DNA of 64,000 bases from Kordiimonas sp. SCSIO 12610 (GTDB lineage Bacteria > Pseudomonadota > Alphaproteobacteria > Sphingomonadales > Kordiimonadaceae): positions 878,501 to 942,500 of the forward strand of contig NZ_CP073747.1 in the NCBI RefSeq assembly GCF_024398015.1, given 5' to 3'. Within the stretch, counting starts at the first letter, position 1; every line of letters starts with the position of its first letter. Below, one piece after another: positions 1 through 64,000 of this stretch. The position numbers and the translations under genes are program-made. The notes under the pieces are model-generated. The model did no database searches. It saw only the letters and a program-made list of their open reading frames with translations, and was not told where the DNA came from.

Positions 1-527
1 CCCGTGTGGCTTCCGCCGTGGATCCAGACCATAACTGGAAGCTTCGCATCTGTGTTGCCGGCCTCTGGTGTGCGGATGTTCAGGTAAAGGCAATCCTCAT
101 CAACAGGGGCCGCAGCACCGTTTTTGATGATTGATACCGCAAGTTCGGTTTTGAACCAGTTTAGGCCGAGGCCGCGAACCAAGCGTTCGGCATAGCTTTG
201 GCTATCGTCAACGCGGGTGGTTGTCTGCATGCACCGCGGGCTGAAGGCATCGGCGTTCAAAACACCGTCCCATGATGCCTTGGCAACTGTTGGGCGCCAG
301 CGCAAATCACCCACGGGGGCCTCGGCGAAGGGGATGCCCATAAAGTTGGCGATCCCGTCATCCGCAGTCCAGATACCCGTGATCTGTCCAGAAGGGGTGT
401 TGAAGATCTGGGTAGGGCCTTTGTCTTCCGGTTTTGAAATTTGGCTGCCGATATAAATTCCGATTGCAATCAGGCTGATGATACCCAGTCCAATTACGAT
501 GCCTGCACCTTTTAAAACCTTTTTCAT
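1..527 (-). CDS. Carboxylesterase type B family protein, 5' part (runs off the window)
   Basis: Reading the minus strand from ATG at 527 gives an open frame to the window edge (about 175 residues). It begins MKKVLKGAGIVIGLGI, a single hydrophobic N-terminal anchor or signal peptide. It then shows the carboxylesterase/lipase type B landmarks: NFMGIPFAEAPVGDLRW near residues 60-80, EDCLYLNI near 140, and PVMVWIHGG (oxyanion-hole region) near 160. The catalytic Ser/Glu/His lie beyond the window. A GAAGGGG ribosome-binding site precedes the ATG by about 6 nt. Family members hydrolyse carboxylic esters; substrate unknown. It is divergent from the PQQ dehydrogenase at 730. Confidence 0.85.
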   Translation of the reverse strand, partial: MKKVLKGAGIVIGLGIISLIAIGIYIGSQISKPEDKGPTQIFNTPSGQITGIWTADDGIANFMGIPFAEAPVGDLRWRPTVAKASWDGVLNADAFSPRCMQTTTRVDDSQSYAERLVRGLGLNWFKTELAVSIIKNGAAAPVDEDCLYLNIRTPEAGNTDAKLPVMVWIHGGSHT

Positions 528-624
528 GATATGCCCCTTCCCTCAAAACACGATCAGTGAACAGTGCTTTGCCAAAATGCTTTGGCGGATCATTTGTTCC
601 TACGCGTAAATTCTACAGATTAGA

Positions 625-640
625 TTGATAATGATATCAA
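625..640. promoter_or_regulatory. Candidate Fur-like palindrome upstream of the PQQ dehydrogenase
   Basis: TTGATA-ATGA-TATCAA is a perfect inverted repeat about 90 bp before the dehydrogenase ATG, in the divergent intergenic region. It contains GATAATGAT, which resembles half of the Fur box. The match to the full 19-bp box is partial, so the regulator is a guess. Confidence 0.35.
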
Positions 641-729
641 TTAATTTGTCATCTGTTTTGATGTGTGTGATGATCAAATTCATGTGTTTGATGGGGTCAC
701 AAAGCACAGATTCGGATGGAGGGAAGTTT

Positions 730-2886
730 ATGGCAAAGTTCAATAATCGCTGGCTAACACTGGCAGCGGCACTGATGGCAGTGGCTGCATGTTCAAACGG
801 GGAACAGGAGGAAGCGGGTACTGGGCAAGCCAAAAGCTTTGCTGACGTGGACGCGGACCGGATAATTGCGGCGGACGCGGACAATAGTGTGTGGCTAACC
901 CATGGCCGAACGTACGCAGAAGATCGTTATAGCCCCCTTAATCAGGTAAATGCTGACACCGTGAAGGACCTTGGCCTTCGCTGGTGGTATGACCTCGGCG
1001 TTAGCCGCGGGATCGAAGTGACGCCCATCGTGGTTGACGGGACTATGTATGTAACCGGGTTATGGAATGTGGTGACGGCCCTTGATGCTAAAACCGGGGA
1101 AAAGCTCTGGGAATATGATCCTGAAATTGACCGGAAGAAGGCGGTGCATCTTTGCTGTGACGCGGTAAACCGCGGAGTGGCCGTGTGGCAGGGGCGCATT
1201 TATATGGGCACTATCGATGGTCGCCTGATTGCCCTTAATGCCGAAACAGGTGCGGTTGAGTTTGATATTGTGACCGTTGACCAATCAAAACCCTATACAA
1301 TCACGGGCGCGCCCAGAATTGTAAACGGCAAGGTTATCATCGGAAATGGCGGCGCTGAATACGGCGTTCGCGGGTATGTATCTGCCTATGACGCAGTGGA
1401 TGGAAGGCTTGCGTGGCGTTTCTATACCGTGCCCGGAAACCCCGAAGATGGTTTTGAAAATAACGCGATGCATTCCGCTGCTGAAACATGGAACGGTGAA
1501 TGGTGGAAAACCGGCGGTGGCGGTGGCACCGTTTGGGATTCGATGGCTTATGACCCAGAGCTGAATTTGCTTTATATCGGCGTTGGTAACGGTAGCCCGT
1601 GGAATCAGGAAATCAGAAGCCCGGGCGGCGGTGATAACCTGTATCTTTCGTCGATTGTGGCGCTTAATGCCGATACGGGCGAATATGCATGGCATTATCA
1701 GACAACACCCGGCGATACGTGGGATTATACAGCAACCCAGCATATGATTTTGGCGGACCTTGAGATCGAGGGCCGTACGCGCAAGGTGATTATGCAGGCC
1801 CCGAAAAACGGTTTTTTCTATGTGATTGACCGCGAGACAGGTGAATTTATTTCTGCCAAAAACTTTGTTCCTGTGAATTGGGCCACCCATGTTGACGAAA
1901 CAACGGGCCGCCCTGTGGAAATTGAGGCAGCCCGCTATCCGGGCAAGGATCAGCCCTATATTCAACTGCCGGGGCCGCTTGGTGCCCACAACTGGCATCC
2001 TATGTCTATGAGCAGGGACACGGGTTATGTTTATATTCCGGCGCAGGAAATTCCCTTTGCTTACGGCGATGATCAGGCGTTTGAATATCGCCCGGGGCTT
2101 TGGAATACGGGCACAAACCCAATGCTGAATAATTTCCCTGATGACGCCGCAACCCTGAAGGCGCTTCGGGCGTCGGCGAAGGGTCGTTTGATCGCGTGGG
2201 ACCCCGTGAAGCAAGAGGAAGCATGGCGCGTTGAGCACAAGGGCCCGTGGAACGGTGGGATATTATCAACGGGTGGCAACCTTGTATTCCAAGGCACGGC
2301 TGGCGCGAAATTTAGCGCCTATTCGGCGGATAAGGGTGAAAAGCTATGGTCCTTTGGTACGCGTACGGGTGTGGTTGCGGCCCCCATTACCTATGAAATT
2401 GACGGCGTTCAATATGTGGCAGTTGCCGCAGGCTGGGGCGGGGCATATTCGCTTATCTTGGGTGGGGTATTCCCATCGGGCAGTAAGGAGCCGAAACTTG
2501 GTCGTATCCTTGTGTTTTCGCTTGGGCCAACGAACGAACTTCCACCCCTTGTGAAGCCATCAAAGGTTGCATACACACCGCCCGAGGATTTGGGCGATGA
2601 CGCGGCGGTTGCCCTTGGGCGGCAGGTTTACGCTGGCTTTTGCTTTGTTTGCCACGGCGAACAGGCGCAGTCCTATGGTAGTGTGCCGAACCTAAAATAT
2701 TCTGGTGTGCTCGGCGACGCGGAAACGTGGAAATCAATTGTTGTGGACGGTGCCCTCGCTGAAAACGGAATGGCCGGGTTCGGTGACTATGTATCACCTG
2801 AAATGGCCGAGGCGATCAGGGCATACATAATCCGCGAAGCCAATTCGGAAAAAGATGAGAGTTACTATAAAGCGAATGGTGGTTGA
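730..2886 (+). CDS. PQQ-dependent quinohemoprotein dehydrogenase (lipoprotein, C-terminal cytochrome c)
   Basis: 718 aa from ATG 730, chosen because GGAGGG precedes it and a lipoprotein signal follows (MAVAAC lipobox). An upstream in-frame start at 625 lacks a Shine-Dalgarno. Residues about 45-590 are the eight-bladed PQQ propeller. The vicinal cysteines C142-C143 in HLCCDAVNRG form the unusual disulfide of PQQ alcohol dehydrogenases, and tryptophan docking motifs such as ALDAKTGEKLW recur. A C-terminal cytochrome c domain carries the haem-binding CFVCH at 638-642. By family knowledge this is a type II/III quinohemoprotein oxidising alcohols or aldehydes in the periplasm and passing electrons to an internal haem. 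The substrate cannot be read from sequence. Confidence 0.9.
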   Translation: MAKFNNRWLTLAAALMAVAACSNGEQEEAGTGQAKSFADVDADRIIAADADNSVWLTHGRTYAEDRYSPLNQVNADTVKDLGLRWWYDLGVSRGIEVTPIVVDGTMYVTGLWNVVTALDAKTGEKLWEYDPEIDRKKAVHLCCDAVNRGVAVWQGRIYMGTIDGRLIALNAETGAVEFDIVTVDQSKPYTITGAPRIVNGKVIIGNGGAEYGVRGYVSAYDAVDGRLAWRFYTVPGNPEDGFENNAMHSAAETWNGEWWKTGGGGGTVWDSMAYDPELNLLYIGVGNGSPWNQEIRSPGGGDNLYLSSIVALNADTGEYAWHYQTTPGDTWDYTATQHMILADLEIEGRTRKVIMQAPKNGFFYVIDRETGEFISAKNFVPVNWATHVDETTGRPVEIEAARYPGKDQPYIQLPGPLGAHNWHPMSMSRDTGYVYIPAQEIPFAYGDDQAFEYRPGLWNTGTNPMLNNFPDDAATLKALRASAKGRLIAWDPVKQEEAWRVEHKGPWNGGILSTGGNLVFQGTAGAKFSAYSADKGEKLWSFGTRTGVVAAPITYEIDGVQYVAVAAGWGGAYSLILGGVFPSGSKEPKLGRILVFSLGPTNELPPLVKPSKVAYTPPEDLGDDAAVALGRQVYAGFCFVCHGEQAQSYGSVPNLKYSGVLGDAETWKSIVVDGALAENGMAGFGDYVSPEMAEAIRAYIIREANSEKDESYYKANGG

Positions 2887-3272
2887 TGGCTGAAGAGCAA
2901 CATGTGATTGCACGCGAACAGAATGGGCGTGTTGTTGTAACCATTGATGGTTATGAATTACAGGATATGTTCAGTGATGTTTTTGCAGAGCAGTTTGACT
3001 TGGACGTTGAATATTTTACTGAGGAAGGTGACTTTCCGAATGAAAAGTACATTTTAACTTTCAAGGAAGGAACTGTATTTGAAAAAGTGCAGGAAGCTAT
3101 AACTTCTGTAGATATGCTGGAAATTGAACGAGTTGGCAAAATAGGTAAAGAAAGTCCGTGGAAAGAGGCAATTCGTCCAAAGGTTTTTGACCGAGAAACT
3201 GTTAGAGTACTGGCTGTTTGTGGAGCAATGATAGCCGCTGGTATTGGATATTTAGCATATAAAATTCTTTAG
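2886..3272 (+). CDS. Small tail-anchored hypothetical protein, coupled to the PQQ dehydrogenase
   Basis: 128 aa. The ATG at 2886 overlaps the TGA of the dehydrogenase (TGATG), so translation is probably coupled. The body is acidic and soluble, with a C-terminal transmembrane segment (residues about 105-128, VLAVCGAMIAAGIGYLAYKIL), consistent with a tail-anchored protein. A TTG at 2883 in the same frame is a less likely start. I do not recognise the family. Position suggests an accessory role for the dehydrogenase, which is inference. Its base composition is more AT-rich than the gene before it. Confidence 0.7.
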   Translation: MAEEQHVIAREQNGRVVVTIDGYELQDMFSDVFAEQFDLDVEYFTEEGDFPNEKYILTFKEGTVFEKVQEAITSVDMLEIERVGKIGKESPWKEAIRPKVFDRETVRVLAVCGAMIAAGIGYLAYKIL

Positions 3273-3323
3273 GAATTTTGGATGCTCAATCCAGTTAAGT
3301 ATGACGATTATATCAGCGACTAG

Positions 3324-3361
3324 CGTCATTCCGGACAAGCGTAGCGCGATCCGGAATCCAG
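3324..3361. repeat. Dispersed palindromic repeat, copy 1
   Basis: CGTCATTCCGGA, then 15 bp, then TCCGGAATCCAG: an inverted repeat TTCCGGA/TCCGGAA in intergenic DNA. The same boundary sequence recurs at 53922-53950 with a shorter spacer, so it is a dispersed element rather than a local hairpin. Confidence 0.7.
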
Positions 3362-3451
3362 TTCTTTTACTATTTTCATGCTTACTCTATATCAAAACAA
3401 TACAGTTTGACCCTGAAGTAAAGTTTAGGGTTGTATTTGATGCTTTTTAAA

Positions 3452-3468
3452 GTTAACTATTTGTTAAC
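3452..3468 (+). promoter_or_regulatory. Twin GTTAAC element before PEP-CTERM gene 1
   Basis: GTTAACTATTTGTTAAC: two self-palindromic GTTAAC blocks separated by TATTT, ending 26 nt before the start codon. The identical 17-mer sits at the identical distance before the paralog at 4435, followed in both by the same TGATGGGGGAAATCATGA translation-start sequence. Confidence 0.6.
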
Positions 3469-3494
3469 TTTTGAAGTTCTTGATGGGGGAAATC

Positions 3495-4247
3495 ATGAAA
3501 AAAGCAATTTTGTTAATTGTATCTATATTCATATTGAATACGGTAGTTTCTGCGCAAGCAACAACCTTTCGTTTTGAAGGAGATGCCATTTTCCAATCAT
3601 CTATACTGGATGCAGCGGCATTCGGTGTAATGCCAAACACGACCATACGTTTTTCTTCTGAACTGATTTTCGACAATAGCCAAACCAGCGCCGATGCAGT
3701 CACAACATTTTCGAATGAACTAGGGGATACTGCGGCACAGTTCGCTTATGAAAGTTTTACATTCAATATAGGGAATGTATCGTATACGCATTCAGGTCCA
3801 GCCGGATTTGGAGGAGGTTTTGGATTCAGTAATACGGTTGATATTATTGATAGAGTAACGAATGAGCCTGGACGTAATGCAGATCGTATAACCGTTGTGG
3901 GAATCAACGAAGTTGCGGTTAATCCAACTTTGCAGATTGATACTAGTGGCTTTTTTGTGAGAGGCATTTTACCTTTTGATACTTTCTCAGGGTCTGATGC
4001 CTCTGTATTTAACCAGAGTCAATTCAATGCTTTATCATTTGGAGGCTCCATAATATTCAGCATCTTTGATGATGCAGGGAATATCATCGCCCGTGATGAT
4101 GGGCTTTTACGTGGATTGCGATTGGAAAATGTATCAATAGTATCCGTAACCTCTGCGGTTCCAGAACCTGCAACTTGGCTGATGATGATTTTTGGGTTCG
4201 GCCTGTCTGGGCTCGCGCTGAAACGCCGTCGTCGTTTTGCCGTCTAG
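3495..4247 (+). CDS. PEP-CTERM sorting domain protein 1
   Basis: 250 aa from ATG 3495 (GGGGGAAATC ribosome-binding site; the in-frame ATG at 3483 lies inside the leader). An N-terminal signal peptide ends near VSAQA. The middle is a secreted Ser/Thr/Asn-rich beta-type domain with no recognised catalytic motif. The C-terminus is a textbook PEP-CTERM signal: VPEPATW, a hydrophobic helix MMIFGFGLSGLAL, then KRRRR. Family knowledge: such proteins are exported, processed by an exosortase and often end up in exopolysaccharide matrix. No exosortase is encoded in this window. It is paralogous to the next gene, with near-identical signal and C-terminal segments but a divergent middle. Confidence 0.9.
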   Translation: MKKAILLIVSIFILNTVVSAQATTFRFEGDAIFQSSILDAAAFGVMPNTTIRFSSELIFDNSQTSADAVTTFSNELGDTAAQFAYESFTFNIGNVSYTHSGPAGFGGGFGFSNTVDIIDRVTNEPGRNADRITVVGINEVAVNPTLQIDTSGFFVRGILPFDTFSGSDASVFNQSQFNALSFGGSIIFSIFDDAGNIIARDDGLLRGLRLENVSIVSVTSAVPEPATWLMMIFGFGLSGLALKRRRRFAV

Positions 4248-4275
4248 GGGCGTATTGAAATCCAAATGATAGTTA

Positions 4276-4301
4276 AGCCTCGGTATTTGCCGGGGCTTTT
4301 T
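4276..4301 (+). terminator. Rho-independent terminator after PEP-CTERM gene 1
   Basis: AGCCTCGG-TATTTG-CCGGGGCT stem (one G-T pair) followed by a T run, 29 bp past the stop codon. Confidence 0.75.
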
Positions 4302-4391
4302 AGTGGCCAAAACAGTTTTCGCTTTAGTGAATTGGCGCAGCAGGCATCGGTATTTTTAATATATTCATAATTGTATTATTCGTGTTTGCGT

Positions 4392-4408
4392 GTTAACTAT
4401 TTGTTAAC
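4392..4408 (+). promoter_or_regulatory. Twin GTTAAC element before PEP-CTERM gene 2
   Basis: Exact copy of the 17-mer at 3452-3468, again ending 26 nt before the start codon. The sequence between it and the shared translation-start block differs between the two genes, so the element looks selected. Confidence 0.6.
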
Positions 4409-4434
4409 GTTATTTACACGTGATGGGGGAAATC

Positions 4435-5055
4435 ATGAGAAAAGTAATTATATCTCTAATATTCTGTTTTACCTTTGCAGGTCACCAGGCATTTGCTGCA
4501 ACAACGTTTAGCTTTTTTGGCGAAGCTGATTTTGGCTCTCGCGAAATTGCAGCTCAGTTTGGTTTCTTCGACGGACAGACGATCGCTAGTTGGCGTGCAC
4601 AGTTGATATTTGATGACGACAGGCGCTCTAATCCAGCGATAATGACTTCATTTTCAAACACATATTTTCAGTACGAAAATTTTACACTGACTTTTGAAAA
4701 TAATCGGTCACTTATGTACACTGGCGACAACACTGTTTTTAATTCATCGGTGAGTAATGTGGTTTTAAAACAGTTGCGTGGCGGTCTGAGAGTGTTTGCT
4801 GGTGAAAATAGAATTTTACCAGGTGGAGCAATTATCGATAGCATTTTTATTGCTGGTGAAGGCGAGTCAGGTAGTCCTAGTTTTTTTGATTTTAGAAACT
4901 CGGCTAACAATTTTGGTGGTATTACTTTCACAAGCGGTCATCAAATAGATTTTTTTAACATTAGTGTTCCTGAACCATCCACATGGCTAATGATGATTTT
5001 TGGTTTTGGCTTGTCTGGGCTCGCGCTGAAACGCCGTCGTCACTTTGCCGTTTAA
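4435..5055 (+). CDS. PEP-CTERM sorting domain protein 2
   Basis: 206 aa from ATG 4435 (GGGGGAAATC ribosome-binding site). Signal peptide to about residue 20 (AGHQAFA). The central domain aligns loosely with the preceding paralog (TTFSFFGEADF versus TTFRFEGDAIF; ENFTLTFEN versus ESFTFNIGN). The C-terminus is VPEPSTW, MMIFGFGLSGLAL, KRRRHFAV. The 3' ends of the two genes are almost identical at DNA level while the middles have diverged, which suggests tandem duplication with conservation or conversion of the sorting signal. Exported and exosortase-processed by family knowledge. Confidence 0.9.
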   Translation: MRKVIISLIFCFTFAGHQAFAATTFSFFGEADFGSREIAAQFGFFDGQTIASWRAQLIFDDDRRSNPAIMTSFSNTYFQYENFTLTFENNRSLMYTGDNTVFNSSVSNVVLKQLRGGLRVFAGENRILPGGAIIDSIFIAGEGESGSPSFFDFRNSANNFGGITFTSGHQIDFFNISVPEPSTWLMMIFGFGLSGLALKRRRHFAV

Positions 5056-5083
5056 CGGTTACACAAGGCCATAACCGATTGAA

Positions 5084-5122
5084 AGCCCCAGTTTGAACTA
5101 GTCAGCATTCACTGGGGTTTTT
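5084..5122 (+). terminator. Terminator after PEP-CTERM gene 2
   Basis: CCCCAGT ... ACTGGGG stem with an 18-nt loop, followed by TTTTT, about 30 bp past the stop codon. Confidence 0.65.
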
Positions 5123-5144
5123 CATGGCTGGATTTAATTTTTAA

Positions 5145-5159
5145 TGATAATGATTATTT
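5145..5159. promoter_or_regulatory. Fur-box-like site upstream of the SDR gene
   Basis: TGATAATGATTATTT matches the 7-1-7 Fur core TGATAATnATTATCA at 13 of 15 positions by eye. It lies about 180 bp before the SDR start. Two direct copies of AAAACGCTATA nearer the gene (about 5280-5306) may belong to the promoter. Confidence 0.5.
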
Positions 5160-5338
5160 TTCTTGCGCCCGGCCATTTGGGGATATATGCCTGTAATCAA
5201 CGAATAGGGATTTGGTGGAACAATGGTCATGTGAATGGCCTGCATTACCAGTAAACACCGAACCCAAAACTGCTCTGGATAAAACGCTATACAAAAACGC
5301 TATATAAAACACGGGGTCGTGGTGAGGGAGAGAAATCA

Positions 5339-6190
5339 GTGACATATTTTGCAGGCAAAGTTGCCTTTGTAACGGGAGCGGCCTCGGGTATCGGGCTTTC
5401 TATCGCAACCGCACTTGCTCAGGCGGGCGCAAAGGTAATGCTGTGTGATATCGAAAAGGATGCGCTTGATAAGGCGCTCGGCACCTTGAAGGCAACCAAC
5501 GCCGATGTGGACGGTGTGATCGCTGATGTTTCCTTGAAGGATGAAATTCAGGCGGCTGCGGATGCCACGGTTGAACGCTTTGGCATGGTCAATATCCTCG
5601 TGAATAACGCGGGTGTTGGCGGCGGCGGCGGTTACAGTGAATGGACGGATGCCAGCTGGGATTGGACGATTGGTGTTAACCTGATGTCGGTGATCTGGGG
5701 GGTGGAAATTTTTGGTCCCCTTATTGAGGCTGCTATTCAGGCTGGGGACGATGGTGGTCATATTGTAAACACGGCATCGATGGCGGGCCTCGTTTCCGGT
5801 GGGTCGCCTTCTTATAACGTGACCAAATTTGGTGTTGTATCCTTAAGCGAAGGGCTGCGCGCACCGATGGGCGAACGCGGTATCGGTGTTTCGGTGCTTT
5901 GTCCGGGGTTTGTGAAAACACGGATTATCGAATCTGCCCGTAACCTTCAGCCGCGCCACGGCAGCAAATTGGAGGAAGTTTCACCAGACAGCGAAGCGGG
6001 CCGGTTTGCCATGCTCGCGATGGCGTCAGTGCCGAACGGCATAAGCCCTGATTATGTTGCGGAACTAACCCTTGAAGGGATCGAAGGGGATTGGCCTTAT
6101 ATCCTCACCGATAATACCTTTGAGCCTGCGGTTGATGCGCGCTTCCAAGCGATCAAAGAAAGCTTTGACCGGATCAGAGATAGATCGTAA
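5339..6190 (+). CDS. Short-chain dehydrogenase/reductase (SDR)
   Basis: 283 aa from GTG 5339, with GAGGGAGAG about 6 nt upstream. A classical SDR Rossmann fold: TGAASGIG cofactor motif near residue 12, NNAG near 90, and the catalytic Ser-Tyr-Lys as NTAS...YNVTK near 142-162. The expected reaction is NAD(P)-dependent oxidation or reduction of a hydroxyl/carbonyl; substrate unknown. Monocistronic between a terminator and a convergent gene. A Fur-box-like site upstream hints at iron control. Confidence 0.88.
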   Translation: MTYFAGKVAFVTGAASGIGLSIATALAQAGAKVMLCDIEKDALDKALGTLKATNADVDGVIADVSLKDEIQAAADATVERFGMVNILVNNAGVGGGGGYSEWTDASWDWTIGVNLMSVIWGVEIFGPLIEAAIQAGDDGGHIVNTASMAGLVSGGSPSYNVTKFGVVSLSEGLRAPMGERGIGVSVLCPGFVKTRIIESARNLQPRHGSKLEEVSPDSEAGRFAMLAMASVPNGISPDYVAELTLEGIEGDWPYILTDNTFEPAVDARFQAIKESFDRIRDRS

Positions 6191-6348
6191 CGCAGGTTAA
6201 GAGTGCCTTTGGAATGCCTGAGGTATGCCTGACGAATACAGGAGCGAATAACTGAGGGATAGCTGAACAGTGCTGATTGCGGGTTTTGTCATCGCCGCAT
6301 TTGTGACCCCTGCACGAAGCATATTCGCCCCAGCGATCAATCTGGTGC

Positions 6349-7746
6349 TTAGTTCTTGAATTTACTGGCATATCCGCTTTTCTCAAAAATGGCTTCAGCA
6401 TCATTCACATACAGCAGGTCCTTAATTGCCTGCTGTTTGTCTGCGGCTTGGTCGTAATAGGCCTTGCAGATTTGGGCGCCGATAAAATAACCAAGGTCTG
6501 CATGCCAATCATCGCCAATCGCGTCATTATTATTGGCGATCCAGTTCGAGTAATCGGTGCCGAGCATATCCTCCTTAAAGCGGTTCCAAACCTGTTCCTC
6601 ATGCGCCGCACCCCAAACAAAATAGGAAGGCAATTCAGCGTCCGGGAGCGCGAGCTGCGCCAGAAAATCAGCGCTTCCTTCCTGTAAAACACCGCGCAGC
6701 AATGTGGCCTTACCCGTATAGCCCTGCATGGCATGAATTTGTTCGTGCACCACAATGTACGGCAGGCGGCTCAGGTCATTCGCGGTCAGGATGTTTTGAA
6801 AGCCCGGTGAAATGCCGTCAAGCGGCACCCCTTCCTGCCATGACCACACGTCAAGGCCGATTAGCATGCCTGTTGGCCCCGCTGTGCCACCAGAATTCAA
6901 GCGCCCAATAACGAATGTAACATCGGGGAAATGCGCATCCTTATAGATAGATTTCAGCTTTCTGAACCCCGCGCGAATTTGGGGTTCAAAACTTGCGGCC
7001 TTCAGTGTTTGTTTGCGGATACCGTCATAAAACCCCTTGGACTCTTTGATCTTCTGCGCCAATTGTTCCATGCTTTTGGTTTTGATCCAATGATAGTCAA
7101 TGGCCCCCGCTGTACCGGGCGCCAGATAAAGTTCACGGAACTTCGCGGCCTTGCCATCGAGAGAGCGAAACTTATCTGCCGCGTCATAGGCAGCCCAAAA
7201 TCTGGGCACATCATCGAAAATCAGATTGGCATCATCAGGGCTTGAACGTGCTTGCCTGTACTCGTCAGCATTTTTCACAATCAGGGCAAGCGCGGTTTTG
7301 AATGCTGGGTCTTCCTTTACGGGGGCGAATAGCGGGTTTCCTGCAATAAACTCGGGGAAGCGAAAACCACGTTTTGCGGTTAACGCGAGGAGGCGAAGGC
7401 TATCCTGAGTGTTGCCTGCACGGGCATGGGCATCCATCGCGGCATAATCAAGCCATAACCCGGTGGGTGAGGGGATGTTTGGGCCATGCTCGCTTGCGCG
7501 TTCATAATAGGCTGCGGCCTCAGTCCATTTTTCGTTACGTGCTGCATATTGGCCAAGCTCGTTTAACTGGCGCATAGCGGCATAATCCGCGAGCCAAAGG
7601 CTGCTTGTTTTAGTAGTTGTTTTTGAGGCGGAAACTTCAGTTTCTGCTGTGTCTTGACCTGTCGCATTCAGCACTGTGCCTGCGGTAGCGAGCAAGGCCA
7701 TGGTCGATATCACGGTTGATACGATGCGTTTTTTATCCACTGACAT
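6349..7746 (-). CDS. DUF2268/GldB-like predicted zinc protease with TPR-like N-terminus
   Basis: 465 aa from ATG 7746 (GGAGGGGAC ribosome-binding site). An N-terminal hydrophobic signal is followed by helical repeats (NELGQYAARNEKWTEAAAYY). The C-terminal half carries the gluzincin signature H334-E-Q-I-H338, then EGSADF about 20 residues on (zinc-ligand Glu). The tail pattern DLGYFIGAQICKAYY...SGYASKF is typical of the DUF2268/GldB-like family of predicted Zn proteases. It probably acts in the periplasm; substrate unknown. Convergent with the SDR gene. Confidence 0.8.
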   Translation of the reverse strand: MSVDKKRIVSTVISTMALLATAGTVLNATGQDTAETEVSASKTTTKTSSLWLADYAAMRQLNELGQYAARNEKWTEAAAYYERASEHGPNIPSPTGLWLDYAAMDAHARAGNTQDSLRLLALTAKRGFRFPEFIAGNPLFAPVKEDPAFKTALALIVKNADEYRQARSSPDDANLIFDDVPRFWAAYDAADKFRSLDGKAAKFRELYLAPGTAGAIDYHWIKTKSMEQLAQKIKESKGFYDGIRKQTLKAASFEPQIRAGFRKLKSIYKDAHFPDVTFVIGRLNSGGTAGPTGMLIGLDVWSWQEGVPLDGISPGFQNILTANDLSRLPYIVVHEQIHAMQGYTGKATLLRGVLQEGSADFLAQLALPDAELPSYFVWGAAHEEQVWNRFKEDMLGTDYSNWIANNNDAIGDDWHADLGYFIGAQICKAYYDQAADKQQAIKDLLYVNDAEAIFEKSGYASKFKN

Positions 7747-7887
7747 AGTCCCCTCCTATGTATCTTTTGTCATCAAAGCATGCTTGAAGCCTGTGACGAA
7801 AAGTGATGCTAGCATATTGGTAAAGGAAAGTTCCTGATACTTTCGTTTAGGGTATGGGACAGGATGGATAATAAAATGCGTTTAAGG

Positions 7888-8484
7888 CTATTTATCTTTT
7901 GAGGTTGTGAAGACGACCCATGGATCGTTTGTGCCGGCCAACCCTTTGCCGGTGCCAGTGTGTTCAGCTTCAATCGTAAAGCCAGCCTCTTGAAGCAAAC
8001 CCTTCAGGTCCTTAATCGTATAGTATGTATAAAATCTACCCAGATGATCTCTGCCTTCGCCAACACCGTTTTTCATGCCGATATGGAATATACCTTGTGG
8101 TTTCAAGGCTGTATGAATGCGTTTGATATATTGAATAAAGGCGGGTCTTTTTGCGTGAAGTAGGCTGAAATTTGCCCAAATTCCATCATATTTTTCATGA
8201 TCGTTTAATGTGTCGAAGGTCGCTTGGTATACGTGAACACCACTATATTGCCGGGTTAATTCTACCATCGCCTTTGAAGCGTCGATTGCGGTAACTTGGA
8301 AGCCTGCATTATGTATTCTATTGGCAACCTCACCGGAGCCACACCCTAAGTCCAATACGGTTCCCCCCGCAGGAAGGCGACCTATAAAAGTATCTAAGCC
8401 AATATAGTCATCGGTTGAACCAACGCATTCGGAATAGCGAGCGGCTTGTTGGTCATATACATTTATGGTTTCAGGGTCATGCAT
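7888..8484 (-). CDS. Class I SAM-dependent methyltransferase
   Basis: 198 aa from ATG 8484 (MHDPETINVYDQQAARYSEC). A TTG 57 nt upstream is possible, but family proteins begin near the chosen start. Motif I is VLDLGCGSGEVA, with the acidic ribose-binding residue in VTAIDAS. Motif IV-like region is YDGIWANFSLLH. It belongs to the small Methyltransf_11/25 type with an unknown small-molecule or protein substrate. No strong Shine-Dalgarno is visible. Divergent from the aminopeptidase. Confidence 0.85.
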   Translation of the reverse strand: MHDPETINVYDQQAARYSECVGSTDDYIGLDTFIGRLPAGGTVLDLGCGSGEVANRIHNAGFQVTAIDASKAMVELTRQYSGVHVYQATFDTLNDHEKYDGIWANFSLLHAKRPAFIQYIKRIHTALKPQGIFHIGMKNGVGEGRDHLGRFYTYYTIKDLKGLLQEAGFTIEAEHTGTGKGLAGTNDPWVVFTTSKDK

Positions 8485-8707
8485 TAAAACATGTATCTTT
8501 TTATATAAGACCGAGGACCGCGAAGCGTTTGACCTACACAAACATTAGAGTCATCACGGTCACGTTGTTTTGAGTATATTGATTTCTTTCACCGTAAGCA
8601 ATTCGTGGCATTCGGCAGGAAAATTTCGATCAAAAAACCGTTTGTTGAAGGCCGTCCCATTTTATCGCTATAAACAGGATGTGGGTTTAAAATTAAAGGG
8701 CATACAT

Positions 8708-11290
8708 ATGATGTTTCGGGGCATATTGAAAATTGGGGCACTTGCGCTTGGACTTGCTGGTACTGTGATTATTGGGGCAGGGAATATAGCGGCAGGTGAT
8801 GCGGTAGCAGAAGAGGCCGTATCTATTGAACCCGGTGTATCCCTAACGCTGGCGCAGTTCCGGAAATCAGTGCTGTCGGATATCAATTACCGCCTGCATT
8901 TCACGATTCCCGAAGACAAAACAGCCCCTATTTCAGTGACTGAGCGTGTGACCTTTAATCTGGGTGACGCCTCCAAGGGGCTTCAACTTGATTTCCGCGA
9001 AGAGGGCGCGAAAATTAAAACTGTGCAGGTGAATGGAACGTCGGTTCCTGTGCAGCATGCGAGCGAGCATTTGATTATTGCGGCGAGCGCCTTAAAGCGC
9101 GGTAAAAATACCATTGATATCGAGTTTACAGCGGGCGATACGTCGCTTAACCGCAATGAAGGATATCTGTATACCCTGTTTGTGCCGGACCGGGCGCGAA
9201 CCGCCTTTCCTGTATTTGATCAACCTAATCTCAAGTCCACTTATGACCTTACGCTTACGGTGCCGGAAAACTGGACGGCGCTCTCGAACGGCGCACAAAT
9301 AAGCGAGGATGTGGCGGGGGACCAGCGGGTTTTCAAATTTGCAACCAGTGACAAAATCCCGAGCTATCTGTTTTCCTTCGTTGCGGGTGAATTTGAACGT
9401 GTAACCCGCACGGTGAACGGCCATACAATGACCATGCTGCACCGCGAAACCGACAACGAAAAAGTAGCGGAAAATCTGGATGCGATCTTTGATTTGCACG
9501 GTGCGTCCCTGACGTGGTTAGAGGATTATACTGGCGTCAAATATCCATTTCAGAAGTTTGATTTTGCCCTTATTCCTGCGTTTCAATATGGCGGGATGGA
9601 GCATGTGGGGGCCATTCAGTACCGCGCTTCCAGCCTTTTTCTGGACGCGGATCCATCAGATGCGCAGCTTCTTAACCGGGCAAATCTGATCGCACATGAA
9701 ACCGCGCATATGTGGTTTGGTAATCTGGTGACGATGGATTGGTTCAATGATGTCTGGACCAAGGAAGTTTACGCGAACTTTATGGCTGCCAAAATCGTGA
9801 ACCCAAGCTTCCCGAACATTGACCATGATCTAAACTTTATGTCGCGCAGTTACCCTGCGGCTTACAGTGTAGACCGCACCGAAGGCGCGAACCCTATCAG
9901 GCAGCATCTTCCAAACCTGAATGAAGCGGGCACATTGTACGGCGCGATTATCTATAATAAAGCGCCCATTATGATGCAGCAGTTGGAACTTTTGCTCGGT
10001 AAGCAAGCCTTCAGGGATGGTATCCGCGAATATATGCAAAGCTTTAAGGGCGGTAACGCCACATGGCCTGATCTGATCGCAATTTTTGACAAGCGATCTG
10101 ATGCGGATATCACCACATGGAGCGATGTTTGGGTGAATACAGCGGGTCGGCCAACGTTTGATTTTGCCGCGACCGAGAATGCGCTTGAAACTATCGACGC
10201 TTCAGGGAAAGACCGGATTTGGCCGCAAAGTTTCACAGCAACCAGACGCGATAATTTGTCGGATGAGCAAGCAGTTGCGGTTGGCGGTAAAACGACACCA
10301 CTGGGCGCTCGCGGTGAGGATATATTCCTGAATGCAGACGGCAAAGGCTACGGCCTGTTCCCTGCCAATGTGACGCTTTTAAAGGAAAACTGGGATGATC
10401 TGACCCCGCTTCAAAAGGGGTCGCTTCTTATTATGCTGAATGAGCAACTATTAGAGGGGCATGAGGACGTCCGGCCATCGGGCCATTTAAGGGACCTTCT
10501 TAGGGTTGTTGAGCGCGAAGATAATCAGATTGTCCTTAATCTGGCGCTTCGTCATATTACGCGGATTTACTGGTCCTTTTTGTCAAAGGAAACCCGCGCT
10601 GGTTTCGCTCCGCAAGTCGAGGCAGTATTGTGGACCCGTATGGCAGAAGCCAAAAGCCCGGCCGTTAAAAAGGTATTTTACCGCAGCTATGCCGCGCTTG
10701 CGATCACAGACGCTGGTATCAGGCGTTTGATGGCGATTATGGATGACACGCTTCGGATTGATAACCTGAGCTTGTCGGAAGCGGATATTATTAATCTGGC
10801 GGCTAATTTGGCTGTGAAATCACCGGAAAACGCGGCGGCATTGATTGCGGCTGAGGACGGTAAGATCAAAAACCCGGACCGTAAGCGGAGGTTCGATTTT
10901 ATCAAGCCAGCATTGTCGGCTGATAAGGCGGTACGCGATGCGTTTTTTGAAAGCCTCAAGCGTGAGGAAAGTCGGGCAGTGGAATCCTGGGTGCTGGCCG
11001 CCCTTGGATACATTCATCATCCGTTGCGGGTTGAGACATCAGAGGCATATTTGCATGATAGCCTTGATTTGCTTGCGGAAATTCAGCGCACGGGCGATAT
11101 TTTCTTCCCCGCACGCTGGACGGGGGTGACCCTCGCGAATTATCAAAGTGACAGTGCGGTTAAAATTGTCCGTGATTTTCTGGAAAACCGCCCGGATTAT
11201 AACTATCAATTAAAGCTTAAGATCCTGCAATCAGCCGATACCCTGTTCCGTGCGAACAAGGTATTGAAGGCGAATGGTGACGCGGAATGA
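8708..11290 (+). CDS. M1 family metallo-aminopeptidase (exported)
   Basis: 860 aa from ATG 8708 (AAAGGG upstream; an in-frame upstream ATG at 8570 adds 46 unlikely residues before a clear signal peptide). The M1 catalytic core is present: the exopeptidase motif reads GGMEH at 295-299, and the zinc site is HETAH at 330-334 with E353 (HExxH-x18-E). The long helical C-terminal domain matches the ERAP1/PepN-like arrangement. It removes N-terminal residues from peptides, here in the periplasm or at the surface. The usual GAMEN/GxMEN motif ends in His instead of Asn, a variant I believe also occurs in other M1 subgroups. Confidence 0.92.
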   Translation: MMFRGILKIGALALGLAGTVIIGAGNIAAGDAVAEEAVSIEPGVSLTLAQFRKSVLSDINYRLHFTIPEDKTAPISVTERVTFNLGDASKGLQLDFREEGAKIKTVQVNGTSVPVQHASEHLIIAASALKRGKNTIDIEFTAGDTSLNRNEGYLYTLFVPDRARTAFPVFDQPNLKSTYDLTLTVPENWTALSNGAQISEDVAGDQRVFKFATSDKIPSYLFSFVAGEFERVTRTVNGHTMTMLHRETDNEKVAENLDAIFDLHGASLTWLEDYTGVKYPFQKFDFALIPAFQYGGMEHVGAIQYRASSLFLDADPSDAQLLNRANLIAHETAHMWFGNLVTMDWFNDVWTKEVYANFMAAKIVNPSFPNIDHDLNFMSRSYPAAYSVDRTEGANPIRQHLPNLNEAGTLYGAIIYNKAPIMMQQLELLLGKQAFRDGIREYMQSFKGGNATWPDLIAIFDKRSDADITTWSDVWVNTAGRPTFDFAATENALETIDASGKDRIWPQSFTATRRDNLSDEQAVAVGGKTTPLGARGEDIFLNADGKGYGLFPANVTLLKENWDDLTPLQKGSLLIMLNEQLLEGHEDVRPSGHLRDLLRVVEREDNQIVLNLALRHITRIYWSFLSKETRAGFAPQVEAVLWTRMAEAKSPAVKKVFYRSYAALAITDAGIRRLMAIMDDTLRIDNLSLSEADIINLAANLAVKSPENAAALIAAEDGKIKNPDRKRRFDFIKPALSADKAVRDAFFESLKREESRAVESWVLAALGYIHHPLRVETSEAYLHDSLDLLAEIQRTGDIFFPARWTGVTLANYQSDSAVKIVRDFLENRPDYNYQLKLKILQSADTLFRANKVLKANGDAE

Positions 11291-11455
11291 CCATGAATTT
11301 AGTATTCGGTGATCGTTAAGTGCATCCGGTTACCAAGGCCTGAGCCCGTATAGAGGCCTCAGTCTGATCATGCCGCAATTCGGCTATGCTGTGGTGCCCG
11401 CATTTCAGGCATCAAGGCTTCAATGAAAGCGCTCAGAATTGCGGGTTAAGGCCTT

Positions 11456-12976
11456 CTATTCGTTGCCGCTGGCCTCCAATAATGGCCTATAGGTTTCGCG
11501 GTTTTGCTTCTTATAATCCGGATTACCTGTCCAATCGATCAGAAGCTGTGCCTCCCTGCGGGCTTGGTCCAGGTTACCGCTTTTCCAAAGAAGGTTAATA
11601 TGCGTGCTGGTCGCAGGGAAACTATCTGGCGCAAGCTTGCGGGCAAGGGCTGCGACCTCAATTGCATTCGGTCTTACATCCGCGTCGCTGTGGAGGAACA
11701 GATTTGCATAATCTAGAAGTGCGGGCACATAGTATTTATCGGCCCTGAGCGCGTTAGTAACAAGCGCGCGGTACTCGCTTAATTCCTGATCCTTGAAACG
11801 CAGTGGATTTTTGCCGTGTGCAAATGCGCTTGATAGCATCTGCAAGGCTGGGGCGTAATCTGGCTTTGTTTGCAATATAGCATTTGCATATTCGCGTGCG
11901 ATATCAGGCTGATCGTTATAGAGCGCCAGTTCGGCGAGGTACAGGCGCATGTCGTCGGGGCGGATACCGGCCTTTAACGCAGCCTCAAAAGATTTCTGCG
12001 CTTCCTTGAACTTTTTGGCACGGTTCCCCGTTAGGTGTCGTACCTCATCATATTGGATTTTCGCCTCTGCCTCAGGCATTTCCCGCATGGTTACCTTAAA
12101 GTCAGGCATTCTTTTGCTGAAGTCGTACCCTAAAACTGAAAGCGAACCTTTTTTCCAGTAGGCTAGTAATTCACTTTCCATTTCCTTATATGATTTACCA
12201 AATGCAGTTTGGAAAGCTTGGTCATCGCTTATGTTCGGTTCATTGAGGGCACGCATATAGGCATTAAGTGGTTCTTTATATTCCGGTTTACTGAATAGAT
12301 AATGGGTCAAAAGCCAGCCTTGGGCATAAAGGCCATCTTTTGCATCGATTTTCCGACCGCGGCGGGTGCGCCCTTTTTCAGGGTAGGCCGCTCTTGCTCT
12401 AATAATATCCTCAATTCTGACCCAAAATTTTGTATCATGAAGGCTAAGGAAGCGATGCACAGGCGGTTCTGCAATGGTTGCTATTTTGCCGTCAAACGTG
12501 ATTGTGCTTAGGTATTCCCCAAAACCTTCATCATACCATTTGGGATATTTGAACGGGCTATAGTGATGCAGGATATGGTGCGAATATTCATGAAAAATCA
12601 CTTCGAGCCCTTTAAGTTGCCAGATTTCTTTTCCGTCCTCAAAACTTAAAGGTGAGATAGCGCGGTCAGGTCGTTGATAATAGAATCCTGCAACGTTTTT
12701 GTTTGTCTTCAGCTGTTTTTGAAAATCGCGCCTTTTCTTGAAGGCATAGATGGTTAGTGGGGGTCTGTTATCAACGCTAAGGTCAAGGCCCGTTAGGGCG
12801 CCAAGTGTAAAGCGAAATTTTTCCAGGTCCTCGATGGTTTTGCGGGCTTTTTCGGCCTTCGCATTGGTTCTCAGGATGAAATGCTCGCTCGTTAGCTCAA
12901 GCCATTTATCCTTCGCCTGAAGCGGGTTCGTTGTAAAAAGAATGATCGTTAGGATAACGAGAATAAATTGTTTCAT
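11456..12976 (-). CDS. Exported TPR protein with HEYSHH metalloprotease-like domain, paralog A
   Basis: 506 aa from ATG 12976 (GGGGCC ribosome-binding site; a 10-residue upstream extension was rejected). Signal peptide MKQFILVILTIILFTTNPLQA. Residues about 25-260 form a DUF1570-like gluzincin domain: H129-E-Y-S-H133-H, then KWYDEGFGEYL about 20 residues on supplying the Glu ligand. The C-terminal half is tetratricopeptide-like (KEAQKSFEAALKAGIRPDDM, DQARREAQLLIDW). A close paralog lies at 15256-16803, across the NO-detoxification genes. Family members are predicted periplasmic peptidases; no activity is established. Confidence 0.78.
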   Translation of the reverse strand: MKQFILVILTIILFTTNPLQAKDKWLELTSEHFILRTNAKAEKARKTIEDLEKFRFTLGALTGLDLSVDNRPPLTIYAFKKRRDFQKQLKTNKNVAGFYYQRPDRAISPLSFEDGKEIWQLKGLEVIFHEYSHHILHHYSPFKYPKWYDEGFGEYLSTITFDGKIATIAEPPVHRFLSLHDTKFWVRIEDIIRARAAYPEKGRTRRGRKIDAKDGLYAQGWLLTHYLFSKPEYKEPLNAYMRALNEPNISDDQAFQTAFGKSYKEMESELLAYWKKGSLSVLGYDFSKRMPDFKVTMREMPEAEAKIQYDEVRHLTGNRAKKFKEAQKSFEAALKAGIRPDDMRLYLAELALYNDQPDIAREYANAILQTKPDYAPALQMLSSAFAHGKNPLRFKDQELSEYRALVTNALRADKYYVPALLDYANLFLHSDADVRPNAIEVAALARKLAPDSFPATSTHINLLWKSGNLDQARREAQLLIDWTGNPDYKKQNRETYRPLLEASGNE

Positions 12977-13102
12977 AGTGGCCCCAAAATCGCACTGAAA
13001 ATACATAAAGAAAACGTCTAATAGTCACAAAACGCTACTCTTGGTTTATGACGGTTTCAATATATTTCAATATCCTAAATCCCATTTGGGATCACAAAGT
13101 GG

Positions 13103-13393
13103 TTATTTTATCTTTCGATAAAATTCGACCTTAAATCTGGCTTCACCAATAGGTTTTGCGCGGTGAATGATGGTGGGTTCAATGACCGCAAATTTACCCG
13201 CGAAAACGCGTCTTTCCTGTTTTGGTGGGCCCGGGATGATATAATCAACAGCGCCGTCAAGAACGCATAATTTACCCCAGACACCGGCTTTTGTATCATG
13301 ATTTTCAGTGACTTTCTTGGGTACTGTCTTTTCCGTAAAAATCGGTGTTTCGCTATATTTCTCAACATTTTCAGGTAGTTGGGTTTTCATCAT
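13103..13393 (-). CDS. DUF1971 (YeaR/TehB N-terminal-like) cupin-type protein
   Basis: 96 aa from ATG 13393 (MMKTQLPENVEKY; GGGGAA upstream). The pattern PIFTEKTVPKKV...HDTKAGVWGKLCVLDG...VIEPTIIHRAKPIGEARFKVEFYR is typical of DUF1971, a small cupin-like domain. E. coli YeaR belongs to this group and is induced by nitrate and NO through NarL and NsrR. Here it is divergent from hmp, with nsrR just downstream, supporting a role in NO or nitrosative stress. The molecular function is unknown. Confidence 0.8.
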   Translation of the reverse strand: MMKTQLPENVEKYSETPIFTEKTVPKKVTENHDTKAGVWGKLCVLDGAVDYIIPGPPKQERRVFAGKFAVIEPTIIHRAKPIGEARFKVEFYRKIK

Positions 13394-13447
13394 ATTCCCC
13401 TTGGATTGAGCATGCGACGCCCTGTCACAGCGATTCATATTCTTTAA

Positions 13448-13470
13448 AGATATATATAAAATATATATTT
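13448..13470. promoter_or_regulatory. Candidate NsrR operator in the DUF1971/hmp divergent promoter
   Basis: AGATATATAT-AAA-ATATATATTT: two 10-bp arms matching at 9 of 10 positions, 41 bp before hmp and 55 bp before the DUF1971 gene. It resembles the AAGATGCATTT-type NsrR motif described for proteobacteria, in an AT-only form. Assignment rests on location and symmetry. Confidence 0.5.
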
Positions 13471-13510
13471 AAATTCAAGTAGCGAACAGAAAGTACCAAG
13501 GAGTAAAAGT

Positions 13511-14719
13511 GTGCTAACACCCGATATGCTGAACCAGATCAAGGGCTCAATTGAACTATTGAAAAATGAGGGTGAGGCTATCACCCGGCGATTTTATCAG
13601 ATCCTTTTTGAGCGTAACCCCGAATTAAAGAATATCTTCAATATGTCCAACCAGCGCGAAGGCGTTGAAAATGGGCAGTCACGGGCGCTGGCGGACGCCA
13701 TATTTGCCTATGCCAGCAATATCGAAACACCTGAAAAATTGATGGCGGCGGTTAACCGAATTGCGAATAAGCACACAAGCCTGATGATCAAACCAGAGCA
13801 TTACCCACTGGTCGGTGAAGCCCTTCTGGAGGCGCTTTGTCAGCACCTTAGCGTCGGGATGGACCATCCCGCTATCGAGGCATGGGGAATAGCCTATGGT
13901 ATCCTCGCGGATATCTTCATTAAAACGGAAGAAGATATCTATGCAGGAAACGAAAACCGTGATGGTGGCTGGCGCGGGTTCAGGCCGTTTCGGATTGACC
14001 GCATCGTGCGTGAGAGCGAGCATGTTCGATCCTTTTACCTGCGGCCAGTGGACGGCGGCGAAATCCTTTCCTATCGGCCGGGGCAATATATCGGGGTGAA
14101 ATTTGATATCAAAGGCCATGATCGCAGCGAAATCAGGCAATATTCTTTGTCTGACGGCCCTAAGGTATCGTTAGAGGGCGGGTATTACCGTATTACGGTG
14201 AAAGAAGAGCAGGGCGCGCCCGCGGGTGTTGTCTCCACTTATCTACACCGTCAGGTTAAAGTGGGTGATACATTGGAAGTATCACCGCCTGTTGGTGATT
14301 TTTACCTGAATGAAGGCGGTGAACGCCCGATTGTCCTCTTAAGCGGGGGCGTGGGGGTTACCCCGATGGCATCGATGCTCAAGGTGGCTTTAAGAACACG
14401 GGACAGTGCTGATATCACCTTTATTCACTGTGCTAAATCATACCGTGAGCACACCATGCACGGTAATTTCGCGGAACGGGCGGAACAAAAGCGCTTTAAA
14501 TATTTCACTGTTTATGAAACGGACGATAGCGGCGATTATCAAGGTTTCCTAAGCGACGAAATGCTGGACGCAATGGGCGTTGATTTCGGGGCTGATTTCT
14601 ATTTCTGTGGCCCGGTACCCTTTATGCAGCATGTCGCGGGTTTGCTGCGTGCACGCGGTGTTGCCCGTGACCAGATCCATTTTGAAGTGTTTGGCCCAAG
14701 CCTGGATGTAGCAGCATAG
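13511..14719 (+). CDS. hmp: Flavohemoprotein, nitric oxide dioxygenase
   Basis: 402 aa from GTG 13511 (AAGGAG 6 nt upstream). Domain order is globin (1-140, with the proximal-His region NRIANKHTSL near 85), FAD-binding ferredoxin-reductase domain (150-260, RQYSLSD) and NAD-binding domain (265-400, LLSGGVGVTPM and the C-terminal HFEVFGPS). It converts NO plus O2 to nitrate using NAD(P)H in the cytoplasm. Full length for the family. Followed at 105 bp by nsrR, its probable repressor. Confidence 0.96.
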   Translation: MLTPDMLNQIKGSIELLKNEGEAITRRFYQILFERNPELKNIFNMSNQREGVENGQSRALADAIFAYASNIETPEKLMAAVNRIANKHTSLMIKPEHYPLVGEALLEALCQHLSVGMDHPAIEAWGIAYGILADIFIKTEEDIYAGNENRDGGWRGFRPFRIDRIVRESEHVRSFYLRPVDGGEILSYRPGQYIGVKFDIKGHDRSEIRQYSLSDGPKVSLEGGYYRITVKEEQGAPAGVVSTYLHRQVKVGDTLEVSPPVGDFYLNEGGERPIVLLSGGVGVTPMASMLKVALRTRDSADITFIHCAKSYREHTMHGNFAERAEQKRFKYFTVYETDDSGDYQGFLSDEMLDAMGVDFGADFYFCGPVPFMQHVAGLLRARGVARDQIHFEVFGPSLDVAA

Positions 14720-14767
14720 GAAACGCTGGATTTTCCCTGATTGGATATATTCTATATCTGAAATATA

Positions 14768-14820
14768 GCTTTCCTCTCTCGCGAATGGTAAACTCAATCA
14801 CCAAGTGACGAGAGGAAAGC
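14768..14820 (+). promoter_or_regulatory. Inverted repeat overlapping the nsrR ribosome-binding site
   Basis: GCTTTCCTCTC (14768-14778) is the exact reverse complement of GAGAGGAAAGC (14810-14820). The right arm is the nsrR Shine-Dalgarno, ending 3 nt before GTG 14824. In RNA this would form an 11-bp stem with a 31-nt loop that hides the ribosome-binding site. It could instead be a DNA operator. Confidence 0.55.
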
Positions 14821-14823
14821 AAT

Positions 14824-15255
14824 GTGCAGTTAACAAGCTTCAGTGATTATTGCCTTCGGGTTTTGATATTTGCGGGTACCAAACATCCGGCCCTTTCCTC
14901 TGTGAAGGAAATTGCTGCTGCCTACGGTATTAATGAACCCCATGTAGTAAAGGCGGTCCATTTCCTGAGTAAGGCAGGATACCTCGAAACCGTGCGCGGC
15001 CGGGGTGGGGGCCTACGGCTTAAGAAAGACCCAAAGGAAATCACGGTAGGCGATGTTGTGCGCGCTAGCGAAAACAATCTTGCGGTTGTTGAATGTCTGG
15101 GCGCAGGCGGCATGTGCACAATCACACCGGCCTGTAATATGAAACCCATGTTCAAAGAGGCATTGGAAGCGTTTTTTCAGGTCCTGGACCGCTATACACT
15201 CAGCGAAATTTTAGGCCCCGAGCAGCAGCTCAAGGCCCTTTTGAATATCGGATGA
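14824..15255 (+). CDS. nsrR: Rrf2-family NO-sensing repressor NsrR
   Basis: 143 aa from GTG 14824 (GAGAGGAAAG ribosome-binding site; the overlapping ATG at 14822 hits a stop after two codons). Winged-helix DNA-binding N-terminus, with three conserved cysteines C91, C98 and C104 (ECLGAGGMC...TPAC) matching the Fe-S ligand region of NsrR. Family knowledge: the cluster reacts with NO and the protein leaves DNA, derepressing hmp. Adjacency to hmp and a DUF1971 gene makes NsrR preferable to other Rrf2 members. Its stop codon directly abuts the stop of the convergent protease gene. Confidence 0.9.
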   Translation: MQLTSFSDYCLRVLIFAGTKHPALSSVKEIAAAYGINEPHVVKAVHFLSKAGYLETVRGRGGGLRLKKDPKEITVGDVVRASENNLAVVECLGAGGMCTITPACNMKPMFKEALEAFFQVLDRYTLSEILGPEQQLKALLNIG

Positions 15256-16803
15256 TTAATTCGCGCTTGCTGTCAGTGTGGCTTTCTCTTCCACTTCTTC
15301 CAGAAGGTCTTCATATCTTTTACGTTGTCTACTAGACGATGCCCAATCAATCAGTTTCTGGGCATGAGCTTTCGCATCAGCTACTTTGCCCGCTTTTGCC
15401 AGCATGCGAACTTGCAGAATTTTTGCACTGTCAACATCAGGTACAAGGAAACGAACGGTTTCCATAACATCAAGTGCATTATCAGTAACCTTGGTTCCTT
15501 CTTCCATGAATAGGCGCGCATAAGCCATCAGGCCAGGGACATATGTTTGATCCGCCTTCAGGGCCGTTATGGTTGCTTTGCGAACAGCCTTTTGCTGGTC
15601 TTTTGCGAGCTCTTTCAATTGTTTACCACGCTTCATCAATTCTGTTTTCAGTGTAAGCGCAGGCGCATGATCGGATTTTTCAGCAAGTAAAATATTGATG
15701 TAATGTTCTGCCTTGTCCCAATCTTTTGACCTTAATGCTAATTCAGCGAGATAAAGATTTAAGTCCGCTGGACGAACGTCATTTGAAAGTGCTTCTTCAA
15801 AGACTTTTATATGATCTGCAATCTCCTCGGCAGAACCACCAGCAAGATACCTTGCCTCTGGCTCCATAATTTTAACTTCATGTTCGTTCAATTTCCGTAC
15901 TTTGTACTCGATTTCGGGTATTTGGCCCTTTAAATCAATAACATATGAAGGCAGTTCACGATTATACCAATATCGCTTTATTTCCTTATCCATCTTTGCA
16001 TAGCTTTTACCAAAGGCCTTCTTAAATTCCTTATCGATGTCGCTACCGGGCCTGTTAATCCCTTGCAGATACGCATTTAATTTTTTCTGATATTTATCAG
16101 AGCTTTGGAAAAAGTGGGTTGTTAACCACCCTTGTGAATATTGTTGGAAAATATAATTTTTTGTTTTCAGACGCTTGCGTGATGTTGCGCCGCCGATCGC
16201 GCCAATATATTCGCCTTTTGACTGTAATAACGTTTCCAGTTTCAGCCAGCTGCCTGGTGATTTTAAGTTTGGAAACCTGTGAACGGCGGGCCGGCCAATG
16301 ATAACTTTGTCGCCGTCAAAATCTGTCATCGCAAGATATTCACCAAAGCCCTCATCATACCATCTTGGATATTGAAGTGGGCTGTATTGATGAAGAATAT
16401 GGTGCGAATATTCATGAAACAACACGCGTAAGCCGTCTAGCGACCATGTCTCGTCGCCTTCTTCTAACGTCAGCATGGAAATAGCTCCATCCTCGAAAGG
16501 AATGTAGAAGCCAGCAGTGCCGCCCGTTATCCCAAAAACGCGCCGGAAACGCTTTGTTTTCTCGAAGGCGTAAACAACTAAAGGCGGTGAATAATCAGCG
16601 CTTAGGTCTGCATTCGTGATCGCCCCGATGGTAAAACGATATTTTTCAAGCTTCTCAATCGTCTCTTTTGCTTTTTCAAGGTTGGTGTCCGTTCGCAGGA
16701 TAAAGTGATCACTGATCAGTTCATGCCATTCATCGTCAGCATATAATGCTTGATTACTAAGTAGAATTACCGCAGCAAAAAGCTTGAAAACTGTTTTCAT
16801 CAT
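15256..16803 (-). CDS. Exported TPR protein with HEYSHH metalloprotease-like domain, paralog B
   Basis: 515 aa from ATG 16803 (MMKTVFKLFAAVILL; GGGGACG upstream). Signal peptide, then the same DUF1570-like domain as the protein at 11456-12976: H130-E-Y-S-H134-H and RWYDEGFGEYL. A TPR-like C-terminal half follows (YINILLAEKSDHAPALTLKT). The two proteins share start phrases (W-x-EL-x-S-x-HFILRT) and overall layout and are ancient duplicates. Zero-gap convergent with nsrR. Predicted periplasmic peptidase; substrate unknown. Confidence 0.78.
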   Translation of the reverse strand: MMKTVFKLFAAVILLSNQALYADDEWHELISDHFILRTDTNLEKAKETIEKLEKYRFTIGAITNADLSADYSPPLVVYAFEKTKRFRRVFGITGGTAGFYIPFEDGAISMLTLEEGDETWSLDGLRVLFHEYSHHILHQYSPLQYPRWYDEGFGEYLAMTDFDGDKVIIGRPAVHRFPNLKSPGSWLKLETLLQSKGEYIGAIGGATSRKRLKTKNYIFQQYSQGWLTTHFFQSSDKYQKKLNAYLQGINRPGSDIDKEFKKAFGKSYAKMDKEIKRYWYNRELPSYVIDLKGQIPEIEYKVRKLNEHEVKIMEPEARYLAGGSAEEIADHIKVFEEALSNDVRPADLNLYLAELALRSKDWDKAEHYINILLAEKSDHAPALTLKTELMKRGKQLKELAKDQQKAVRKATITALKADQTYVPGLMAYARLFMEEGTKVTDNALDVMETVRFLVPDVDSAKILQVRMLAKAGKVADAKAHAQKLIDWASSSRQRKRYEDLLEEVEEKATLTASAN

Positions 16804-16910
16804 CGTCCCCGTAAGCAAATACCTGATGCGCCTTATATTGAAGGCGCATTATCCCCATCCCAGTGTAACGCTAATCTAAAGTTATGCCAATTGCAACCAG
16901 TGGGGATAGT

Positions 16911-17351
16911 TTACCGCTGATACTTGATAAAGGGGGTTCGTTTGGCCACATAGTCATAAAGCCTGTGGGCTCTGTGGTTGAAATCTTCAGTGTTCCAGTA
17001 AACGGTTGGTGTGCCAAGCCTGTCTGCTTCGCTGTACACCGCTTCGATCAGGGCCTTCCCAACACCTTTGCCCCTCGCGTTGTCATTAGTGAACAGGTCC
17101 TGCAAATAGACCACATGTTCTTCGCGCCAGCAGTGGCGGTGCAGCATATAATGCACGAGGCCGATCGGCTTCCCGTCTTCAACGGCCAGAAACCCCCGCG
17201 GATCATAATATTCGTCGTTCAACAGCCGTTTGAAGGTGGTTTTATAAATTGTGTCCGGCAGGGTGCTTTTATAATAAGCGAGATATCCGGTCCAAAGCTC
17301 GGCCCAGTTCTCATAATCATGGTCTTCGATTTTGCGAATTATTATGGACAT
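16911..17351 (-). CDS. GNAT-family N-acetyltransferase
   Basis: 146 aa from ATG 17351 (MSIIIRKIEDHDYENW; GGAA upstream; a TTG 12 nt earlier is the alternative). The acetyl-CoA loop reads NDNARGKGVGKALIEA (R/Q-x-x-G-x-G/A). The C-terminal strand is TVYWNTEDFNHRAHRLYDYVA. Acceptor unknown. Divergent from the pseudoreceiver gene. Confidence 0.88.
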   Translation of the reverse strand: MSIIIRKIEDHDYENWAELWTGYLAYYKSTLPDTIYKTTFKRLLNDEYYDPRGFLAVEDGKPIGLVHYMLHRHCWREEHVVYLQDLFTNDNARGKGVGKALIEAVYSEADRLGTPTVYWNTEDFNHRAHRLYDYVAKRTPFIKYQR

Positions 17352-17421
17352 TACTGATTCCAATCACGATAAATTTAAAACCACTACAGACAAAAGTTGT
17401 ATGATGCCTGTTAGCAACTTA

Positions 17422-17448
17422 ATAACAAATATACGATAATATTGTTAT
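17422..17448. promoter_or_regulatory. Candidate operator between the GNAT and pseudoreceiver genes
   Basis: ATAACAA ... TTGTTAT inverted repeat with 13 bp between the arms and further near-symmetry inside (ATAT/ATAT), 23 bp before GTG 17472. No regulator assigned. Confidence 0.35.
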
Positions 17449-17471
17449 CCGCCAAATATTAAGGAAGCCGT

Positions 17472-18401
17472 GTGAATAAACGAGATGCCAGAATCCACAT
17501 AATTGTGAGTGAAGATGGCGTGCGGTTTCTTTTGCGGGATTTGCTCAGAGAACTTGGTTATACCGATATTGTTCTAAGTGGTAAATTTGAAGCGATCAGA
17601 ATTGCTGTCACGGAAAACAAACCCGACCTCCTAATTCTCGGGACAAGCTTCCCGGATGGTGATGCATTGGAAATGATTGCCGATGTACGTCAGGGGCGGC
17701 TTGGTAAAAACCCGTTTCTCCCCATGATGGCCATTACGCTGGAGCCAACAAGTCATCTTGTGAAAAAAGTGGTTAATAGCGGTGCGGATGACCTTTTATT
17801 ATATCCTCTTTCGCTGGGGCATTTGGAACAGCGGCTGGATTTATTGATCGACAATAGAAAAAAGTTTTTGGTTACAGTTGATTACGCGGGCCCAGACCGC
17901 CGTTCGGCTGATTCCGTTCGGGAACACAGCACCAGCCATTTATTGTTTGATGCGCCGAATGCGCTTCGGGCTCGTGTCAAAAATGATATGACCGATAAGG
18001 AAATGCAGGCCGCAATTGCAAGAACAGTCAAGGCAATGGATGGCCACCGGGCCGACAGTTATATGCGAAGGATTTGTTGGTTTGTCGACCGTATCGACGC
18101 TGGTTACGCGTGGGCAGGGGATGGCATCCTGGAGCCGGAAGTGAGCGAATTTCTGGAAAACTTGTTATCGACAACCAAGCAAGCGCTAACCGTAATTGAT
18201 GAAAAGGAACAGTCTGTTTATCATTATTTGTGCAGTACGGTCCTAACGGTAACAGCGCGTTTGGTAAAACAGGGAAGCGAGATAGAGGTCAAAGACCGTA
18301 AAGTCCTCGTAGAATTATCCCGTGCGATCAAGGTGGCGCTTGAAACAGATTCAGGAAGTGAAATTTCACGCCATATTCGTGATGCTGTCTCCAAGACATA
18401 A
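17472..18401 (+). CDS. Response-regulator-like protein with degenerate receiver domain
   Basis: 309 aa from GTG 17472 (AAGGAAG ribosome-binding site). Residues 6-125 resemble a CheY receiver: acidic pair E14-D15, strand 3 DLLILGTSFPDG, then AITLEPTSH and ADDLLLYPLSLGHL. The position of the phosphorylated Asp is G57, and the conserved Lys before Pro in strand 5 is Y111, so it should not be phosphorylated in the usual way. Residues 130-309 form a helical domain of unknown type with no HTH or GGDEF motif. Monocistronic, no kinase nearby. Function unknown; a protein-protein regulatory role is inference. Confidence 0.75.
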   Translation: MNKRDARIHIIVSEDGVRFLLRDLLRELGYTDIVLSGKFEAIRIAVTENKPDLLILGTSFPDGDALEMIADVRQGRLGKNPFLPMMAITLEPTSHLVKKVVNSGADDLLLYPLSLGHLEQRLDLLIDNRKKFLVTVDYAGPDRRSADSVREHSTSHLLFDAPNALRARVKNDMTDKEMQAAIARTVKAMDGHRADSYMRRICWFVDRIDAGYAWAGDGILEPEVSEFLENLLSTTKQALTVIDEKEQSVYHYLCSTVLTVTARLVKQGSEIEVKDRKVLVELSRAIKVALETDSGSEISRHIRDAVSKT

Positions 18402-18515
18402 TGTAGCGAATACGCTGGGAAAACAATGTTTTGGGGTTTGAAGTGATGGTCATGCTATTCCAAGGCAGGAATGATCAGTGTGTCTGTATTGAGAGTCGGT
18501 GAATGGGATACCACA

Positions 18516-19556
18516 ATGACTGAGGGATTGGATAAACCAACCATATTGATCACGGGCGTAAGCGGCTTTATCGCCAAGCATACGGCGCTTTATGCCCTCA
18601 ATGCCGGATATAGTGTGCGCGGCACGGTGCGCGACCTGTCGAAAGCAGATATGGTCAAAGCCATTATTGCCCGGCACGGCGGTGACGTTAGCCGTCTTGA
18701 GTTTGTTGAAGCTGATCTATTGTCAGACGATGGTTGGCGTGAGGCGATGGACGGTGTGGATTATATGGTACATACCGCGTCCCCGTTTCCGAAACTGCAA
18801 CCAAAGGATAGGGAAGCGCTGGTGCCGTCAGCACGTGATGGCATGCTGCGCGCTGTCAAGGCTGCGCTCGCTGCGGGCGTGAAGCGCATTGTTGTTACGT
18901 CTTCAATCGCGGCGATCATGTATCGGGGCGATCGACCAAGGGCGCTTACCTGCACTGATCAGGATTGGAGCGACCCTGATTGGGCTGGCATGTCGGCCTA
19001 TCTGGTCTCCAAAACGCGGGCGGAGCGAGCGCTTTGGCACCTTGCTGACGGTGAAGGGGTGCGTGACAAGATCACGGTTATTAACCCCGCGTTCGTTGCG
19101 GGCCCCGCGCTCGATAGCACCATCGGCACCTCGCTTGAACTGATTAAGGAAATTCTGGCGGGGCCGTATCCCGCACTGCCGAGGGCATCCTATCCGGTGG
19201 CTGATGTGCGCGATGTGGCGGCGGCGCATATAAAGGCGCTGTTTGCGGAAAAGGCGCGCGGACGGCGCCTGGTCGTGTCCGCGAACACTCTGTCGCTTCT
19301 TGAAATGGCGAAGGTGTTGAAAACCGAGTTTCCAAATCGGCGCTGGCGTATTCCGGGGTTTGAAGTGCCTGATGTCATGATCAGGGCGCTTTCGCTGGTT
19401 GATACCAAGGTCAAAACCATCTTCCCGGATATGGGCGCGCGGGTGACAATCGATGCGGGCAATGCGCCTGATGTTTTGGGAATGGAGTTCATAAGCGCGG
19501 AAGATGCGGTAAAGGCCGCTGCCCATTCGCTTATTGATGAGGGCGTGATCAGGTAA
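18516..19556 (+). CDS. NAD(P)-dependent epimerase/dehydratase, dihydroflavonol-reductase-like
   Basis: 346 aa from ATG 18516 (GGGATA upstream). Extended SDR: N-terminal TGVSGFIAKH nucleotide-binding motif, GTVRDLSKA second strand, VTSSIAAIM and the Y-x-x-x-K site in SAYLVSKTRAE. Closest in style to DFR/cinnamoyl-CoA-reductase-like oxidoreductases, with NPAFVAGPAL and PVADVRDVAAAHI. Substrate unknown. Followed at about 70 bp by the phnA-like gene on the same strand. Confidence 0.87.
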   Translation: MTEGLDKPTILITGVSGFIAKHTALYALNAGYSVRGTVRDLSKADMVKAIIARHGGDVSRLEFVEADLLSDDGWREAMDGVDYMVHTASPFPKLQPKDREALVPSARDGMLRAVKAALAAGVKRIVVTSSIAAIMYRGDRPRALTCTDQDWSDPDWAGMSAYLVSKTRAERALWHLADGEGVRDKITVINPAFVAGPALDSTIGTSLELIKEILAGPYPALPRASYPVADVRDVAAAHIKALFAEKARGRRLVVSANTLSLLEMAKVLKTEFPNRRWRIPGFEVPDVMIRALSLVDTKVKTIFPDMGARVTIDAGNAPDVLGMEFISAEDAVKAAAHSLIDEGVIR

Positions 19557-19625
19557 ATTCCTTCTAGGCAATGGCAAAACCATGCGGTAAAAGCCGCCCT
19601 GAACAATCGATAAAGAGCCCTGATT

Positions 19626-19979
19626 ATGACTGAGACACTGGACAAGCTACCCAATTGCCCGAATTGTAACTCTGAATATACTTATGAAGATCGGGGCATG
19701 CTGGTCTGCCCTGAATGTGCACATGAATGGGTTCCGGGGCCGTCAACCACTGACACAGATGATCAAGCGGTTGTTCGTGATGCGGTCGGGAATATCTTGC
19801 AGGACGGTGATGCGGTAACAGTTATCAAGGATTTGAAGGTCAAGGGCACATCATCGACCGTCAAGGTGGGAACAAAAGTGAAAAGTATCCGGCTTGTTGA
19901 CGGTGATCATGACATTGATTGCAAAATTGATGGGTTTGGTGCCATGAAGCTCAAATCAATATTCGTTAAGAAATCGTAA
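19626..19979 (+). CDS. yjdM: PhnA/YjdM zinc-ribbon protein
   Basis: 117 aa from ATG 19626. N-terminal zinc ribbon with C-P-N-C and C-P-E-C pairs (residues about 9-32), then the PhnA domain ([13 protein letters not shown]...[24 protein letters not shown]...[11 protein letters not shown]). Family length and order match E. coli YjdM (formerly PhnA). Despite the name, its link to phosphonates is not established. Cytoplasmic. Confidence 0.93.
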
Positions 19980-20270
19980 ATATATTCATGAAAGCCCGTC
20001 AAATGTTTCACACACGCATGTGATGAAATTGCCTTTTTTGTGTCTAAAACTTGCCGTTTTCCCTTGCTATATACTGCATGTGGCAACTCAGAATACAGCC
20101 CAGCTTATCGCGGTCAAATGATACCGGACGGTTGGGTCAAGAGGCGGAAAACCGCCCCGTATTCAGGTACGCCCCGGAATGAAGACTATTATCATTCAGG
20201 GGTATCAAATGGGGTTCCGCGCACTCAGGTTGGATTTTCCAAAAGCACAATTCAAATCAGGCAATGAATT

Positions 20271-20492
20271 ATGAATAAAATGGAAAATATTTCGGGTGAA
20301 AACAAAAGCTGCCTCACGCTGGGTGCTGATGGGCGGCTTTTTGGCGGCGGTGTGCATGATGCGGCCAGTGAAATGCCAATTTATGTGGACACCCCAACCT
20401 TCGAAGCCAATTTGTTTGAAAGCGAAAAACACCACCGCGCACTGGTTGCCAAACTCCGCAACCTACGGGCTTATATCAAGAGTGTGAGTTAG
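20271..20492 (+). CDS. Possible small hypothetical protein
   Basis: 73 aa from ATG 20271 (MNKMENISGENKSC). It has plausible composition, with a charged helical C-terminus (ESEKHHRALVAKLRNLRAYI). No strong Shine-Dalgarno and no recognised domain. It ends 8 bp before the convergent KAP gene. The 291 bp upstream (19980-20270) hold a small GGCGG-AAAA-CCGCC hairpin near 20143 and no convincing gene. Confidence 0.4.
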   Translation: MNKMENISGENKSCLTLGADGRLFGGGVHDAASEMPIYVDTPTFEANLFESEKHHRALVAKLRNLRAYIKSVS

Positions 20493-20500
20493 AGTGTTTG

Positions 20501-21868
20501 CTATGGAAAAGCACTTAATGAGTCGAGAGTCGTACAGGTATCGTGAAAGCTTTCTTCCGAATAAAAAGGGTGATGCCAGTCAAAATGCTCACGCCTTCTC
20601 TCGTCTATTAGTTCTGCACCGTATATAAACGACCAAAAGTCCTGATGGTACTCCTTAACGCGCTCGGTTTCATTCCAGTTATTAATGTTAAGGCTAGTTA
20701 TGATGATATGAAGGTCAACTGTTTTAGTTTTTATTTTCTCGTAAAGGTCATGATTTTTTAGTTTCAAAATAGCCATGTAGACTGATAGGTTATGGATGTT
20801 ATTTTCTGGGCCACTTAAAGCCAAGATACTTAAATTACCTACAACTTTAGATACATCTCTAATAGATAAACTTAATCCGCAAGAAACAGTCTTGAGGGTG
20901 TTCTTTGCCGAATATATTTGATCTCTTTCATCATCAGGGAACTCCATTTGTCGCCATATAAAATCGCAATACTTTTCAACTGAATTATATGTGTTTTTCT
21001 GTTCGGGAAGCTTGAAATGTTGATCATAAAATTTGTTGAGATAGCTACTTTTGTGGGCTTTTAAACCATATAAGCCACTGATGGCATCCTCTAAATGAGT
21101 GGTGTTTGTAACGATCAAGAAACATACATTGTCAACAGCGAACAGGTGTTTAATATTTTCGATTACCTCCAGTGCAAAGGATGGTTTGCAGCGATCAAGC
21201 TCATCAATGATAAAAATTAGAGGCCATCCCTGATTGTCTTCGCCGCCCTCTTGTTTTGATGCAGTTCGTGCTTTAGCCGCAATAGTTTCTAACTGTTCTC
21301 GAAATCCAATGACTGTTTTTTCTTCTGTTTGAGCGTTGGTGAGTTTTTCACGAAGTTTCTTTTCAAATGCTTCTTCGAATTGTTTACCAACTTCTTTTGT
21401 GGTTGCATCAATAGCTTCGCCTGCGCCTTCAAATATTTCGGTGTCTAACAGACCAAATGTGGCAGCACGAGTTCCGATCTTAGCTGCGATTGGGAGTAGT
21501 TCTTTTCCTAATTGTACGCTTTTACTTATCAGGCTCTTTTGCTCTGTTTTGGTTCCAATGTCTTCTTTTTGGACTATGTTTATAATCTGACTGGTGATGG
21601 CCATGAAGGCATCGCTGTGGAAATCGTTTTTGAAGGCATCAAAATAGATGACTTTCGCGCCTTCATTTCTGCATTGGCCGGCCCATTGTTGGGCAAATAC
21701 AGATTTTCCTGATCCCCACGGACCATCCAGTAGGATTGTCGCTGGATGGTCGATGTTACGCATCAAATTACCAAGGCGTTTGCCAAATTCCTCGTACCCA
21801 AAAATATCGTTATTTGCTGTGAAGCCATCATTTGGGCCAATTTCAACTGGTTTTGGTGAAATGCGCAT
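20501..21868 (-). CDS. KAP-family P-loop NTPase (PifA/Kidins220-like)
   Basis: 455 aa from ATG 21868 (GATGGGGAT ribosome-binding site; the upstream in-frame start at 21919 lacks one). Walker A is GPWGSGKS at 49-56, with YFDAFKNDFHSDAF after it, typical of KAP proteins. Walker B is PLIFIIDELDRCKP around 217-229. The mildly hydrophobic insert at 120-145 sits where family members carry membrane segments, but it is short. The family includes F-plasmid PifA, which excludes phage T7. The gene is visibly more AT-rich than its neighbours and stands alone, which suggests horizontal acquisition. Phage defence is inference; a housekeeping membrane-linked NTPase is possible. Confidence 0.82.
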   Translation of the reverse strand: MRISPKPVEIGPNDGFTANNDIFGYEEFGKRLGNLMRNIDHPATILLDGPWGSGKSVFAQQWAGQCRNEGAKVIYFDAFKNDFHSDAFMAITSQIINIVQKEDIGTKTEQKSLISKSVQLGKELLPIAAKIGTRAATFGLLDTEIFEGAGEAIDATTKEVGKQFEEAFEKKLREKLTNAQTEEKTVIGFREQLETIAAKARTASKQEGGEDNQGWPLIFIIDELDRCKPSFALEVIENIKHLFAVDNVCFLIVTNTTHLEDAISGLYGLKAHKSSYLNKFYDQHFKLPEQKNTYNSVEKYCDFIWRQMEFPDDERDQIYSAKNTLKTVSCGLSLSIRDVSKVVGNLSILALSGPENNIHNLSVYMAILKLKNHDLYEKIKTKTVDLHIIITSLNINNWNETERVKEYHQDFWSFIYGAELIDERRREHFDWHHPFYSEESFHDTCTTLDSLSAFP

Positions 21869-21944
21869 AAAATCCCCATCGTGTTTTTGACATAGATAGA
21901 GATATAGATTTACAGCCATAGGATTTAAAGATGCACTTTATAAG

Positions 21945-21983
21945 AAAACACCATGCTCCGAACTAAAGAGCATGGTGTTTTTT
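21945..21983. terminator. Strong bidirectional terminator
   Basis: AACACCATGCTC, a 9-nt loop, then GAGCATGGTGTT and a T run on the plus strand; an A-rich left flank gives a T run on the minus strand. It ends the hydrolase-OsmC gene (minus) and isolates the KAP gene promoter. Confidence 0.9.
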
Positions 21984-22016
21984 AATGTATCAATCAATAG
22001 TGGCTCAGGGGTTGCC

Positions 22017-23252
22017 CTATGCCGCAGTCCCTGCAGCCTCTTCAGCGCGTTCTTCCGTTGTGATCACCACTTCGCTGTGGAGCGTGCGGTGAACGGGGCA
22101 GCGGTCGGCAATTTCAATCAGGCGCGCTCGCTCGGCGTCGCTCAGGTTGCCCTTAAGGACAATCTGGCGTTCGATTTTGTCGAGCTTACCTGTTTCGGTT
22201 TCGCAGGTATCACAGTCCTGGGCATGGATTTTCTTATGGTCCAGATAAATCTCTACGTCATCCAGTTCGATACCCTTGCGGTCCGCATACATTTTAATGG
22301 TCATGGACGTGCAGGCCCCCAGCCCCGCCAAAAGAAGGTTATAGGGGGTTGCACCCGTTTCGTCGCCGCCGTAGGCCTTGGGCTCGTCCGCCAGAAAATT
22401 ATGCGGGCCCGCATGCACATGCTGCTGAAACTTGCCGTAGCCTGTTGGGTGCACGGCCACACGGCCATAAGGAATGTTGATCATATCCTCTTCCGTCAGG
22501 TCAGGGATATAGGCCGATGCCCACGCCGCGATTGATTTCGCAACATATTCCGCCGTGCCGGGGTTAAAGAGAAGGTGATCCCCTTTGTCCAAAGACAGGA
22601 AGCTTTTCGGGTGCTTCGCTGCCATGAAAATTTCCGCCGCATGATCAACACTGACCGTATCATCGATCGGGCTGTGCGCGATCAATAGTGGTTTTTTCAG
22701 TTTTGCAACGGCGTCCAGAACGTTTTGGTCCTTAATATCGTCAAGGAACTGCTTTTTGATTTTAAAGGGGCGCCCAGCCAATTTCACATCCGCTTCGCCT
22801 GTGCTTTCAATCGTATCCACATCGCCTGCGAATTGTTTCATTACGTTGGTTGCGTTTGAGGGCGAACCAAGCGTCGCGACCGCCTTCACCTCTGGCACCT
22901 CTAATGCCGCCAGAAGGGTTGCGGTACCGCCGAGCGAATGGCCGATCATCAGGCTTGGGGCTTCAAAATGATCGCGCATATGATTGGCGGCAACCACAAG
23001 GTCAGCAACGTTCGAGGAGAAATTGGTGTTTTCAAACTCACCCCCACTTTTGCCGAGGCCTGTGAAGTCAAAACGAAGTACAGCAATACCGTCGTTATTC
23101 AGCGCCTTTACGATCCGGTTGGCAGGGGCCAAGTCCTTGCCGCAGGTGAAGCAATGGGCGAAAAGGGCATAGGCCTTAATGGGGCCAACCGGACGGTCGA
23201 GCCGTGCTGCGAGTTCGAAACCTTGTGATCCCATGAATGTAATGCGTTCCAT
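22017..23252 (-). CDS. Fusion protein: alpha/beta hydrolase plus OsmC-like domain
   Basis: 411 aa from ATG 23252 (GGAGGAAAAGGC ribosome-binding site; a TTG 15 nt upstream lies in it). N-terminal residues 1-255 are an alpha/beta hydrolase with nucleophile elbow GHSLGG, acid in SPIDDTVS and catalytic His in KGDHLL. C-terminal residues about 270-405 are OsmC/Ohr-like, with cysteines in GLGACTSMT and DRCPVHRTL. OsmC proteins reduce organic hydroperoxides through a Cys pair. The two-domain architecture recurs in proteobacteria; the joint substrate is unknown. Cytoplasmic. Confidence 0.92.
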
Positions 23253-23355
23253 CGCCTTTTCCTCCAATATTTGGTCAACGTGATCGTTGCTTTGAAATAT
23301 GATCTATCAGGTAGGGCATAATATTTCCATTACAATAGGGTTGACCGCTGATGGG

Positions 23356-23373
23356 TGATCACACCTGATCACA
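23356..23373. promoter_or_regulatory. Tandem TGATCACA repeats in a divergent promoter
   Basis: TGATCACA-CC-TGATCACA: two direct copies of an octamer containing the palindrome TGATCA, between the hydrolase-OsmC gene and the aminotransferase. Candidate operator; regulator unknown. Confidence 0.35.
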
Positions 23374-23492
23374 GATGATTGTGAATTGGCTTGACCCAAG
23401 GGGGCCGCGTTCGCACAATGCATTTTCGTATCAGATCAAGGGGACGATCAGTGGGGAAGAGACAGAGTGAAAACAGGCCAGAGGATGGCCAT

Positions 23493-24881
23493 ATGGGCAG
23501 TCTGCAGACAGCGAGTAACACTGGGCGCAGCAGTGCCAAACCACTTTCAAGGCGCGGGTTTTTAACGCGAACGGTGGTTGGTACGATTGGTGGTATTGGA
23601 AGTGTCGGGGTGTTGGGAGCAGGTGACTTTGGCGGTCAAACGGCCCAAGCCGCGAACCTATCATTGGATACTGCAAATAACATCAAACCGGACGATGAAG
23701 CCTTCTGGCGTGAAGTGGCGGGCATGTATGATGTTACGGACCAAATCACTAATCTGGAAAATGGCTATTGGGGGATTATGGCCCGCCCTGTTTTGGAAGA
23801 ATATCAGCGCCAAAGCGCATGGGTGAATAAAAACAATACGTTTTTCGCCCGCTTTGACCTCGGCGAAACCTATCGGAATTTACGGGCAAAAGCGGCGGAA
23901 TTTTTGAATGTGGGCGTGGATGAAATCGCGCTGACCCGCGGCGCAACAGAGGCGCTTCAGGCGCTTATTGGTGGCTATAACAGGTTAAACGCTGGGGATA
24001 CGGTTCTTTATGCCGATCTTGATTATTCCGAAATGAAAAATGCCATGCGCTGGCTTGCGCACCGACGCGGGGTGAATGTGGTGAAGGTAAATTTCCCCGA
24101 GCCCACAAAGGAACGCCCGTTAAGTGAGGATGACATCATCCGCTTTTACAAAAAGGCGTTGGATGATAACCCGAAAACCAAACTCCTTCTGTTGACGCAT
24201 CTGAATAATTGGACGGGGCTTATTATCCCTGTGCGTACAATTGCCGATATGGCGAAAGCGCGCGGGGTTGGTGTGATACTGGACGCGGCCCATTCGGTCG
24301 GGCAGGTGGATTTTGACATTAAATCGCTTGGCTGTGATTTCGTCGGCGTGAACCTACATAAATGGGTGGGTGCGCCCATCGGTTGCGGCGTGATTTATAT
24401 CAATAAATCAAAGGTGCGGGATATCGACCCCTATATGGGGAAAAATATGAACCCGGACGGCACAGGCGGCGATAACGTGCGCGACCGGATTGATACCGGC
24501 ACGTCCAATTTTGCGGCCCATATGACGATACCAGCGGCGATTGATTTTCATGGATATTTAGGCAGCAGCGCGAAGGAAGCGCGGCTTCGCTATTTACGCA
24601 GTATCTGGGTGTCAGAAGCGCGGAAAATGAAGGACCTGTTGGTCTTAACCCCCGATGATCCGGCGATGGTTGCGGGGCTAACATCCTTCAGGCTTAAGGG
24701 TGTCACAACGACCAAGGCCAATAATGCGCTGATGAAACGTTTGGCAGACGAATTTGGGGTGCTGACAACCCGCAGAACAGGGCCTGCGATGGGTGACTGT
24801 ATTCGGGTAACACCGTCCTTTTATAACACGCCGGATGATATGCATAAGCTTGTGAAAGCGCTGCGTGCAATCACGGCATAA
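23493..24881 (+). CDS. Tat-exported class V aminotransferase-like PLP enzyme
   Basis: 462 aa from ATG 23493 (AGAGGATGG ribosome-binding site). The N-terminus has a twin-arginine signal, LSRRGFLTRTVVG, with a hydrophobic stretch and AQAA cleavage-like site. The body is a class V aminotransferase of the isopenicillin-N-epimerase/cysteine-desulfurase superfamily: TRGATEAL phosphate region, DAAHSVGQ with the PLP-pairing Asp, and the Schiff-base lysine in LHKWVGAP. Tat export fits a protein folded with its cofactor before crossing the membrane. Reaction unknown. Operon with the FMN-binding gene 17 bp downstream. Confidence 0.9.
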   Translation: MGSLQTASNTGRSSAKPLSRRGFLTRTVVGTIGGIGSVGVLGAGDFGGQTAQAANLSLDTANNIKPDDEAFWREVAGMYDVTDQITNLENGYWGIMARPVLEEYQRQSAWVNKNNTFFARFDLGETYRNLRAKAAEFLNVGVDEIALTRGATEALQALIGGYNRLNAGDTVLYADLDYSEMKNAMRWLAHRRGVNVVKVNFPEPTKERPLSEDDIIRFYKKALDDNPKTKLLLLTHLNNWTGLIIPVRTIADMAKARGVGVILDAAHSVGQVDFDIKSLGCDFVGVNLHKWVGAPIGCGVIYINKSKVRDIDPYMGKNMNPDGTGGDNVRDRIDTGTSNFAAHMTIPAAIDFHGYLGSSAKEARLRYLRSIWVSEARKMKDLLVLTPDDPAMVAGLTSFRLKGVTTTKANNALMKRLADEFGVLTTRRTGPAMGDCIRVTPSFYNTPDDMHKLVKALRAITA

Positions 24882-24898
24882 GCGATAAGGAGTGATCA

Positions 24899-25501
24899 GT
24901 GACATATATCGAAAGCGTTGAGGAATTGGAGGCCCTATACGGCGAAATCAATCCAAATTCAAAAGCGAAAATTGTGCGCCAAATCACCCCGCTCTATAGA
25001 AAATGGATCGAGGCATCGCGCTTTCTTATCCTCTCCACAGTGGGGCCAGAGGGAACGGACGCCAGCCCAAGGGGCGATGACGGGCCCGTTGTCAGGATTG
25101 TTGATGAAACCACCGTGATGTTACCGGATTGGCGCGGGAATAACTTAACAGATTCGTTGCATAATATTGTGCGTGATGAGCGGGTCAGCCTAATGTTTAT
25201 GGTGCCGGGGGCCAATAATGTTGTGCGGTTGAACGGCCGCGCGAAACTGAGTATTGACCCCGATATAACAAATAGTTTCGAACAGGACGGCAAGCACCCC
25301 AAATCAGTCGCGGTGATCACGCTTGAAGCGATTTATTTTCAGTGCGCCAAGGCACTTATGCGCTCCAAACTTTGGACATCGGGTGATGAAAGCACAGGGC
25401 TTCCAACCGCAGGGCAGTTCGTGAAGGAAGTGAAGGCCGATTTTGACGCCGAAGCCTACGATAGCGGATATGCAGAATATGCGAAGGGCCGGATGTGGTA
25501 G
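24899..25501 (+). CDS. Pyridoxamine 5'-phosphate oxidase-like FMN-binding protein
   Basis: 200 aa from GTG 24899 (AAGGAGTGATCA ribosome-binding site). PNPOx-like split-barrel: FLILSTVGPEGTDASPRGD near 40-60, LPDWRGNNLTDSLHNIV near 95-110, VRLNGRAKLS near 135. Typical of the MSMEG_1061-like group of flavin- or F420-type proteins; true PdxH residues are not evident. Same operon as the PLP enzyme. A role in cofactor metabolism for that partner is tempting but unproven. Confidence 0.85.
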   Translation: MTYIESVEELEALYGEINPNSKAKIVRQITPLYRKWIEASRFLILSTVGPEGTDASPRGDDGPVVRIVDETTVMLPDWRGNNLTDSLHNIVRDERVSLMFMVPGANNVVRLNGRAKLSIDPDITNSFEQDGKHPKSVAVITLEAIYFQCAKALMRSKLWTSGDESTGLPTAGQFVKEVKADFDAEAYDSGYAEYAKGRMW

Positions 25502-25512
25502 GCCTTGCTGAT

Positions 25513-25539
25513 ATCATTATTTAATGATAAGCATTAATC
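25513..25539. promoter_or_regulatory. Candidate Fur-like palindromes before the amidohydrolase
   Basis: ATCATTA-TT-TAATGAT inverted repeat overlapping TGATAAGCATTAATC, which matches part of the 7-1-7 Fur core. It lies just after the FMN-protein stop and 106 bp before the amidohydrolase ATG. AT-rich, so not a convincing terminator. Confidence 0.35.
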
Positions 25540-25644
25540 AAATTTATCGAGCGTGTTATTTTTTAAGCGAGGCTCGTTTCAATAATGTCGTCTTGAGGCA
25601 AAGCGGCATCATTGAGGACTATCAAAAGCAGGGAGGATTTCATC

Positions 25645-26460
25645 ATGATCATTGACGCATGGGCGCAGCACCCAACGGCGCGGCATACAGCGGACCCTAT
25701 TTTTGACTCGCTCCGTCGATGGACCAAGGACGCAAAACCAGACCCTGAGCGTGAAATTCCTGTGGGCCTGACGGTTGCTGCGATGGATCAGGCAGGGGTT
25801 GATAAAACGCTGATCAGCGCGTGGTATGCCCCCAGAAATGTGATGATTTCCAATGATGAGGTGGCTTCGTTTGTGGCGGAAGCACCTGAACGTTTGATCG
25901 GTGTGGGCTCGGTGGATATTTCAAAGCCGATGGAAGCGGTACGCGAGATAAGGCGCTGCTTCACTGAGCTTGGTTTCAAGGCAATCCGCGTGTTGCCGTG
26001 GCTTTGGGAATTGCCGCCAACGGACAGGCGGTTTTACCCTGTTTATGTGGCATGTGCAGAACTTGGTGTTCCTTTTTGTACGCAAATTGGCCACACAGGC
26101 CCCTTGATGCCGTCCGAGGTTGGGCGGCCGATTTATCTTGATCAGGTTGCGCTTGATTTCCCAGAACTGAAAATCGTTGGTGGGCATATCGGATATCCGT
26201 GGACCGAAGAGGCCATTGCGGTCGCGACCAAGCATGAGAATGTGTTTATCGATACCTCGGCTTATACGGTCAGGCGTTACCCGGAGGAACTCATCAAATT
26301 TATGCGAGGACACGGCCGCCATAAGGTGATGTTCGGGACCAACTATCCGATGATCACACCTGCTAAGGCCCTTGATGGCCTTGATGATTTGGGCCTGAAT
26401 GATGAGGTCAAGGATTTGTTCCTCGCTGGGAATACAGCACGCGTGTTTGGCATCCAGTAA
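25645..26460 (+). CDS. Amidohydrolase family 2 (TIM-barrel metal-dependent hydrolase)
   Basis: 271 aa from ATG 25645 (GGGAGGATTTC ribosome-binding site). Amidohydrolase-2/ACMSD-like barrel: FKAIRVLPWLW, QIGHTGP, VGGHIGYPW and the terminal FGTNYPMI with its conserved metal-site-region residues. The first-strand motif usually reads DxHxH; here it is IDAWAQHP, so one histidine ligand appears to be missing. That is a recognisable variant subgroup rather than damage. Decarboxylase or hydrolase activity; substrate unknown. Confidence 0.87.
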   Translation: MIIDAWAQHPTARHTADPIFDSLRRWTKDAKPDPEREIPVGLTVAAMDQAGVDKTLISAWYAPRNVMISNDEVASFVAEAPERLIGVGSVDISKPMEAVREIRRCFTELGFKAIRVLPWLWELPPTDRRFYPVYVACAELGVPFCTQIGHTGPLMPSEVGRPIYLDQVALDFPELKIVGGHIGYPWTEEAIAVATKHENVFIDTSAYTVRRYPEELIKFMRGHGRHKVMFGTNYPMITPAKALDGLDDLGLNDEVKDLFLAGNTARVFGIQ

Positions 26461-26559
26461 AGAATGGGTTGTGCAGATGCTTCGGCTCTGACATATAGCT
26501 AAACACATATAAATTGAGAAATAAGTTTCGCTATATCTATTTGTTTCGGTTCGACTATT

Positions 26560-26587
26560 CACCTTAAAATATAGTCATTTTAAAGTG
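26560..26587. promoter_or_regulatory. Inverted repeat upstream of the DMT exporter
   Basis: CACCTTAAAAT-ATAGTC-ATTTTAAAGTG: 11-bp arms matching at 10 of 11 positions, 53 bp before ATG 26640. Candidate operator. Confidence 0.4.
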
Positions 26588-26639
26588 GTCTCGCTAACGA
26601 TCTGGCCGTATTAGTGATCATGCCTTGTCAGGATGGGTT

Positions 26640-27536
26640 ATGTCATTTCAAAATTGGGTTTTGCTGTTTTTCCTCTCGACCCTGTGGGGTGTGTCGTTCG
26701 TTTTTATCGAAATGGCACTGCCGGTATTTGAACCCTTTACGATTGTTTTCCTGCGGGCATCAATCGGTGGGCTTATTCTTCTTGCCTTCATGAAAATGCG
26801 CGGCGCTTCGTTCCCGCGCGGTATCAAGGTCTGGTTTGATTATGCCGTGATGGCGGCTTTGATCGTTGTGATCCCTTATTCGTTAATCACGTGGGCGCAA
26901 ACTTATGTAACTGCGAGTATGGCCTCTATCCTTAATGCGATGACGCCGATTTTTACCGTGATTGTCGCGCATTTCACGACGAAGGATGAGCGGCTAACGG
27001 GCTTGAAGGTTTTTGGGACGATCGCAGGCTTCATTGGCGTTACGCTTTTGATGCTACCGAACCTTGAAGGCGGTTTTCGCATCGAGGGCCTAAGCCCGCT
27101 TGCGGTGATTTTAGCGACGATTGCATATGCCTTTGCAAATGTCTGGGGTAAACGACTAAGCGCCTATAAGGCAGAGGTGAACAGCACGGCGATCCTGTTG
27201 ATTTCAGGGGGGATGCTGTTGATCCCCGGTGTGGTGGCGGGCGCGGGCACATCCTTCAATGATATTGGCATTGCGCCTATTTTTGCCATTCTTGGGATCG
27301 GGGTTTTGAGCACAGGCCTAGCCTATATTATCTATTTTAAAATCCTTGCGGAAGCGGGAGCGACAAATATCGTGCTCGTAACGTTTTTGATCCCCGTGAG
27401 TGCGGTTATGCTGGGTGTGATCTATTTGGGCGAAAAATTATATGCGCATCATTTTTATGCGGTACTGTGCATCTTTATCGGTCTGATTGCTATTGATGGT
27501 CGCCTGCTGCGCCGCCTTAGGGTCGCGCGATCATAG
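26640..27536 (+). CDS. EamA/DMT-family transporter
   Basis: 298 aa from ATG 26640 (AGGATGGGTT upstream). About ten hydrophobic segments in two EamA repeats; the first begins NWVLLFFLSTLWGVSFVFIE and the second near LAVILATIAYAFANVWGK. Conserved PYSLITWAQTYVTASMASIL near residue 85. Inner-membrane drug/metabolite exporter; substrate unknown. Followed at 47 bp by panE, possibly co-transcribed. Confidence 0.9.
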   Translation: MSFQNWVLLFFLSTLWGVSFVFIEMALPVFEPFTIVFLRASIGGLILLAFMKMRGASFPRGIKVWFDYAVMAALIVVIPYSLITWAQTYVTASMASILNAMTPIFTVIVAHFTTKDERLTGLKVFGTIAGFIGVTLLMLPNLEGGFRIEGLSPLAVILATIAYAFANVWGKRLSAYKAEVNSTAILLISGGMLLIPGVVAGAGTSFNDIGIAPIFAILGIGVLSTGLAYIIYFKILAEAGATNIVLVTFLIPVSAVMLGVIYLGEKLYAHHFYAVLCIFIGLIAIDGRLLRRLRVARS

Positions 27537-27583
27537 CCTGGGGTAGCGAGATCATAAAAAGAATATGTGAGAGGAGCATCACC

Positions 27584-28606
27584 ATGAAGGACAATCAATT
27601 AAACGTAACCATTTTCGGCGCTGGTTCGATCGGTTGTTATCTTGGTGGGCAACTGGCAAGCGCGGGTATGAAGGTACGCTTGATTGGCCGTGAACGCTTC
27701 AAGGCAGCGATTGAAGAAAATGGATTAACGCTGACCCATTATGCGCGCAATTCATTATTCATCAGTGAAAACCTGACCTTTGATCTGGATGCATCAGATG
27801 CGAGTGATGCTGATATTGTCCTTATTACAGTTAAGTCGCAGGACAGCGAAACAGCGGGCAGGGAACTTGCAAACATTCTAGACAAAGAAGCGATTATCAT
27901 CAGTTTCCAGAACGGGATTGGAAACGCTGACGCGCTCAGAAGTGTTATGCCAGACCACAGGGTTTTAGGTGGCATGGTGCCTTTTAATGTAACAGGCACT
28001 GGGGCCGGCCGTTTCCACTGTGGCACCGAAGGGAACCTTGCGGTCGAGGCGATGGATAGTGACGCCCTTCGCGCGCTTCAGGCTGCGTTTGAGCAAGTCG
28101 GGCAAGGCTGCGACTTAAAAGAGGATATTAAGGCTGTGCAATGGGGTAAGCTTTTGGTGAACCTGAATAATGCGCTGAATACACTTGCAGGTGTTCCCTT
28201 GAAAACCTGCCTCGCGGAACGGGATTACCGGACAGCCCTTGCAAGCATGATCGATGAAGCGCTCGGTATTTTAAAGGTTGCTGGTATCACACCCGCGAAC
28301 TTCGGCAAAAACTCGATCGATAAAACGCTGAAGGTTCTGCGGCTACCCAATTGGTTATACCGTTTGATCATGAATAGTATCGTCAAAATTGATGCGAATG
28401 CGCGCTCGTCCATGCTCGATGATCTGGAAGCAGGCCGCGCTCCAGAGGTGGATTACCTGCAAGGTGAGGTGGTGAAACTTGCGCTGCAGGTGGGTGAAAG
28501 CGCACCGATCAGTGAAACAGTGATGGCCCTTGTGAAGGACGCCTTTGAAAAAGGTAAGTCTCCCAAACTCTCAGGTGCTGAAATTTTAAAGGCGATCACA
28601 TCATAA
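27584..28606 (+). CDS. panE: 2-dehydropantoate 2-reductase (ketopantoate reductase)
   Basis: 340 aa from ATG 27584 (GAGAGGAGCATC ribosome-binding site). N-terminal Rossmann motif FGAGSIGCYLGG, catalytic-Lys region AVQWGKLLVNLNNALNTL, and ApbA C-terminal domain with SSMLDDLEAGRAPEVDYLQG. Reduces 2-dehydropantoate to pantoate with NADPH in pantothenate/CoA synthesis. Family-typical length. Divergent PanE homologs can act on other 2-keto acids. Confidence 0.9.
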   Translation: MKDNQLNVTIFGAGSIGCYLGGQLASAGMKVRLIGRERFKAAIEENGLTLTHYARNSLFISENLTFDLDASDASDADIVLITVKSQDSETAGRELANILDKEAIIISFQNGIGNADALRSVMPDHRVLGGMVPFNVTGTGAGRFHCGTEGNLAVEAMDSDALRALQAAFEQVGQGCDLKEDIKAVQWGKLLVNLNNALNTLAGVPLKTCLAERDYRTALASMIDEALGILKVAGITPANFGKNSIDKTLKVLRLPNWLYRLIMNSIVKIDANARSSMLDDLEAGRAPEVDYLQGEVVKLALQVGESAPISETVMALVKDAFEKGKSPKLSGAEILKAITS

Positions 28607-28614
28607 TCGCCTTT
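28588..28614. terminator. Terminator overlapping the panE stop codon
   Basis: AAAGGCGAT-CACATCATA-ATCGCCTTT, a perfect 9-bp stem. The panE TAA (28604-28606) lies at the loop/right-arm junction. It is positioned to stop both panE and the convergent solute-binding gene ending at 28648. Confidence 0.6.
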
Positions 28615-28647
28615 GGTGGATGCTTGGTGGAAGCGAGAGCAAATTGC

Positions 28648-29439
28648 CTAACGGGCATTGAGCGGCAACGGCAGTGTGCCCTGTTGTTTCAAGGCCCTAA
28701 ATCGGTGGTTAACATGGTTGAGGAATGCCTGTGTCTCCGGCGTGTCCCAACAACTGATGCTGTCATAGGATGTGTGAAGGCTTAAAGTCAGATCGGTATG
28801 GGGCTTTAAAGCGTTAGCGTTGAAATTCTGATGAATATTCATATCCAGGTCATAGGCAACAAGCGCGTCAGCCCGTGATAACATCAAAAGCTCTATGGAG
28901 TTTTCGATTGTTTTACTGGGCACGATTGTCGCGCTGGTTGGGATTTTGTCCCTAAGGGCATTACCAAGGCCTGTTCCGGGGTCAGCCACTATCGTTTTGC
29001 CTTCCAGATCCTTGATGGAGGAAATTTGCGGGTTACTTGCCAGCGTATATATTCGAATATGCGCTTCATTGAGGGTGTCGGAATAGATAAAATCATCACC
29101 CGTGTTTTCAATGCCCAGATCAGCCTGAGAGCTTTTGTCGGAAACAAAAAAACAATGGGCACGTTTGCGCAAAAATGTTTGCTGTGCGCGCCGGACCGGT
29201 TGATAATCGATATTCACCGTGTAGGGCGTATCTTCAAATATTAAATCAACCAAATCATTATAGATGCCGCGCTTTTCTGGATGAAAAATATTGGGGACCA
29301 TGCTGGCAGCAATATCGATTTCGGTGTTTTTATGATCAGTTTGACCATTTGGCAGAATATTTTCGCTGTGTATGTTTGATTGTGCGCTCATCAGAAGGAG
29401 TGCAGCCGTCATCACTGTCAGATGAAATATCTTCGGCAC
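28648..29439 (-). CDS. Periplasmic solute-binding protein family 3-like, copy 1
   Basis: 263 aa from GTG 29439 (GGGAAGAC upstream). Signal peptide MPKIFHLTVMTAALLLMSAQ. SBP_bac_3-like fold: YQPVRRAQQTFLRKRAHCFF, DLEGKTIVADPGTGLGNALR and RADALVAYDLDMNI. Such proteins bind amino acids or other small ligands in the periplasm, but no permease or ATPase adjoins. A tandem paralog precedes it (29577-30362), about 137 bp away. Orphan binding proteins may work in sensing; that is inference. Confidence 0.82.
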   Translation of the reverse strand: MPKIFHLTVMTAALLLMSAQSNIHSENILPNGQTDHKNTEIDIAASMVPNIFHPEKRGIYNDLVDLIFEDTPYTVNIDYQPVRRAQQTFLRKRAHCFFVSDKSSQADLGIENTGDDFIYSDTLNEAHIRIYTLASNPQISSIKDLEGKTIVADPGTGLGNALRDKIPTSATIVPSKTIENSIELLMLSRADALVAYDLDMNIHQNFNANALKPHTDLTLSLHTSYDSISCWDTPETQAFLNHVNHRFRALKQQGTLPLPLNAR

Positions 29440-29576
29440 GAATTTGTCTTCCCTGGTTTAGGCCTCCCCAGGCCTTTTTCAGTCTCTCTGGACCTTTCTT
29501 ATTTTATATAACAGATTGATTTCAAAATCGATAATAAATCTAACACCTTGAAAAAATAGAACTTTAAGGATATCGG

Positions 29577-30362
29577 TTACTGTAAATTCGTAAGTGTCAC
29601 GAGTGTTCTTTGCGATTTGAGTGTTTCCAGCCTGTTGTTTATTTTCTCGAGGAAACTGCGATTTTCTTCTGTGTTCCAGCAAACCAGACTATCGTGCCCG
29701 TGGGCAATGCTGAAAGCTGTCGAGGATTGAATGTTTGGTGTCGTGCCTGATGCGCGCAGATATGCGTCCATATCCAAATCATATGCAACAACGGCGTTTA
29801 CCCGACCAATTTTCAAAAGTTCCAATGATTTCTCAATAGAATCTGTTGAGATAATGCTTGTGGTCTTTGGCATGCTTTGGCGCAGTGCATATCCAAGCCC
29901 GGTTCCCGGGTCGGCAGCAACGATCGCTCTTTCAAGTTCTGACAGGTTTTCGATCAGCGCTTGATCCATGCGTGTATAGACCCTGATGTAAGAATCGTTC
30001 AGGGTGACGGAATGAACAAAATCTTCCTCATTTAATTTCCGGTCCGCGAGAATAGAACTCATATTATCGGCGATAAAATAACAGTCAGTTTCAGTTTTCA
30101 GGAAAACTTCCTGCGCACGCCGCAGGGGATAGAAGCGGGTATCAACCTGATAAGACGTGTCCATAACCAATTGTTCAATAAGCTTATTGTAGATACCGGG
30201 CTCTCTGGGGTCATAGACACGCTGGATGATGCTGCCTGAAATCGTGATTTTAGGCGATGTAATTGCGTTATAAAAATAATCGCTGGCAAGTAATGGTGTC
30301 GTATTTAGAATAAGAACTGTTGAAATGATCCATGTAAATATCATGAAAATAGTTCGTACCAT
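29577..30362 (-). CDS. Periplasmic solute-binding protein family 3-like, copy 2
   Basis: 261 aa from ATG 30362 (MVRTIFMIFTWIIST; AGGTG upstream). Signal peptide, then the same landmarks as copy 1: FYPLRRAQEVFLKTETDCYF, AIVAADPGTGLGYALR, VNAVVAYDLDMDAY and a CW near the end (SLVCWNTEENRSF versus SISCWDTPETQAF). Tandem duplication followed by divergence. No transporter genes adjoin. Confidence 0.82.
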   Translation of the reverse strand: MVRTIFMIFTWIISTVLILNTTPLLASDYFYNAITSPKITISGSIIQRVYDPREPGIYNKLIEQLVMDTSYQVDTRFYPLRRAQEVFLKTETDCYFIADNMSSILADRKLNEEDFVHSVTLNDSYIRVYTRMDQALIENLSELERAIVAADPGTGLGYALRQSMPKTTSIISTDSIEKSLELLKIGRVNAVVAYDLDMDAYLRASGTTPNIQSSTAFSIAHGHDSLVCWNTEENRSFLEKINNRLETLKSQRTLVTLTNLQ

Positions 30363-30514
30363 GTGACACCTGATGATTTTTGTTCTTTTGTTATATATCA
30401 TTTTATATAATTTTACGGCGTTTGGGTCAAAAAAATAAAATCATTGAAATACCGAGGTTTAGGCGCAGAAGCCGCATGTTTTGAATAATAATTAGACGTT
30501 TAGCTAATTATCTA

Positions 30515-30550
30515 TTGACAATAGTTAGATGATTAACTAAATATCTAATC
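30515..30550 (+). promoter_or_regulatory. Promoter with internal operator for the ArsR-SdpI operon
   Basis: TTGACA (30515-30520), 17 bp, then TAAATA (30538-30543). The spacer and -10 region hold TAGTTA-GATGAT-TAACTA, an inverted repeat; further TTAG/CTAA copies (TTAGCTAA) lie just upstream. Expected transcription start is about 30550, the base before ATG 30551, so the message would have almost no leader. No Shine-Dalgarno is visible. Confidence 0.65.
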
Positions 30551-30916
30551 ATGAACAAAGTATTTAAAGCATTATCTGATCCAACAAGGCGCCGTGTTCT
30601 CGAACTTTTGAAACGCGGGCCGATGAACGCTGGTGAATTATCAGCGGAATTTAATGTCTCAAAACCGACGATGTCAGCGCATTTTTCGGTGTTGAAAGAG
30701 GCTGATCTCGTAGAGGCCACCAAGGTTGGCAAGGTGATTACCTACCAACTGAAAATGTCGGTACTTGAAGAGGCCTTAATGGGCTTTGCGAGTGTGTTTG
30801 GCATGCAGGTAATGGCTGAAGATAACGCCGAGGATACTGCAAGTGAGGAACGTGGCCAGCCTGTCGATAGTGGCGAGCCGAGCCTAAGTGATAAAATAAA
30901 CACGACAGCAAAATAA
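30551..30916 (+). CDS. ArsR/SmtB-family regulator, SdpR-like
   Basis: 121 aa from ATG 30551. Winged helix: FKALSDPTRRRVLELLKRGPMNAGELSAEF...SKPTMSAHFSVLKEADLV. No metal-binding Cys motif (ELCVCDL type) is present, as in the SdpR autorepressor subgroup. The C-terminal 25 residues are an acidic tail. First gene of an operon with two SdpI-like membrane proteins (17-bp gap), mirroring the Bacillus sdpR-sdpI arrangement. The operator sits between -35 and -10, supporting autorepression. Confidence 0.88.
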   Translation: MNKVFKALSDPTRRRVLELLKRGPMNAGELSAEFNVSKPTMSAHFSVLKEADLVEATKVGKVITYQLKMSVLEEALMGFASVFGMQVMAEDNAEDTASEERGQPVDSGEPSLSDKINTTAK

Positions 30917-30933
30917 AACAGGAGGGATGAACA

Positions 30934-31575
30934 ATGTTTTCAGACCGGACTATAAAAATTGCAGCTTTTACCGTTTGGGTGCTGGTCTATGCATGCACCA
31001 TTAGCCTTTGGTTTCAGGGCGCAATTGAGGGCCGCAAGGCCGCGCTTGTGCTCGGTGTTGTGCCGGGGCTTTATCTTTTGGGTCGTTTTATTGTGATGCC
31101 GATGGCAAAGCGAATGAATGGACCCAAAAGTGATCAAAACAGCCGTCAGAATGCCAAGCTGATCCATTTGGCGCTCGTCCTGACGGGCGTGTCATTGCTC
31201 GGTAGTTTGATGGGGCCGTTCCTCGTCGAGCAGGGGATTATTTCCGCGGATGTTAAGGATATGATCGCGCCTCGGGCAAACGGGGTTGTAACTGGTCTGT
31301 TCTTTATCATTATGGGTAACTACACCCCTAAAATGATCGCCCCGTTGACGGAGGCAGTGTGTGATCCGGCGAAGCATCAGGCGTTCCAGCGTCAGGTGGG
31401 GTGGACCTTCTTTATCGCGGGGTTCTTGTATATCGTAGCCTGGGTTGCACTTGCGCCCGCTACCGCGAAAACAGTGACACTGTTTATACTGGGTGCATGT
31501 TTCCTAAGCATTATGCCGCGCGCGGTATATTACGGGATCAAGTCCGCGCAGCGTAAGGAAACGCTCAATCAATAA
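30934..31575 (+). CDS. SdpI-like membrane protein 1
   Basis: 213 aa from ATG 30934 (AGGAGGGATGAACA ribosome-binding site). Six hydrophobic segments. The SdpI family hallmark is visible as FFIIMGNYTPKMIAP near residue 130. In Bacillus SdpI confers immunity to the SdpC toxin and inactivates SdpR at the membrane. No sdpC-like toxin gene is seen here. A role in sensing or resisting membrane-active agents is inference. Confidence 0.78.
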   Translation: MFSDRTIKIAAFTVWVLVYACTISLWFQGAIEGRKAALVLGVVPGLYLLGRFIVMPMAKRMNGPKSDQNSRQNAKLIHLALVLTGVSLLGSLMGPFLVEQGIISADVKDMIAPRANGVVTGLFFIIMGNYTPKMIAPLTEAVCDPAKHQAFQRQVGWTFFIAGFLYIVAWVALAPATAKTVTLFILGACFLSIMPRAVYYGIKSAQRKETLNQ

Positions 31576-31627
31576 TCGGAATGATGTTATCGAACCCTAA
31601 ATGTATTTAGTAATAAAGGAATTATAT

Positions 31628-32329
31628 ATGGCAAATTCATCCAATAGATATGGCATAACTTTGATTGTTTGGGGTGTGAATTATATTCTGGCTGGTGCGT
31701 TGGTTATCATTGAACCCTCTAAATTGGCATACAGTCTCGGCATTGTATTAGGCTTGCCAGTTCTATTTCTTGTTTTGCGCTATCCCTTTTATTCCCTGAC
31801 TAAAAAGCTATCAGCTTCACTATATAATAAAAATGGCCCAAAGCCGTCTGAGGAGAGTATTGCGTCACAAAGACATAAAATACGCAGCATGATTACTACC
31901 TCAGTGTTTAGCTTGGTAGGGCTATGTCTAATACCATTTTCCGTAGGCGAAATTGCTTATGCGCTTGATTGGGTAAATCTGAATGATAAGAAAGACATAG
32001 TGGCTAGGTTAGCAGGGATAACCTATGGATTGGTTATTATTTATCTTGGTAATAAATCTCCGAAGATGATCGATAACGCTGATATCGCTATTAACTCACC
32101 AACATGGACCAGAGAGATAGCGAAGCTTGCGGGATACATTGCCATCATTTTAGGGACTTTAGTTGTACTGGATTTCCTTCTTTTCGAACGAAAACAAGCC
32201 GCTTTAATCATGATGGCGCTACTTAGTATTGGTGCAGTGATATTTTTTGGTAGGTTTAGCGTACTCTATATGCGTCGAAGAAAAGAGTTGCGATCTAATG
32301 CAGTATCAAAACCCTTACAAGAAATGTGA
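31628..32329 (+). CDS. SdpI-like membrane protein 2
   Basis: 233 aa from ATG 31628 (AAAGGAATTATAT ribosome-binding site). About six hydrophobic segments. The motif VIIYLGNKSPKMID parallels MGNYTPKMIA of the preceding gene, and the layouts match, so it is a diverged tandem copy. It is more AT-rich than copy 1. Third gene of the ArsR operon (52-bp gap). Confidence 0.68.
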   Translation: MANSSNRYGITLIVWGVNYILAGALVIIEPSKLAYSLGIVLGLPVLFLVLRYPFYSLTKKLSASLYNKNGPKPSEESIASQRHKIRSMITTSVFSLVGLCLIPFSVGEIAYALDWVNLNDKKDIVARLAGITYGLVIIYLGNKSPKMIDNADIAINSPTWTREIAKLAGYIAIILGTLVVLDFLLFERKQAALIMMALLSIGAVIFFGRFSVLYMRRRKELRSNAVSKPLQEM

Positions 32330-32434
32330 TGAATTAAACGGCTGTATATAAAACACAGCGAAACACAAGCAAAACTACTTAACAATCTAACCACGAACAG
32401 CCTGCACACAGTGTGTGCGGAAAAGGAGGAAGCT

Positions 32435-33415
32435 ATGTCTTGTTCAAAGAAAAGTTCAACAACGATCCGTAACAGCCTTATATCGGCAGCGGCTATCTTG
32501 ACAGTCGCCTGGTATTCGGCGGATGCCAAAAGCGAAACCCCCGTGCTTACAGAGGCAACAACCACGGCCGCAACCGCTGCCGCCGCATTAAGCCCGAAGG
32601 CTGAGGCAGTCCCCGCGATCTGGAAAGCGTCGGACGCGGACACGAATGTTTATCTTTTTGGAACCATTCATTTGCTGAAGGAAAGTACGAAATGGGAAAG
32701 CGCGGCTTTTTCCAAAGTGTTTGACGAAGCATCAGCCATTTACCTTGAGGCAGATGTAAGCCCGGAAGCACAATCAAAGCTTGCGCCGATCGTTCAAAAA
32801 TATGCATTTCTTGAGAACGGTGAAACATTGTCTGGTGTCTTGGGCGATCAAAGCGATGTGGTCCAAAAGGGCGCACAAAAACTGGGATTGCCGTTTGAGC
32901 GGATGCAGGGAATGAAGCCCTGGTTTGTTGCTGTTCAATTTGCCGGCAAGCAAATGATAGATGCGGGATACACGCCGGGCGCAGGGGTTGATGCGGTGAT
33001 CGCAGCGAAGGCAAAAGCCGCGCAAAAACCGATGCGCTTTTTTGAAAGCGTTGATGAGCAGCTAACGATCCTGTCGTCATTCCCGATGGACGGGCAGGTT
33101 CGTGTACTGGCGCGTGCCTCAAAGGAAATTCAGGATAAAGGGGTTAGCCAGCTTGATGAATTGGTTGATGTCTGGAAAGTCGGTGACGTTGACGGGCTGA
33201 ATGCGGTCGGCCTTAAGGATATGGTTTTAAGCACACCGGAAGCGTACAATAAAATTATCGTAAACCGCAATGCGAACTGGACAGAGCAAATCAAGGATCT
33301 GATGGATAAGGAAGCGGGAACCTTCCTTGTTGCTGTTGGTGCCCTCCATCTAGCAGGTGATGATAGTGTGGTTAAAATGCTGGAAGCAAGCGGGGTTTCT
33401 GTTGCTCGTCAGTAA
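32435..33415 (+). CDS. TraB/GumN family protein
   Basis: 326 aa from ATG 32435 (AAAAGGAGGAAGCT ribosome-binding site). Signal peptide, then the TraB/GumN fold: NVYLFGTIHLLKES near residue 70, YLEADVSPEA, PGAGVDAVIAAKAKA...FFESVDEQL and the C-terminal FLVAVGALHLAGDDSVV. The two GxxH motifs are the conserved putative metal or catalytic residues. Possibly a periplasmic metalloprotease-like enzyme; unproven. A GCACAC-AGT-GTGTGC palindrome lies at 32404-32418, just before the ribosome-binding site. Confidence 0.9.
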   Translation: MSCSKKSSTTIRNSLISAAAILTVAWYSADAKSETPVLTEATTTAATAAAALSPKAEAVPAIWKASDADTNVYLFGTIHLLKESTKWESAAFSKVFDEASAIYLEADVSPEAQSKLAPIVQKYAFLENGETLSGVLGDQSDVVQKGAQKLGLPFERMQGMKPWFVAVQFAGKQMIDAGYTPGAGVDAVIAAKAKAAQKPMRFFESVDEQLTILSSFPMDGQVRVLARASKEIQDKGVSQLDELVDVWKVGDVDGLNAVGLKDMVLSTPEAYNKIIVNRNANWTEQIKDLMDKEAGTFLVAVGALHLAGDDSVVKMLEASGVSVARQ

Positions 33416-33440
33416 GGCCATTTTTAATCTTAAAGTGTTG

Positions 33441-33470
33441 GGATACTGAGCGGTCTGCCCCTCAGTATCC
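33441..33470. terminator. Bidirectional hairpin terminator
   Basis: GGATACTGAG-cggtctgccc-CTCAGTATCC, a perfect 10-bp stem between the convergent TraB and membrane-protein genes. No long T run, so its efficiency is uncertain. Confidence 0.6.
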
Positions 33471-33479
33471 TGCCCGTAT

Positions 33480-34202
33480 TTACCAAACAATAATGAAAAT
33501 CAAAGCGTTCAAACCCGTTATCAAGCCTATCATGACGGCAGCCATTATTAAGGCCCGCATGGGCGTGAGCGACCCCACTTCTTTCATAAAGCAGAAATAT
33601 TGCCATGCGGGGATACCGAAGATTGGAATTGAATTATAACTATAAATTTCCTGCGAGACGGCTATTCCATAGGTTAGGCCGATATTGTCAATAACGGCGC
33701 TGGTACCAATAATCCAGAAAACGGATGTGGCCATTTGGTAGAAAGCAGCACGAAGGCTGACGTGTAATGTCCAGTTGGGGCCAATCCAGCGCTTTGGTAT
33801 TTGACCGAGAACGCCAACTATAATGGTGAAAATATAAAGCGGTCCGATATAGGAAATAACCTGCCAGATGTTTCCCTCTGCGGCTGCATTTGTGACACGA
33901 TACGCATAACCCGCCCCCAGAAAACTTCCGTTGACCTTTAGTATTTCCGGTGTAACAAAAAATCCAGCAAGCACCATAATGATGATGATAGCAAAAACAA
34001 AAAACACGCCGGGCCCCAACAGCATACCTTTTCTGCCGTCGTCTTCCTGATGAAGAAGCAAGGGGGCCAAACGTCGGGGCTGGAAAACAAGGTAAAAGAA
34101 GGTTGGAAAAACGCTTAGCGCTGTTAGCGCTATATTTTCCGTTAGTTTATCGATCGCACCGATAATGTTTTTCTGACTGGCATTAAGATCCGGTTCCAGC
34201 AT
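33480..34202 (-). CDS. Multi-pass membrane protein, Yip1-like
   Basis: 240 aa from ATG 34202 (GGGGAGGG ribosome-binding site). About five hydrophobic helices. Residues 30-60 resemble the start of Yip1-like proteins (FPTFFYLVFQPRRLAPLLLHQEDDGRKG). Family assignment is tentative and I see no catalytic motif. Convergent with TraB and preceded by 220 bp without a gene. Confidence 0.6.
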   Translation of the reverse strand: MLEPDLNASQKNIIGAIDKLTENIALTALSVFPTFFYLVFQPRRLAPLLLHQEDDGRKGMLLGPGVFFVFAIIIIMVLAGFFVTPEILKVNGSFLGAGYAYRVTNAAAEGNIWQVISYIGPLYIFTIIVGVLGQIPKRWIGPNWTLHVSLRAAFYQMATSVFWIIGTSAVIDNIGLTYGIAVSQEIYSYNSIPIFGIPAWQYFCFMKEVGSLTPMRALIMAAVMIGLITGLNALIFIIVW

Positions 34203-34455
34203 TTCTATCCCTCCCCATACAGTATATTCCCGCATGTCAGCCTACCCTGAAAGGGGCTGAAGGGAAAGCACAGACAGAAAATGCTGTTTTGCTTGCGGCA
34301 CTAGCTTACCGTTCCACAGCGATCAACTGAATATTTTCCTTTTCCTTACCAAAGCCAATGCTCTTGGGTTCTTTAAGTATAAAGTGCGGATCATTGAGCA
34401 TAGAATATATTCGTTTCATGCCTAAAATCCCGAAAATGATGAGTGGGAGAAACTA

Positions 34456-34665
34456 ATGATCGACCATCTCAGTGTGCATGTTGCCTTTCGAGCAACGAAA
34501 GGCGATCAGGTTGATGCCTTTTATGAGGCCGCACTTTTGTATGACAGTGTGTGCGACGGCAAGCCCGGCACGCGTAAGTATCCCCATGCTGATGTATACG
34601 CGGCTTGTGTAGGTTATCCGTTTGGTCATAAATTAGAGGTTATATGCAGTGGTTTTGCTGGATAG
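34456..34665 (+). pseudogene. Internally deleted VOC/glyoxalase-like gene
   Basis: 69 codons from ATG 34456. The first seven residues, MIDHLSV, match the start of VOC-family proteins (glyoxalase/bleomycin-resistance type). They run straight into a C-terminal half: HVAFRATKGDQVDAFYEAAL, DGKPGTRKYPHADVYAAC and GYPFGHKLEVICSGF. Full-length relatives are about 125 aa, so roughly 55 residues including the first beta-alpha-beta module are missing, in frame. Probably non-functional, though the reading frame is intact. Confidence 0.65.
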
Positions 34666-34679
34666 ATACTTTTTGAATA

Positions 34680-34715
34680 ATCAACAGCCCATAGACGATT
34701 TTAGGGGCTGTTGAT
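34680..34715. terminator. Bidirectional terminator
   Basis: ATCAACAGCCC ... GGGCTGTTGAT: 11-bp perfect stem, 14-nt loop, between the VOC remnant and the convergent membrane-protein operon. Confidence 0.75.
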
Positions 34716-34733
34716 ATTGTCAGGAATGTTATA

Positions 34734-35774
34734 TTAAGATAAGTCCTTGATGATCTGCTTTATATCATCCTTCATTTCAGTAGCATCGTCTTTTGCCAGT
34801 ATACCGTTTAATTTTGATGAAGTTTCTGTCGTTGTTTTGGTAACGGCTTTTTTGACTTCTGATTTGACTTTTTCTTTGTCGCTTCCTTTTACGATTGTTA
34901 CTAATGTATCTGAGAAACGTTGAAGAATCTGTATCACAGCTTCTGCGGAAAAGCCCCCGATGACACCGAGTAATTCAGGGCCGTATTTAATTATTCCAGT
35001 TTCTCCAAAATTATCGCCAGAATTAGGGATTATGATGTTAGCCAGTAAATATCCCGCGAATATTCCCAAAATTAACCTTATTAGGTAAACCTGTGTATAA
35101 CCAGGGTCAAATGTTTGAGCTTTGATATATTGACTAGCTGAATATAAAGCATAAAAAGCAGACCCAAGAAAGGCACCACCCAGCGAACTTATTAAGATAT
35201 TTGTGCTAAAGTCTTGTTTTGCAGTGGCGACTGGTGTTTTTTGAGCTTCAGTTTTACCAGAGGAGAGTGTCCCCTGTGGCGACGCTGGTGTTTCGGGCTT
35301 TTCTTGAGCTTCAATTTCACCAGAGGAGAGTGTCCCTTGGGGTGACGGTGGCGCTTCAGGCTTTTCTTGTTTTGTGCAGGTTGCTATTTTTGCACACGTT
35401 TCCAGGTTTGTGCATGTGGTCACATTTGTGCAGGGTGCAGGGCCAAATATATTGGCAAACATTATCATTAAAAACCCAACAAAACCGACCAAGGAACTAA
35501 TCATAACGGTTTTGTTGTTTAATGTGGAGCTGGCATCAATAGACATAGGGGTTGCGGGTTTGCACAGGTCGCCCAGAGTGTTATGCAGACTTAACAGATT
35601 ATCGGTACCGATGTTGGAGGCTTCAGTTGCCGGACGGGCGTTGTCTGCATTGGGTATATCAAGGGTCTTCAATAAAACGCTAACTTCTGTCGGAATTGAT
35701 TTACCTGTCTTCGCAAGGTACTTCAGCATAGTCTGTATTTCAGAAAATAGCTGTGATTTGTAGTCATTAAGCAT
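34734..35774 (-). CDS. Unknown membrane protein with Cys-hexad and 21-aa repeats (operon gene 3)
   Basis: 346 aa from ATG 35774 (AGGAGGCAAGA ribosome-binding site). Layout: soluble N-terminus (1-90), transmembrane segment about 92-112, then four cysteines spaced by six (CTNVTT, CTNLET, CAKIAT, CTKQ). Next come two 21-residue repeats (EKPEAPPSPQGTLSSG and EKPETPASPQGTLSSG), further hydrophobic segments (about 195-215 and 230-250), and a charged, probably coiled-coil tail rich in Lys/Thr/Asp. I recognise no family. Last gene of a tight three-gene, AT-rich operon (9 bp after the upstream gene). The tail may be an interaction domain; function unknown. Confidence 0.75.
   Translation of the reverse strand: MLNDYKSQLFSEIQTMLKYLAKTGKSIPTEVSVLLKTLDIPNADNARPATEASNIGTDNLLSLHNTLGDLCKPATPMSIDASSTLNNKTVMISSLVGFVGFLMIMFANIFGPAPCTNVTTCTNLETCAKIATCTKQEKPEAPPSPQGTLSSGEIEAQEKPETPASPQGTLSSGKTEAQKTPVATAKQDFSTNILISSLGGAFLGSAFYALYSASQYIKAQTFDPGYTQVYLIRLILGIFAGYLLANIIIPNSGDNFGETGIIKYGPELLGVIGGFSAEAVIQILQRFSDTLVTIVKGSDKEKVKSEVKKAVTKTTTETSSKLNGILAKDDATEMKDDIKQIIKDLS
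35240..35366. repeat. 63-bp tandem repeat, about two copies, inside the membrane protein gene
   Basis: Blocks containing TTGAGCTTCA, ACCAGAGGAGAGTGTCCC and TTTCGGGC/CTTCAGGC recur at a 63-bp period and encode the 21-residue Pro/Ser-rich repeats. Copy number could vary between strains. Confidence 0.75.
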
Positions 35775-35783
35775 TCTTGCCTC

Positions 35784-37061
35784 CTAGAAGTGTGTTTTGA
35801 AGCCTAATTCCACGACATTGTCACGGTCAACATCCAGTGGAAGTTCGCCGTTACTATAGGAAACATACATGCCGCCGAATAACCCGGTTAGGCTTACAGT
35901 CCATAACCGTTGATCGGTTAAGCCAGCCGCTTGGACCGCAGCCGAAGGCGAAAGTTCGCGGTAGTAGCGATAGTTTGCCGTTAAGAATACCGTATCGTCA
36001 GAGTATTTATCCAGTGCATCGATACCAAGATCAGGTATTCTGAATAATGGTGCGCTGTAGGAAGCTTCAAAATTTATTCGAGCATAGTTTGATGCATCAC
36101 CCGCTAACAGCACACGAGGCGTTTGATCATCAGGGTCAACTTGTGCAACGGCAAAACGTAAAAGTGGAAACTGTGTGCCGCGCGGACTAAGGTCTGGGTC
36201 TAATCCGGTCATAAACCTTACTATAGCAGCAGGATAATCAACCACATTTAGCCATTTAATGCTGTCTTTTTGTCGATAGTCATTCAGTGAAGCATATATT
36301 GAACCACCGTAGGTAAACTGCGATGCATTGAATGTTTGGTCAGTTTCATACCCAATATCTGCGGAAGCACTGGCAATAAACGTGACCCCTAAAGCTTCTC
36401 TATATGTATCAAGAGGGTCTTGACTCACGGTTCGTTTAACAGCTTCAGGGTATGAAATATTACCATTATCAGTATGCTCTTTTATCGCTGCACGACTACG
36501 CTGCTTGAACACATCGTTATGTTTTAAAGATTGCCCGCTAAAGTAACCCAGATGGCCTGTCAGCGACAGTTTTGTATCAATCATGTTTAAGGGATTGTTG
36601 CTGTCTTCAAACGCAAAGGTCCCTTTGCTTTGAAAATCAATTGACCCGAATGTACGATAGTGGCTACCGCAGTTCTGCGGGCTATCATTATCATTACAAC
36701 TTAAATTTTTGTTGCCATTTCCAAATGTACGAGATAGCGAATAGTCATATTCAATACCGAAATTGGCTTCCCCATCAGATTCAAAGGCCTTAAATTTCAA
36801 GGTTAACCCTTTATATTCAAACTTTTGATCTTCTAACGCATTTATCAAGAGGTTTTTAGGGTCCAAGCGTTTGCCAGAAATGATATCACAAAATGCATTT
36901 ATCGTTTGAGTTTGTTGGTTCGAACTAAGTGCAGTAAATTCAGGAAAATTGGTATCTAGTTTTTCCTCGCAATTCTCTACTTCATTAAAAGCATTAGCGT
37001 TACTAGTATACATCGACATATTTAATATCATGCCGATACAAAATATTAATCTTATTATCAC
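35784..37061 (-). CDS. Exported, outer-membrane-barrel-like protein of unknown family (operon gene 2)
   Basis: 425 aa from GTG 37061 (AAGGAG 8 nt upstream). Signal peptide to about residue 24 (SMYTSNANA). N-terminal segment with cysteines C30 and near 58. The remaining about 340 residues alternate polar and aromatic residues, as in beta-barrels (GLTLKFKAFESDGEANFGIE, ARINFEASYSAPLF). The last strand ends VVELGFKTHF, with the terminal Phe recognised by the BAM complex. Probably an outer-membrane protein, although I cannot name its family. Gap to the upstream gene is 17 bp, to the downstream gene 9 bp. Confidence 0.75.
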   Translation of the reverse strand: MIIRLIFCIGMILNMSMYTSNANAFNEVENCEEKLDTNFPEFTALSSNQQTQTINAFCDIISGKRLDPKNLLINALEDQKFEYKGLTLKFKAFESDGEANFGIEYDYSLSRTFGNGNKNLSCNDNDSPQNCGSHYRTFGSIDFQSKGTFAFEDSNNPLNMIDTKLSLTGHLGYFSGQSLKHNDVFKQRSRAAIKEHTDNGNISYPEAVKRTVSQDPLDTYREALGVTFIASASADIGYETDQTFNASQFTYGGSIYASLNDYRQKDSIKWLNVVDYPAAIVRFMTGLDPDLSPRGTQFPLLRFAVAQVDPDDQTPRVLLAGDASNYARINFEASYSAPLFRIPDLGIDALDKYSDDTVFLTANYRYYRELSPSAAVQAAGLTDQRLWTVSLTGLFGGMYVSYSNGELPLDVDRDNVVELGFKTHF

Positions 37062-37078
37062 GTGAATACTCCTTAAAC

Positions 37079-37438
37079 TTAAATTTCATCTTCGAATTTG
37101 ATTAATTTATCTATTTCATGAGCAAATCCACTGATGGTGCTCTCTTCATCGCTGATAAAAGTAGCTAGGCTTTCTATTACAGAATCTTCATTCTGGCCGT
37201 CTTCAAAGGAAAACTCTTGAGTCCGGTTTATCGCATAGTAAATATTTTGGGCGGCGCTTTTGGCTGCAGCTTGATTTTGGTCATTTCCCGCACCAGGTAC
37301 GATACCAAGCAGTCCACTTATTTTTATATTAGCTAACTGATTTGCTGTGAGCATCTCTAAGGATGGTTCTTTCGCGAAAAAATAAAAAATTGTTGCTCTG
37401 CGTGCATCAATGGAATCAGGCCATAGATTTTCTGGCAT
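37079..37438 (-). CDS. Small acidic cytosolic protein of unknown family (operon gene 1)
   Basis: 119 aa from ATG 37438 (AAGGGAGAG ribosome-binding site; a longer start at 37459 would pass through it). No signal peptide or transmembrane segment. Helical and acidic, with ANIKISGLLGIVPGAGNDQNQAAA in the middle and a C-terminal acidic helix (EIDKLIKFEDEI). No recognised domain. First gene of the AT-rich three-gene operon; the 296 bp upstream (37439-37734) hold the divergent promoters of this operon and the VIT/VWA gene. Confidence 0.68.
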   Translation of the reverse strand: MPENLWPDSIDARRATIFYFFAKEPSLEMLTANQLANIKISGLLGIVPGAGNDQNQAAAKSAAQNIYYAINRTQEFSFEDGQNEDSVIESLATFISDEESTISGFAHEIDKLIKFEDEI

Positions 37439-37734
37439 TTTTCTCTCCCTTTTGATCATTCTTAATGTTTTGGTAACTATTATTTATTGCATACATACAT
37501 CGGTAAAGTCTGTGACGGTTGGCACGGTTGGTGAAATTTTATTTTTCGCCCTATATCGTCATATTTGGTGTGTTTTCAGGCAGGATTGGACGGCTTTTGC
37601 CGTAATTGGCCTGGTTTCGGCACAATCGGCGATTTTCGGCATAGTTTTTCCGAAAACATCATAATTCCGGCAAAGGCCGGACATCATCCCATTTCATAAC
37701 GGTCCGCATATCAATCTAAGAAGCGAGACCTATC

Positions 37735-40119
37735 ATGACACAAACAGCACCTACAAGGCTGAGGGCAGGGTATGCCCGCACGCAGGCGCGGCCATCCAAA
37801 CAAAAACCAAATGACCTTCAAATCGCAACGACGCTTTATAAAGCGGGAACCATTTTTCAGATCGGGATTTTAATTCTATCGCTTTTGTTCGCCTTCTCAG
37901 TGGCATCTGCTGCCTCCGAGCACGGTGATACCAAGCGTGCGCTTGGCGGATTGAAAATTGTTCCCATCAGATCAGCGGATACGGCGGCAACGGGCGAGCC
38001 CCAAGATAATTCTGGCCAGTCTCCTTCGCCTCGCCAGCCGCATGGAACTGACGTGCTTCCTGCTATCCCGCGGCCAAGCGCACCAATTATTGAGGATGCG
38101 CTTCTGCTCGCGAGTGAAATTGATGTGAAAATCACCGGCATGATCGTCCACACCACGGTTAAGCAAACCTTTAAAAACCAAACTGCTGACTGGATTGAAG
38201 GGATGTATCGTTTTCCGCTGCCGGATAACGCCGCCGTCGATAGCATGACCATGATCATCGGTGATCGCCGGATTGTCGGGAAAATCAAGGAAAAGGAAGC
38301 CGCGAAAAAGATTTATACCGATGCGGTTAAGGCCGGTAAGAAGGCGGCATTACTGCAGGAACATCGGCCCAACATGTTTTCAACACGGGTTGGTAATGTG
38401 GCACCGGGTGCGCTGATTGCGGTTGAGCTAACGTTCCTCTCTACCGCAGGGCAAAATAACCTCAAATTCGATTGGACCATGCCGCAGGCGATCACCCCCC
38501 GCTTTAATTTCCAGCAGCCTTTGATCGACGGCGATGGCACTTCGATTGCGCCTTCTGGTGTCTCTTCTGGTGCTGATCTTTATGATGTTAAAGCGGCTAG
38601 AGAAAACCCATATAAGGGCAGCGCGAACAAAACCTCTTTTTCGGTTCACCTGAACGCGGGAACAGCCATTGAAAACCTATTAAGCACGAGCCATGATCTT
38701 TCGGTTACCCGCTTTGGCGAAGGGGAATTTCGGATTGCCCTAAAGGATGGTGCCTTGCCCGCGGACCGTGATTTTAACCTGTCTTGGGAACTGGTGCCCG
38801 GCAGCAACGTGCAATCGGTATTGTTCAGGGAAACAGGCCCGCTGATCATAGTGGACGGCGAGGCCGCGCGGGAAGATGCCGACTATATCCTTGGGTTTGT
38901 TTTGCCACCAAATCCCACTGTTGACTTGTATGTGCCGCCGCGTGATGTGGTGTTCATTATCGATACCTCGGGCTCGATGGGCGGGGCGTCCATCCGACAG
39001 GCGAAAACCGCGCTTTTGCACGCGGTTGATCTGCTGCGCCCCGAGGATAAGTTTGATATTATCGAGTTCAATAGCAACCACACGCGCCTGTTCGGCAATA
39101 GCGAAATGGTAACCTCGGAAAGCCTTGCCCGTGCCCGTCATTTCATCCGCCGGTTGGATGCAAACGGTGGCACAAACATGATGCCTGCCCTTAAGGATGC
39201 GCTCGATGATGCGCGCGACCTCGAGGCCGAAAAGCAAATCCTTTTCTTAACTGACGGCGCTGTGGGGTATGAGGATGCCATGTTCCGCCTTGTGGAGGAG
39301 AAACTCGGCAGTGCGCGTTTGTTCACTGTCGGGATCGGAAGCGCCCCCAACGGCTGGTTTATGCGTAAGGCAGCGGAATTTGGCCGTGGGCTGCATATCC
39401 AAATTGGCGATGTGGCGACAGCGGGTGTGAAGCTGGAGGAACTCTATAGCGCGATGGCACGCCCAAGCCTTTCCTCATTATCGCTTTCCAGACCGTTTTC
39501 TCAGGCGCTTTCTGGGCCGCTTTCATCAGATTTGGATGATCCCACAGGTGAAAATAACCGCGCTAGCATTGAAAGCTACCCCGCAACCTTGCCTGATCTT
39601 TTCGGTGCGCATCCTGCGGTCTTTATGGCGCGCGTTCAAAAGGGCACTGGCCTTGAAACGCTTCAGCTCTCTGGCGTGCTGCCGGACGGCGGGAACTGGC
39701 AGAAAGACCTTAAGCTATCGGACGTTAAGGAAGGCAAAGGCATCGCCAAAATGTGGGCGCGTAAAAAGGTGGAGGGCCTTATGGATGCGCGGGTTCGCGG
39801 CGCCAACCCTGATATGGTGCGCAAGGATATTCTTGATGTCGCCCTGATGCATAAAATCCTCAGCCCATTCACAAGCTTTGTCGCTGTGGAAGAGAAAATA
39901 TCGCGCCCTCAAACTGACGCACTTAAACTTTCCAACGCTAAGGGTAACCTGCCGCACGGCACGGAAGCCAAAAGGTTCCACGGGCCGCGCACGGCAACGC
40001 CGCTTTCCTTCAAATTTATCAGTGGGTTGATTGCCTTCTTCCTCGCGCTGGTTGGGTTTTTGGTGCTGAAATATCCGCTACCAAGGGTCAGCAGCCTTGC
40101 AAGTGGGCGCCTACCATGA
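37735..40119 (+). CDS. Marine proteobacterial sortase target protein (VIT and VWA domains)
   Basis: 794 aa from ATG 37735. N-terminal transmembrane/signal segment about 40-65. VIT domain about 110-240 (MIVHTTVKQTFKNQTADWIEGMYRFPLP). VWA domain about 405-570 with MIDAS D410-x-S412-x-S414 (DTSGSMGG). The C-terminus has GPRTATP (750-756), a hydrophobic helix (ISGLIAFFLALVGFLVLK) and a short basic end. Family knowledge (TIGR03788-type): a sortase substrate encoded beside its dedicated sortase. The sorting box normally reads LPxTA/G; here Leu is replaced by Gly. ATGA overlap with the sortase gene. Confidence 0.92.
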   Translation: MTQTAPTRLRAGYARTQARPSKQKPNDLQIATTLYKAGTIFQIGILILSLLFAFSVASAASEHGDTKRALGGLKIVPIRSADTAATGEPQDNSGQSPSPRQPHGTDVLPAIPRPSAPIIEDALLLASEIDVKITGMIVHTTVKQTFKNQTADWIEGMYRFPLPDNAAVDSMTMIIGDRRIVGKIKEKEAAKKIYTDAVKAGKKAALLQEHRPNMFSTRVGNVAPGALIAVELTFLSTAGQNNLKFDWTMPQAITPRFNFQQPLIDGDGTSIAPSGVSSGADLYDVKAARENPYKGSANKTSFSVHLNAGTAIENLLSTSHDLSVTRFGEGEFRIALKDGALPADRDFNLSWELVPGSNVQSVLFRETGPLIIVDGEAAREDADYILGFVLPPNPTVDLYVPPRDVVFIIDTSGSMGGASIRQAKTALLHAVDLLRPEDKFDIIEFNSNHTRLFGNSEMVTSESLARARHFIRRLDANGGTNMMPALKDALDDARDLEAEKQILFLTDGAVGYEDAMFRLVEEKLGSARLFTVGIGSAPNGWFMRKAAEFGRGLHIQIGDVATAGVKLEELYSAMARPSLSSLSLSRPFSQALSGPLSSDLDDPTGENNRASIESYPATLPDLFGAHPAVFMARVQKGTGLETLQLSGVLPDGGNWQKDLKLSDVKEGKGIAKMWARKKVEGLMDARVRGANPDMVRKDILDVALMHKILSPFTSFVAVEEKISRPQTDALKLSNAKGNLPHGTEAKRFHGPRTATPLSFKFISGLIAFFLALVGFLVLKYPLPRVSSLASGRLP

Positions 40120-40940
40120 GTGAAATGTTCATGAGTGAAATGGCACAAGAGAGTAGGTGGCCCCAAGGGGCTGAGAGGCCCCAAGTGAGTGAAAGGAAGG
40201 ACGCTGCTGGCGTCCTTCCCATCGGGCGGTCGGTGGCAAACAGCAAGACGAGGAACCGCAATCAACGGCGCAGGCCGCGCATACCCATGACCTTTAAGCT
40301 CGTACTTGTTTTGCTGATTGGCTTCACGGGCTATCAGTGGTTCGGCGCGGGGCTGATCGCCTTTAAGGCATGGCTTGCCCCCATATTAATTGAGCATGCG
40401 TGGGAGCGCGACAGGGCAGACGCCGCTGACATAGGGCCACTTGCCACCACGCCGACAAAGCCATGGCCGTGGGCCGATACCTACCCGGAGGCGAAATTGA
40501 CCCTGCTTAAATCCCCAGGACTATATAAATCCAAAGGGCTTAATAAATCCGAGGGACTTGATAGGACGGAAGTTGCCCATCGTTTTGTGCTTAAGGGCAC
40601 GGATATGGCGGCGCTGGCCTTTGGCCCTGTGCGCCTGGAAGGGACGGGTGCGGATATCCTTTTTGGGCACAGGGAAACCCATTTCAGGATGCTTCAGGAT
40701 ATTCAAAAGGGCGATGTCCTTAAGATGGAAAACCGCGAAGGCCGCGTGCAGGCCTATGAGGTGAAGGATATCTGGGTCACCCATATGGATGAAATGTATG
40801 CCCCGAACGTGTCTGAGGGCGGGAAGGGCCTGATGCTCGTGACCTGTTATCCGTTTGACGGTATCAGTTCGCCCGGCAATATGCCAACGGACCGATATAT
40901 CGTGTGGGCAGAACCCATCTCACCGCGCATCAGCGGTTAG
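40116..40940 (+). CDS. Class GN sortase (marine proteobacterial sortase)
   Basis: 274 aa from ATG 40116, overlapping the target-gene stop by 4 nt. Cytosolic tail to residue 57, then transmembrane segment 59-82 and the sortase barrel. Catalytic His in FGHRETHF (H185/H188), Cys in LVTCYPF (C244) and Arg in DRYIVWA (R260). The first 57 residues are low-complexity and longer than expected; ATG at 40287 (MTFKLVLV) is an alternative start. The start region has a direct repeat of ATGAGTGAAATG at 40116 and 40131. Residues 135-152 are a tandem hexapeptide (GLYKSK, GLNKSE, GLDRTE). Confidence 0.93.
   Translation: MSEMFMSEMAQESRWPQGAERPQVSERKDAAGVLPIGRSVANSKTRNRNQRRRPRIPMTFKLVLVLLIGFTGYQWFGAGLIAFKAWLAPILIEHAWERDRADAADIGPLATTPTKPWPWADTYPEAKLTLLKSPGLYKSKGLNKSEGLDRTEVAHRFVLKGTDMAALAFGPVRLEGTGADILFGHRETHFRMLQDIQKGDVLKMENREGRVQAYEVKDIWVTHMDEMYAPNVSEGGKGLMLVTCYPFDGISSPGNMPTDRYIVWAEPISPRISG
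40518..40571. repeat. 18-bp tandem repeat, three units, in the sortase gene
   Basis: Units begin GGACTATATAAATCCAAA, GGGCTTAATAAATCCGAG and GGACTTGATAGGACGGAA. In frame, between the membrane anchor and catalytic barrel. Confidence 0.75.
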
Positions 40941-40971
40941 GAATGGCAACTTTCGCTGGTCTTTACAGCCT

Positions 40972-41499
40972 TTATGAATTGGTTTTGATCCGCATCATCA
41001 GGTCGCGCTGCGGGTCATCGCCCATCATAAAATTATGGACGCCGAAAACCTCAAGGTTTTGGCGTTTGTAAAATTCGATCGCACGTGGGTTATCCTCCCA
41101 AACACCCAGCCATAACCACGGCATGTTTGCGCTTTGTGCGAGCGAAATCGCATGCCTGATCATGGCTTTGCCAACACCTTTGCCCTGATGATCGCGTGCG
41201 GCGTAAATACGCTCAAGCTCCATCGCGTCCGGAAGGTCCTGTTCGGTCTGGGCTGCTCCCGTGTTGACCTTCAGGTACCCTGCAACTTCACCCGAAATCA
41301 CGGCAAAGAAAAACTGCGAATTCGGGTCCGCAAGTTCAGCCCTAAGCGCGCTGAGCGAGAAGGAATTTTCAATATAGGCCTCTATATTTTCCGGCATGTT
41401 GGCGGCGGCGTAGGTATCACGAAATGTTTTGACCGAAAGCGCGCGCAGAACCGCAACATCAGCGTGCATTACAGGAATGATACGAATGCTATGTGCCAT
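40972..41499 (-). CDS. GNAT-family N-acetyltransferase
   Basis: 175 aa from ATG 41499 (MAHSIRIIPVMHADVAVLR). A longer frame to 41646 adds a hydrophobic stretch that does not fit the family. RDHQGKGVGKAMIRHAI is the acetyl-CoA loop and WLGVWEDNPRAIEFYKRQNLEVFG the C-terminal signature. Acceptor unknown. Weak ribosome-binding site. Confidence 0.85.
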   Translation of the reverse strand: MAHSIRIIPVMHADVAVLRALSVKTFRDTYAAANMPENIEAYIENSFSLSALRAELADPNSQFFFAVISGEVAGYLKVNTGAAQTEQDLPDAMELERIYAARDHQGKGVGKAMIRHAISLAQSANMPWLWLGVWEDNPRAIEFYKRQNLEVFGVHNFMMGDDPQRDLMMRIKTNS

Positions 41500-41741
41500 G
41501 ACGATAGTGCCCAACGTAATTTCAAAAAACGGGCGAAGAAACCCCGGCCATTGCCCCATACATCCAAAATTGCTGACGGCCATGATAGCGATGCAGGCTG
41601 AAATAGAAAGCCTTTTCCATTGTCGCCATAGGTTCGTTGATTGCATACATTATCAACCGGAAGTGTTGTTATAGTATCTTAAAATGTGTAATTCTATGGT
41701 ACAATGACAAGCGTCCTGAAAGATAATACTGGGTTTATCCA

Positions 41742-42275
41742 ATGCAATTCAAACAACATCGAATAGTGCGCACCTTTCTAAAAAGGGTTGCTGGATATGT
41801 AAGCCTATTTTTACTGCCAACAACCATTGGGTGTAGTTCTCAGGTTGAACGTTTTACGAGTTACGACGTGCTGGATGCACAAGAGCTGGATATAAAAAAA
41901 CTTAAAATCAACGGTGGAACGCCAGACCGTTTCATAAACAGGGATTTGATTGTTTTGGGATTTCGTTCAAAGAAAATGCAACAGCTATATTTGAAGGAAG
42001 AAAATGCGAAAGCACATAATTTTGAGGGCTGCATAGATTTGTTTATTGATACTGATCATGGTCATCAAATTCCCTCAGAGGTTAGAAAGGTAGCTTTGCT
42101 GGGTGAGTTGATTATTTTACCAGCAGTGAATGGCACTGAAATAGTTTCATACGGTAAAGACGGGAAAATATCGCACGCCGATTGCCAGAGTTTAACTGCT
42201 ACCGGAGATTTTTTTTACTTTAATGTAAAAAGAATTTTAACTGAGGAGGAAGTGTCTAATCTAAAGGCAAGATAG
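41742..42275 (+). CDS. Putative lipoprotein of unknown function
   Basis: 177 aa from ATG 41742. Basic N-terminus, hydrophobic stretch and a lipobox-like TTIGC at about residue 31, predicting a lipid-anchored periplasmic protein. Two further cysteines (GCIDLF and HADCQS) may pair. Not recognised. AT-rich; followed by a second short lipoprotein gene on the same strand. Confidence 0.62.
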   Translation: MQFKQHRIVRTFLKRVAGYVSLFLLPTTIGCSSQVERFTSYDVLDAQELDIKKLKINGGTPDRFINRDLIVLGFRSKKMQQLYLKEENAKAHNFEGCIDLFIDTDHGHQIPSEVRKVALLGELIILPAVNGTEIVSYGKDGKISHADCQSLTATGDFFYFNVKRILTEEEVSNLKAR

Positions 42276-42375
42276 GGAATTGTATCGATTACAACACTAT
42301 GAAAGCATAACAGGCAGGGATGGCAAAAAACCTCTAAATTATTACTGTTATCTACAAAAAGGCTATGGGGGAACA

Positions 42376-42723
42376 ATGATATATAAACAAGTATTCGTAA
42401 TTCTTTCTGTCTGCGTGGGTTGCGCTACGGTTCCTAAAACATGGGAACCGAGGTTTTATGCCCATGAGAATCCTAATGATGTTAATACATTCACGGCCAT
42501 TTTGCCGTTGATGCAGCCAGATGATACGAAAACAACTATGGCTCAAATTGACACTTACATCGCAGAGATGGTCAAAAAAACTAATATTTGCCCTGATCGA
42601 TACGAAGTTGCCGATAAATATTTTGAATATGAAGAGATCTGTTTAGATCACTGTCCAAGGGCCCTAAAGGATTTTCGGGTTGTTAAAGCCATTGGCCGCT
42701 GTCTGGAGAGCGAGGTCCAATAA
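42376..42723 (+). CDS. Small putative lipoprotein of unknown function
   Basis: 115 aa from ATG 42376 (GGGGGAACA ribosome-binding site; an upstream in-frame start at 42280 is not supported). Signal FVILSVCVGC with a lipobox-like Cys at about 16. Four cysteines in the second half (NICPDRYEV, EICLDHCPR, GRCLESE) suggest disulfides. Not recognised. A TGTCAGA/TCTGACA hairpin at 42740-42762 may terminate the pair. Confidence 0.62.
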   Translation: MIYKQVFVILSVCVGCATVPKTWEPRFYAHENPNDVNTFTAILPLMQPDDTKTTMAQIDTYIAEMVKKTNICPDRYEVADKYFEYEEICLDHCPRALKDFRVVKAIGRCLESEVQ

Positions 42724-42972
42724 ATACTCGCGACGGAATTGTCAGATTAAATCGCTCTGACATCTCCCAACAACACGTTCTCTGGTCATACTCACTATGG
42801 TAGCTTGGTTCCTTGAAATACGATGCCTTTTCCATTGCGAACGGGTGGGGCTGAGGCTAGGATAGGGCGCACCCGAGCATGGTGCGGTGAGTGCCTGCCC
42901 CCATAGGGGCTTCCTCCTCAGGAACTTCTAGTAGGGGGCTTCCTATAGAGGACTTCCGATAGAGGATATGTC

Positions 42973-44505
42973 ATGGATGAAACCGCTACAAAATCGCTTT
43001 CGACCCCATCTAGTTTAGCCTCGTCTAGTTTAGTTCCGCCCAGTTTGATTCCACCCAGCCCGCCGCGGCCCTATATCGACCCAAACACCAATATCGTGAA
43101 ACGCTACGTCCGGTTTTTTCGCCTGCTCGCGAAAAACCCGCTGGAAGTGTATTCCAAGGCCTTTTTTGATGAGGACATTGTCGACGGTGAAATATTCGGG
43201 GCCAATTTCGCAACCATTTCAAATCCCGATGGTATTCGGCATTTTCTGGTAACGAACGCGAAAAACTATGGCTTTAATCGCCTGCGCGAGGAAATTCTCG
43301 TCCCCTTACTGCGGGAAGGGTTGCTGGTTGTGGAGGGTGACCTTTGGAAGCACACGCGCGGTGCGCTAACCACCGTTTTTACACCGCGCTATGTTGCGGG
43401 GTTAGCGGACACCATGGCGCTCGTTGCGCGCGAGCACGCGGACCGGGTGGCGACAGCGAATGTTGATGGCGCACCGCTTAAAGTATCAGACGCGATGGTG
43501 GATATTACGCTTGATGTTTTGATGCGCTGCATGTTCCCCGCCAGTCAATTGGTTGATAAACCTTCTGGCCAATCTTCTGGCATGGGCGCTCATAACGCTG
43601 GCTTTGACGCCAAGCGTTTCACCGAAAATATTGATATTTTGCTCACGGATTATAGCAGCCCGCATTTCCTTGATTTTGTAGGCGCGCCCAAATGGATACC
43701 CCGTACAGGCCACGCCCGCCGTGACCGCGTTGTGCGTGATGTGCAGGCGCAGCTGCGCGGTGTTGTGATGGCGCGGCGCAAGGAAATCGAGGCAGCCGAG
43801 ACAGAAAAAGCCAAAGATAATACAGTAAATAATGATGGTGATCTTCTCAGCCTCCTTTTAACCGCAGGGCGGGATGGGGGCACCCCACTTAGTGACGATC
43901 AGGTGATTGATAATATGATCACCTTTCTGGCGGCGGGGCATGAAACCAGCGCCCGTTCGCTCGCATGGACCTTCTATCTGGTGTCCGAGGCACCGGACTG
44001 GGCCGCAAAAATCACCGAAGAGCTGGATCGTGTTGACCTTGATGCGCTCGCGCCGAGCGAATGGCAAAATGCGCTTCCGGTTCTAACGGCTGTGCTCAAG
44101 GAAAGCATGCGGTTATACCCCGCGGCGGGGGTGATCTCCCGCGAGGCGAAGGTGGATGATACGATCTGCGATCAGGCGATCCCCAAAGGCACGCTCGTGA
44201 GCGCAGCGCCGTGGGTTCTGCATCGTCACAGCAAACTCTGGGAAAATCCCGATGCCTTTGACCCAAGCCGTTTTATCGGGGATGCCGTGAAGGCTATTCC
44301 GCGCTTTGCCTACCTGCCGTTTGGTGCGGGCCCACGGGTTTGCATCGGGGCAAGCTTCGCCATGCGGGAAATGATCATTATCCTCGCGGTGTATCTGAAA
44401 CGGTTTACGTTCACCCATGTGGGCAAAGACCACCCCATGCCGATCATGAACCTGACCGTTCGCCCGTCAACTGATCTGGAGATGCAGGTTAAGGCGCGGG
44501 AGTGA
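42973..44505 (+). CDS. Cytochrome P450
   Basis: 510 aa from ATG 42973 (AGAGGATAT upstream). I-helix AGHETS at 321-326, ExxR E377-R380 (KESMRL), and haem ligand C457 in FGAGPRVCIG. Fits bacterial CYP102/CYP4-like P450s but has no reductase domain, so it needs external electron donors, none of which are nearby. The N-terminus is an unusual 15-nt tandem repeat encoding SSLAS-SSLVP-PSLIP-PSPPR. Monooxygenase, substrate unknown. The upstream 120 bp carry repeats of GGCTTCCT/GGACTTCC. Confidence 0.93.
   Translation: MDETATKSLSTPSSLASSSLVPPSLIPPSPPRPYIDPNTNIVKRYVRFFRLLAKNPLEVYSKAFFDEDIVDGEIFGANFATISNPDGIRHFLVTNAKNYGFNRLREEILVPLLREGLLVVEGDLWKHTRGALTTVFTPRYVAGLADTMALVAREHADRVATANVDGAPLKVSDAMVDITLDVLMRCMFPASQLVDKPSGQSSGMGAHNAGFDAKRFTENIDILLTDYSSPHFLDFVGAPKWIPRTGHARRDRVVRDVQAQLRGVVMARRKEIEAAETEKAKDNTVNNDGDLLSLLLTAGRDGGTPLSDDQVIDNMITFLAAGHETSARSLAWTFYLVSEAPDWAAKITEELDRVDLDALAPSEWQNALPVLTAVLKESMRLYPAAGVISREAKVDDTICDQAIPKGTLVSAAPWVLHRHSKLWENPDAFDPSRFIGDAVKAIPRFAYLPFGAGPRVCIGASFAMREMIIILAVYLKRFTFTHVGKDHPMPIMNLTVRPSTDLEMQVKARE
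43009..43068. repeat. 15-bp tandem repeat at the P450 N-terminus
   Basis: Four degenerate units: TCTAGTTTAGCCTCG, TCTAGTTTAGTTCCG, CCCAGTTTGATTCCA, CCCAGCCCGCCGCGG. They encode a Ser/Pro-rich linker before the catalytic domain. Confidence 0.7.
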
Positions 44506-44559
44506 GGGAAGGGGGTAGCAGCTATTTTAACTATATTGTCATACCAGTAAGTGCAGCCT

Positions 44560-45465
44560 TTATGCTGCTCTAGATATTTCGATTGTATCATCCACGATAG
44601 TAGCCACATATTCTTGTGCGCAATCCAGCCAGTCTTTTGGTAGCGGGTTTTCGGCTAATGGATTATGCACCAGATACAAATGAGGAAAGCATGTTTCGCG
44701 ATAGTCATTTACCCATAAACGTGAACACCCAATCAATGCACTAACGTGTGCATAATCAGAATTCAGAAAGTTATCGGTTGGGATATTTGTATCTGTGCTA
44801 GGCTTCCTTACCGAGCTACGCCAGCTTTGTCGAGGCTCACCAAATTCGAGTGTTTCACGATTAATTGGGACCTCAATTGGTCCCACAGGAAAGATAGACT
44901 CTACTGCAAACGGCATGTCAGTTATACCAAAGTCATCTCCACAATTGGACAACCTGCGACCATTGATAGCGATTACAAAGGGTTGATCCTTTTTGGCATA
45001 TCCTTTTTCAATATCAGCTAGATGTTTTTTTGCTTTGGTAGCGAAGCTAGATGTCCATTTGAGCAACATTGCTTCATGTGGCATACTTCTGCAATAATCC
45101 GTTTCTGGATTGATCCATTCTGGGGGTAAGCCATCTGGAGATGGTGTGGTAGCTTCTACCAAAACAGTTGGTTCATCGGCGCGTTGAAGCTGAAAATCTG
45201 GGCCCGCTCTTAGCCCATTAATTTCAAACCCCTCGCGAAGTAAAAGGCCATAAAGTACAGCTTCCCAAGCACGCGAAACAAAAGTGTCATCACCTTTAAT
45301 CAATTCACTGATAAATTCATTATCAGCACAACCTGATGCAGCAAAGTCGTTGAATATTTTTTTAAAATAGTCGTGTAACCAATCGGCTTGTGGAAATCGT
45401 GAACGCACAAATTCTGAAATTCTGTTGTTAGTCATAAGTTGACATTTTCCGCGCAACTTTTCCAT
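44560..45465 (-). CDS. Restriction-endonuclease-like fold protein of unknown function
   Basis: 301 aa from ATG 45465; ATG 45435 (MTNNRISEF) is an equally possible start, and neither has a clear Shine-Dalgarno. Residues 65-110 carry a PD-(D/E)xK-like core: E68 in the helix (SRAWEAVLYGLLLREGF), D90 in GPDF, E104 in VLVEATTP. The usual Lys two residues after the Glu is Thr106, so catalysis is uncertain. The pattern resembles a group of hypothetical proteins with GPDF...WVE(A/V)xxP. The C-terminus (NDYRETCFPHLYLVHNPLAENPL) is also patterned. AT-rich, 16 bp after a small membrane-protein gene. Confidence 0.65.
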   Translation of the reverse strand: MEKLRGKCQLMTNNRISEFVRSRFPQADWLHDYFKKIFNDFAASGCADNEFISELIKGDDTFVSRAWEAVLYGLLLREGFEINGLRAGPDFQLQRADEPTVLVEATTPSPDGLPPEWINPETDYCRSMPHEAMLLKWTSSFATKAKKHLADIEKGYAKKDQPFVIAINGRRLSNCGDDFGITDMPFAVESIFPVGPIEVPINRETLEFGEPRQSWRSSVRKPSTDTNIPTDNFLNSDYAHVSALIGCSRLWVNDYRETCFPHLYLVHNPLAENPLPKDWLDCAQEYVATIVDDTIEISRAA

Positions 45466-45481
45466 TTTGCGTTAAAGAAGT

Positions 45482-46126
45482 TCAATTACAAATAGTCTGT
45501 GCTGGCATAGGTGGTACATTAGACGCAACACCATAGAATTCTTCAAATTTTTCAAGATCATATTTAATTACACGAGCTTGACTCAATATTGAGCCCACAA
45601 CATCCTTTAGACGTGGGTTGTCTAGATAGGCTTGATAGGATTTGAGTGATTCTGACATGTGGTTTTCGCAAGAAATACCTCCCAGCAAATCAACAACAAG
45701 TATCCACCCGCCTTCAAATTCAATATCGCGTACCATGCGAAGGTTACGCACAAAGTGACTCCACGGACTCTCATTCTCTGTACCTATGTGAGCTTCTACC
45801 GCATGCACGATAATTTCACGCATGACATTGATCTGCTCAAACTCCTCCGCTCTATCGAGAAAAACAACCCATTCTCTTGCCACATCGTTTTCATGGCTAT
45901 TCATAGTTGTTGTTTTTACACCGATAAAGTCTGTGAAAATATCCCATGCTTTGAAAGTGTAGCTGGTGAATTCGCTCACAAAACCGGTAAGAATGAAGAT
46001 CGACATTATAACGACCAAAAATTTCCTTGGAACGAACAACTGCAATACTCTTTCGACGAGTGACTGAGCCGTCTCTTGCAAATCGAGTTTTTCTTTCTGA
46101 TCTTGATCAGAATTGTTATCTACCAT
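45482..46126 (-). CDS. Single-pass membrane protein of unknown function, paired with the nuclease-like gene
   Basis: 214 aa from ATG 46126. Charged N-terminus, one transmembrane segment about residues 34-56 (KFLVVIMSIFILTGFVSEF), then a helical acidic domain with an abrupt hydrophobic strand (GGWILVVDLLGG). Not recognised. First gene of a two-gene AT-rich cassette. The 263 bp upstream to katG hold no gene. Confidence 0.65.
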   Translation of the reverse strand: MVDNNSDQDQKEKLDLQETAQSLVERVLQLFVPRKFLVVIMSIFILTGFVSEFTSYTFKAWDIFTDFIGVKTTTMNSHENDVAREWVVFLDRAEEFEQINVMREIIVHAVEAHIGTENESPWSHFVRNLRMVRDIEFEGGWILVVDLLGGISCENHMSESLKSYQAYLDNPRLKDVVGSILSQARVIKYDLEKFEEFYGVASNVPPMPAQTICN

Positions 46127-46347
46127 AGCGTCAACTACCTACATGTTATTTAGTCACCACTATAGCATGCTTTCAGTAAAATCAGCTGTGATTGCCATCA
46201 CATTCCCAGCATCTTAATGCATTTTCTACATTAAAGCCGACTACTACCAAACTAACCGCGCCCTCTATTTTGCAAAATTAACGATTACACATATCGATTC
46301 TTCAATTTTGCCTTTTTGAGTACCGAACCCTATATTTTCAAAAGTGA

Positions 46348-48567
<2,220 letters not shown>

Positions 48568-48634
48568 GACTTAAAAGACAATGGGGGAAGCTTCCTTTTG
48601 AAATTTCCCCCACCGTGATTTCAAGGCGCATTAT

Positions 48635-48668
48635 AAAGCCAGTGTTCAGAAATGATCGCTGGCTTTTT
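48635..48668 (+). terminator. Terminator after katG
   Basis: AAAGCCAG ... CTGGCTTT stem followed by TTTTCTTT. A second GGGGGAA/TTTCCCCC hairpin lies just upstream (about 48582-48611). Confidence 0.75.
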
Positions 48669-48815
48669 TCTTTGCCTAAACCCTTTTGTATTCGTGAATA
48701 GATCGCGTTTATTTGCCCGGTCGATACTTTTACCATTTGCACCCAGACGTCTGTTTATGGTTAGCTTCAGAACGTCAAAACGGTGGGGCAATATTCATTT
48801 ATTCACGAGGGGCTT

Positions 48816-50099
48816 ATGAAACTTCTTTCGCTCAAGGCGGCTTTAACGCTTATCTCTTTTACCTCTGTTATTTCCTTTACGTCTGTAACCGCGATTGCAG
48901 AGGATGATAACAGCTTTGACCAGAACGCGCTTAACGAGATGCTCGGTAGCGCGGTTGAAAGTGGTGAAGTGGTCGGCGTATCCGCGCTTGTTTTTGATGG
49001 CGGCAAGGTTGTTTACGAGGGCGCATACGGCATGCGCGACCGCGAGCGCGGCAAACCCGTCGAGCTTGATACGGTTTTTCGCATTTATTCCATGACCAAA
49101 CCGATCACATCTGCCATCATCATGGACCTTGAAGAAGATGGCCTTTTGAGCCTAAAGGACCCTGCCGCCAAATATATCCCCGAGCTTGCGGATATGCAGG
49201 TGATGAGCGTGGGAAGCGACGGCAAGCCAACTTTTGCGCCGCAGGAAAACCCCATGACGATTGAGGATCTGTTGCTGCACCGGGCAGGGCTTGGCTATGG
49301 CATATTCGGCCCCATTCATCCGGTTGGGAAAGCCTACGGCGAAGCGGGGCTGTTTGACCCTGCCGAGGACCTTAGCGTTAAAATGACCAAGCTTTCCAAA
49401 CTGCCGCTGATCGCGCAGCCGGGCACTAGCTGGTATTATAGCTATTCCATCGATGTGCTTGGCCGCATCGCGGAGGTCGTGACCGGCAAAAGCTTGTACG
49501 ACGTGATGGATGAGCGTATTTTCACCCCCCTTGGCATGACAGAGACCAGTTTTGCCGTAAGCGCGGATCAGCGCCCGCGCTTTGCCAGCAATTATTTCCG
49601 CCGGGATGATGGAAGCTATGTGTTGCAGGAAGACGGGCAGGATGATGCAGCCGCATTCCGCTTTATGCCGGCGGCCAAGTTCCAGTCGGGCGGGGGCGGC
49701 CTTGTATCCACCCTGCATGATTATGCGAAATTTGCACAGTTGATGCTGAACAAGGGGGAATATAAAGGCCACCGGGTTCTGAACGCCGCAACTGTAGAGC
49801 GGATGATGTCAAACCATCTGGCACCTGATACCATTTATATGTTTCCGTGGATTGGCGGCAAAACCAACAATGGCTTTGGATACGGGGGCAGTATTGTGGT
49901 TGCCGACACACCGGAACAGATCGCCCGCAACGGCCAGATAACAGGCCATTGGGGCTGGGGCGGGGCTGCGCGCACGACCTTCTGGATCGATCCTGCGAAC
50001 GAGGCCTTCGCGATCATGATGCTTCAGTTCTTTGGCGGCGATGACCCTGATATCCACAAACGCTTCCGCAAGCTCGTCACCGCAGAAGTGGACGGGTAA
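48816..50099 (+). CDS. Class C beta-lactamase-family serine hydrolase
   Basis: 427 aa from ATG 48816 (CGAGGGGCTT ribosome-binding site). Signal peptide to about residue 27. Catalytic S92-x-x-K95 in YSMTK, Tyr motif WYYSYS, and a C-terminal GHWGWGGAARTTFWIDP in place of the KTG strand. Belongs to the beta-lactamase/esterase EstB-like group; esterase or peptidase activity is more likely than antibiotic resistance. Periplasmic. Confidence 0.9.
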   Translation: MKLLSLKAALTLISFTSVISFTSVTAIAEDDNSFDQNALNEMLGSAVESGEVVGVSALVFDGGKVVYEGAYGMRDRERGKPVELDTVFRIYSMTKPITSAIIMDLEEDGLLSLKDPAAKYIPELADMQVMSVGSDGKPTFAPQENPMTIEDLLLHRAGLGYGIFGPIHPVGKAYGEAGLFDPAEDLSVKMTKLSKLPLIAQPGTSWYYSYSIDVLGRIAEVVTGKSLYDVMDERIFTPLGMTETSFAVSADQRPRFASNYFRRDDGSYVLQEDGQDDAAAFRFMPAAKFQSGGGGLVSTLHDYAKFAQLMLNKGEYKGHRVLNAATVERMMSNHLAPDTIYMFPWIGGKTNNGFGYGGSIVVADTPEQIARNGQITGHWGWGGAARTTFWIDPANEAFAIMMLQFFGGDDPDIHKRFRKLVTAEVDG

Positions 50100-50153
50100 C
50101 GGTATTTCCTGCGAACCCTATCGCTTGTAGGTAGGCGACTTTTCAATCAGCTA

Positions 50154-50189
50154 TTGACAAGTGTATATAATGTATATATCAATATACAC
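50154..50189 (+). promoter_or_regulatory. Promoter and operator of the GntR-ABC operon
   Basis: TTGACA at 50154-50159, then GTGTATA (50161-50167) and TATACAC (50183-50189) as outer inverted arms, with GTATAT-ATCA-ATATAC nested inside (50172-50187). A symmetric site covering the promoter spacer and start region is expected for YtrA-type autoregulation. Confidence 0.6.
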
Positions 50190-50208
50190 AGTATATACAG
50201 GTGAGCAT

Positions 50209-50601
50209 ATGACGATTGATTTTAGCCTGTCACAGGCGGACAGCAGACCAATGTATGAACAAATCACGATCCGTATTAAGGAACGGATCGCGGTTGGCGA
50301 TTGGCCTGCGGGTATGAAATTGCCGTCCATCCGCGAACTGGCGGTTGCGCTTAAGGTTAGTGTGATCACGGTAAAACGCGCCTATCAGGATCTGGAAGCG
50401 GAAGGCGTGATCAATGTTCAGCATGGTAAGGGCTGCTTCGTTGCCGATCGCGCTGATGGGCAGGGCGCGCACTTGATTGAGGAATTGGATCGCATCCTTT
50501 TAGCCGCGATAAAAATCGCTGATGTGCTGTCAATGCCGCTTCCGGAACTGGAAGAAAAATTACGTAAGCTCCACACAGGTATAGAGGGGAAGGCATCATG
50601 A
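50209..50601 (+). CDS. GntR-family regulator, YtrA subfamily
   Basis: 130 aa from ATG 50209 (AGGTGAG ribosome-binding site). N-terminal GntR winged helix: PMYEQITIRIKERIAVGDWPAG, LPSIRELAVALKVS and VKRAYQDLEAEGVI. The short C-terminus has no effector domain, which defines the YtrA type that is normally encoded with an ABC exporter. The ATGA overlap with the ATPase gene supports an operon. Confidence 0.92.
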   Translation: MTIDFSLSQADSRPMYEQITIRIKERIAVGDWPAGMKLPSIRELAVALKVSVITVKRAYQDLEAEGVINVQHGKGCFVADRADGQGAHLIEELDRILLAAIKIADVLSMPLPELEEKLRKLHTGIEGKAS

Positions 50602-51494
50602 CCAACCTAATGATTGATTGTGATAATGTGTCAAAAAATCATAAAGGATTTCAATTGGATACGATTAGCCTCCAGCTGAAAATAGGGCAGGTGATGGGCC
50701 TGATCGGCGAAAATGGTGCGGGGAAATCCACCCTCATTCGTCTGTTGATGGGGTTTCTGCAACCAGATAGCGGCTGTATTCACTTGCTAGGCCATAATAT
50801 GCGGCACGAGCACGCGGCGGCGAAGGCGCATATTGGTTATGTATCCGAGGATATGGGACTTTACGGTGATGCTGATTTGGGATGGCATATGGGCTTTTCG
50901 GCCTCTGTATATCCTGCGTGGGACCATGCTTATGCTGAGCTGTTATTAAAGCGCTTTGCCCTAACGGTGGAAATGAAGCCAAACGCCATGTCGCGCGGCG
51001 AACGTATAAAGGCATCGCTTCTTCTGGCTTTTGCGCGCAAGCCTTCCCTTCTTATACTGGATGAACCCATGACCGGGCTTGACCCTGTTGCCAGGCAGGA
51101 AGTGATCTCTGCCATGATGGATGTGGTTGCCGAAGAGAATCGCAGCATATTATTTTCTTCCCATCATATGGAGGATGTGGAGCGCCTTTCGGATCAAATC
51201 TGCCTGATGGAAAAAGGCCGCTTGAGTGTTAATCAGGATACAACGCATTTTCTGGATCGATGGCGGCGCATCAGGCTTCGACTGTCCAGCCAGCGACAAT
51301 TGTCTCTAGTTAAAGGTTTCCAATTAATGCGTGCAAATGGTTCGCTTGCGGTTGGTATCAGTTCCGATTTTTCAGATGAAACCATCAAGGTCTTGCAGGA
51401 AAGTGGCGGCAAGATCGAGGCCGTTGAACGCATGACGCTCGAAGAGATTTTTAATAGCAGACAGAGTAGCACTGAGGAAAGGACAGCCGCATGA
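50598..51494 (+). CDS. ABC transporter ATP-binding protein
   Basis: 298 aa from ATG 50598. Walker A GENGAGKST, signature region MSRGERIKASLLLAFARKPS (LSGGQ replaced by SRGER), Walker B LLILDEPMTGLDP and switch His in SSHHMEDVERL. Regulated by the upstream GntR and paired with the permease 4 nt into its end. Substrate unknown; family relatives handle cell-envelope stress or peptide export. Confidence 0.93.
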   Translation: MTNLMIDCDNVSKNHKGFQLDTISLQLKIGQVMGLIGENGAGKSTLIRLLMGFLQPDSGCIHLLGHNMRHEHAAAKAHIGYVSEDMGLYGDADLGWHMGFSASVYPAWDHAYAELLLKRFALTVEMKPNAMSRGERIKASLLLAFARKPSLLILDEPMTGLDPVARQEVISAMMDVVAEENRSILFSSHHMEDVERLSDQICLMEKGRLSVNQDTTHFLDRWRRIRLRLSSQRQLSLVKGFQLMRANGSLAVGISSDFSDETIKVLQESGGKIEAVERMTLEEIFNSRQSSTEERTAA

Positions 51495-52141
51495 ATAGTG
51501 TGATGATCAGGAAGTTAATCGCCAAGGATATCTATCTTTACCGCATGCTTGCGATAAAATATTTGCTCGGCGGCTTGGCCGTGGGGTCGGTCTTTTATCT
51601 TATTGGCGCGAGCGGCCTTATGCGTCTAAGCGCGCGTGGCATGTTTCTAGTTGCACAGCAGGTCACGGTGGTTGCCTTTGGGGTTCATCTGTTGATTGTG
51701 TCTGTCCTGAAGGAGCGAATGCAGGGGGGGACGCCTTTCAGCTTTGGGCTTCCCATATCCTTCATTGATTATGTAACGGCCAAGACTGCTGCGAGCCTTC
51801 TTTTGTTTCTTATGGTGTGGCTGATTCTGCCTGTATCGATTGGTATTACCGGTATAATGCTTGGCTTTGATTTTGTAACAATTTTGTTTGTGTCCTCGTT
51901 GCATGCATTGCTGGTTCTTGGGTTTTGCGCGGCACTGATGATGGCTGTTATCACGAATTCGCTTGGTTGGCTGATGATAACAATTGCAATTGTCGCTGAT
52001 CTCTATCTAAAGAGTTTAACCTATGTGGAATTGTTGGAAGCTTATAGTGGCTCATTTATTTTAATCATTGAACTGATAACGGTAAGCCTTTTGGTGGCGT
52101 GCACTATTTTATCGCAGCGTGGCAAGGCCGATTTGGTTTAA
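51491..52141 (+). CDS. ABC transporter permease-type membrane protein
   Basis: 216 aa from ATG 51491 (ATGA overlap with the ATPase gene). Six hydrophobic segments in an ABC2-like layout (YLLGGLAVGSVFYLIG, ASLLLFLMVWLILPVSIGI). Membrane partner of the preceding ATPase. Substrate unknown. Confidence 0.85.
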   Translation: MNSVMIRKLIAKDIYLYRMLAIKYLLGGLAVGSVFYLIGASGLMRLSARGMFLVAQQVTVVAFGVHLLIVSVLKERMQGGTPFSFGLPISFIDYVTAKTAASLLLFLMVWLILPVSIGITGIMLGFDFVTILFVSSLHALLVLGFCAALMMAVITNSLGWLMITIAIVADLYLKSLTYVELLEAYSGSFILIIELITVSLLVACTILSQRGKADLV

Positions 52142-52164
52142 GGTAAGTAGATTAGTGGAGGGAA

Positions 52165-52186
52165 GAAGAGGCACTAAAGCCTCTTC
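52165..52186. terminator. Terminator between the ABC operon and nadV
   Basis: GAAGAGGC-ACTAAA-GCCTCTTC, a perfect 8-bp stem between convergent genes. Modest T content after it on the plus strand. Confidence 0.65.
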
Positions 52187-52209
52187 ATAGTTGCTGTTTA
52201 AATAGCCTT

Positions 52210-53607
52210 TTACTGCGCTTTAAAGGCGCGGCGGCGGATGGCCTCAAAGCTATCGGTGATCAGCATCTGACCGTTCCTGTAAACGGGGCGCAGGTAATTT
52301 TCATCCATTTTGGTTTCTGCATTATCGGCGCGCACGGTTTTATAGGTGCCGTTTTCGCGGATCAGTTTCAGGACGCCGCGTTTTGACGTTTTGCCCTTAT
52401 CGGTGACCGGGTCCTTGAACACGTCACGCATTTCGCCGTCCACTTCAACGGCAGAGCATTTCATCGCGAACTTCTGGGTGTCGCGGTTACATTGCTGCAA
52501 CAGGCCGGCCCCCATGCCAAAGACGATATTTTCTGCCGATAGGCCTTCTTCCTTAATCCGGCCAAGGATAATACCAATGGTGTCGGGTGTGATCCCGTCG
52601 CCCTGCAATACCCGCACATGGTCCGGCAATACGCGGTATCCCTTGCTGTTGGTGGTGGCGCCGAATTTCTCCATCAAAAGTTTGATGATTTCGATCGGTG
52701 TTTCCACAGGGTCACCGCTGTCGGGCCGCACGGTCAGGCGGGTGCCATGTTTAGCATTTTCAAGGATTTTTGCCTTCAGCTTTTCCCCGAAAATGGTTTC
52801 GACTGCGTTATGAATGTCATAGCTATCGGCGACGATCGAAATAATATCGCTGTCGGCGAAGCGCTCCAGCATGTTGCTGTAGGCTGCTTCCTCGCCGGAT
52901 TTGGTCCAGCTTGTCATGGTGCTATGCTCGGATGCGGGGACGGAAAATCCGGCCATCGGCTCCATATAATAACGTTTTGCCGCGACAAGCGCGCTCATGG
53001 TGTCGGTACCGCGGAAATTAATCAGGTGCGCTAACCCGCCGAGCGCTGCGCTCTCTTCCGATGAGACACCGCGCGCCCCAAAATCATGCAGCATAAACTG
53101 GGCTGTTGCTTCCGCGTCTGCGTCTGATGTTTCAGCTAAATACTTCAGAATTGTTTTCTTGGCATAGAAACTATTGGTCGCAACCGTGGTCGGGTACCAT
53201 ATTGCACGCAAAAGCGTTGTTTCAACAAAATTGGTCACCCAATAACAGGCGGGGTCTGTGTTCCTGACTTGAAGCATCACATTGCCTGTGGGGATCAATT
53301 CCCCCTCGGGTGCGGCCTCAATTTCAAGCGGCAGGTACCCGCCGTGCTGGCGCACGATATGTTCCCACCCCGCGCGGTTAAAGGGTATGCCGTGCTGGTT
53401 ACAGAACCATGCCGCATCATCAACATCACTAAGCGTGACCGGATTTTTCAAAACCTTGAAAAGCCATGCCTGAAGCCCGAAAAAAATGGTGGCAGGGTGC
53501 TTGCCGCCCCGGCTTTCCACATAGGAACTGACCATTGTGGTGTTCGGCGGATATTGCAGATAGTGACTGTGCTTGTAGCTGTCTGTATCCAGAATTATAT
53601 TTGCCAC
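52210..53607 (-). CDS. nadV: Nicotinamide phosphoribosyltransferase (NadV/Nampt-type)
   Basis: 465 aa from GTG 53607 (GGAGAGGCAAGC ribosome-binding site). The ATG at 53640 lies upstream of this site. N-terminus ANIILDTDSYKHSHYLQYPP matches the Nampt family closely. Further family blocks: HDFGARGVSSEESAALGG, VPASEHSTMTSW and VRPDSGDPVETPIEIIKLL. Makes NMN from nicotinamide and PRPP for NAD salvage; cytoplasmic. Confidence 0.93.
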   Translation of the reverse strand: MANIILDTDSYKHSHYLQYPPNTTMVSSYVESRGGKHPATIFFGLQAWLFKVLKNPVTLSDVDDAAWFCNQHGIPFNRAGWEHIVRQHGGYLPLEIEAAPEGELIPTGNVMLQVRNTDPACYWVTNFVETTLLRAIWYPTTVATNSFYAKKTILKYLAETSDADAEATAQFMLHDFGARGVSSEESAALGGLAHLINFRGTDTMSALVAAKRYYMEPMAGFSVPASEHSTMTSWTKSGEEAAYSNMLERFADSDIISIVADSYDIHNAVETIFGEKLKAKILENAKHGTRLTVRPDSGDPVETPIEIIKLLMEKFGATTNSKGYRVLPDHVRVLQGDGITPDTIGIILGRIKEEGLSAENIVFGMGAGLLQQCNRDTQKFAMKCSAVEVDGEMRDVFKDPVTDKGKTSKRGVLKLIRENGTYKTVRADNAETKMDENYLRPVYRNGQMLITDSFEAIRRRAFKAQ

Positions 53608-53730
53608 GCTTGCCTCTCCTCGGCGCTCCTTAGCCTTCATGCTCGCTACTCATATAAGGGGAAATTTAGGGGGCGTCTATCGCTCTTTTGCCGCGTTTGG
53701 ATATTGGTTTGGATAGCGTGAAAATAGGGA

Positions 53731-53820
53731 TGGATCACAGCGTGGATTTCGGGACGGATTCCAGAACTGGTAATGAGGTAGATCATAGGGCTGATTACAG
53801 GGTGGATTTCTGGATAGACC
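53731..53820. repeat. 60-bp-period direct repeat
   Basis: ATCACAGCGTGGATTTCGGG at about 53734 and ATTACAGGGTGGATTTCTGG at about 53794 align with exactly 60-bp offset, followed in both by ACGGATTCC/ATAGACCTC-like sequence. Confidence 0.65.
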
Positions 53821-53921
53821 TCTGAACGGATATCTGAACGGGCCATTGGATGAAGCGCGGTCATGAACTCCCGCCGGCGCGAGAATGATGACAGAACCGA
53901 AAATGATGAACCAACCACAAC

Positions 53922-53950
53922 CGTCATTCCGGACTTGATCCGGAATCCAG
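53922..53950. repeat. Dispersed palindromic repeat, copy 2
   Basis: CGTCATTCCGGA-CTTGA-TCCGGAATCCAG; same ends as the copy at 3324-3361 but a 5-bp rather than 15-bp centre. Confidence 0.7.
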
Positions 53951-54178
53951 GAACACTGTTTTGTATGATATAACGCGCTGCTGGACCCCGCGATCAAGTC
54001 ACGGGGTGACAGAGTAGGTTATTCACCCGCAAATAATAGCCGTGCTTTTTTAACCACCGCATCGGCGCCGCCGCCGTGGTTGTGATTTCGTTTCAACTGA
54101 TCTTATTGAGAAGAACATGCTTTCCATCCCTCACAGTTTGACCTTATAGTCATCTGAATTTCATTTTGGGAGCGGAAG

Positions 54179-55918
54179 ATGATCAGAAAATTGGGGTTGG
54201 GTGTTGCGGCGATTGCGCTGTCGGGTAGTGCTGTTTTTGGGGATGTTTATGCTGATGATAAGGCGGATTTTGATGCCCTGTTGAAAGACCACTGGGCACG
54301 CGCGAATAAGGAACAAATCTTTTTCCGAACCGACCCGGATGCCTACCGCCCGAATGGTAAGCTTGCGGAATTTTCTTCTGAAGCCCGCGCGCGGCGGCAG
54401 GCGTTTAATGCGGATATGCTGACGCGCCTTGCAAAAATTGATGAAAGCAAGCTTAAGGGCCAGGACCGCATCAGTTACAAACTTTTCAAATATGAGCGCG
54501 AAACCGAGGCCGAAAGCTACCGACAGCCGGATCATTTATTCCCAATCACGCGGCTCTTTGGCTATCATACCTATTTCGCGAACGCGCCCTTCAATATGGC
54601 GTTTGGAAGCGCCGCTGATTATGAACGCTATCTGATCAGCCTTGCGGATTTCCCGCGCTATAACCGCGAAAATATTGATCTTTTGAAAGAAGCGATCGAG
54701 CGCGGGTTCACCCATTATTGCGCTTCGATGGAAGGGTATGAAAACACCATCAGCATGCATGTGGTGGACGATGCGGTGAAAAGCAACCTGTATCACCCGT
54801 TTACTGTTTTTCCGGCGAACCTGACTGACGCAGAAAAGCAGGATTTGGCTGCGAAGGGCAAGGCACTGGTTGAAAACAGCATTATCCCCGCCTACCGCGA
54901 GCTCCTTGAATTTTTCACTGAAGACTATATGCCCAAATGCCGCACAAATATTGGTATTACGAGCGTTAAGGGCGGTGATACCTATTACCAGTATCTGATT
55001 AATTATTTCACCACGACCGATATGAGCCCGAAGGAAATCCATGAATTGGGCCTCGCCGAAGCGAAGCGCATCAGGGGCGAAATGGATGCCATTATCCGCA
55101 AGGTTGGCTTTGACGGCAGTTTTAAGGAATTTCTGAATTTCCTGCGTACCGACCCGCGGTTTTTCGCGAAAGATGGGCAGGAACTCTTGGAAAAAACAGC
55201 CTTTATCGCCAAGAAAATGGACGGCCAAATGCCGCGCTTTTTTGGCCGCCTTGCGCGCAATACCTATGAAATCAGGGGTGTGACGGGTCGGGGTGCCTAT
55301 TATGTATCCGGTAGCGGCGATGGCCGCACGCCGGGCACCTATTTCATCAGTGTGGGGGATTTGAAATCGCAGCCGCTTTATAACCTTGAGGCCTTATCGC
55401 TGCATGAAGGCGTGCCGGGGCACCACCACCAAACCGCAATTGCGCTTGAATTGGATGTGCCGGAATTCAGGAAAACCCTGTATCACTCTGCGTTTGGTGA
55501 AGGCTGGGGGCTTTATAGCGAAGCGCTTGGTAAGGAAGCAGGGTTCTATACCGATCCCTACAGCGATTTTGGCCGCCTGACGTACGAAATGTGGCGGGCG
55601 AACCGCCTTGTGGTCGATACGGGCATGCATGCGCTTGGTTGGTCGCGGGAGAAAGCGATTGATTATATGCTCGCAAGCTCTGCGCTGACGGAAGGCGAGG
55701 TTACGGCAGAGATTGACCGCTATATCACCTGGCCCGCGCAGGCACTTTCCTACAAAATTGGGGAGCTTCGCATCAAGGCCATGCGCGCCAAGGCCGAGCG
55801 CGAACTGGGCGCCAAATTTGACCTGCGTGCCTTCCATGATACGGTTGTCGGCAATGGCTCCCTCGCGATCGCGGTGCTTGAGGAAATCGTCGATGAATGG
55901 ATCGAGGGGCAGAAGTGA
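54179..55918 (+). CDS. DUF885 family exported protein
   Basis: 579 aa from ATG 54179 (GGGAGCGG upstream). Signal peptide MIRKLGLGVAAIALSGSAVF. DUF885 hallmark HEGVPGHHH at 409-417, with EGWGLYSEALGKEAGFY about 35 residues on and YEMWRANRLVVDTGMHALGW. The HExxxxH plus downstream Glu suggests a metallopeptidase-like site, consistent with the family's resemblance to M3/M32-like metallocarboxypeptidases. Substrate unknown. The next frame overlaps its stop codon. Confidence 0.9.
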   Translation: MIRKLGLGVAAIALSGSAVFGDVYADDKADFDALLKDHWARANKEQIFFRTDPDAYRPNGKLAEFSSEARARRQAFNADMLTRLAKIDESKLKGQDRISYKLFKYERETEAESYRQPDHLFPITRLFGYHTYFANAPFNMAFGSAADYERYLISLADFPRYNRENIDLLKEAIERGFTHYCASMEGYENTISMHVVDDAVKSNLYHPFTVFPANLTDAEKQDLAAKGKALVENSIIPAYRELLEFFTEDYMPKCRTNIGITSVKGGDTYYQYLINYFTTTDMSPKEIHELGLAEAKRIRGEMDAIIRKVGFDGSFKEFLNFLRTDPRFFAKDGQELLEKTAFIAKKMDGQMPRFFGRLARNTYEIRGVTGRGAYYVSGSGDGRTPGTYFISVGDLKSQPLYNLEALSLHEGVPGHHHQTAIALELDVPEFRKTLYHSAFGEGWGLYSEALGKEAGFYTDPYSDFGRLTYEMWRANRLVVDTGMHALGWSREKAIDYMLASSALTEGEVTAEIDRYITWPAQALSYKIGELRIKAMRAKAERELGAKFDLRAFHDTVVGNGSLAIAVLEEIVDEWIEGQK

Positions 55919-56298
55919 TAGATAGGAAAGCACCTAAATATCCTATCTTTATCAATGAGAACACTGATAAGGAAAGCCTTGGCGACCTTCATATTTTCTT
56001 TTCAGAAGAAGAATTGAGTTATAAGTTGGAGTATTGGTAAGCTGATGAGGTATTATATTTCGCATTTGACATAGAAGGACACCCTGTTCGGTTGACGGTT
56101 GTTGAGAAGGAAAAACGGGTGTGGTTTTTTAAAACTCGATTGCCGTTCATTAGTGCCGAGTGTGATGAAGGTAAACCTTCTCCTGAACTTGTTCGTCGTT
56201 ATTTGATTGAGTGGCTTACGAGTATTGATTTGTTCGATGATATTGACCAGGACAAGACGCTTTTTGAGCTCGCAGAAATTGTCCATCAAAGGCCATAA
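55915..56298 (+). pseudogene. Small hypothetical gene interrupted by one in-frame stop
   Basis: Reading from GTG 55915, which overlaps the DUF885 stop, gives 41 codons (to KLEYW). TAA at 56038-56040 follows, then the same frame continues open for 85 more codons (ADEVLYFAFDIEGHPVRLTVVEK... to ELAEIVHQRP) and a stop at 56296-56298. Composition and style continue across the TAA, and a single GAA-to-TAA change would explain it. The full product would be about 127 aa, acidic and soluble; family not recognised. Re-initiation at TTG 56092 could still yield a 68-aa fragment. Confidence 0.65.
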
Positions 56299-56301
56299 TG
56301 C

Positions 56302-56376
56302 CTACCCTCCACACCGATCCGTTTTTGCTAAATCCTGCATTTTTGCATATTCGCTATCGCTGATAGCAAGGCGTTG
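56302..56376 (-). pseudogene. Decayed copy of the 3' end of the DUF1254 gene
   Basis: On the minus strand this encodes RLAISDSEYAKMQDL, then AKTDRCGG and a stop. That matches the C-terminus of the DUF1254 protein at 57775-58350 (RLAASDSEYAKVQDL, AKTDRCGA, stop) with few differences. No upstream part of the gene is present. It is a remnant left by duplication or recombination around the intervening aspartic protease gene. Confidence 0.75.
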
Positions 56377-56483
56377 GTGGGTGAATTATACACCTAAGCG
56401 TGAAATATATTGAATAATAGTTGAATTTACCTTCTGTATGAGGGCTTTACTCTCTCGTTCCAATAGTGTGGGAGAGGTTGGCA

Positions 56484-57773
56484 GTGACATTCAAGGTAAT
56501 TGTTTCACTGATGTGGGTGGCGGTCGTATCGTCCGGTATCAATAGCATACAGGCTTTGAGTGATGACAAGGCCCGTTTATCAGCCACCGTTGATCCGCAG
56601 GTTCGTGCGCTTTTACTGGGACGAAATGCCTTTAAGCTTCAGCAATATGTGAAGTCACTGACCCCTGAGGATAAATCACTCACTGCTGTTCTCGCACGAG
56701 CTCAGGTTGCGGTATTGGCGTATGACTTTGAACATGCATCCTCCTTGTTATCGCAGGCGGAGTTAACTCTTAGCGGGACGGGTGATGAAAGGTTGAAGGC
56801 ACATGTTGTCTCACTTCAATATCTGAATTTTGCTGCGCAAGGTGACTATCAGGGATATCTGAACTATGCCGCCGATCAGCCATCGTTTCTCCCGCCTGCC
56901 TTCGTTCGGGAACTGGAACGACGTGTGAAAAAGGGGCGTGTTCAAACAATAAAACCAAAGACCTCCACCTACCTTGAAAATAAAACCCCCAAGGGGCCCT
57001 ATATGCTGTTTGATGGGGTTATCAACGGTAATAATGCATCTGTCCTGATCGATACGGGTAGTGATCAAACGGTGCTTTCTCGCGGTCATGCTGAAAAGTT
57101 CGGACTTTCGCCCGTTGGGGAGGCTCAGGTTCAAGGCCCTTCGGCAGAGTTCCGTAATTTTGGCTTTAGCCAGTTAGAGTCCATAACATTAGGGAATGTC
57201 GAGCAAATCAATATTCCTGTTACAGTTCCGATTGCAAAAGCACTGGATCAACGGGTTGCACAAACTAGCGATATCATTCTTGGTTTTCAGGAGACTTACA
57301 GATTAGGCGGCGTGAAAATAGACGCTGATGGTCATACCATTAAAGGGTTTGAGCGCTTTAACCCTGCTGTTAGCAACAAAAGCCCGTTGGATACAAACCT
57401 ATTGATTTATAATCATAAGCCCCTTGTTAAGGTTCATATTGAAGGCGATGTTTATAGCTGCCTGATTGATACGGGTGCCTCATCCTCTTTCGTTTCCGAA
57501 GACATTTTCAAAAAGTATAAAAAGACCTTAAAGCTTAAATCAGGTAAAAAAACTCGGGCACAATTGCTGGGCGAAGCTAGTGCCCAAAAGCTCAAGACAA
57601 TAAAGGAATTGCCCCTGACGGTGAATGGAACGCCGATTATTTTAAAGCGGGTCGCACGTCGGAAAAATTCAGATACAGATTATTGCTTTCTGGGTAATGA
57701 TACGATCAAGGCTGCGGGTGGTTTAACCTTTGATTTTGTTAATATGCAGGCAAAATTTGGCCCAATTAATTAG
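56484..57773 (+). CDS. Exported protein with two retropepsin-like aspartic protease domains
   Basis: 429 aa from GTG 56484 (GGGAGAGG 6 nt upstream; GTG 56466 is inside the leader). Signal peptide MTFKVIVSLMWVAVVSSG. Residues 30-150 are helical. Two clan AA aspartic protease domains follow: D190-T-G-S in VLIDTGSDQTVLS and D329-T-G-A in CLIDTGASSSFVS, each followed by a hydrophobic-hydrophobic-Gly region (DIILGF; YCFLGND). Bacterial retropepsin-like proteins often carry one domain and dimerise; two in tandem could form a single-chain active site. Periplasmic. Ends 1 bp before the convergent DUF1254 gene. Confidence 0.85.
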   Translation: MTFKVIVSLMWVAVVSSGINSIQALSDDKARLSATVDPQVRALLLGRNAFKLQQYVKSLTPEDKSLTAVLARAQVAVLAYDFEHASSLLSQAELTLSGTGDERLKAHVVSLQYLNFAAQGDYQGYLNYAADQPSFLPPAFVRELERRVKKGRVQTIKPKTSTYLENKTPKGPYMLFDGVINGNNASVLIDTGSDQTVLSRGHAEKFGLSPVGEAQVQGPSAEFRNFGFSQLESITLGNVEQINIPVTVPIAKALDQRVAQTSDIILGFQETYRLGGVKIDADGHTIKGFERFNPAVSNKSPLDTNLLIYNHKPLVKVHIEGDVYSCLIDTGASSSFVSEDIFKKYKKTLKLKSGKKTRAQLLGEASAQKLKTIKELPLTVNGTPIILKRVARRKNSDTDYCFLGNDTIKAAGGLTFDFVNMQAKFGPIN

Positions 57774-57774
57774 G

Positions 57775-58350
57775 TCAAGCCCCGCAGCGATCCGTTTTCG
57801 CCAAATCCTGCACTTTTGCATATTCGCTATCGCTGGCGGCGAGGCGGCGGATCAGGATGATGCCTTGTTCCGTTGGGGCTTCGATGACCTTCAGCGTGTA
57901 ACCTTTCCGAACAGCTATGTTATATTTTCCAGCACTATTCGGCGGCATCAAGGTTATGTTTGATCCTGTGCCGTCCGCCATGACACGAACCGTTGCGAAA
58001 TTATTGGTGCGGGCATCAAAAAACGATACGGACGCATATCCTTCCCGCCTTCCTGTTTGCTGCTCAGTCTCTTGTAGCGGCCACGGGGTCGCATGAATGT
58101 TCAGGGGCGATTGATTATCCCTGAAATCAAACAGGCATATGGAATAAGCGAGGTCGGGCGAGGGGCGCACAACCGTTTGGTTTTCGGGTGTTACACGCGG
58201 CACGAGGGTAAAGGCGCTTGTGGTGATGCCGCGCCCCTCCATCGCATCGAATGTGCGGTTCATGATCACACCGGGCACCAGATAAAGCGCGCCGTAATGC
58301 GCGGCAACCGCGCTGATGATAAAGACGAGGGCAAGGGTGATTTTATTCAT
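57775..58350 (-). CDS. DUF1254 domain protein
   Basis: 191 aa from ATG 58350. N-terminal membrane anchor (ITLALVFIISAVAAHYGALYL). DUF1254-like segment with NRTFDAME, RPSPDLAYSICLFDF and YTLKVIEAPTEQGIILIRRL. It pairs with the DUF1214 gene upstream through an ATGA overlap (58347-58350). In many bacteria both domains are in one protein; here they are split, each with its own anchor. Function unknown. A partial copy of its 3' end lies at 56302-56376. Confidence 0.83.
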   Translation of the reverse strand: MNKITLALVFIISAVAAHYGALYLVPGVIMNRTFDAMEGRGITTSAFTLVPRVTPENQTVVRPSPDLAYSICLFDFRDNQSPLNIHATPWPLQETEQQTGRREGYASVSFFDARTNNFATVRVMADGTGSNITLMPPNSAGKYNIAVRKGYTLKVIEAPTEQGIILIRRLAASDSEYAKVQDLAKTDRCGA

Positions 58351-59006
58351 GCGCCATCTCCCGCACGTGTGGTTCCGCAGGATAATCGTTTGATCGTGGG
58401 CGGGTTAAGGGTTTCAGTTGGGCGCGCAAGCACGGCGTCACTCGGGCGATAGAGGCGGATCATCAGGTCAAAACTTTCAGCCCCCTTGCTGGATATCCAG
58501 AGCGCATCCCCATGATCACCCTTATCCCTTTTGGGCCGCGTGTTTGAAACAATCGCTGACCAGTTGCCATTATAACTCGTATCGGCTTCATAGTTAGCTG
58601 CAACCAGCGTCGCATCAATCGAAAGCGCATTGTCGCTGTTCATCGGCAGGCGGCTTTTACCGTCATAAAGGGTGATGGACCACCAATAGGCATCCTGGCC
58701 TGTGCCAGCAAGTTCATAGGTGCAGTCGCCTCGCAACTGTGCGCCCTCACTATCCACCGCGCGGGTGAAATAGACGGCTTCCTCCTTCGCGAGCGCCAAC
58801 AGGCCGTGGCGCGCGACGCGGGCGCGAACATAGGGGTCTGCCGCCTTACTGCCGATTGACCAGTCGCTAGACCAATCATCCTTCGTCACATCCGCGAACG
58901 CCGCGGGCGATTTTCCGCCAACCAATCCCGCCATATAGAGGGCCGACACCCCGCCAACCATAAGGCCAATCGTGATCGTGGAAATGATAGCAATAATGCG
59001 TTTCAT
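58347..59006 (-). CDS. DUF1214 domain protein
   Basis: 219 aa from ATG 59006. N-terminal transmembrane segment (IIAIISTITIGLMVGGVSAL). DUF1214 features: YWWSITLYDG, NDNALSIDATLV-like (SDNALSIDA), WISSKGAESFDLMIRLY and RLYRPSDAVL near the end. First gene of the coupled DUF1214-DUF1254 pair. Probably periplasmic or membrane-anchored; activity unknown. Confidence 0.86.
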   Translation of the reverse strand: MKRIIAIISTITIGLMVGGVSALYMAGLVGGKSPAAFADVTKDDWSSDWSIGSKAADPYVRARVARHGLLALAKEEAVYFTRAVDSEGAQLRGDCTYELAGTGQDAYWWSITLYDGKSRLPMNSDNALSIDATLVAANYEADTSYNGNWSAIVSNTRPKRDKGDHGDALWISSKGAESFDLMIRLYRPSDAVLARPTETLNPPTIKRLSCGTTRAGDGA

Positions 59007-59072
59007 ACCTGTGTTTCCCCATGCTTCCCGTCCTAATTGAGCCTAATGACCGAAAACAGCGATGGCAAGGGA

Positions 59073-60296
59073 TTAGCGAACTAATTCGGTTGGCTTGCCG
59101 CGCGCGAAAACGATAACGCCGTCAAACGCCTTTGACCAATCGCTCACGGCAGGTTCATGGATATACAGGTTGCTGGGAACTGCGCCCATTTCACGCAAGC
59201 GCCCTTTGTTCAGGAATAGGTCAGGGGCCTTGGCACTTTGTAGCGCCTTATGTTCCAGCGAATTTGCTGGTGCTTTGGGGATTTCCTTCACCGTGCGGCC
59301 AAAACGGTAGGTGCCTTTGGGTGCGGTGAAACCAAGCGCATAGACCTGATCGGCCCCATATTTTTCCGCGATCAAGATCCCGATATTTTTGCCGTCCCTG
59401 AAGGGTTTAAATCCGCTTGTGTCCTTGGCGGCGTGGGCATTCACGGTCCAGATAATGGTTTTGCTGGCCTGATCAATACCCTCATCAATACTCTGATCAA
59501 TACCATCATCAAAGCGGTCCATAAGCCAACTGAAATTTTCAAACATGGACTGGTCACGCCTGTATCTATAATCATTTGTACCCGTAAATTCACGGGCGAG
59601 ACGACGGTTTATGCTGGCGATCACGGCGAGGAAGTCTTGACCGCGGGTGGTTTTGTTCGTTTTGTTTTGGATGGCGGCCTTGATATCATCCAAGCATGTC
59701 AAAACTGGTTTTTGCCGATTTTCGTCATAGGGCGCATCCTCGCTATACTGATACCAAAACCGCTGCTTTAGGGTTGCTTCGCATTGGCCCGCACGTGGTT
59801 CTGGCAGATATGCCGTTAGATCACGGCCCATGTCACCGAGCGCATAAAACGACCCCCATACCGATATCTGATCATCAATCCCCGCGAGTGTTAACGTACC
59901 CGCCTGCACGCGGTTGCGCACGAACGGGATTAAGGGGGCAATGCCTTTTGTATTGTTTCGGATGCTCGCCATCGCGGACTTGACCATGTCCTCGCTAACG
60001 GGGGTGCCGAGCCGTGCGGCCTGCATCACCTTCATGCCGTCATAAAAGCTTGCTTCAAACACGAGCCTGTTGAACCCGCATTCTTTGACCAGGCGCTTGG
60101 TAAGCGTGGTTTTAAAGGCAGGGGAATTTCCGTCCCCGTGCCCGTTTTCCCCGAGTAAAATAATTTTGCGGTCGCACATATCCTGTAGCGCAGCATCAAG
60201 GGTGCTGGCGTTTGCAAACAACGGCGATAATGGCGCCAATGGCATGAAGGCTAGGCACGTGAGGATAAAGCAGAAGGTGTGAATTTTTGTGTGCAT
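59073..60296 (-). CDS. Erythromycin esterase-like family protein (exported)
   Basis: 407 aa from ATG 60296 (GGGGGTATC ribosome-binding site; ATG 60356 is upstream of it). Signal peptide MHTKIHTFCFILTCLAF. Family core ILLGENGHGDGNSPAFK with catalytic-type Glu and His, LVFEASFYDG, and the later WTVNAHAAKDTSGF. The family includes EreA/B but most members are not resistance enzymes. A 12-nt tandem repeat at 59469-59504 encodes an acidic Ile/Asp-rich linker (DQSIDEGIDQ). Confidence 0.85.
   Translation of the reverse strand: MHTKIHTFCFILTCLAFMPLAPLSPLFANASTLDAALQDMCDRKIILLGENGHGDGNSPAFKTTLTKRLVKECGFNRLVFEASFYDGMKVMQAARLGTPVSEDMVKSAMASIRNNTKGIAPLIPFVRNRVQAGTLTLAGIDDQISVWGSFYALGDMGRDLTAYLPEPRAGQCEATLKQRFWYQYSEDAPYDENRQKPVLTCLDDIKAAIQNKTNKTTRGQDFLAVIASINRRLAREFTGTNDYRYRRDQSMFENFSWLMDRFDDGIDQSIDEGIDQASKTIIWTVNAHAAKDTSGFKPFRDGKNIGILIAEKYGADQVYALGFTAPKGTYRFGRTVKEIPKAPANSLEHKALQSAKAPDLFLNKGRLREMGAVPSNLYIHEPAVSDWSKAFDGVIVFARGKPTELVR
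59469..59504. repeat. 12-bp tandem repeat, three units
   Basis: CTGATCAATACC, CTCATCAATACT, CTGATCAATACC on the plus strand, inside the esterase-like gene. Confidence 0.8.
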
Positions 60297-60345
60297 GATA
60301 CCCCCATATGCAAAATTTGTAGCGTCGATCGTGCTATATTGGATC

Positions 60346-61434
60346 TTATAAATCAAGCTCGGTTGGGATTTTTACCCCTCTTTCGCTGAATTCATTCTTC
60401 ACTTCATCGATGAAAGCTTGAAGGCATTCTTCGATCTCGTGCCGGCTAATATTGTCGTAGGGTTCATGGGGCCAAACCGACCTGAAATTATAAAGATCGC
60501 CACTGCGCTCAAACGCGAGGACAGGGTGTTCCTCCTCATCCATAGACTCGTAGTAAAAATCAGCCTCGCGGTTACCATTGAGCCATTTTTTTGCACAAAC
60601 CGCTAATTCAACAGGCAGCATCAAAACTTCTTCAAAAACCACATTGCCGTCCCGATTGACCAATTGAATTATCGCTTCGTTATTGATGATAAATTTCAAA
60701 GCTTCATTTGAGGTGGATACCGTTTGAAGGGCGAAGCCAAAGCGCATGATTTTGCCGGGGACGAAGTTTTTTGGGAAGGCATCAGAGCTATTGGGCTTAT
60801 ACTCGGCAGCGATTGTTTTCCCCACCGGTAGAATGGCGCCTTTGTCCATAAATCGCCTGTTTGGGGCAATGTGCTCTGGCGCATATAACTCTATGGCAGC
60901 GCTGATTTCCTCTAGTGTTGCATCAAGGCGCTTCAACCCAACCTCTGCACGGCGGAATTTGATAAAAAACGGCATCGACCGCCTTGGCACCGACGGTGTT
61001 ACAGACAAGAATGTTTCACCGGATCGGTTGGGGAATAATTTTTTATATAGCCATCCGTGGTTCGGCGTATCCTGCTCGTAAATATATAGGTCTTCGACCT
61101 CTGACCATTGTATCCATTTTTCCCCAATAAGCGTGCCAATGAAAATTCCGTCTTTTGATATTTTCAGCGCAGGGACTCTTTTGATCAAATATTCGATGGC
61201 CCCGATATAAAGGCACGATCCAAAGAAGGCAGTGCTGGAAAGTCCAATGATGCATAAAAAAACTAGCGAAAAAATGCTGAAGGATTTAGTGCTGGACATG
61301 AGCCAGGTATTTTCCTGAACTCCCTGCAATATAACAATGCTATCGTGGATAAAGCCACCGCCCGACACCACAAATAAAAGGCTGCCCAGACACATCAAAG
61401 CGAGCGTTTTTAATGGATAATAAAATGTATGCAT
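60346..61434 (-). CDS. Membrane protein with PH-like domain, function unknown
   Basis: 362 aa from ATG 61434 (AGAGGCCACC upstream). Two N-terminal transmembrane segments (about 8-32 and 50-78). A PH-like (bPH/STM3941-type) segment follows: PALKISKDGIFIGTLIGEKWIQWSEVEDL. The C-terminal 150 residues are soluble and acidic. The N-terminal design resembles the partial protein starting at 63636 only loosely. Not assigned. Confidence 0.68.
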   Translation of the reverse strand: MHTFYYPLKTLALMCLGSLLFVVSGGGFIHDSIVILQGVQENTWLMSSTKSFSIFSLVFLCIIGLSSTAFFGSCLYIGAIEYLIKRVPALKISKDGIFIGTLIGEKWIQWSEVEDLYIYEQDTPNHGWLYKKLFPNRSGETFLSVTPSVPRRSMPFFIKFRRAEVGLKRLDATLEEISAAIELYAPEHIAPNRRFMDKGAILPVGKTIAAEYKPNSSDAFPKNFVPGKIMRFGFALQTVSTSNEALKFIINNEAIIQLVNRDGNVVFEEVLMLPVELAVCAKKWLNGNREADFYYESMDEEEHPVLAFERSGDLYNFRSVWPHEPYDNISRHEIEECLQAFIDEVKNEFSERGVKIPTELDL

Positions 61435-61446
61435 TTGTGGTGGCCT

Positions 61447-61983
61447 CTATGCGAAATCAATATAGTTCACTGGCACATGATCCGTGAGCCAAACCCCGTT
61501 TTCAGAAAGGTAAAAGTCATGCCCGTTCAAGTGCATTTGGTTGGCCATGATTTTTAAGATAACGGGTTTGCCGCGGCGTTTCGCGACGATTACCGCCGTT
61601 TCGCGGTCCTTGGATAGGTGAACATGTTGGCGTGTGCCCTTTAAAAGGCCTTGTTCCCTGATGGGTGGAATGAATTTCTCAACCGTGCCATGGAACAGAG
61701 TATCGGGCGGGTCAGTTGCCTGAAGGCCCAAGTCTACCTTTATCGAGTGGCCCTGATTGGCGCGGATATACTGACCGTCTTCCGATAGGATGAAACGTTG
61801 TTTTTCATTTGTAGTAACCGCATGCTCGATCATCTCGCGGTTTAATGTGATCTCTGATTTTGCTTTTGCGATTAATTCATCAATCGATGCCCAACCCTCC
61901 TTCGATAAAGTCAGGCCGATGGCATCGGGGCGGTGCCGTAAAATATAGCTCAGGAATTTGCTTGTTTTCGTCGTGTTGGTCAT
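61447..61983 (-). CDS. kptA: RNA 2'-phosphotransferase (Tpt1/KptA)
   Basis: 178 aa from ATG 61983. KptA/Tpt1 signatures: SKFLSYILRHRPDAIGL at the N-terminus, winged-helix SKEGWASIDELI, HGTVEKFIPPI, and catalytic-site RQHVHLSKDRETA. In yeast this enzyme removes the splice-junction 2'-phosphate from tRNA using NAD. Bacterial substrates are uncertain, possibly RNA repair. Full length. Confidence 0.94.
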   Translation of the reverse strand: MTNTTKTSKFLSYILRHRPDAIGLTLSKEGWASIDELIAKAKSEITLNREMIEHAVTTNEKQRFILSEDGQYIRANQGHSIKVDLGLQATDPPDTLFHGTVEKFIPPIREQGLLKGTRQHVHLSKDRETAVIVAKRRGKPVILKIMANQMHLNGHDFYLSENGVWLTDHVPVNYIDFA

Positions 61984-61995
61984 GGTTTGCGGCTA

Positions 61996-62775
61996 CTAGG
62001 TTGTTTTGTAAATATACCAATCATCTATGATATGTTCGACATAGATATATGAATCAGGTGACATGGCAGGGACGGACGAGGGATGAGGTGCCTTAAAGTA
62101 TCCGACCGAATTATCTGTTATGCCGCCAATATTAACATCCACATTGCCGGTTTCGATATCCAAATCGATATAATTTAAGTTCATTGATTTAGCGATGGAC
62201 TGTGCTTGCGCTATATCTGTCTTGGCATTTTCAACCAGTTTATTGAATGCATCAATGTTCGAAATTAGGTGGTCCTTCAGTTCGTGGTCTGGCCTTGTAA
62301 TCAAATTAAGATTTTTAAGGGTCTGTTCATCGATAGGTGTAAGGTTTGGTGATTTTGTCAGTTGATCACGCATTGCATAAATTAAGCCAGGCAAAGCAAG
62401 TTTTCTAATTGCGCTTATTTTGCATTCGTTCTTTTCTTCAACAAAGTACCAATACCAGTTTTCTTTGGTCGCTTTATTGTCAAAGGTTACGGCATATACT
62501 GCACCCAATTTTTGATCGATTTTGCCATCTAGCCTTCTATATTCCCACGAAATTTCTGGCGGTAAATGTTGGCCAAAGCTTTCATTCCCTTGCGCGCTTT
62601 TTAGGACCTCCCCTGTCAGTACACTTTCGATATCACTGATGTCCTCTGGGGATAGGAATATTTCCAGTTTTGTTTGTGCATTGTCACATATTTGCGCTTG
62701 CGCTTGCGCCTGCGCACTCGCACTGCTGGCGATGGCCAATGACGCACCTATGCTGACTATAAAAAACTTGTTCAT
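61996..62775 (-). CDS. Exported hypothetical protein
   Basis: 259 aa from ATG 62775 (GGGGGAAATC ribosome-binding site, the same start context as the PEP-CTERM genes). Signal peptide to about residue 22, then an (AQ)n stretch from a 6-bp tandem repeat at 62694-62717. The rest is mixed alpha/beta, with WEYRRLDGKIDQKLGAVYAV and WYWYFVEEKNECKISAIRK. Not recognised. 12 bp before kptA, so possibly one operon. Confidence 0.68.
   Translation of the reverse strand: MNKFFIVSIGASLAIASSASAQAQAQAQICDNAQTKLEIFLSPEDISDIESVLTGEVLKSAQGNESFGQHLPPEISWEYRRLDGKIDQKLGAVYAVTFDNKATKENWYWYFVEEKNECKISAIRKLALPGLIYAMRDQLTKSPNLTPIDEQTLKNLNLITRPDHELKDHLISNIDAFNKLVENAKTDIAQAQSIAKSMNLNYIDLDIETGNVDVNIGGITDNSVGYFKAPHPSSVPAMSPDSYIYVEHIIDDWYIYKTT
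62694..62717. repeat. 6-bp tandem repeat, four units
   Basis: GCGCTT GCGCTT GCGCCT GCGCAC, coding for an Ala-Gln run right after a signal peptide. Confidence 0.75.
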
Positions 62776-62842
62776 GATTTCCCCCAATTAAACATGATTA
62801 TGACTGTGTCGTATCTTGCCTATATCATCAATGCGTCAGGAA

Positions 62843-63472
62843 TTATTCCTTCATCGCTTCCAGATAAATGCTGCGTTTTGGTTTTGAAAATACGCGCTCG
62901 ACCATGGGGGTAAAAAAGTCGAGGGATTCGCTTTCATAGGCTGGGTCAAAGGCCGCTTGGTCGTATTTATGGCAGAACTCTGCGGTGTAATCGAACCATT
63001 CATGGTCCTTGTGCACATCGCGCATGTTCTTGTCTAATCCCAGATGGTGGAAGAAATAATAGCCCTGAAACAGGCCGTGGTTCGCCACCATCCAGTGGTT
63101 CTGCTCGGATACAAAGGGTTTCAGGATCGCCGCCGCCACATCGGGGTGGTTCATGGACCCAAGCGTATCGCCGATATCATGCAGTAGCGCACAGACCACA
63201 TATTCCTCGTCCCGTCCGTCACGGTGCGCGCGGGTTGCGGTTTGCAGCGAATGCTCCAGCCGGTCGATAGGGAAGCCACCGAAATCGCCGTCCAAAAGGC
63301 GCAGGTGATCAAGCACACGTTTTGCGAGGCCCTTGTTAAAATCCTTGGCATGATCCGCGATGATCGCCCAGTCCTCAACCGTACCTTCGATCATTTCCTT
63401 GAATTTGGCGCGTTTGCCGCCGCCATGATCCGGTGATTTAATCTCAGTCTCTGGTGATTTGATATCGTCCAT
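62843..63472 (-). CDS. HD-domain (PhnZ/MIOX-like) protein
   Basis: 209 aa from ATG 63472 (GAGGGAAAA upstream). HD superfamily: HSLQTATRAHRDG, then the HD pair in CALLHDIGDTLG, MVANHGLFQGYYFFHHLG and HKYDQAAFDP supplying later His/Asp ligands. This spacing resembles the mixed-valent di-iron oxygenase branch (PhnZ, myo-inositol oxygenase) as well as hydrolases. Substrate unknown. Cytoplasmic. Confidence 0.85.
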   Translation of the reverse strand: MDDIKSPETEIKSPDHGGGKRAKFKEMIEGTVEDWAIIADHAKDFNKGLAKRVLDHLRLLDGDFGGFPIDRLEHSLQTATRAHRDGRDEEYVVCALLHDIGDTLGSMNHPDVAAAILKPFVSEQNHWMVANHGLFQGYYFFHHLGLDKNMRDVHKDHEWFDYTAEFCHKYDQAAFDPAYESESLDFFTPMVERVFSKPKRSIYLEAMKE

Positions 63473-63635
63473 GCCGCATTTTCCCTCTTACAAAATCCTT
63501 CCCATCCCTTCAAACGCTATCAGAAGTGACGTGTGGGCGCAATTGTTAGGATAACAAGAATTTTATGACATTAAAGTTGTAAGAGCGCGGGTGCACCTTT
63601 ATTCTAACAGCCATGGATAGGAATTTGGAAAATCA

Positions 63636-64000
63636 ATGATTCTGGACGGGTTGAAATTATCGCCGCCATGGTTAACCAAAACCGGGGAGGATAACTATAT
63701 TGTCCGGCTTGGGTACAAAGGCATTGGGTACAGGGTCAATGAGGCCGAGGCCGGGCGGATCAGCAGGCTTTATAAGCGCATGGCTATCCCTTCGATCATG
63801 ATATTCTGCATACTTGCTGCCTTGTTTATATGGATGATTGTTGTTCGGGACAGGTCAGATCAAGTTGCGACCTTCCTGATACATCTGATGTTTCTTATTC
63901 CACTTGGATGCTTTTCACCCGCCCTTAGCGCCGTATTTTTCAAAATTGTTAAAGTGTGGCTCGGCCGCCGCGATCCCGTGGATGAAGGGTTAGGCTATTG
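63636..64000 (+). CDS. Membrane protein, 5' part (runs off the window)
   Basis: About 121 residues from ATG 63636 (GGAATTTGG upstream), open to the end of the window. Short soluble start (MILDGLKLSPPWLTKTGED), then two hydrophobic segments around residues 50-70 (SIMIFCILAALFIWMIVV) and 78-105. Not recognised; divergent from the HD gene. Confidence 0.65.
   Translation, partial: MILDGLKLSPPWLTKTGEDNYIVRLGYKGIGYRVNEAEAGRISRLYKRMAIPSIMIFCILAALFIWMIVVRDRSDQVATFLIHLMFLIPLGCFSPALSAVFFKIVKVWLGRRDPVDEGLGY

Follow-up and report, generated by a model that had tools for sequence, protein, structure and literature searches.

An orphan three-gene operon in a probably acquired islet of Kordiimonas sp. SCSIO 12610, joining a probable outer-membrane protein to a member of an unnamed membrane family

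The operon and its products

The window, i.e., the whole stretch of 64,000 nucleotides of contig NZ_CP073747.1 that was analysed, contains three minus-strand open reading frames, here called gA, gB and gC, which are separated in the ORF list by gaps of 17 bp (gA/gB) and 9 bp (gB/gC). Shine-Dalgarno sequences can be read directly as AGGGAG 5′ of gA, AGGAG 5′ of gB and AGGAGG 5′ of gC, and all of this agrees with an earlier note on this DNA, which had described three minus-strand genes with these gaps and good ribosome-binding sites. An alternative, longer in-frame start of gA lies at 37459. The 11-bp terminator with which the note had bounded the operon holds in part: there is a real stem-loop 3′ of gC (14 bp, 13/14 paired), after which the minus strand continues as TATTCAAAAAG with no U-tract, so that it does not qualify as a canonical intrinsic terminator, and a consensus terminator scan did not list it. 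Its pattern (34680-34715) occurs a single time in the 3.5-Mb genome, and a mobile repeat was dropped as an explanation on that ground. A sigma-70 promoter scan was uninformative (9 found versus 9.7 expected). The lower GC content that had been claimed is also present, the trio having 40.9% versus 48.2% for the window; 3 of 613 windows of the same size are as low or lower, a value that is low, though not unique, within these 64 kb.

Table 1. Positions (in the window) of the operon, of notable elements within it and of the surrounding islet
Feature	Positions	Strand	Description
gA	37079..37438	-	ATG start; 119 aa, acidic, without signal peptide or transmembrane segment
gB	35784..37061	-	GTG start; 425 aa, signal peptide, C-terminal Phe strand; probable outer-membrane protein
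gC	34734..35774	-	ATG start; 346 aa, inner-membrane protein of an unnamed family
AGGAGG ribosome-binding site of gC	35780..35785	-	overlaps gB stop codon; read from sequence
gC residues 115-133	35376..35432	-	four Cys at six-residue spacing; predicted periplasmic
Two 63-nt tandem copies in gC	35237..35362	-	Pro/Ser-rich repeat; repeat finding
Stem-loop 3′ of gC	34680..34715		13/14 pairs, no U-tract on minus strand
Islet (approximate ends)	33416..37615		absent from sister species G001; 42.1% GC
Further islet gene	33480..34235	-	251-aa multi-helix membrane protein, no family match; outside operon
Further islet ORF	34456..34665	+	shortened VOC/glyoxalase-like remnant

The product of gA is small, acidic and apparently soluble, as the note had it, with 20 Asp/Glu versus 8 Lys/Arg and no hydrophobic segment in the hydropathy scan. 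A search with gA among 59 relatives returned its own genome only, and no match was found on plasmids. The product of gB carries a single N-terminal hydrophobic segment, with no other above the hydropathy threshold and a signal-peptide cleavage site (ANA) judged by eye, and it terminates in VVELGFKTHF. A C-terminal Phe preceded by alternating hydrophobic residues is the rule for the outer-membrane beta-signal, and the signal-peptide protein with a barrel-like, Phe-terminated strand that had been described is thus recovered. The strand pattern is kept in all three gB sequences (VVELGFKTHF, VVEIGFKTHF and SVELGFHTYF), including a fragment from Shewanella. On the other hand, gB matched no barrel family in Pfam and no PDB sequence, a structure model from the single sequence (pLDDT 31.9) is useless for its fold, and a crude count of amphipathic strands gave 10 versus 9.1 in shuffles, with 435 of 1000 shuffles reaching 10. 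The same count gave 14, taken without shuffle comparison, in its relative from another genome of the genus Kordiimonas (G019).

That relative is the only one found besides gB itself among the 59 relatives, and the same two were recovered in 396 genomes of the order; beyond its own genome, gB was found neither in 385 genomes of the class nor in 398 of the phylum. The two proteins share 46% identity over the alignment, and identity climbs along their length, being 22-29% within the initial 150 residues and 92% over the final 25 aligned ones; pN (0.38) lies below pS (0.79, with synonymous sites near saturation), which indicates that gB is a selected gene under purifying selection. In G019 the gB relative is preceded, at a distance of 5 bp, by a 121-aa ORF. 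This ORF shows 21% identity to gA with a two-sequence E value of 0.001, and the gA search of the relatives missed it at E 0.1, so that the pairing with gA in G019 stands mainly by position and size. In addition, a conjugative plasmid of Shewanella decolorationis carries a C-terminal remnant of gB, matched by query residues 363-425 of gB (47.6% identity) and by residues 299-399 of the G019 protein (40.2%), which sits in a 77-aa ORF with no listed gene. An annotated abortive-infection gene is located about 5 kb from this remnant. Pattern scans of contigs, which reach close relatives only, gave for gB 98 matches in viral contigs and 28 in the genome contig collection, none of them confirmed, and none in phages; for gC, 46 matches in viral contigs were likewise all left unconfirmed.

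The product of gC has Cys residues at 71, 115, 121, 127 and 133, the last four spaced six apart, and a Pro/Ser repeat encoded by a 63-nt tandem repeat of 2.1 copies (35237-35369); these are the features that the note had reported as a membrane protein with "Cys-hexad" and Pro/Ser repeats. The AlphaFold2 model of gC is all helical with a mean pLDDT of 74.9, falling below 50 at residues 145-174. Hydropathy scanning of gC alone flagged two segments, and our own reading of the model together with the family alignment suggests four membrane helices with both ends inside. Foldseek was run against the PDB and against viral models; the best match had an E value of 2.6, no row stood out, and a second look with VIA-align gave a best Z of 6.2, within the chance range for helical models. 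The rows for a geranyltransferase, BAR proteins, TMEM175, K2P channels and holins were set aside as chance level for a helical model.

None of the three proteins passed a curated cut-off in Pfam, NCBIfam, PHROGs or PADLOC, the weak rows DUF643, Terminase_3C, DUF3443 and PDC-S02 being taken as chance, and PDB sequence searches with the trio returned chance rows or none.

The islet and the sister-species site

In the sister species of the same genus (G001), the TraB/GumN-like and sortase-target genes that flank the islet are neighbours, with about 450 bp between their ORFs, and each is 68% identical in protein sequence to its counterpart here. DNA similarity between both genomes ends at 33369 and restarts at 37616, which leaves 4.2 kb here versus about 0.4 kb there. 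This islet-free site is known from one genome. Among ten genomes searched, three others possess both flanking genes (G003, G009 and G010) and carry them far apart, so that none of them provides an outgroup for the site. A gain of the islet was inferred from the rarity of gB and gC among the relatives, each being present in 2 of 59 genomes with its own genome counted. The islet was thus probably acquired laterally, as judged from genome comparison, its gain not being polarised by an outgroup, and the trio, which makes up the coding core of the islet, is a real orphan operon that was probably gained in this way. The "transferred" of the earlier note accordingly finds support in the sister-species site, in the low GC, in the patchy distribution and in the plasmid-borne gB remnant, and falls short of proof for want of that outgroup.

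The VOC-like ORF of the islet resembles 157 plasmid records, all below 60% identity. A prophage origin was dropped: the five islet ORFs gave no PHROGs match, no integrase or transposase was seen among them, and the window carries no tRNA.

The gC family and its surroundings

When gC alone was compared with the 59 relatives, a match was obtained in G017 (8.9e-16 over residues 191-301), whose locus matches that of Kordiimonas marina at 100%, and tblastn with gC reached Paracoccus (1e-8 over residues 4-296) and Burkholderia (6e-14 over 201-297), on large replicons. A scan of the genome contig collection with a three-member pattern, which again reaches close relatives only, gave 214 matches, and tblastn confirmed 67 distinct loci among them. 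The hosts include Burkholderiales, Xanthomonas, Nitrosomonas, Methylococcales, Kordiimonas marina, Bacteroidota, Acidobacteria and Planctomycetota, among others; in an even sample of the phylum the family occurs in 2 of 398 genomes, the window genome included, and is therefore wide but rare. By these sequence comparisons, with significant similarity across the N-terminal domain and helices 2-4, gC does belong, as a divergent member, to an unnamed family of helical membrane proteins. The "no recognisable family" of the earlier note consequently applies to the named libraries, and for gC it gives way to a family that extends across several phyla.

The family alignment (A8) holds 44 sequences, namely window gC and 43 of the 67 loci, near-duplicates and some loci lacking the start motif having been left out by eye. 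Its profile recovers gC in its own genome with an E value of 1.4e-71, a figure that is partly circular since window gC is in the profile. The 43 other sequences share 40 columns with at least 90% conservation; gC keeps 32 of these, and three of its eight changes fall in a stretch that MAFFT aligns poorly. Here the Cys stretch of gC is set against the first helix of the relatives, while its true counterpart is probably gC 89-110, and the computed loop lengths were for this reason set aside. Common to gC and its relatives are an N-terminal helical motif with conserved Glu and Met, a hydrophobic first helix, a YDPxYxxSY-type loop, an LGGFSAxAV helix and a charged C-terminal helix. Unlike relatives such as those of Burkholderia stagnalis (L007:7479-8534) and Kordiimonas marina (L012), gC has a predicted periplasmic loop about 50 residues longer, as estimated by eye, which carries the Cys and Pro/Ser repeats, and it lacks their GPVPLIR-type stretch. 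Four or more Cys in the aligned Cys stretch occur in none of the 43 relatives, and the repeat looks private to this genome by alignment. No convincing Pfam or NCBIfam match was obtained for the 44 members: DUF3611 was the commonest Pfam row (5/44, best E 0.00066), and PXA had the lowest E value (0.00049, 1/44). No solved relative of the family was found.

The surroundings of the family were surveyed at 69 loci (the 67 plus Paracoccus L005 and Burkholderia L007) by profile searches of six-frame ORFs, with simple ORF calls as gene models and with loci from related species, largely Burkholderiales. Unlike gC, whose neighbours are gA and gB, many relatives have Bestrophin-like, GH19, lysozyme or DUF2589 genes nearby. 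A peptidoglycan hydrolase, either GH19 or a phage-type lysozyme, lies within 3.5 kb in 29 of the 69 loci (a raw count with no background rate). GH19 accounts for 15 loci, in all of them at no more than 0.84 kb even though most loci reach 8 kb on each side, and the lysozyme for 14 others, at 2.4-3.4 kb, all from Burkholderia, Paraburkholderia or Trinickia. Judged by record titles, these 29 loci represent perhaps eight lineages, and since the counts are raw, the tie of the gC family to cell-wall hydrolases is read as suggestive. A Bestrophin-like gene adjoins the gC relative in 29 of the 69 loci (again a raw count with no background rate), and DUF2589-type genes occur in 22. Within three genes of single relatives lie patatin (L005, L059), Stv (L021), an AvrRpt2/C39-like protease (L058), HBL-like proteins (L066) and a TIR protein (L077), and the copy of Kordiimonas marina adjoins a tRNA synthetase gene. 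Counting against a common theme, a set of 93 neighbours (A9; 90 of 190 listed plus 3 others, chosen by eye, so that the tally is only indicative) spans 75 Pfam families, many of them unrelated and metabolic. Literature on DUF2589, DUF4239, Kordiimonadaceae with sortase and proteobacterial sortases yielded nothing useful in the portions of the text available. For a family whose members have no convincing Pfam or NCBIfam model, this context hints at a function linked to lysis or export, which can be put to the test.

A possible envelope conduit, its rivals and known systems

The earlier note had seen in the trio one envelope-spanning system. The profiles of gA and gB matched nothing at the remaining gC loci, and G019 gave no match to the gC profile; gA-gB hence recur without gC, gC relatives occur without gA-gB, and two modules, gA-gB and gC, seem to have been joined in this genome alone. 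The notion of a single system is weakened by this, and the overlapping signals of gB and gC still leave room for it. The neighbourhood search that the note had proposed, with scattered homologs as the outcome speaking against its view, went half that way: the homologs are scattered, and our searches found the trio together nowhere else. Together with the islet-free sister species, the trio constitutes a natural experiment on whether a private combination of envelope parts can give a new function.

Our tentative proposal, put forward with a good deal of doubt, is that the laterally acquired trio forms or feeds a conduit across the envelope. In this model gB would be a beta-barrel in the outer membrane acting as a dedicated pore, gC would have four passes through the inner membrane, both termini in the cytoplasm and its Cys/Pro-rich arm in the periplasm, and gA would act in the cytoplasm as a chaperone, a regulator or a cargo. 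As its relatives probably do, gC would represent an inner-membrane element serving a cell-wall activity, be it export or controlled release. On one hand, the conduit is favored by the tight gaps and strong ribosome-binding sites, the sister species without the islet and the purifying selection on gB, by the weakly gA-like gene beside gB in G019, the conserved C-terminal strand and the conserved gC columns, and by the GH19/lysozyme, Bestrophin-like and effector-type genes near gC relatives. On the other hand, it is disfavored by the union of the trio, seen only here, and the lack of a recognised hydrolase in the five islet ORFs, by a barrel that neither the model of gB (pLDDT 31.9) nor its strand count supports, by a context taken from related species with no background rate, by the private arm of gC, and by the mainly positional pairing of gA and the unpolarised gain. 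It is a distinctly improbable extension of this proposal that the trio would be a new minimal export device, in which a hydrolase-associated gC family gained a Cys/Pro arm and was wired to a gB barrel and a gA cargo or chaperone, its parts moving in islets and on plasmids.

About as likely as the conduit, and thus still short of an even chance, is that the genes are hitch-hikers, gA-gB being an outer-membrane uptake or surface pair and gC a separate gene, co-transcribed only because the islet assembled them. The presence of gA-gB without gC in G019, and of gC types without gA-gB in Kordiimonas marina and at other loci, fits this possibility, as does the further content of the islet, where an unrelated membrane gene is accompanied by a shortened VOC-like ORF, much as one would expect of a gene-trap site. 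Against it stands the tight spacing, in which the gC ribosome-binding site overlaps the stop codon of gB, a hint at something closer than loose co-location, and this explanation says more on history than on mechanism.

It seems improbable that the islet serves conflict or defence, gC being a membrane effector or release element and gA-gB its sensor or immunity partner. Such a function could be read from its rare, patchy and low-GC nature, from the gB remnant with an annotated abortive-infection gene on the same conjugative plasmid, and from the patatin and TIR genes found in the vicinity of some gC relatives. However, the defence reading of the earlier note found no support in the PADLOC scan of the five islet ORFs, in which no known defence gene was recognised and one weak row appeared (gA, E 0.019), nor does the operon contain a nuclease, an NTPase or another effector named by Pfam or NCBIfam; to our knowledge, defence systems do not typically include outer-membrane proteins. 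A lysis-type release appears more improbable still; here members of the gC family would behave like holins paired with an enzyme of the endolysin type, and the trio would be a reduced or rewired version. The GH19 or phage-type lysozyme near 29 of 69 relatives is set against five islet ORFs with no recognised hydrolase, a gC that has a long N-terminal domain and a long C-terminal helix and matched no holin in Pfam or PHROGs, and holin rows at chance level in the fold searches (E 4.9 and 7.5).

Returning to the conduit, its parts can be compared with known systems. Like outer-membrane beta-barrels, gB has a signal peptide, no internal hydrophobic helix and a C-terminal Phe with alternating hydrophobic residues, but unlike them it matches no Pfam barrel family or PDB sequence. 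Type I secretion and tripartite efflux require a pump, an adaptor and a TolC-like protein, and no ABC or RND pump, periplasmic adaptor or TolC-like protein was found by Pfam and NCBIfam among the eight proteins of the islet and its flanks; the scan of the five islet ORFs and three flanking proteins likewise recognised no peptidoglycan hydrolase or Bestrophin-like gene. No spanin was matched in the islet by Pfam or PHROGs, profile libraries that cover spanins poorly. In the available text of two reports, Type 10 secretion systems consist of a holin, a peptidoglycan hydrolase and a spanin (PMC10847048, PMC13284979). Measured against that description, the islet differs in having no recognised hydrolase and an outer-membrane-type protein instead, while many gC relatives resemble these systems, in idea only, through a membrane protein encoded beside a peptidoglycan hydrolase.

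Genes and DNA around the trio

The islet that holds the trio also encodes a multi-helix membrane protein, for which searches of Pfam, NCBIfam, PHROGs, PADLOC and plasmids returned no match, and a short VOC/glyoxalase-like ORF that is probably a remnant. In the neighbouring operon, the first gene encodes a VIT/VWA 'marine proteobacterial sortase target' protein scoring above the NCBIfam cut-off, and the second a class GN sortase-like protein whose 129.8 bits fall below the NCBIfam cut-off of 158.25. The sister species keeps the sortase-target gene, and the DNA 5' of it (window 37516-37665) is conserved there in part. By eye, CGGCA-type words recur in this segment.

Features in the window and at loci with relatives of gC or gB
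Feature	Location	Strand
Multi-helix membrane protein, 251 aa, islet	window 33480-34235	-
VOC/glyoxalase-like ORF, 69 aa, islet	window 34456-34665	+
Sortase-target then sortase-like gene, operon divergent from trio	window 37735-40940	+
Compact cluster with gC relative, Paracoccus ferrooxidans pFER3	L005:4369-12579
Cluster with gC relative, Burkholderia stagnalis	L007:7479-12356
Two related genes adjoining gC relative, Kiloniellales MAG	L066:4977-7325
Annotated abortive-infection protein, Shewanella pNi1-3	L004:13478-14302

Settings of gC and gB relatives

On pFER3, the relative of the inner-membrane protein gC bears a long C-terminal extension and lies between a patatin gene and a hypothetical protein, followed by an Amidase_2/PG_binding/GH19 protein, a layout that is identical on P. 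versutus pTAV3. In B. stagnalis, the gC relative is followed by a Bestrophin-like gene, a LuxR regulator on the opposite strand, two DUF2589 proteins and a phage lysozyme, and several Burkholderiaceae repeat this arrangement. At least one of the Kiloniellales pair matches the Bacillus HBL pore-former family. On the conjugative plasmid pNi1-3, the remnant of gB, the probable outer-membrane protein, lies ~5 kb from the abortive-infection gene.
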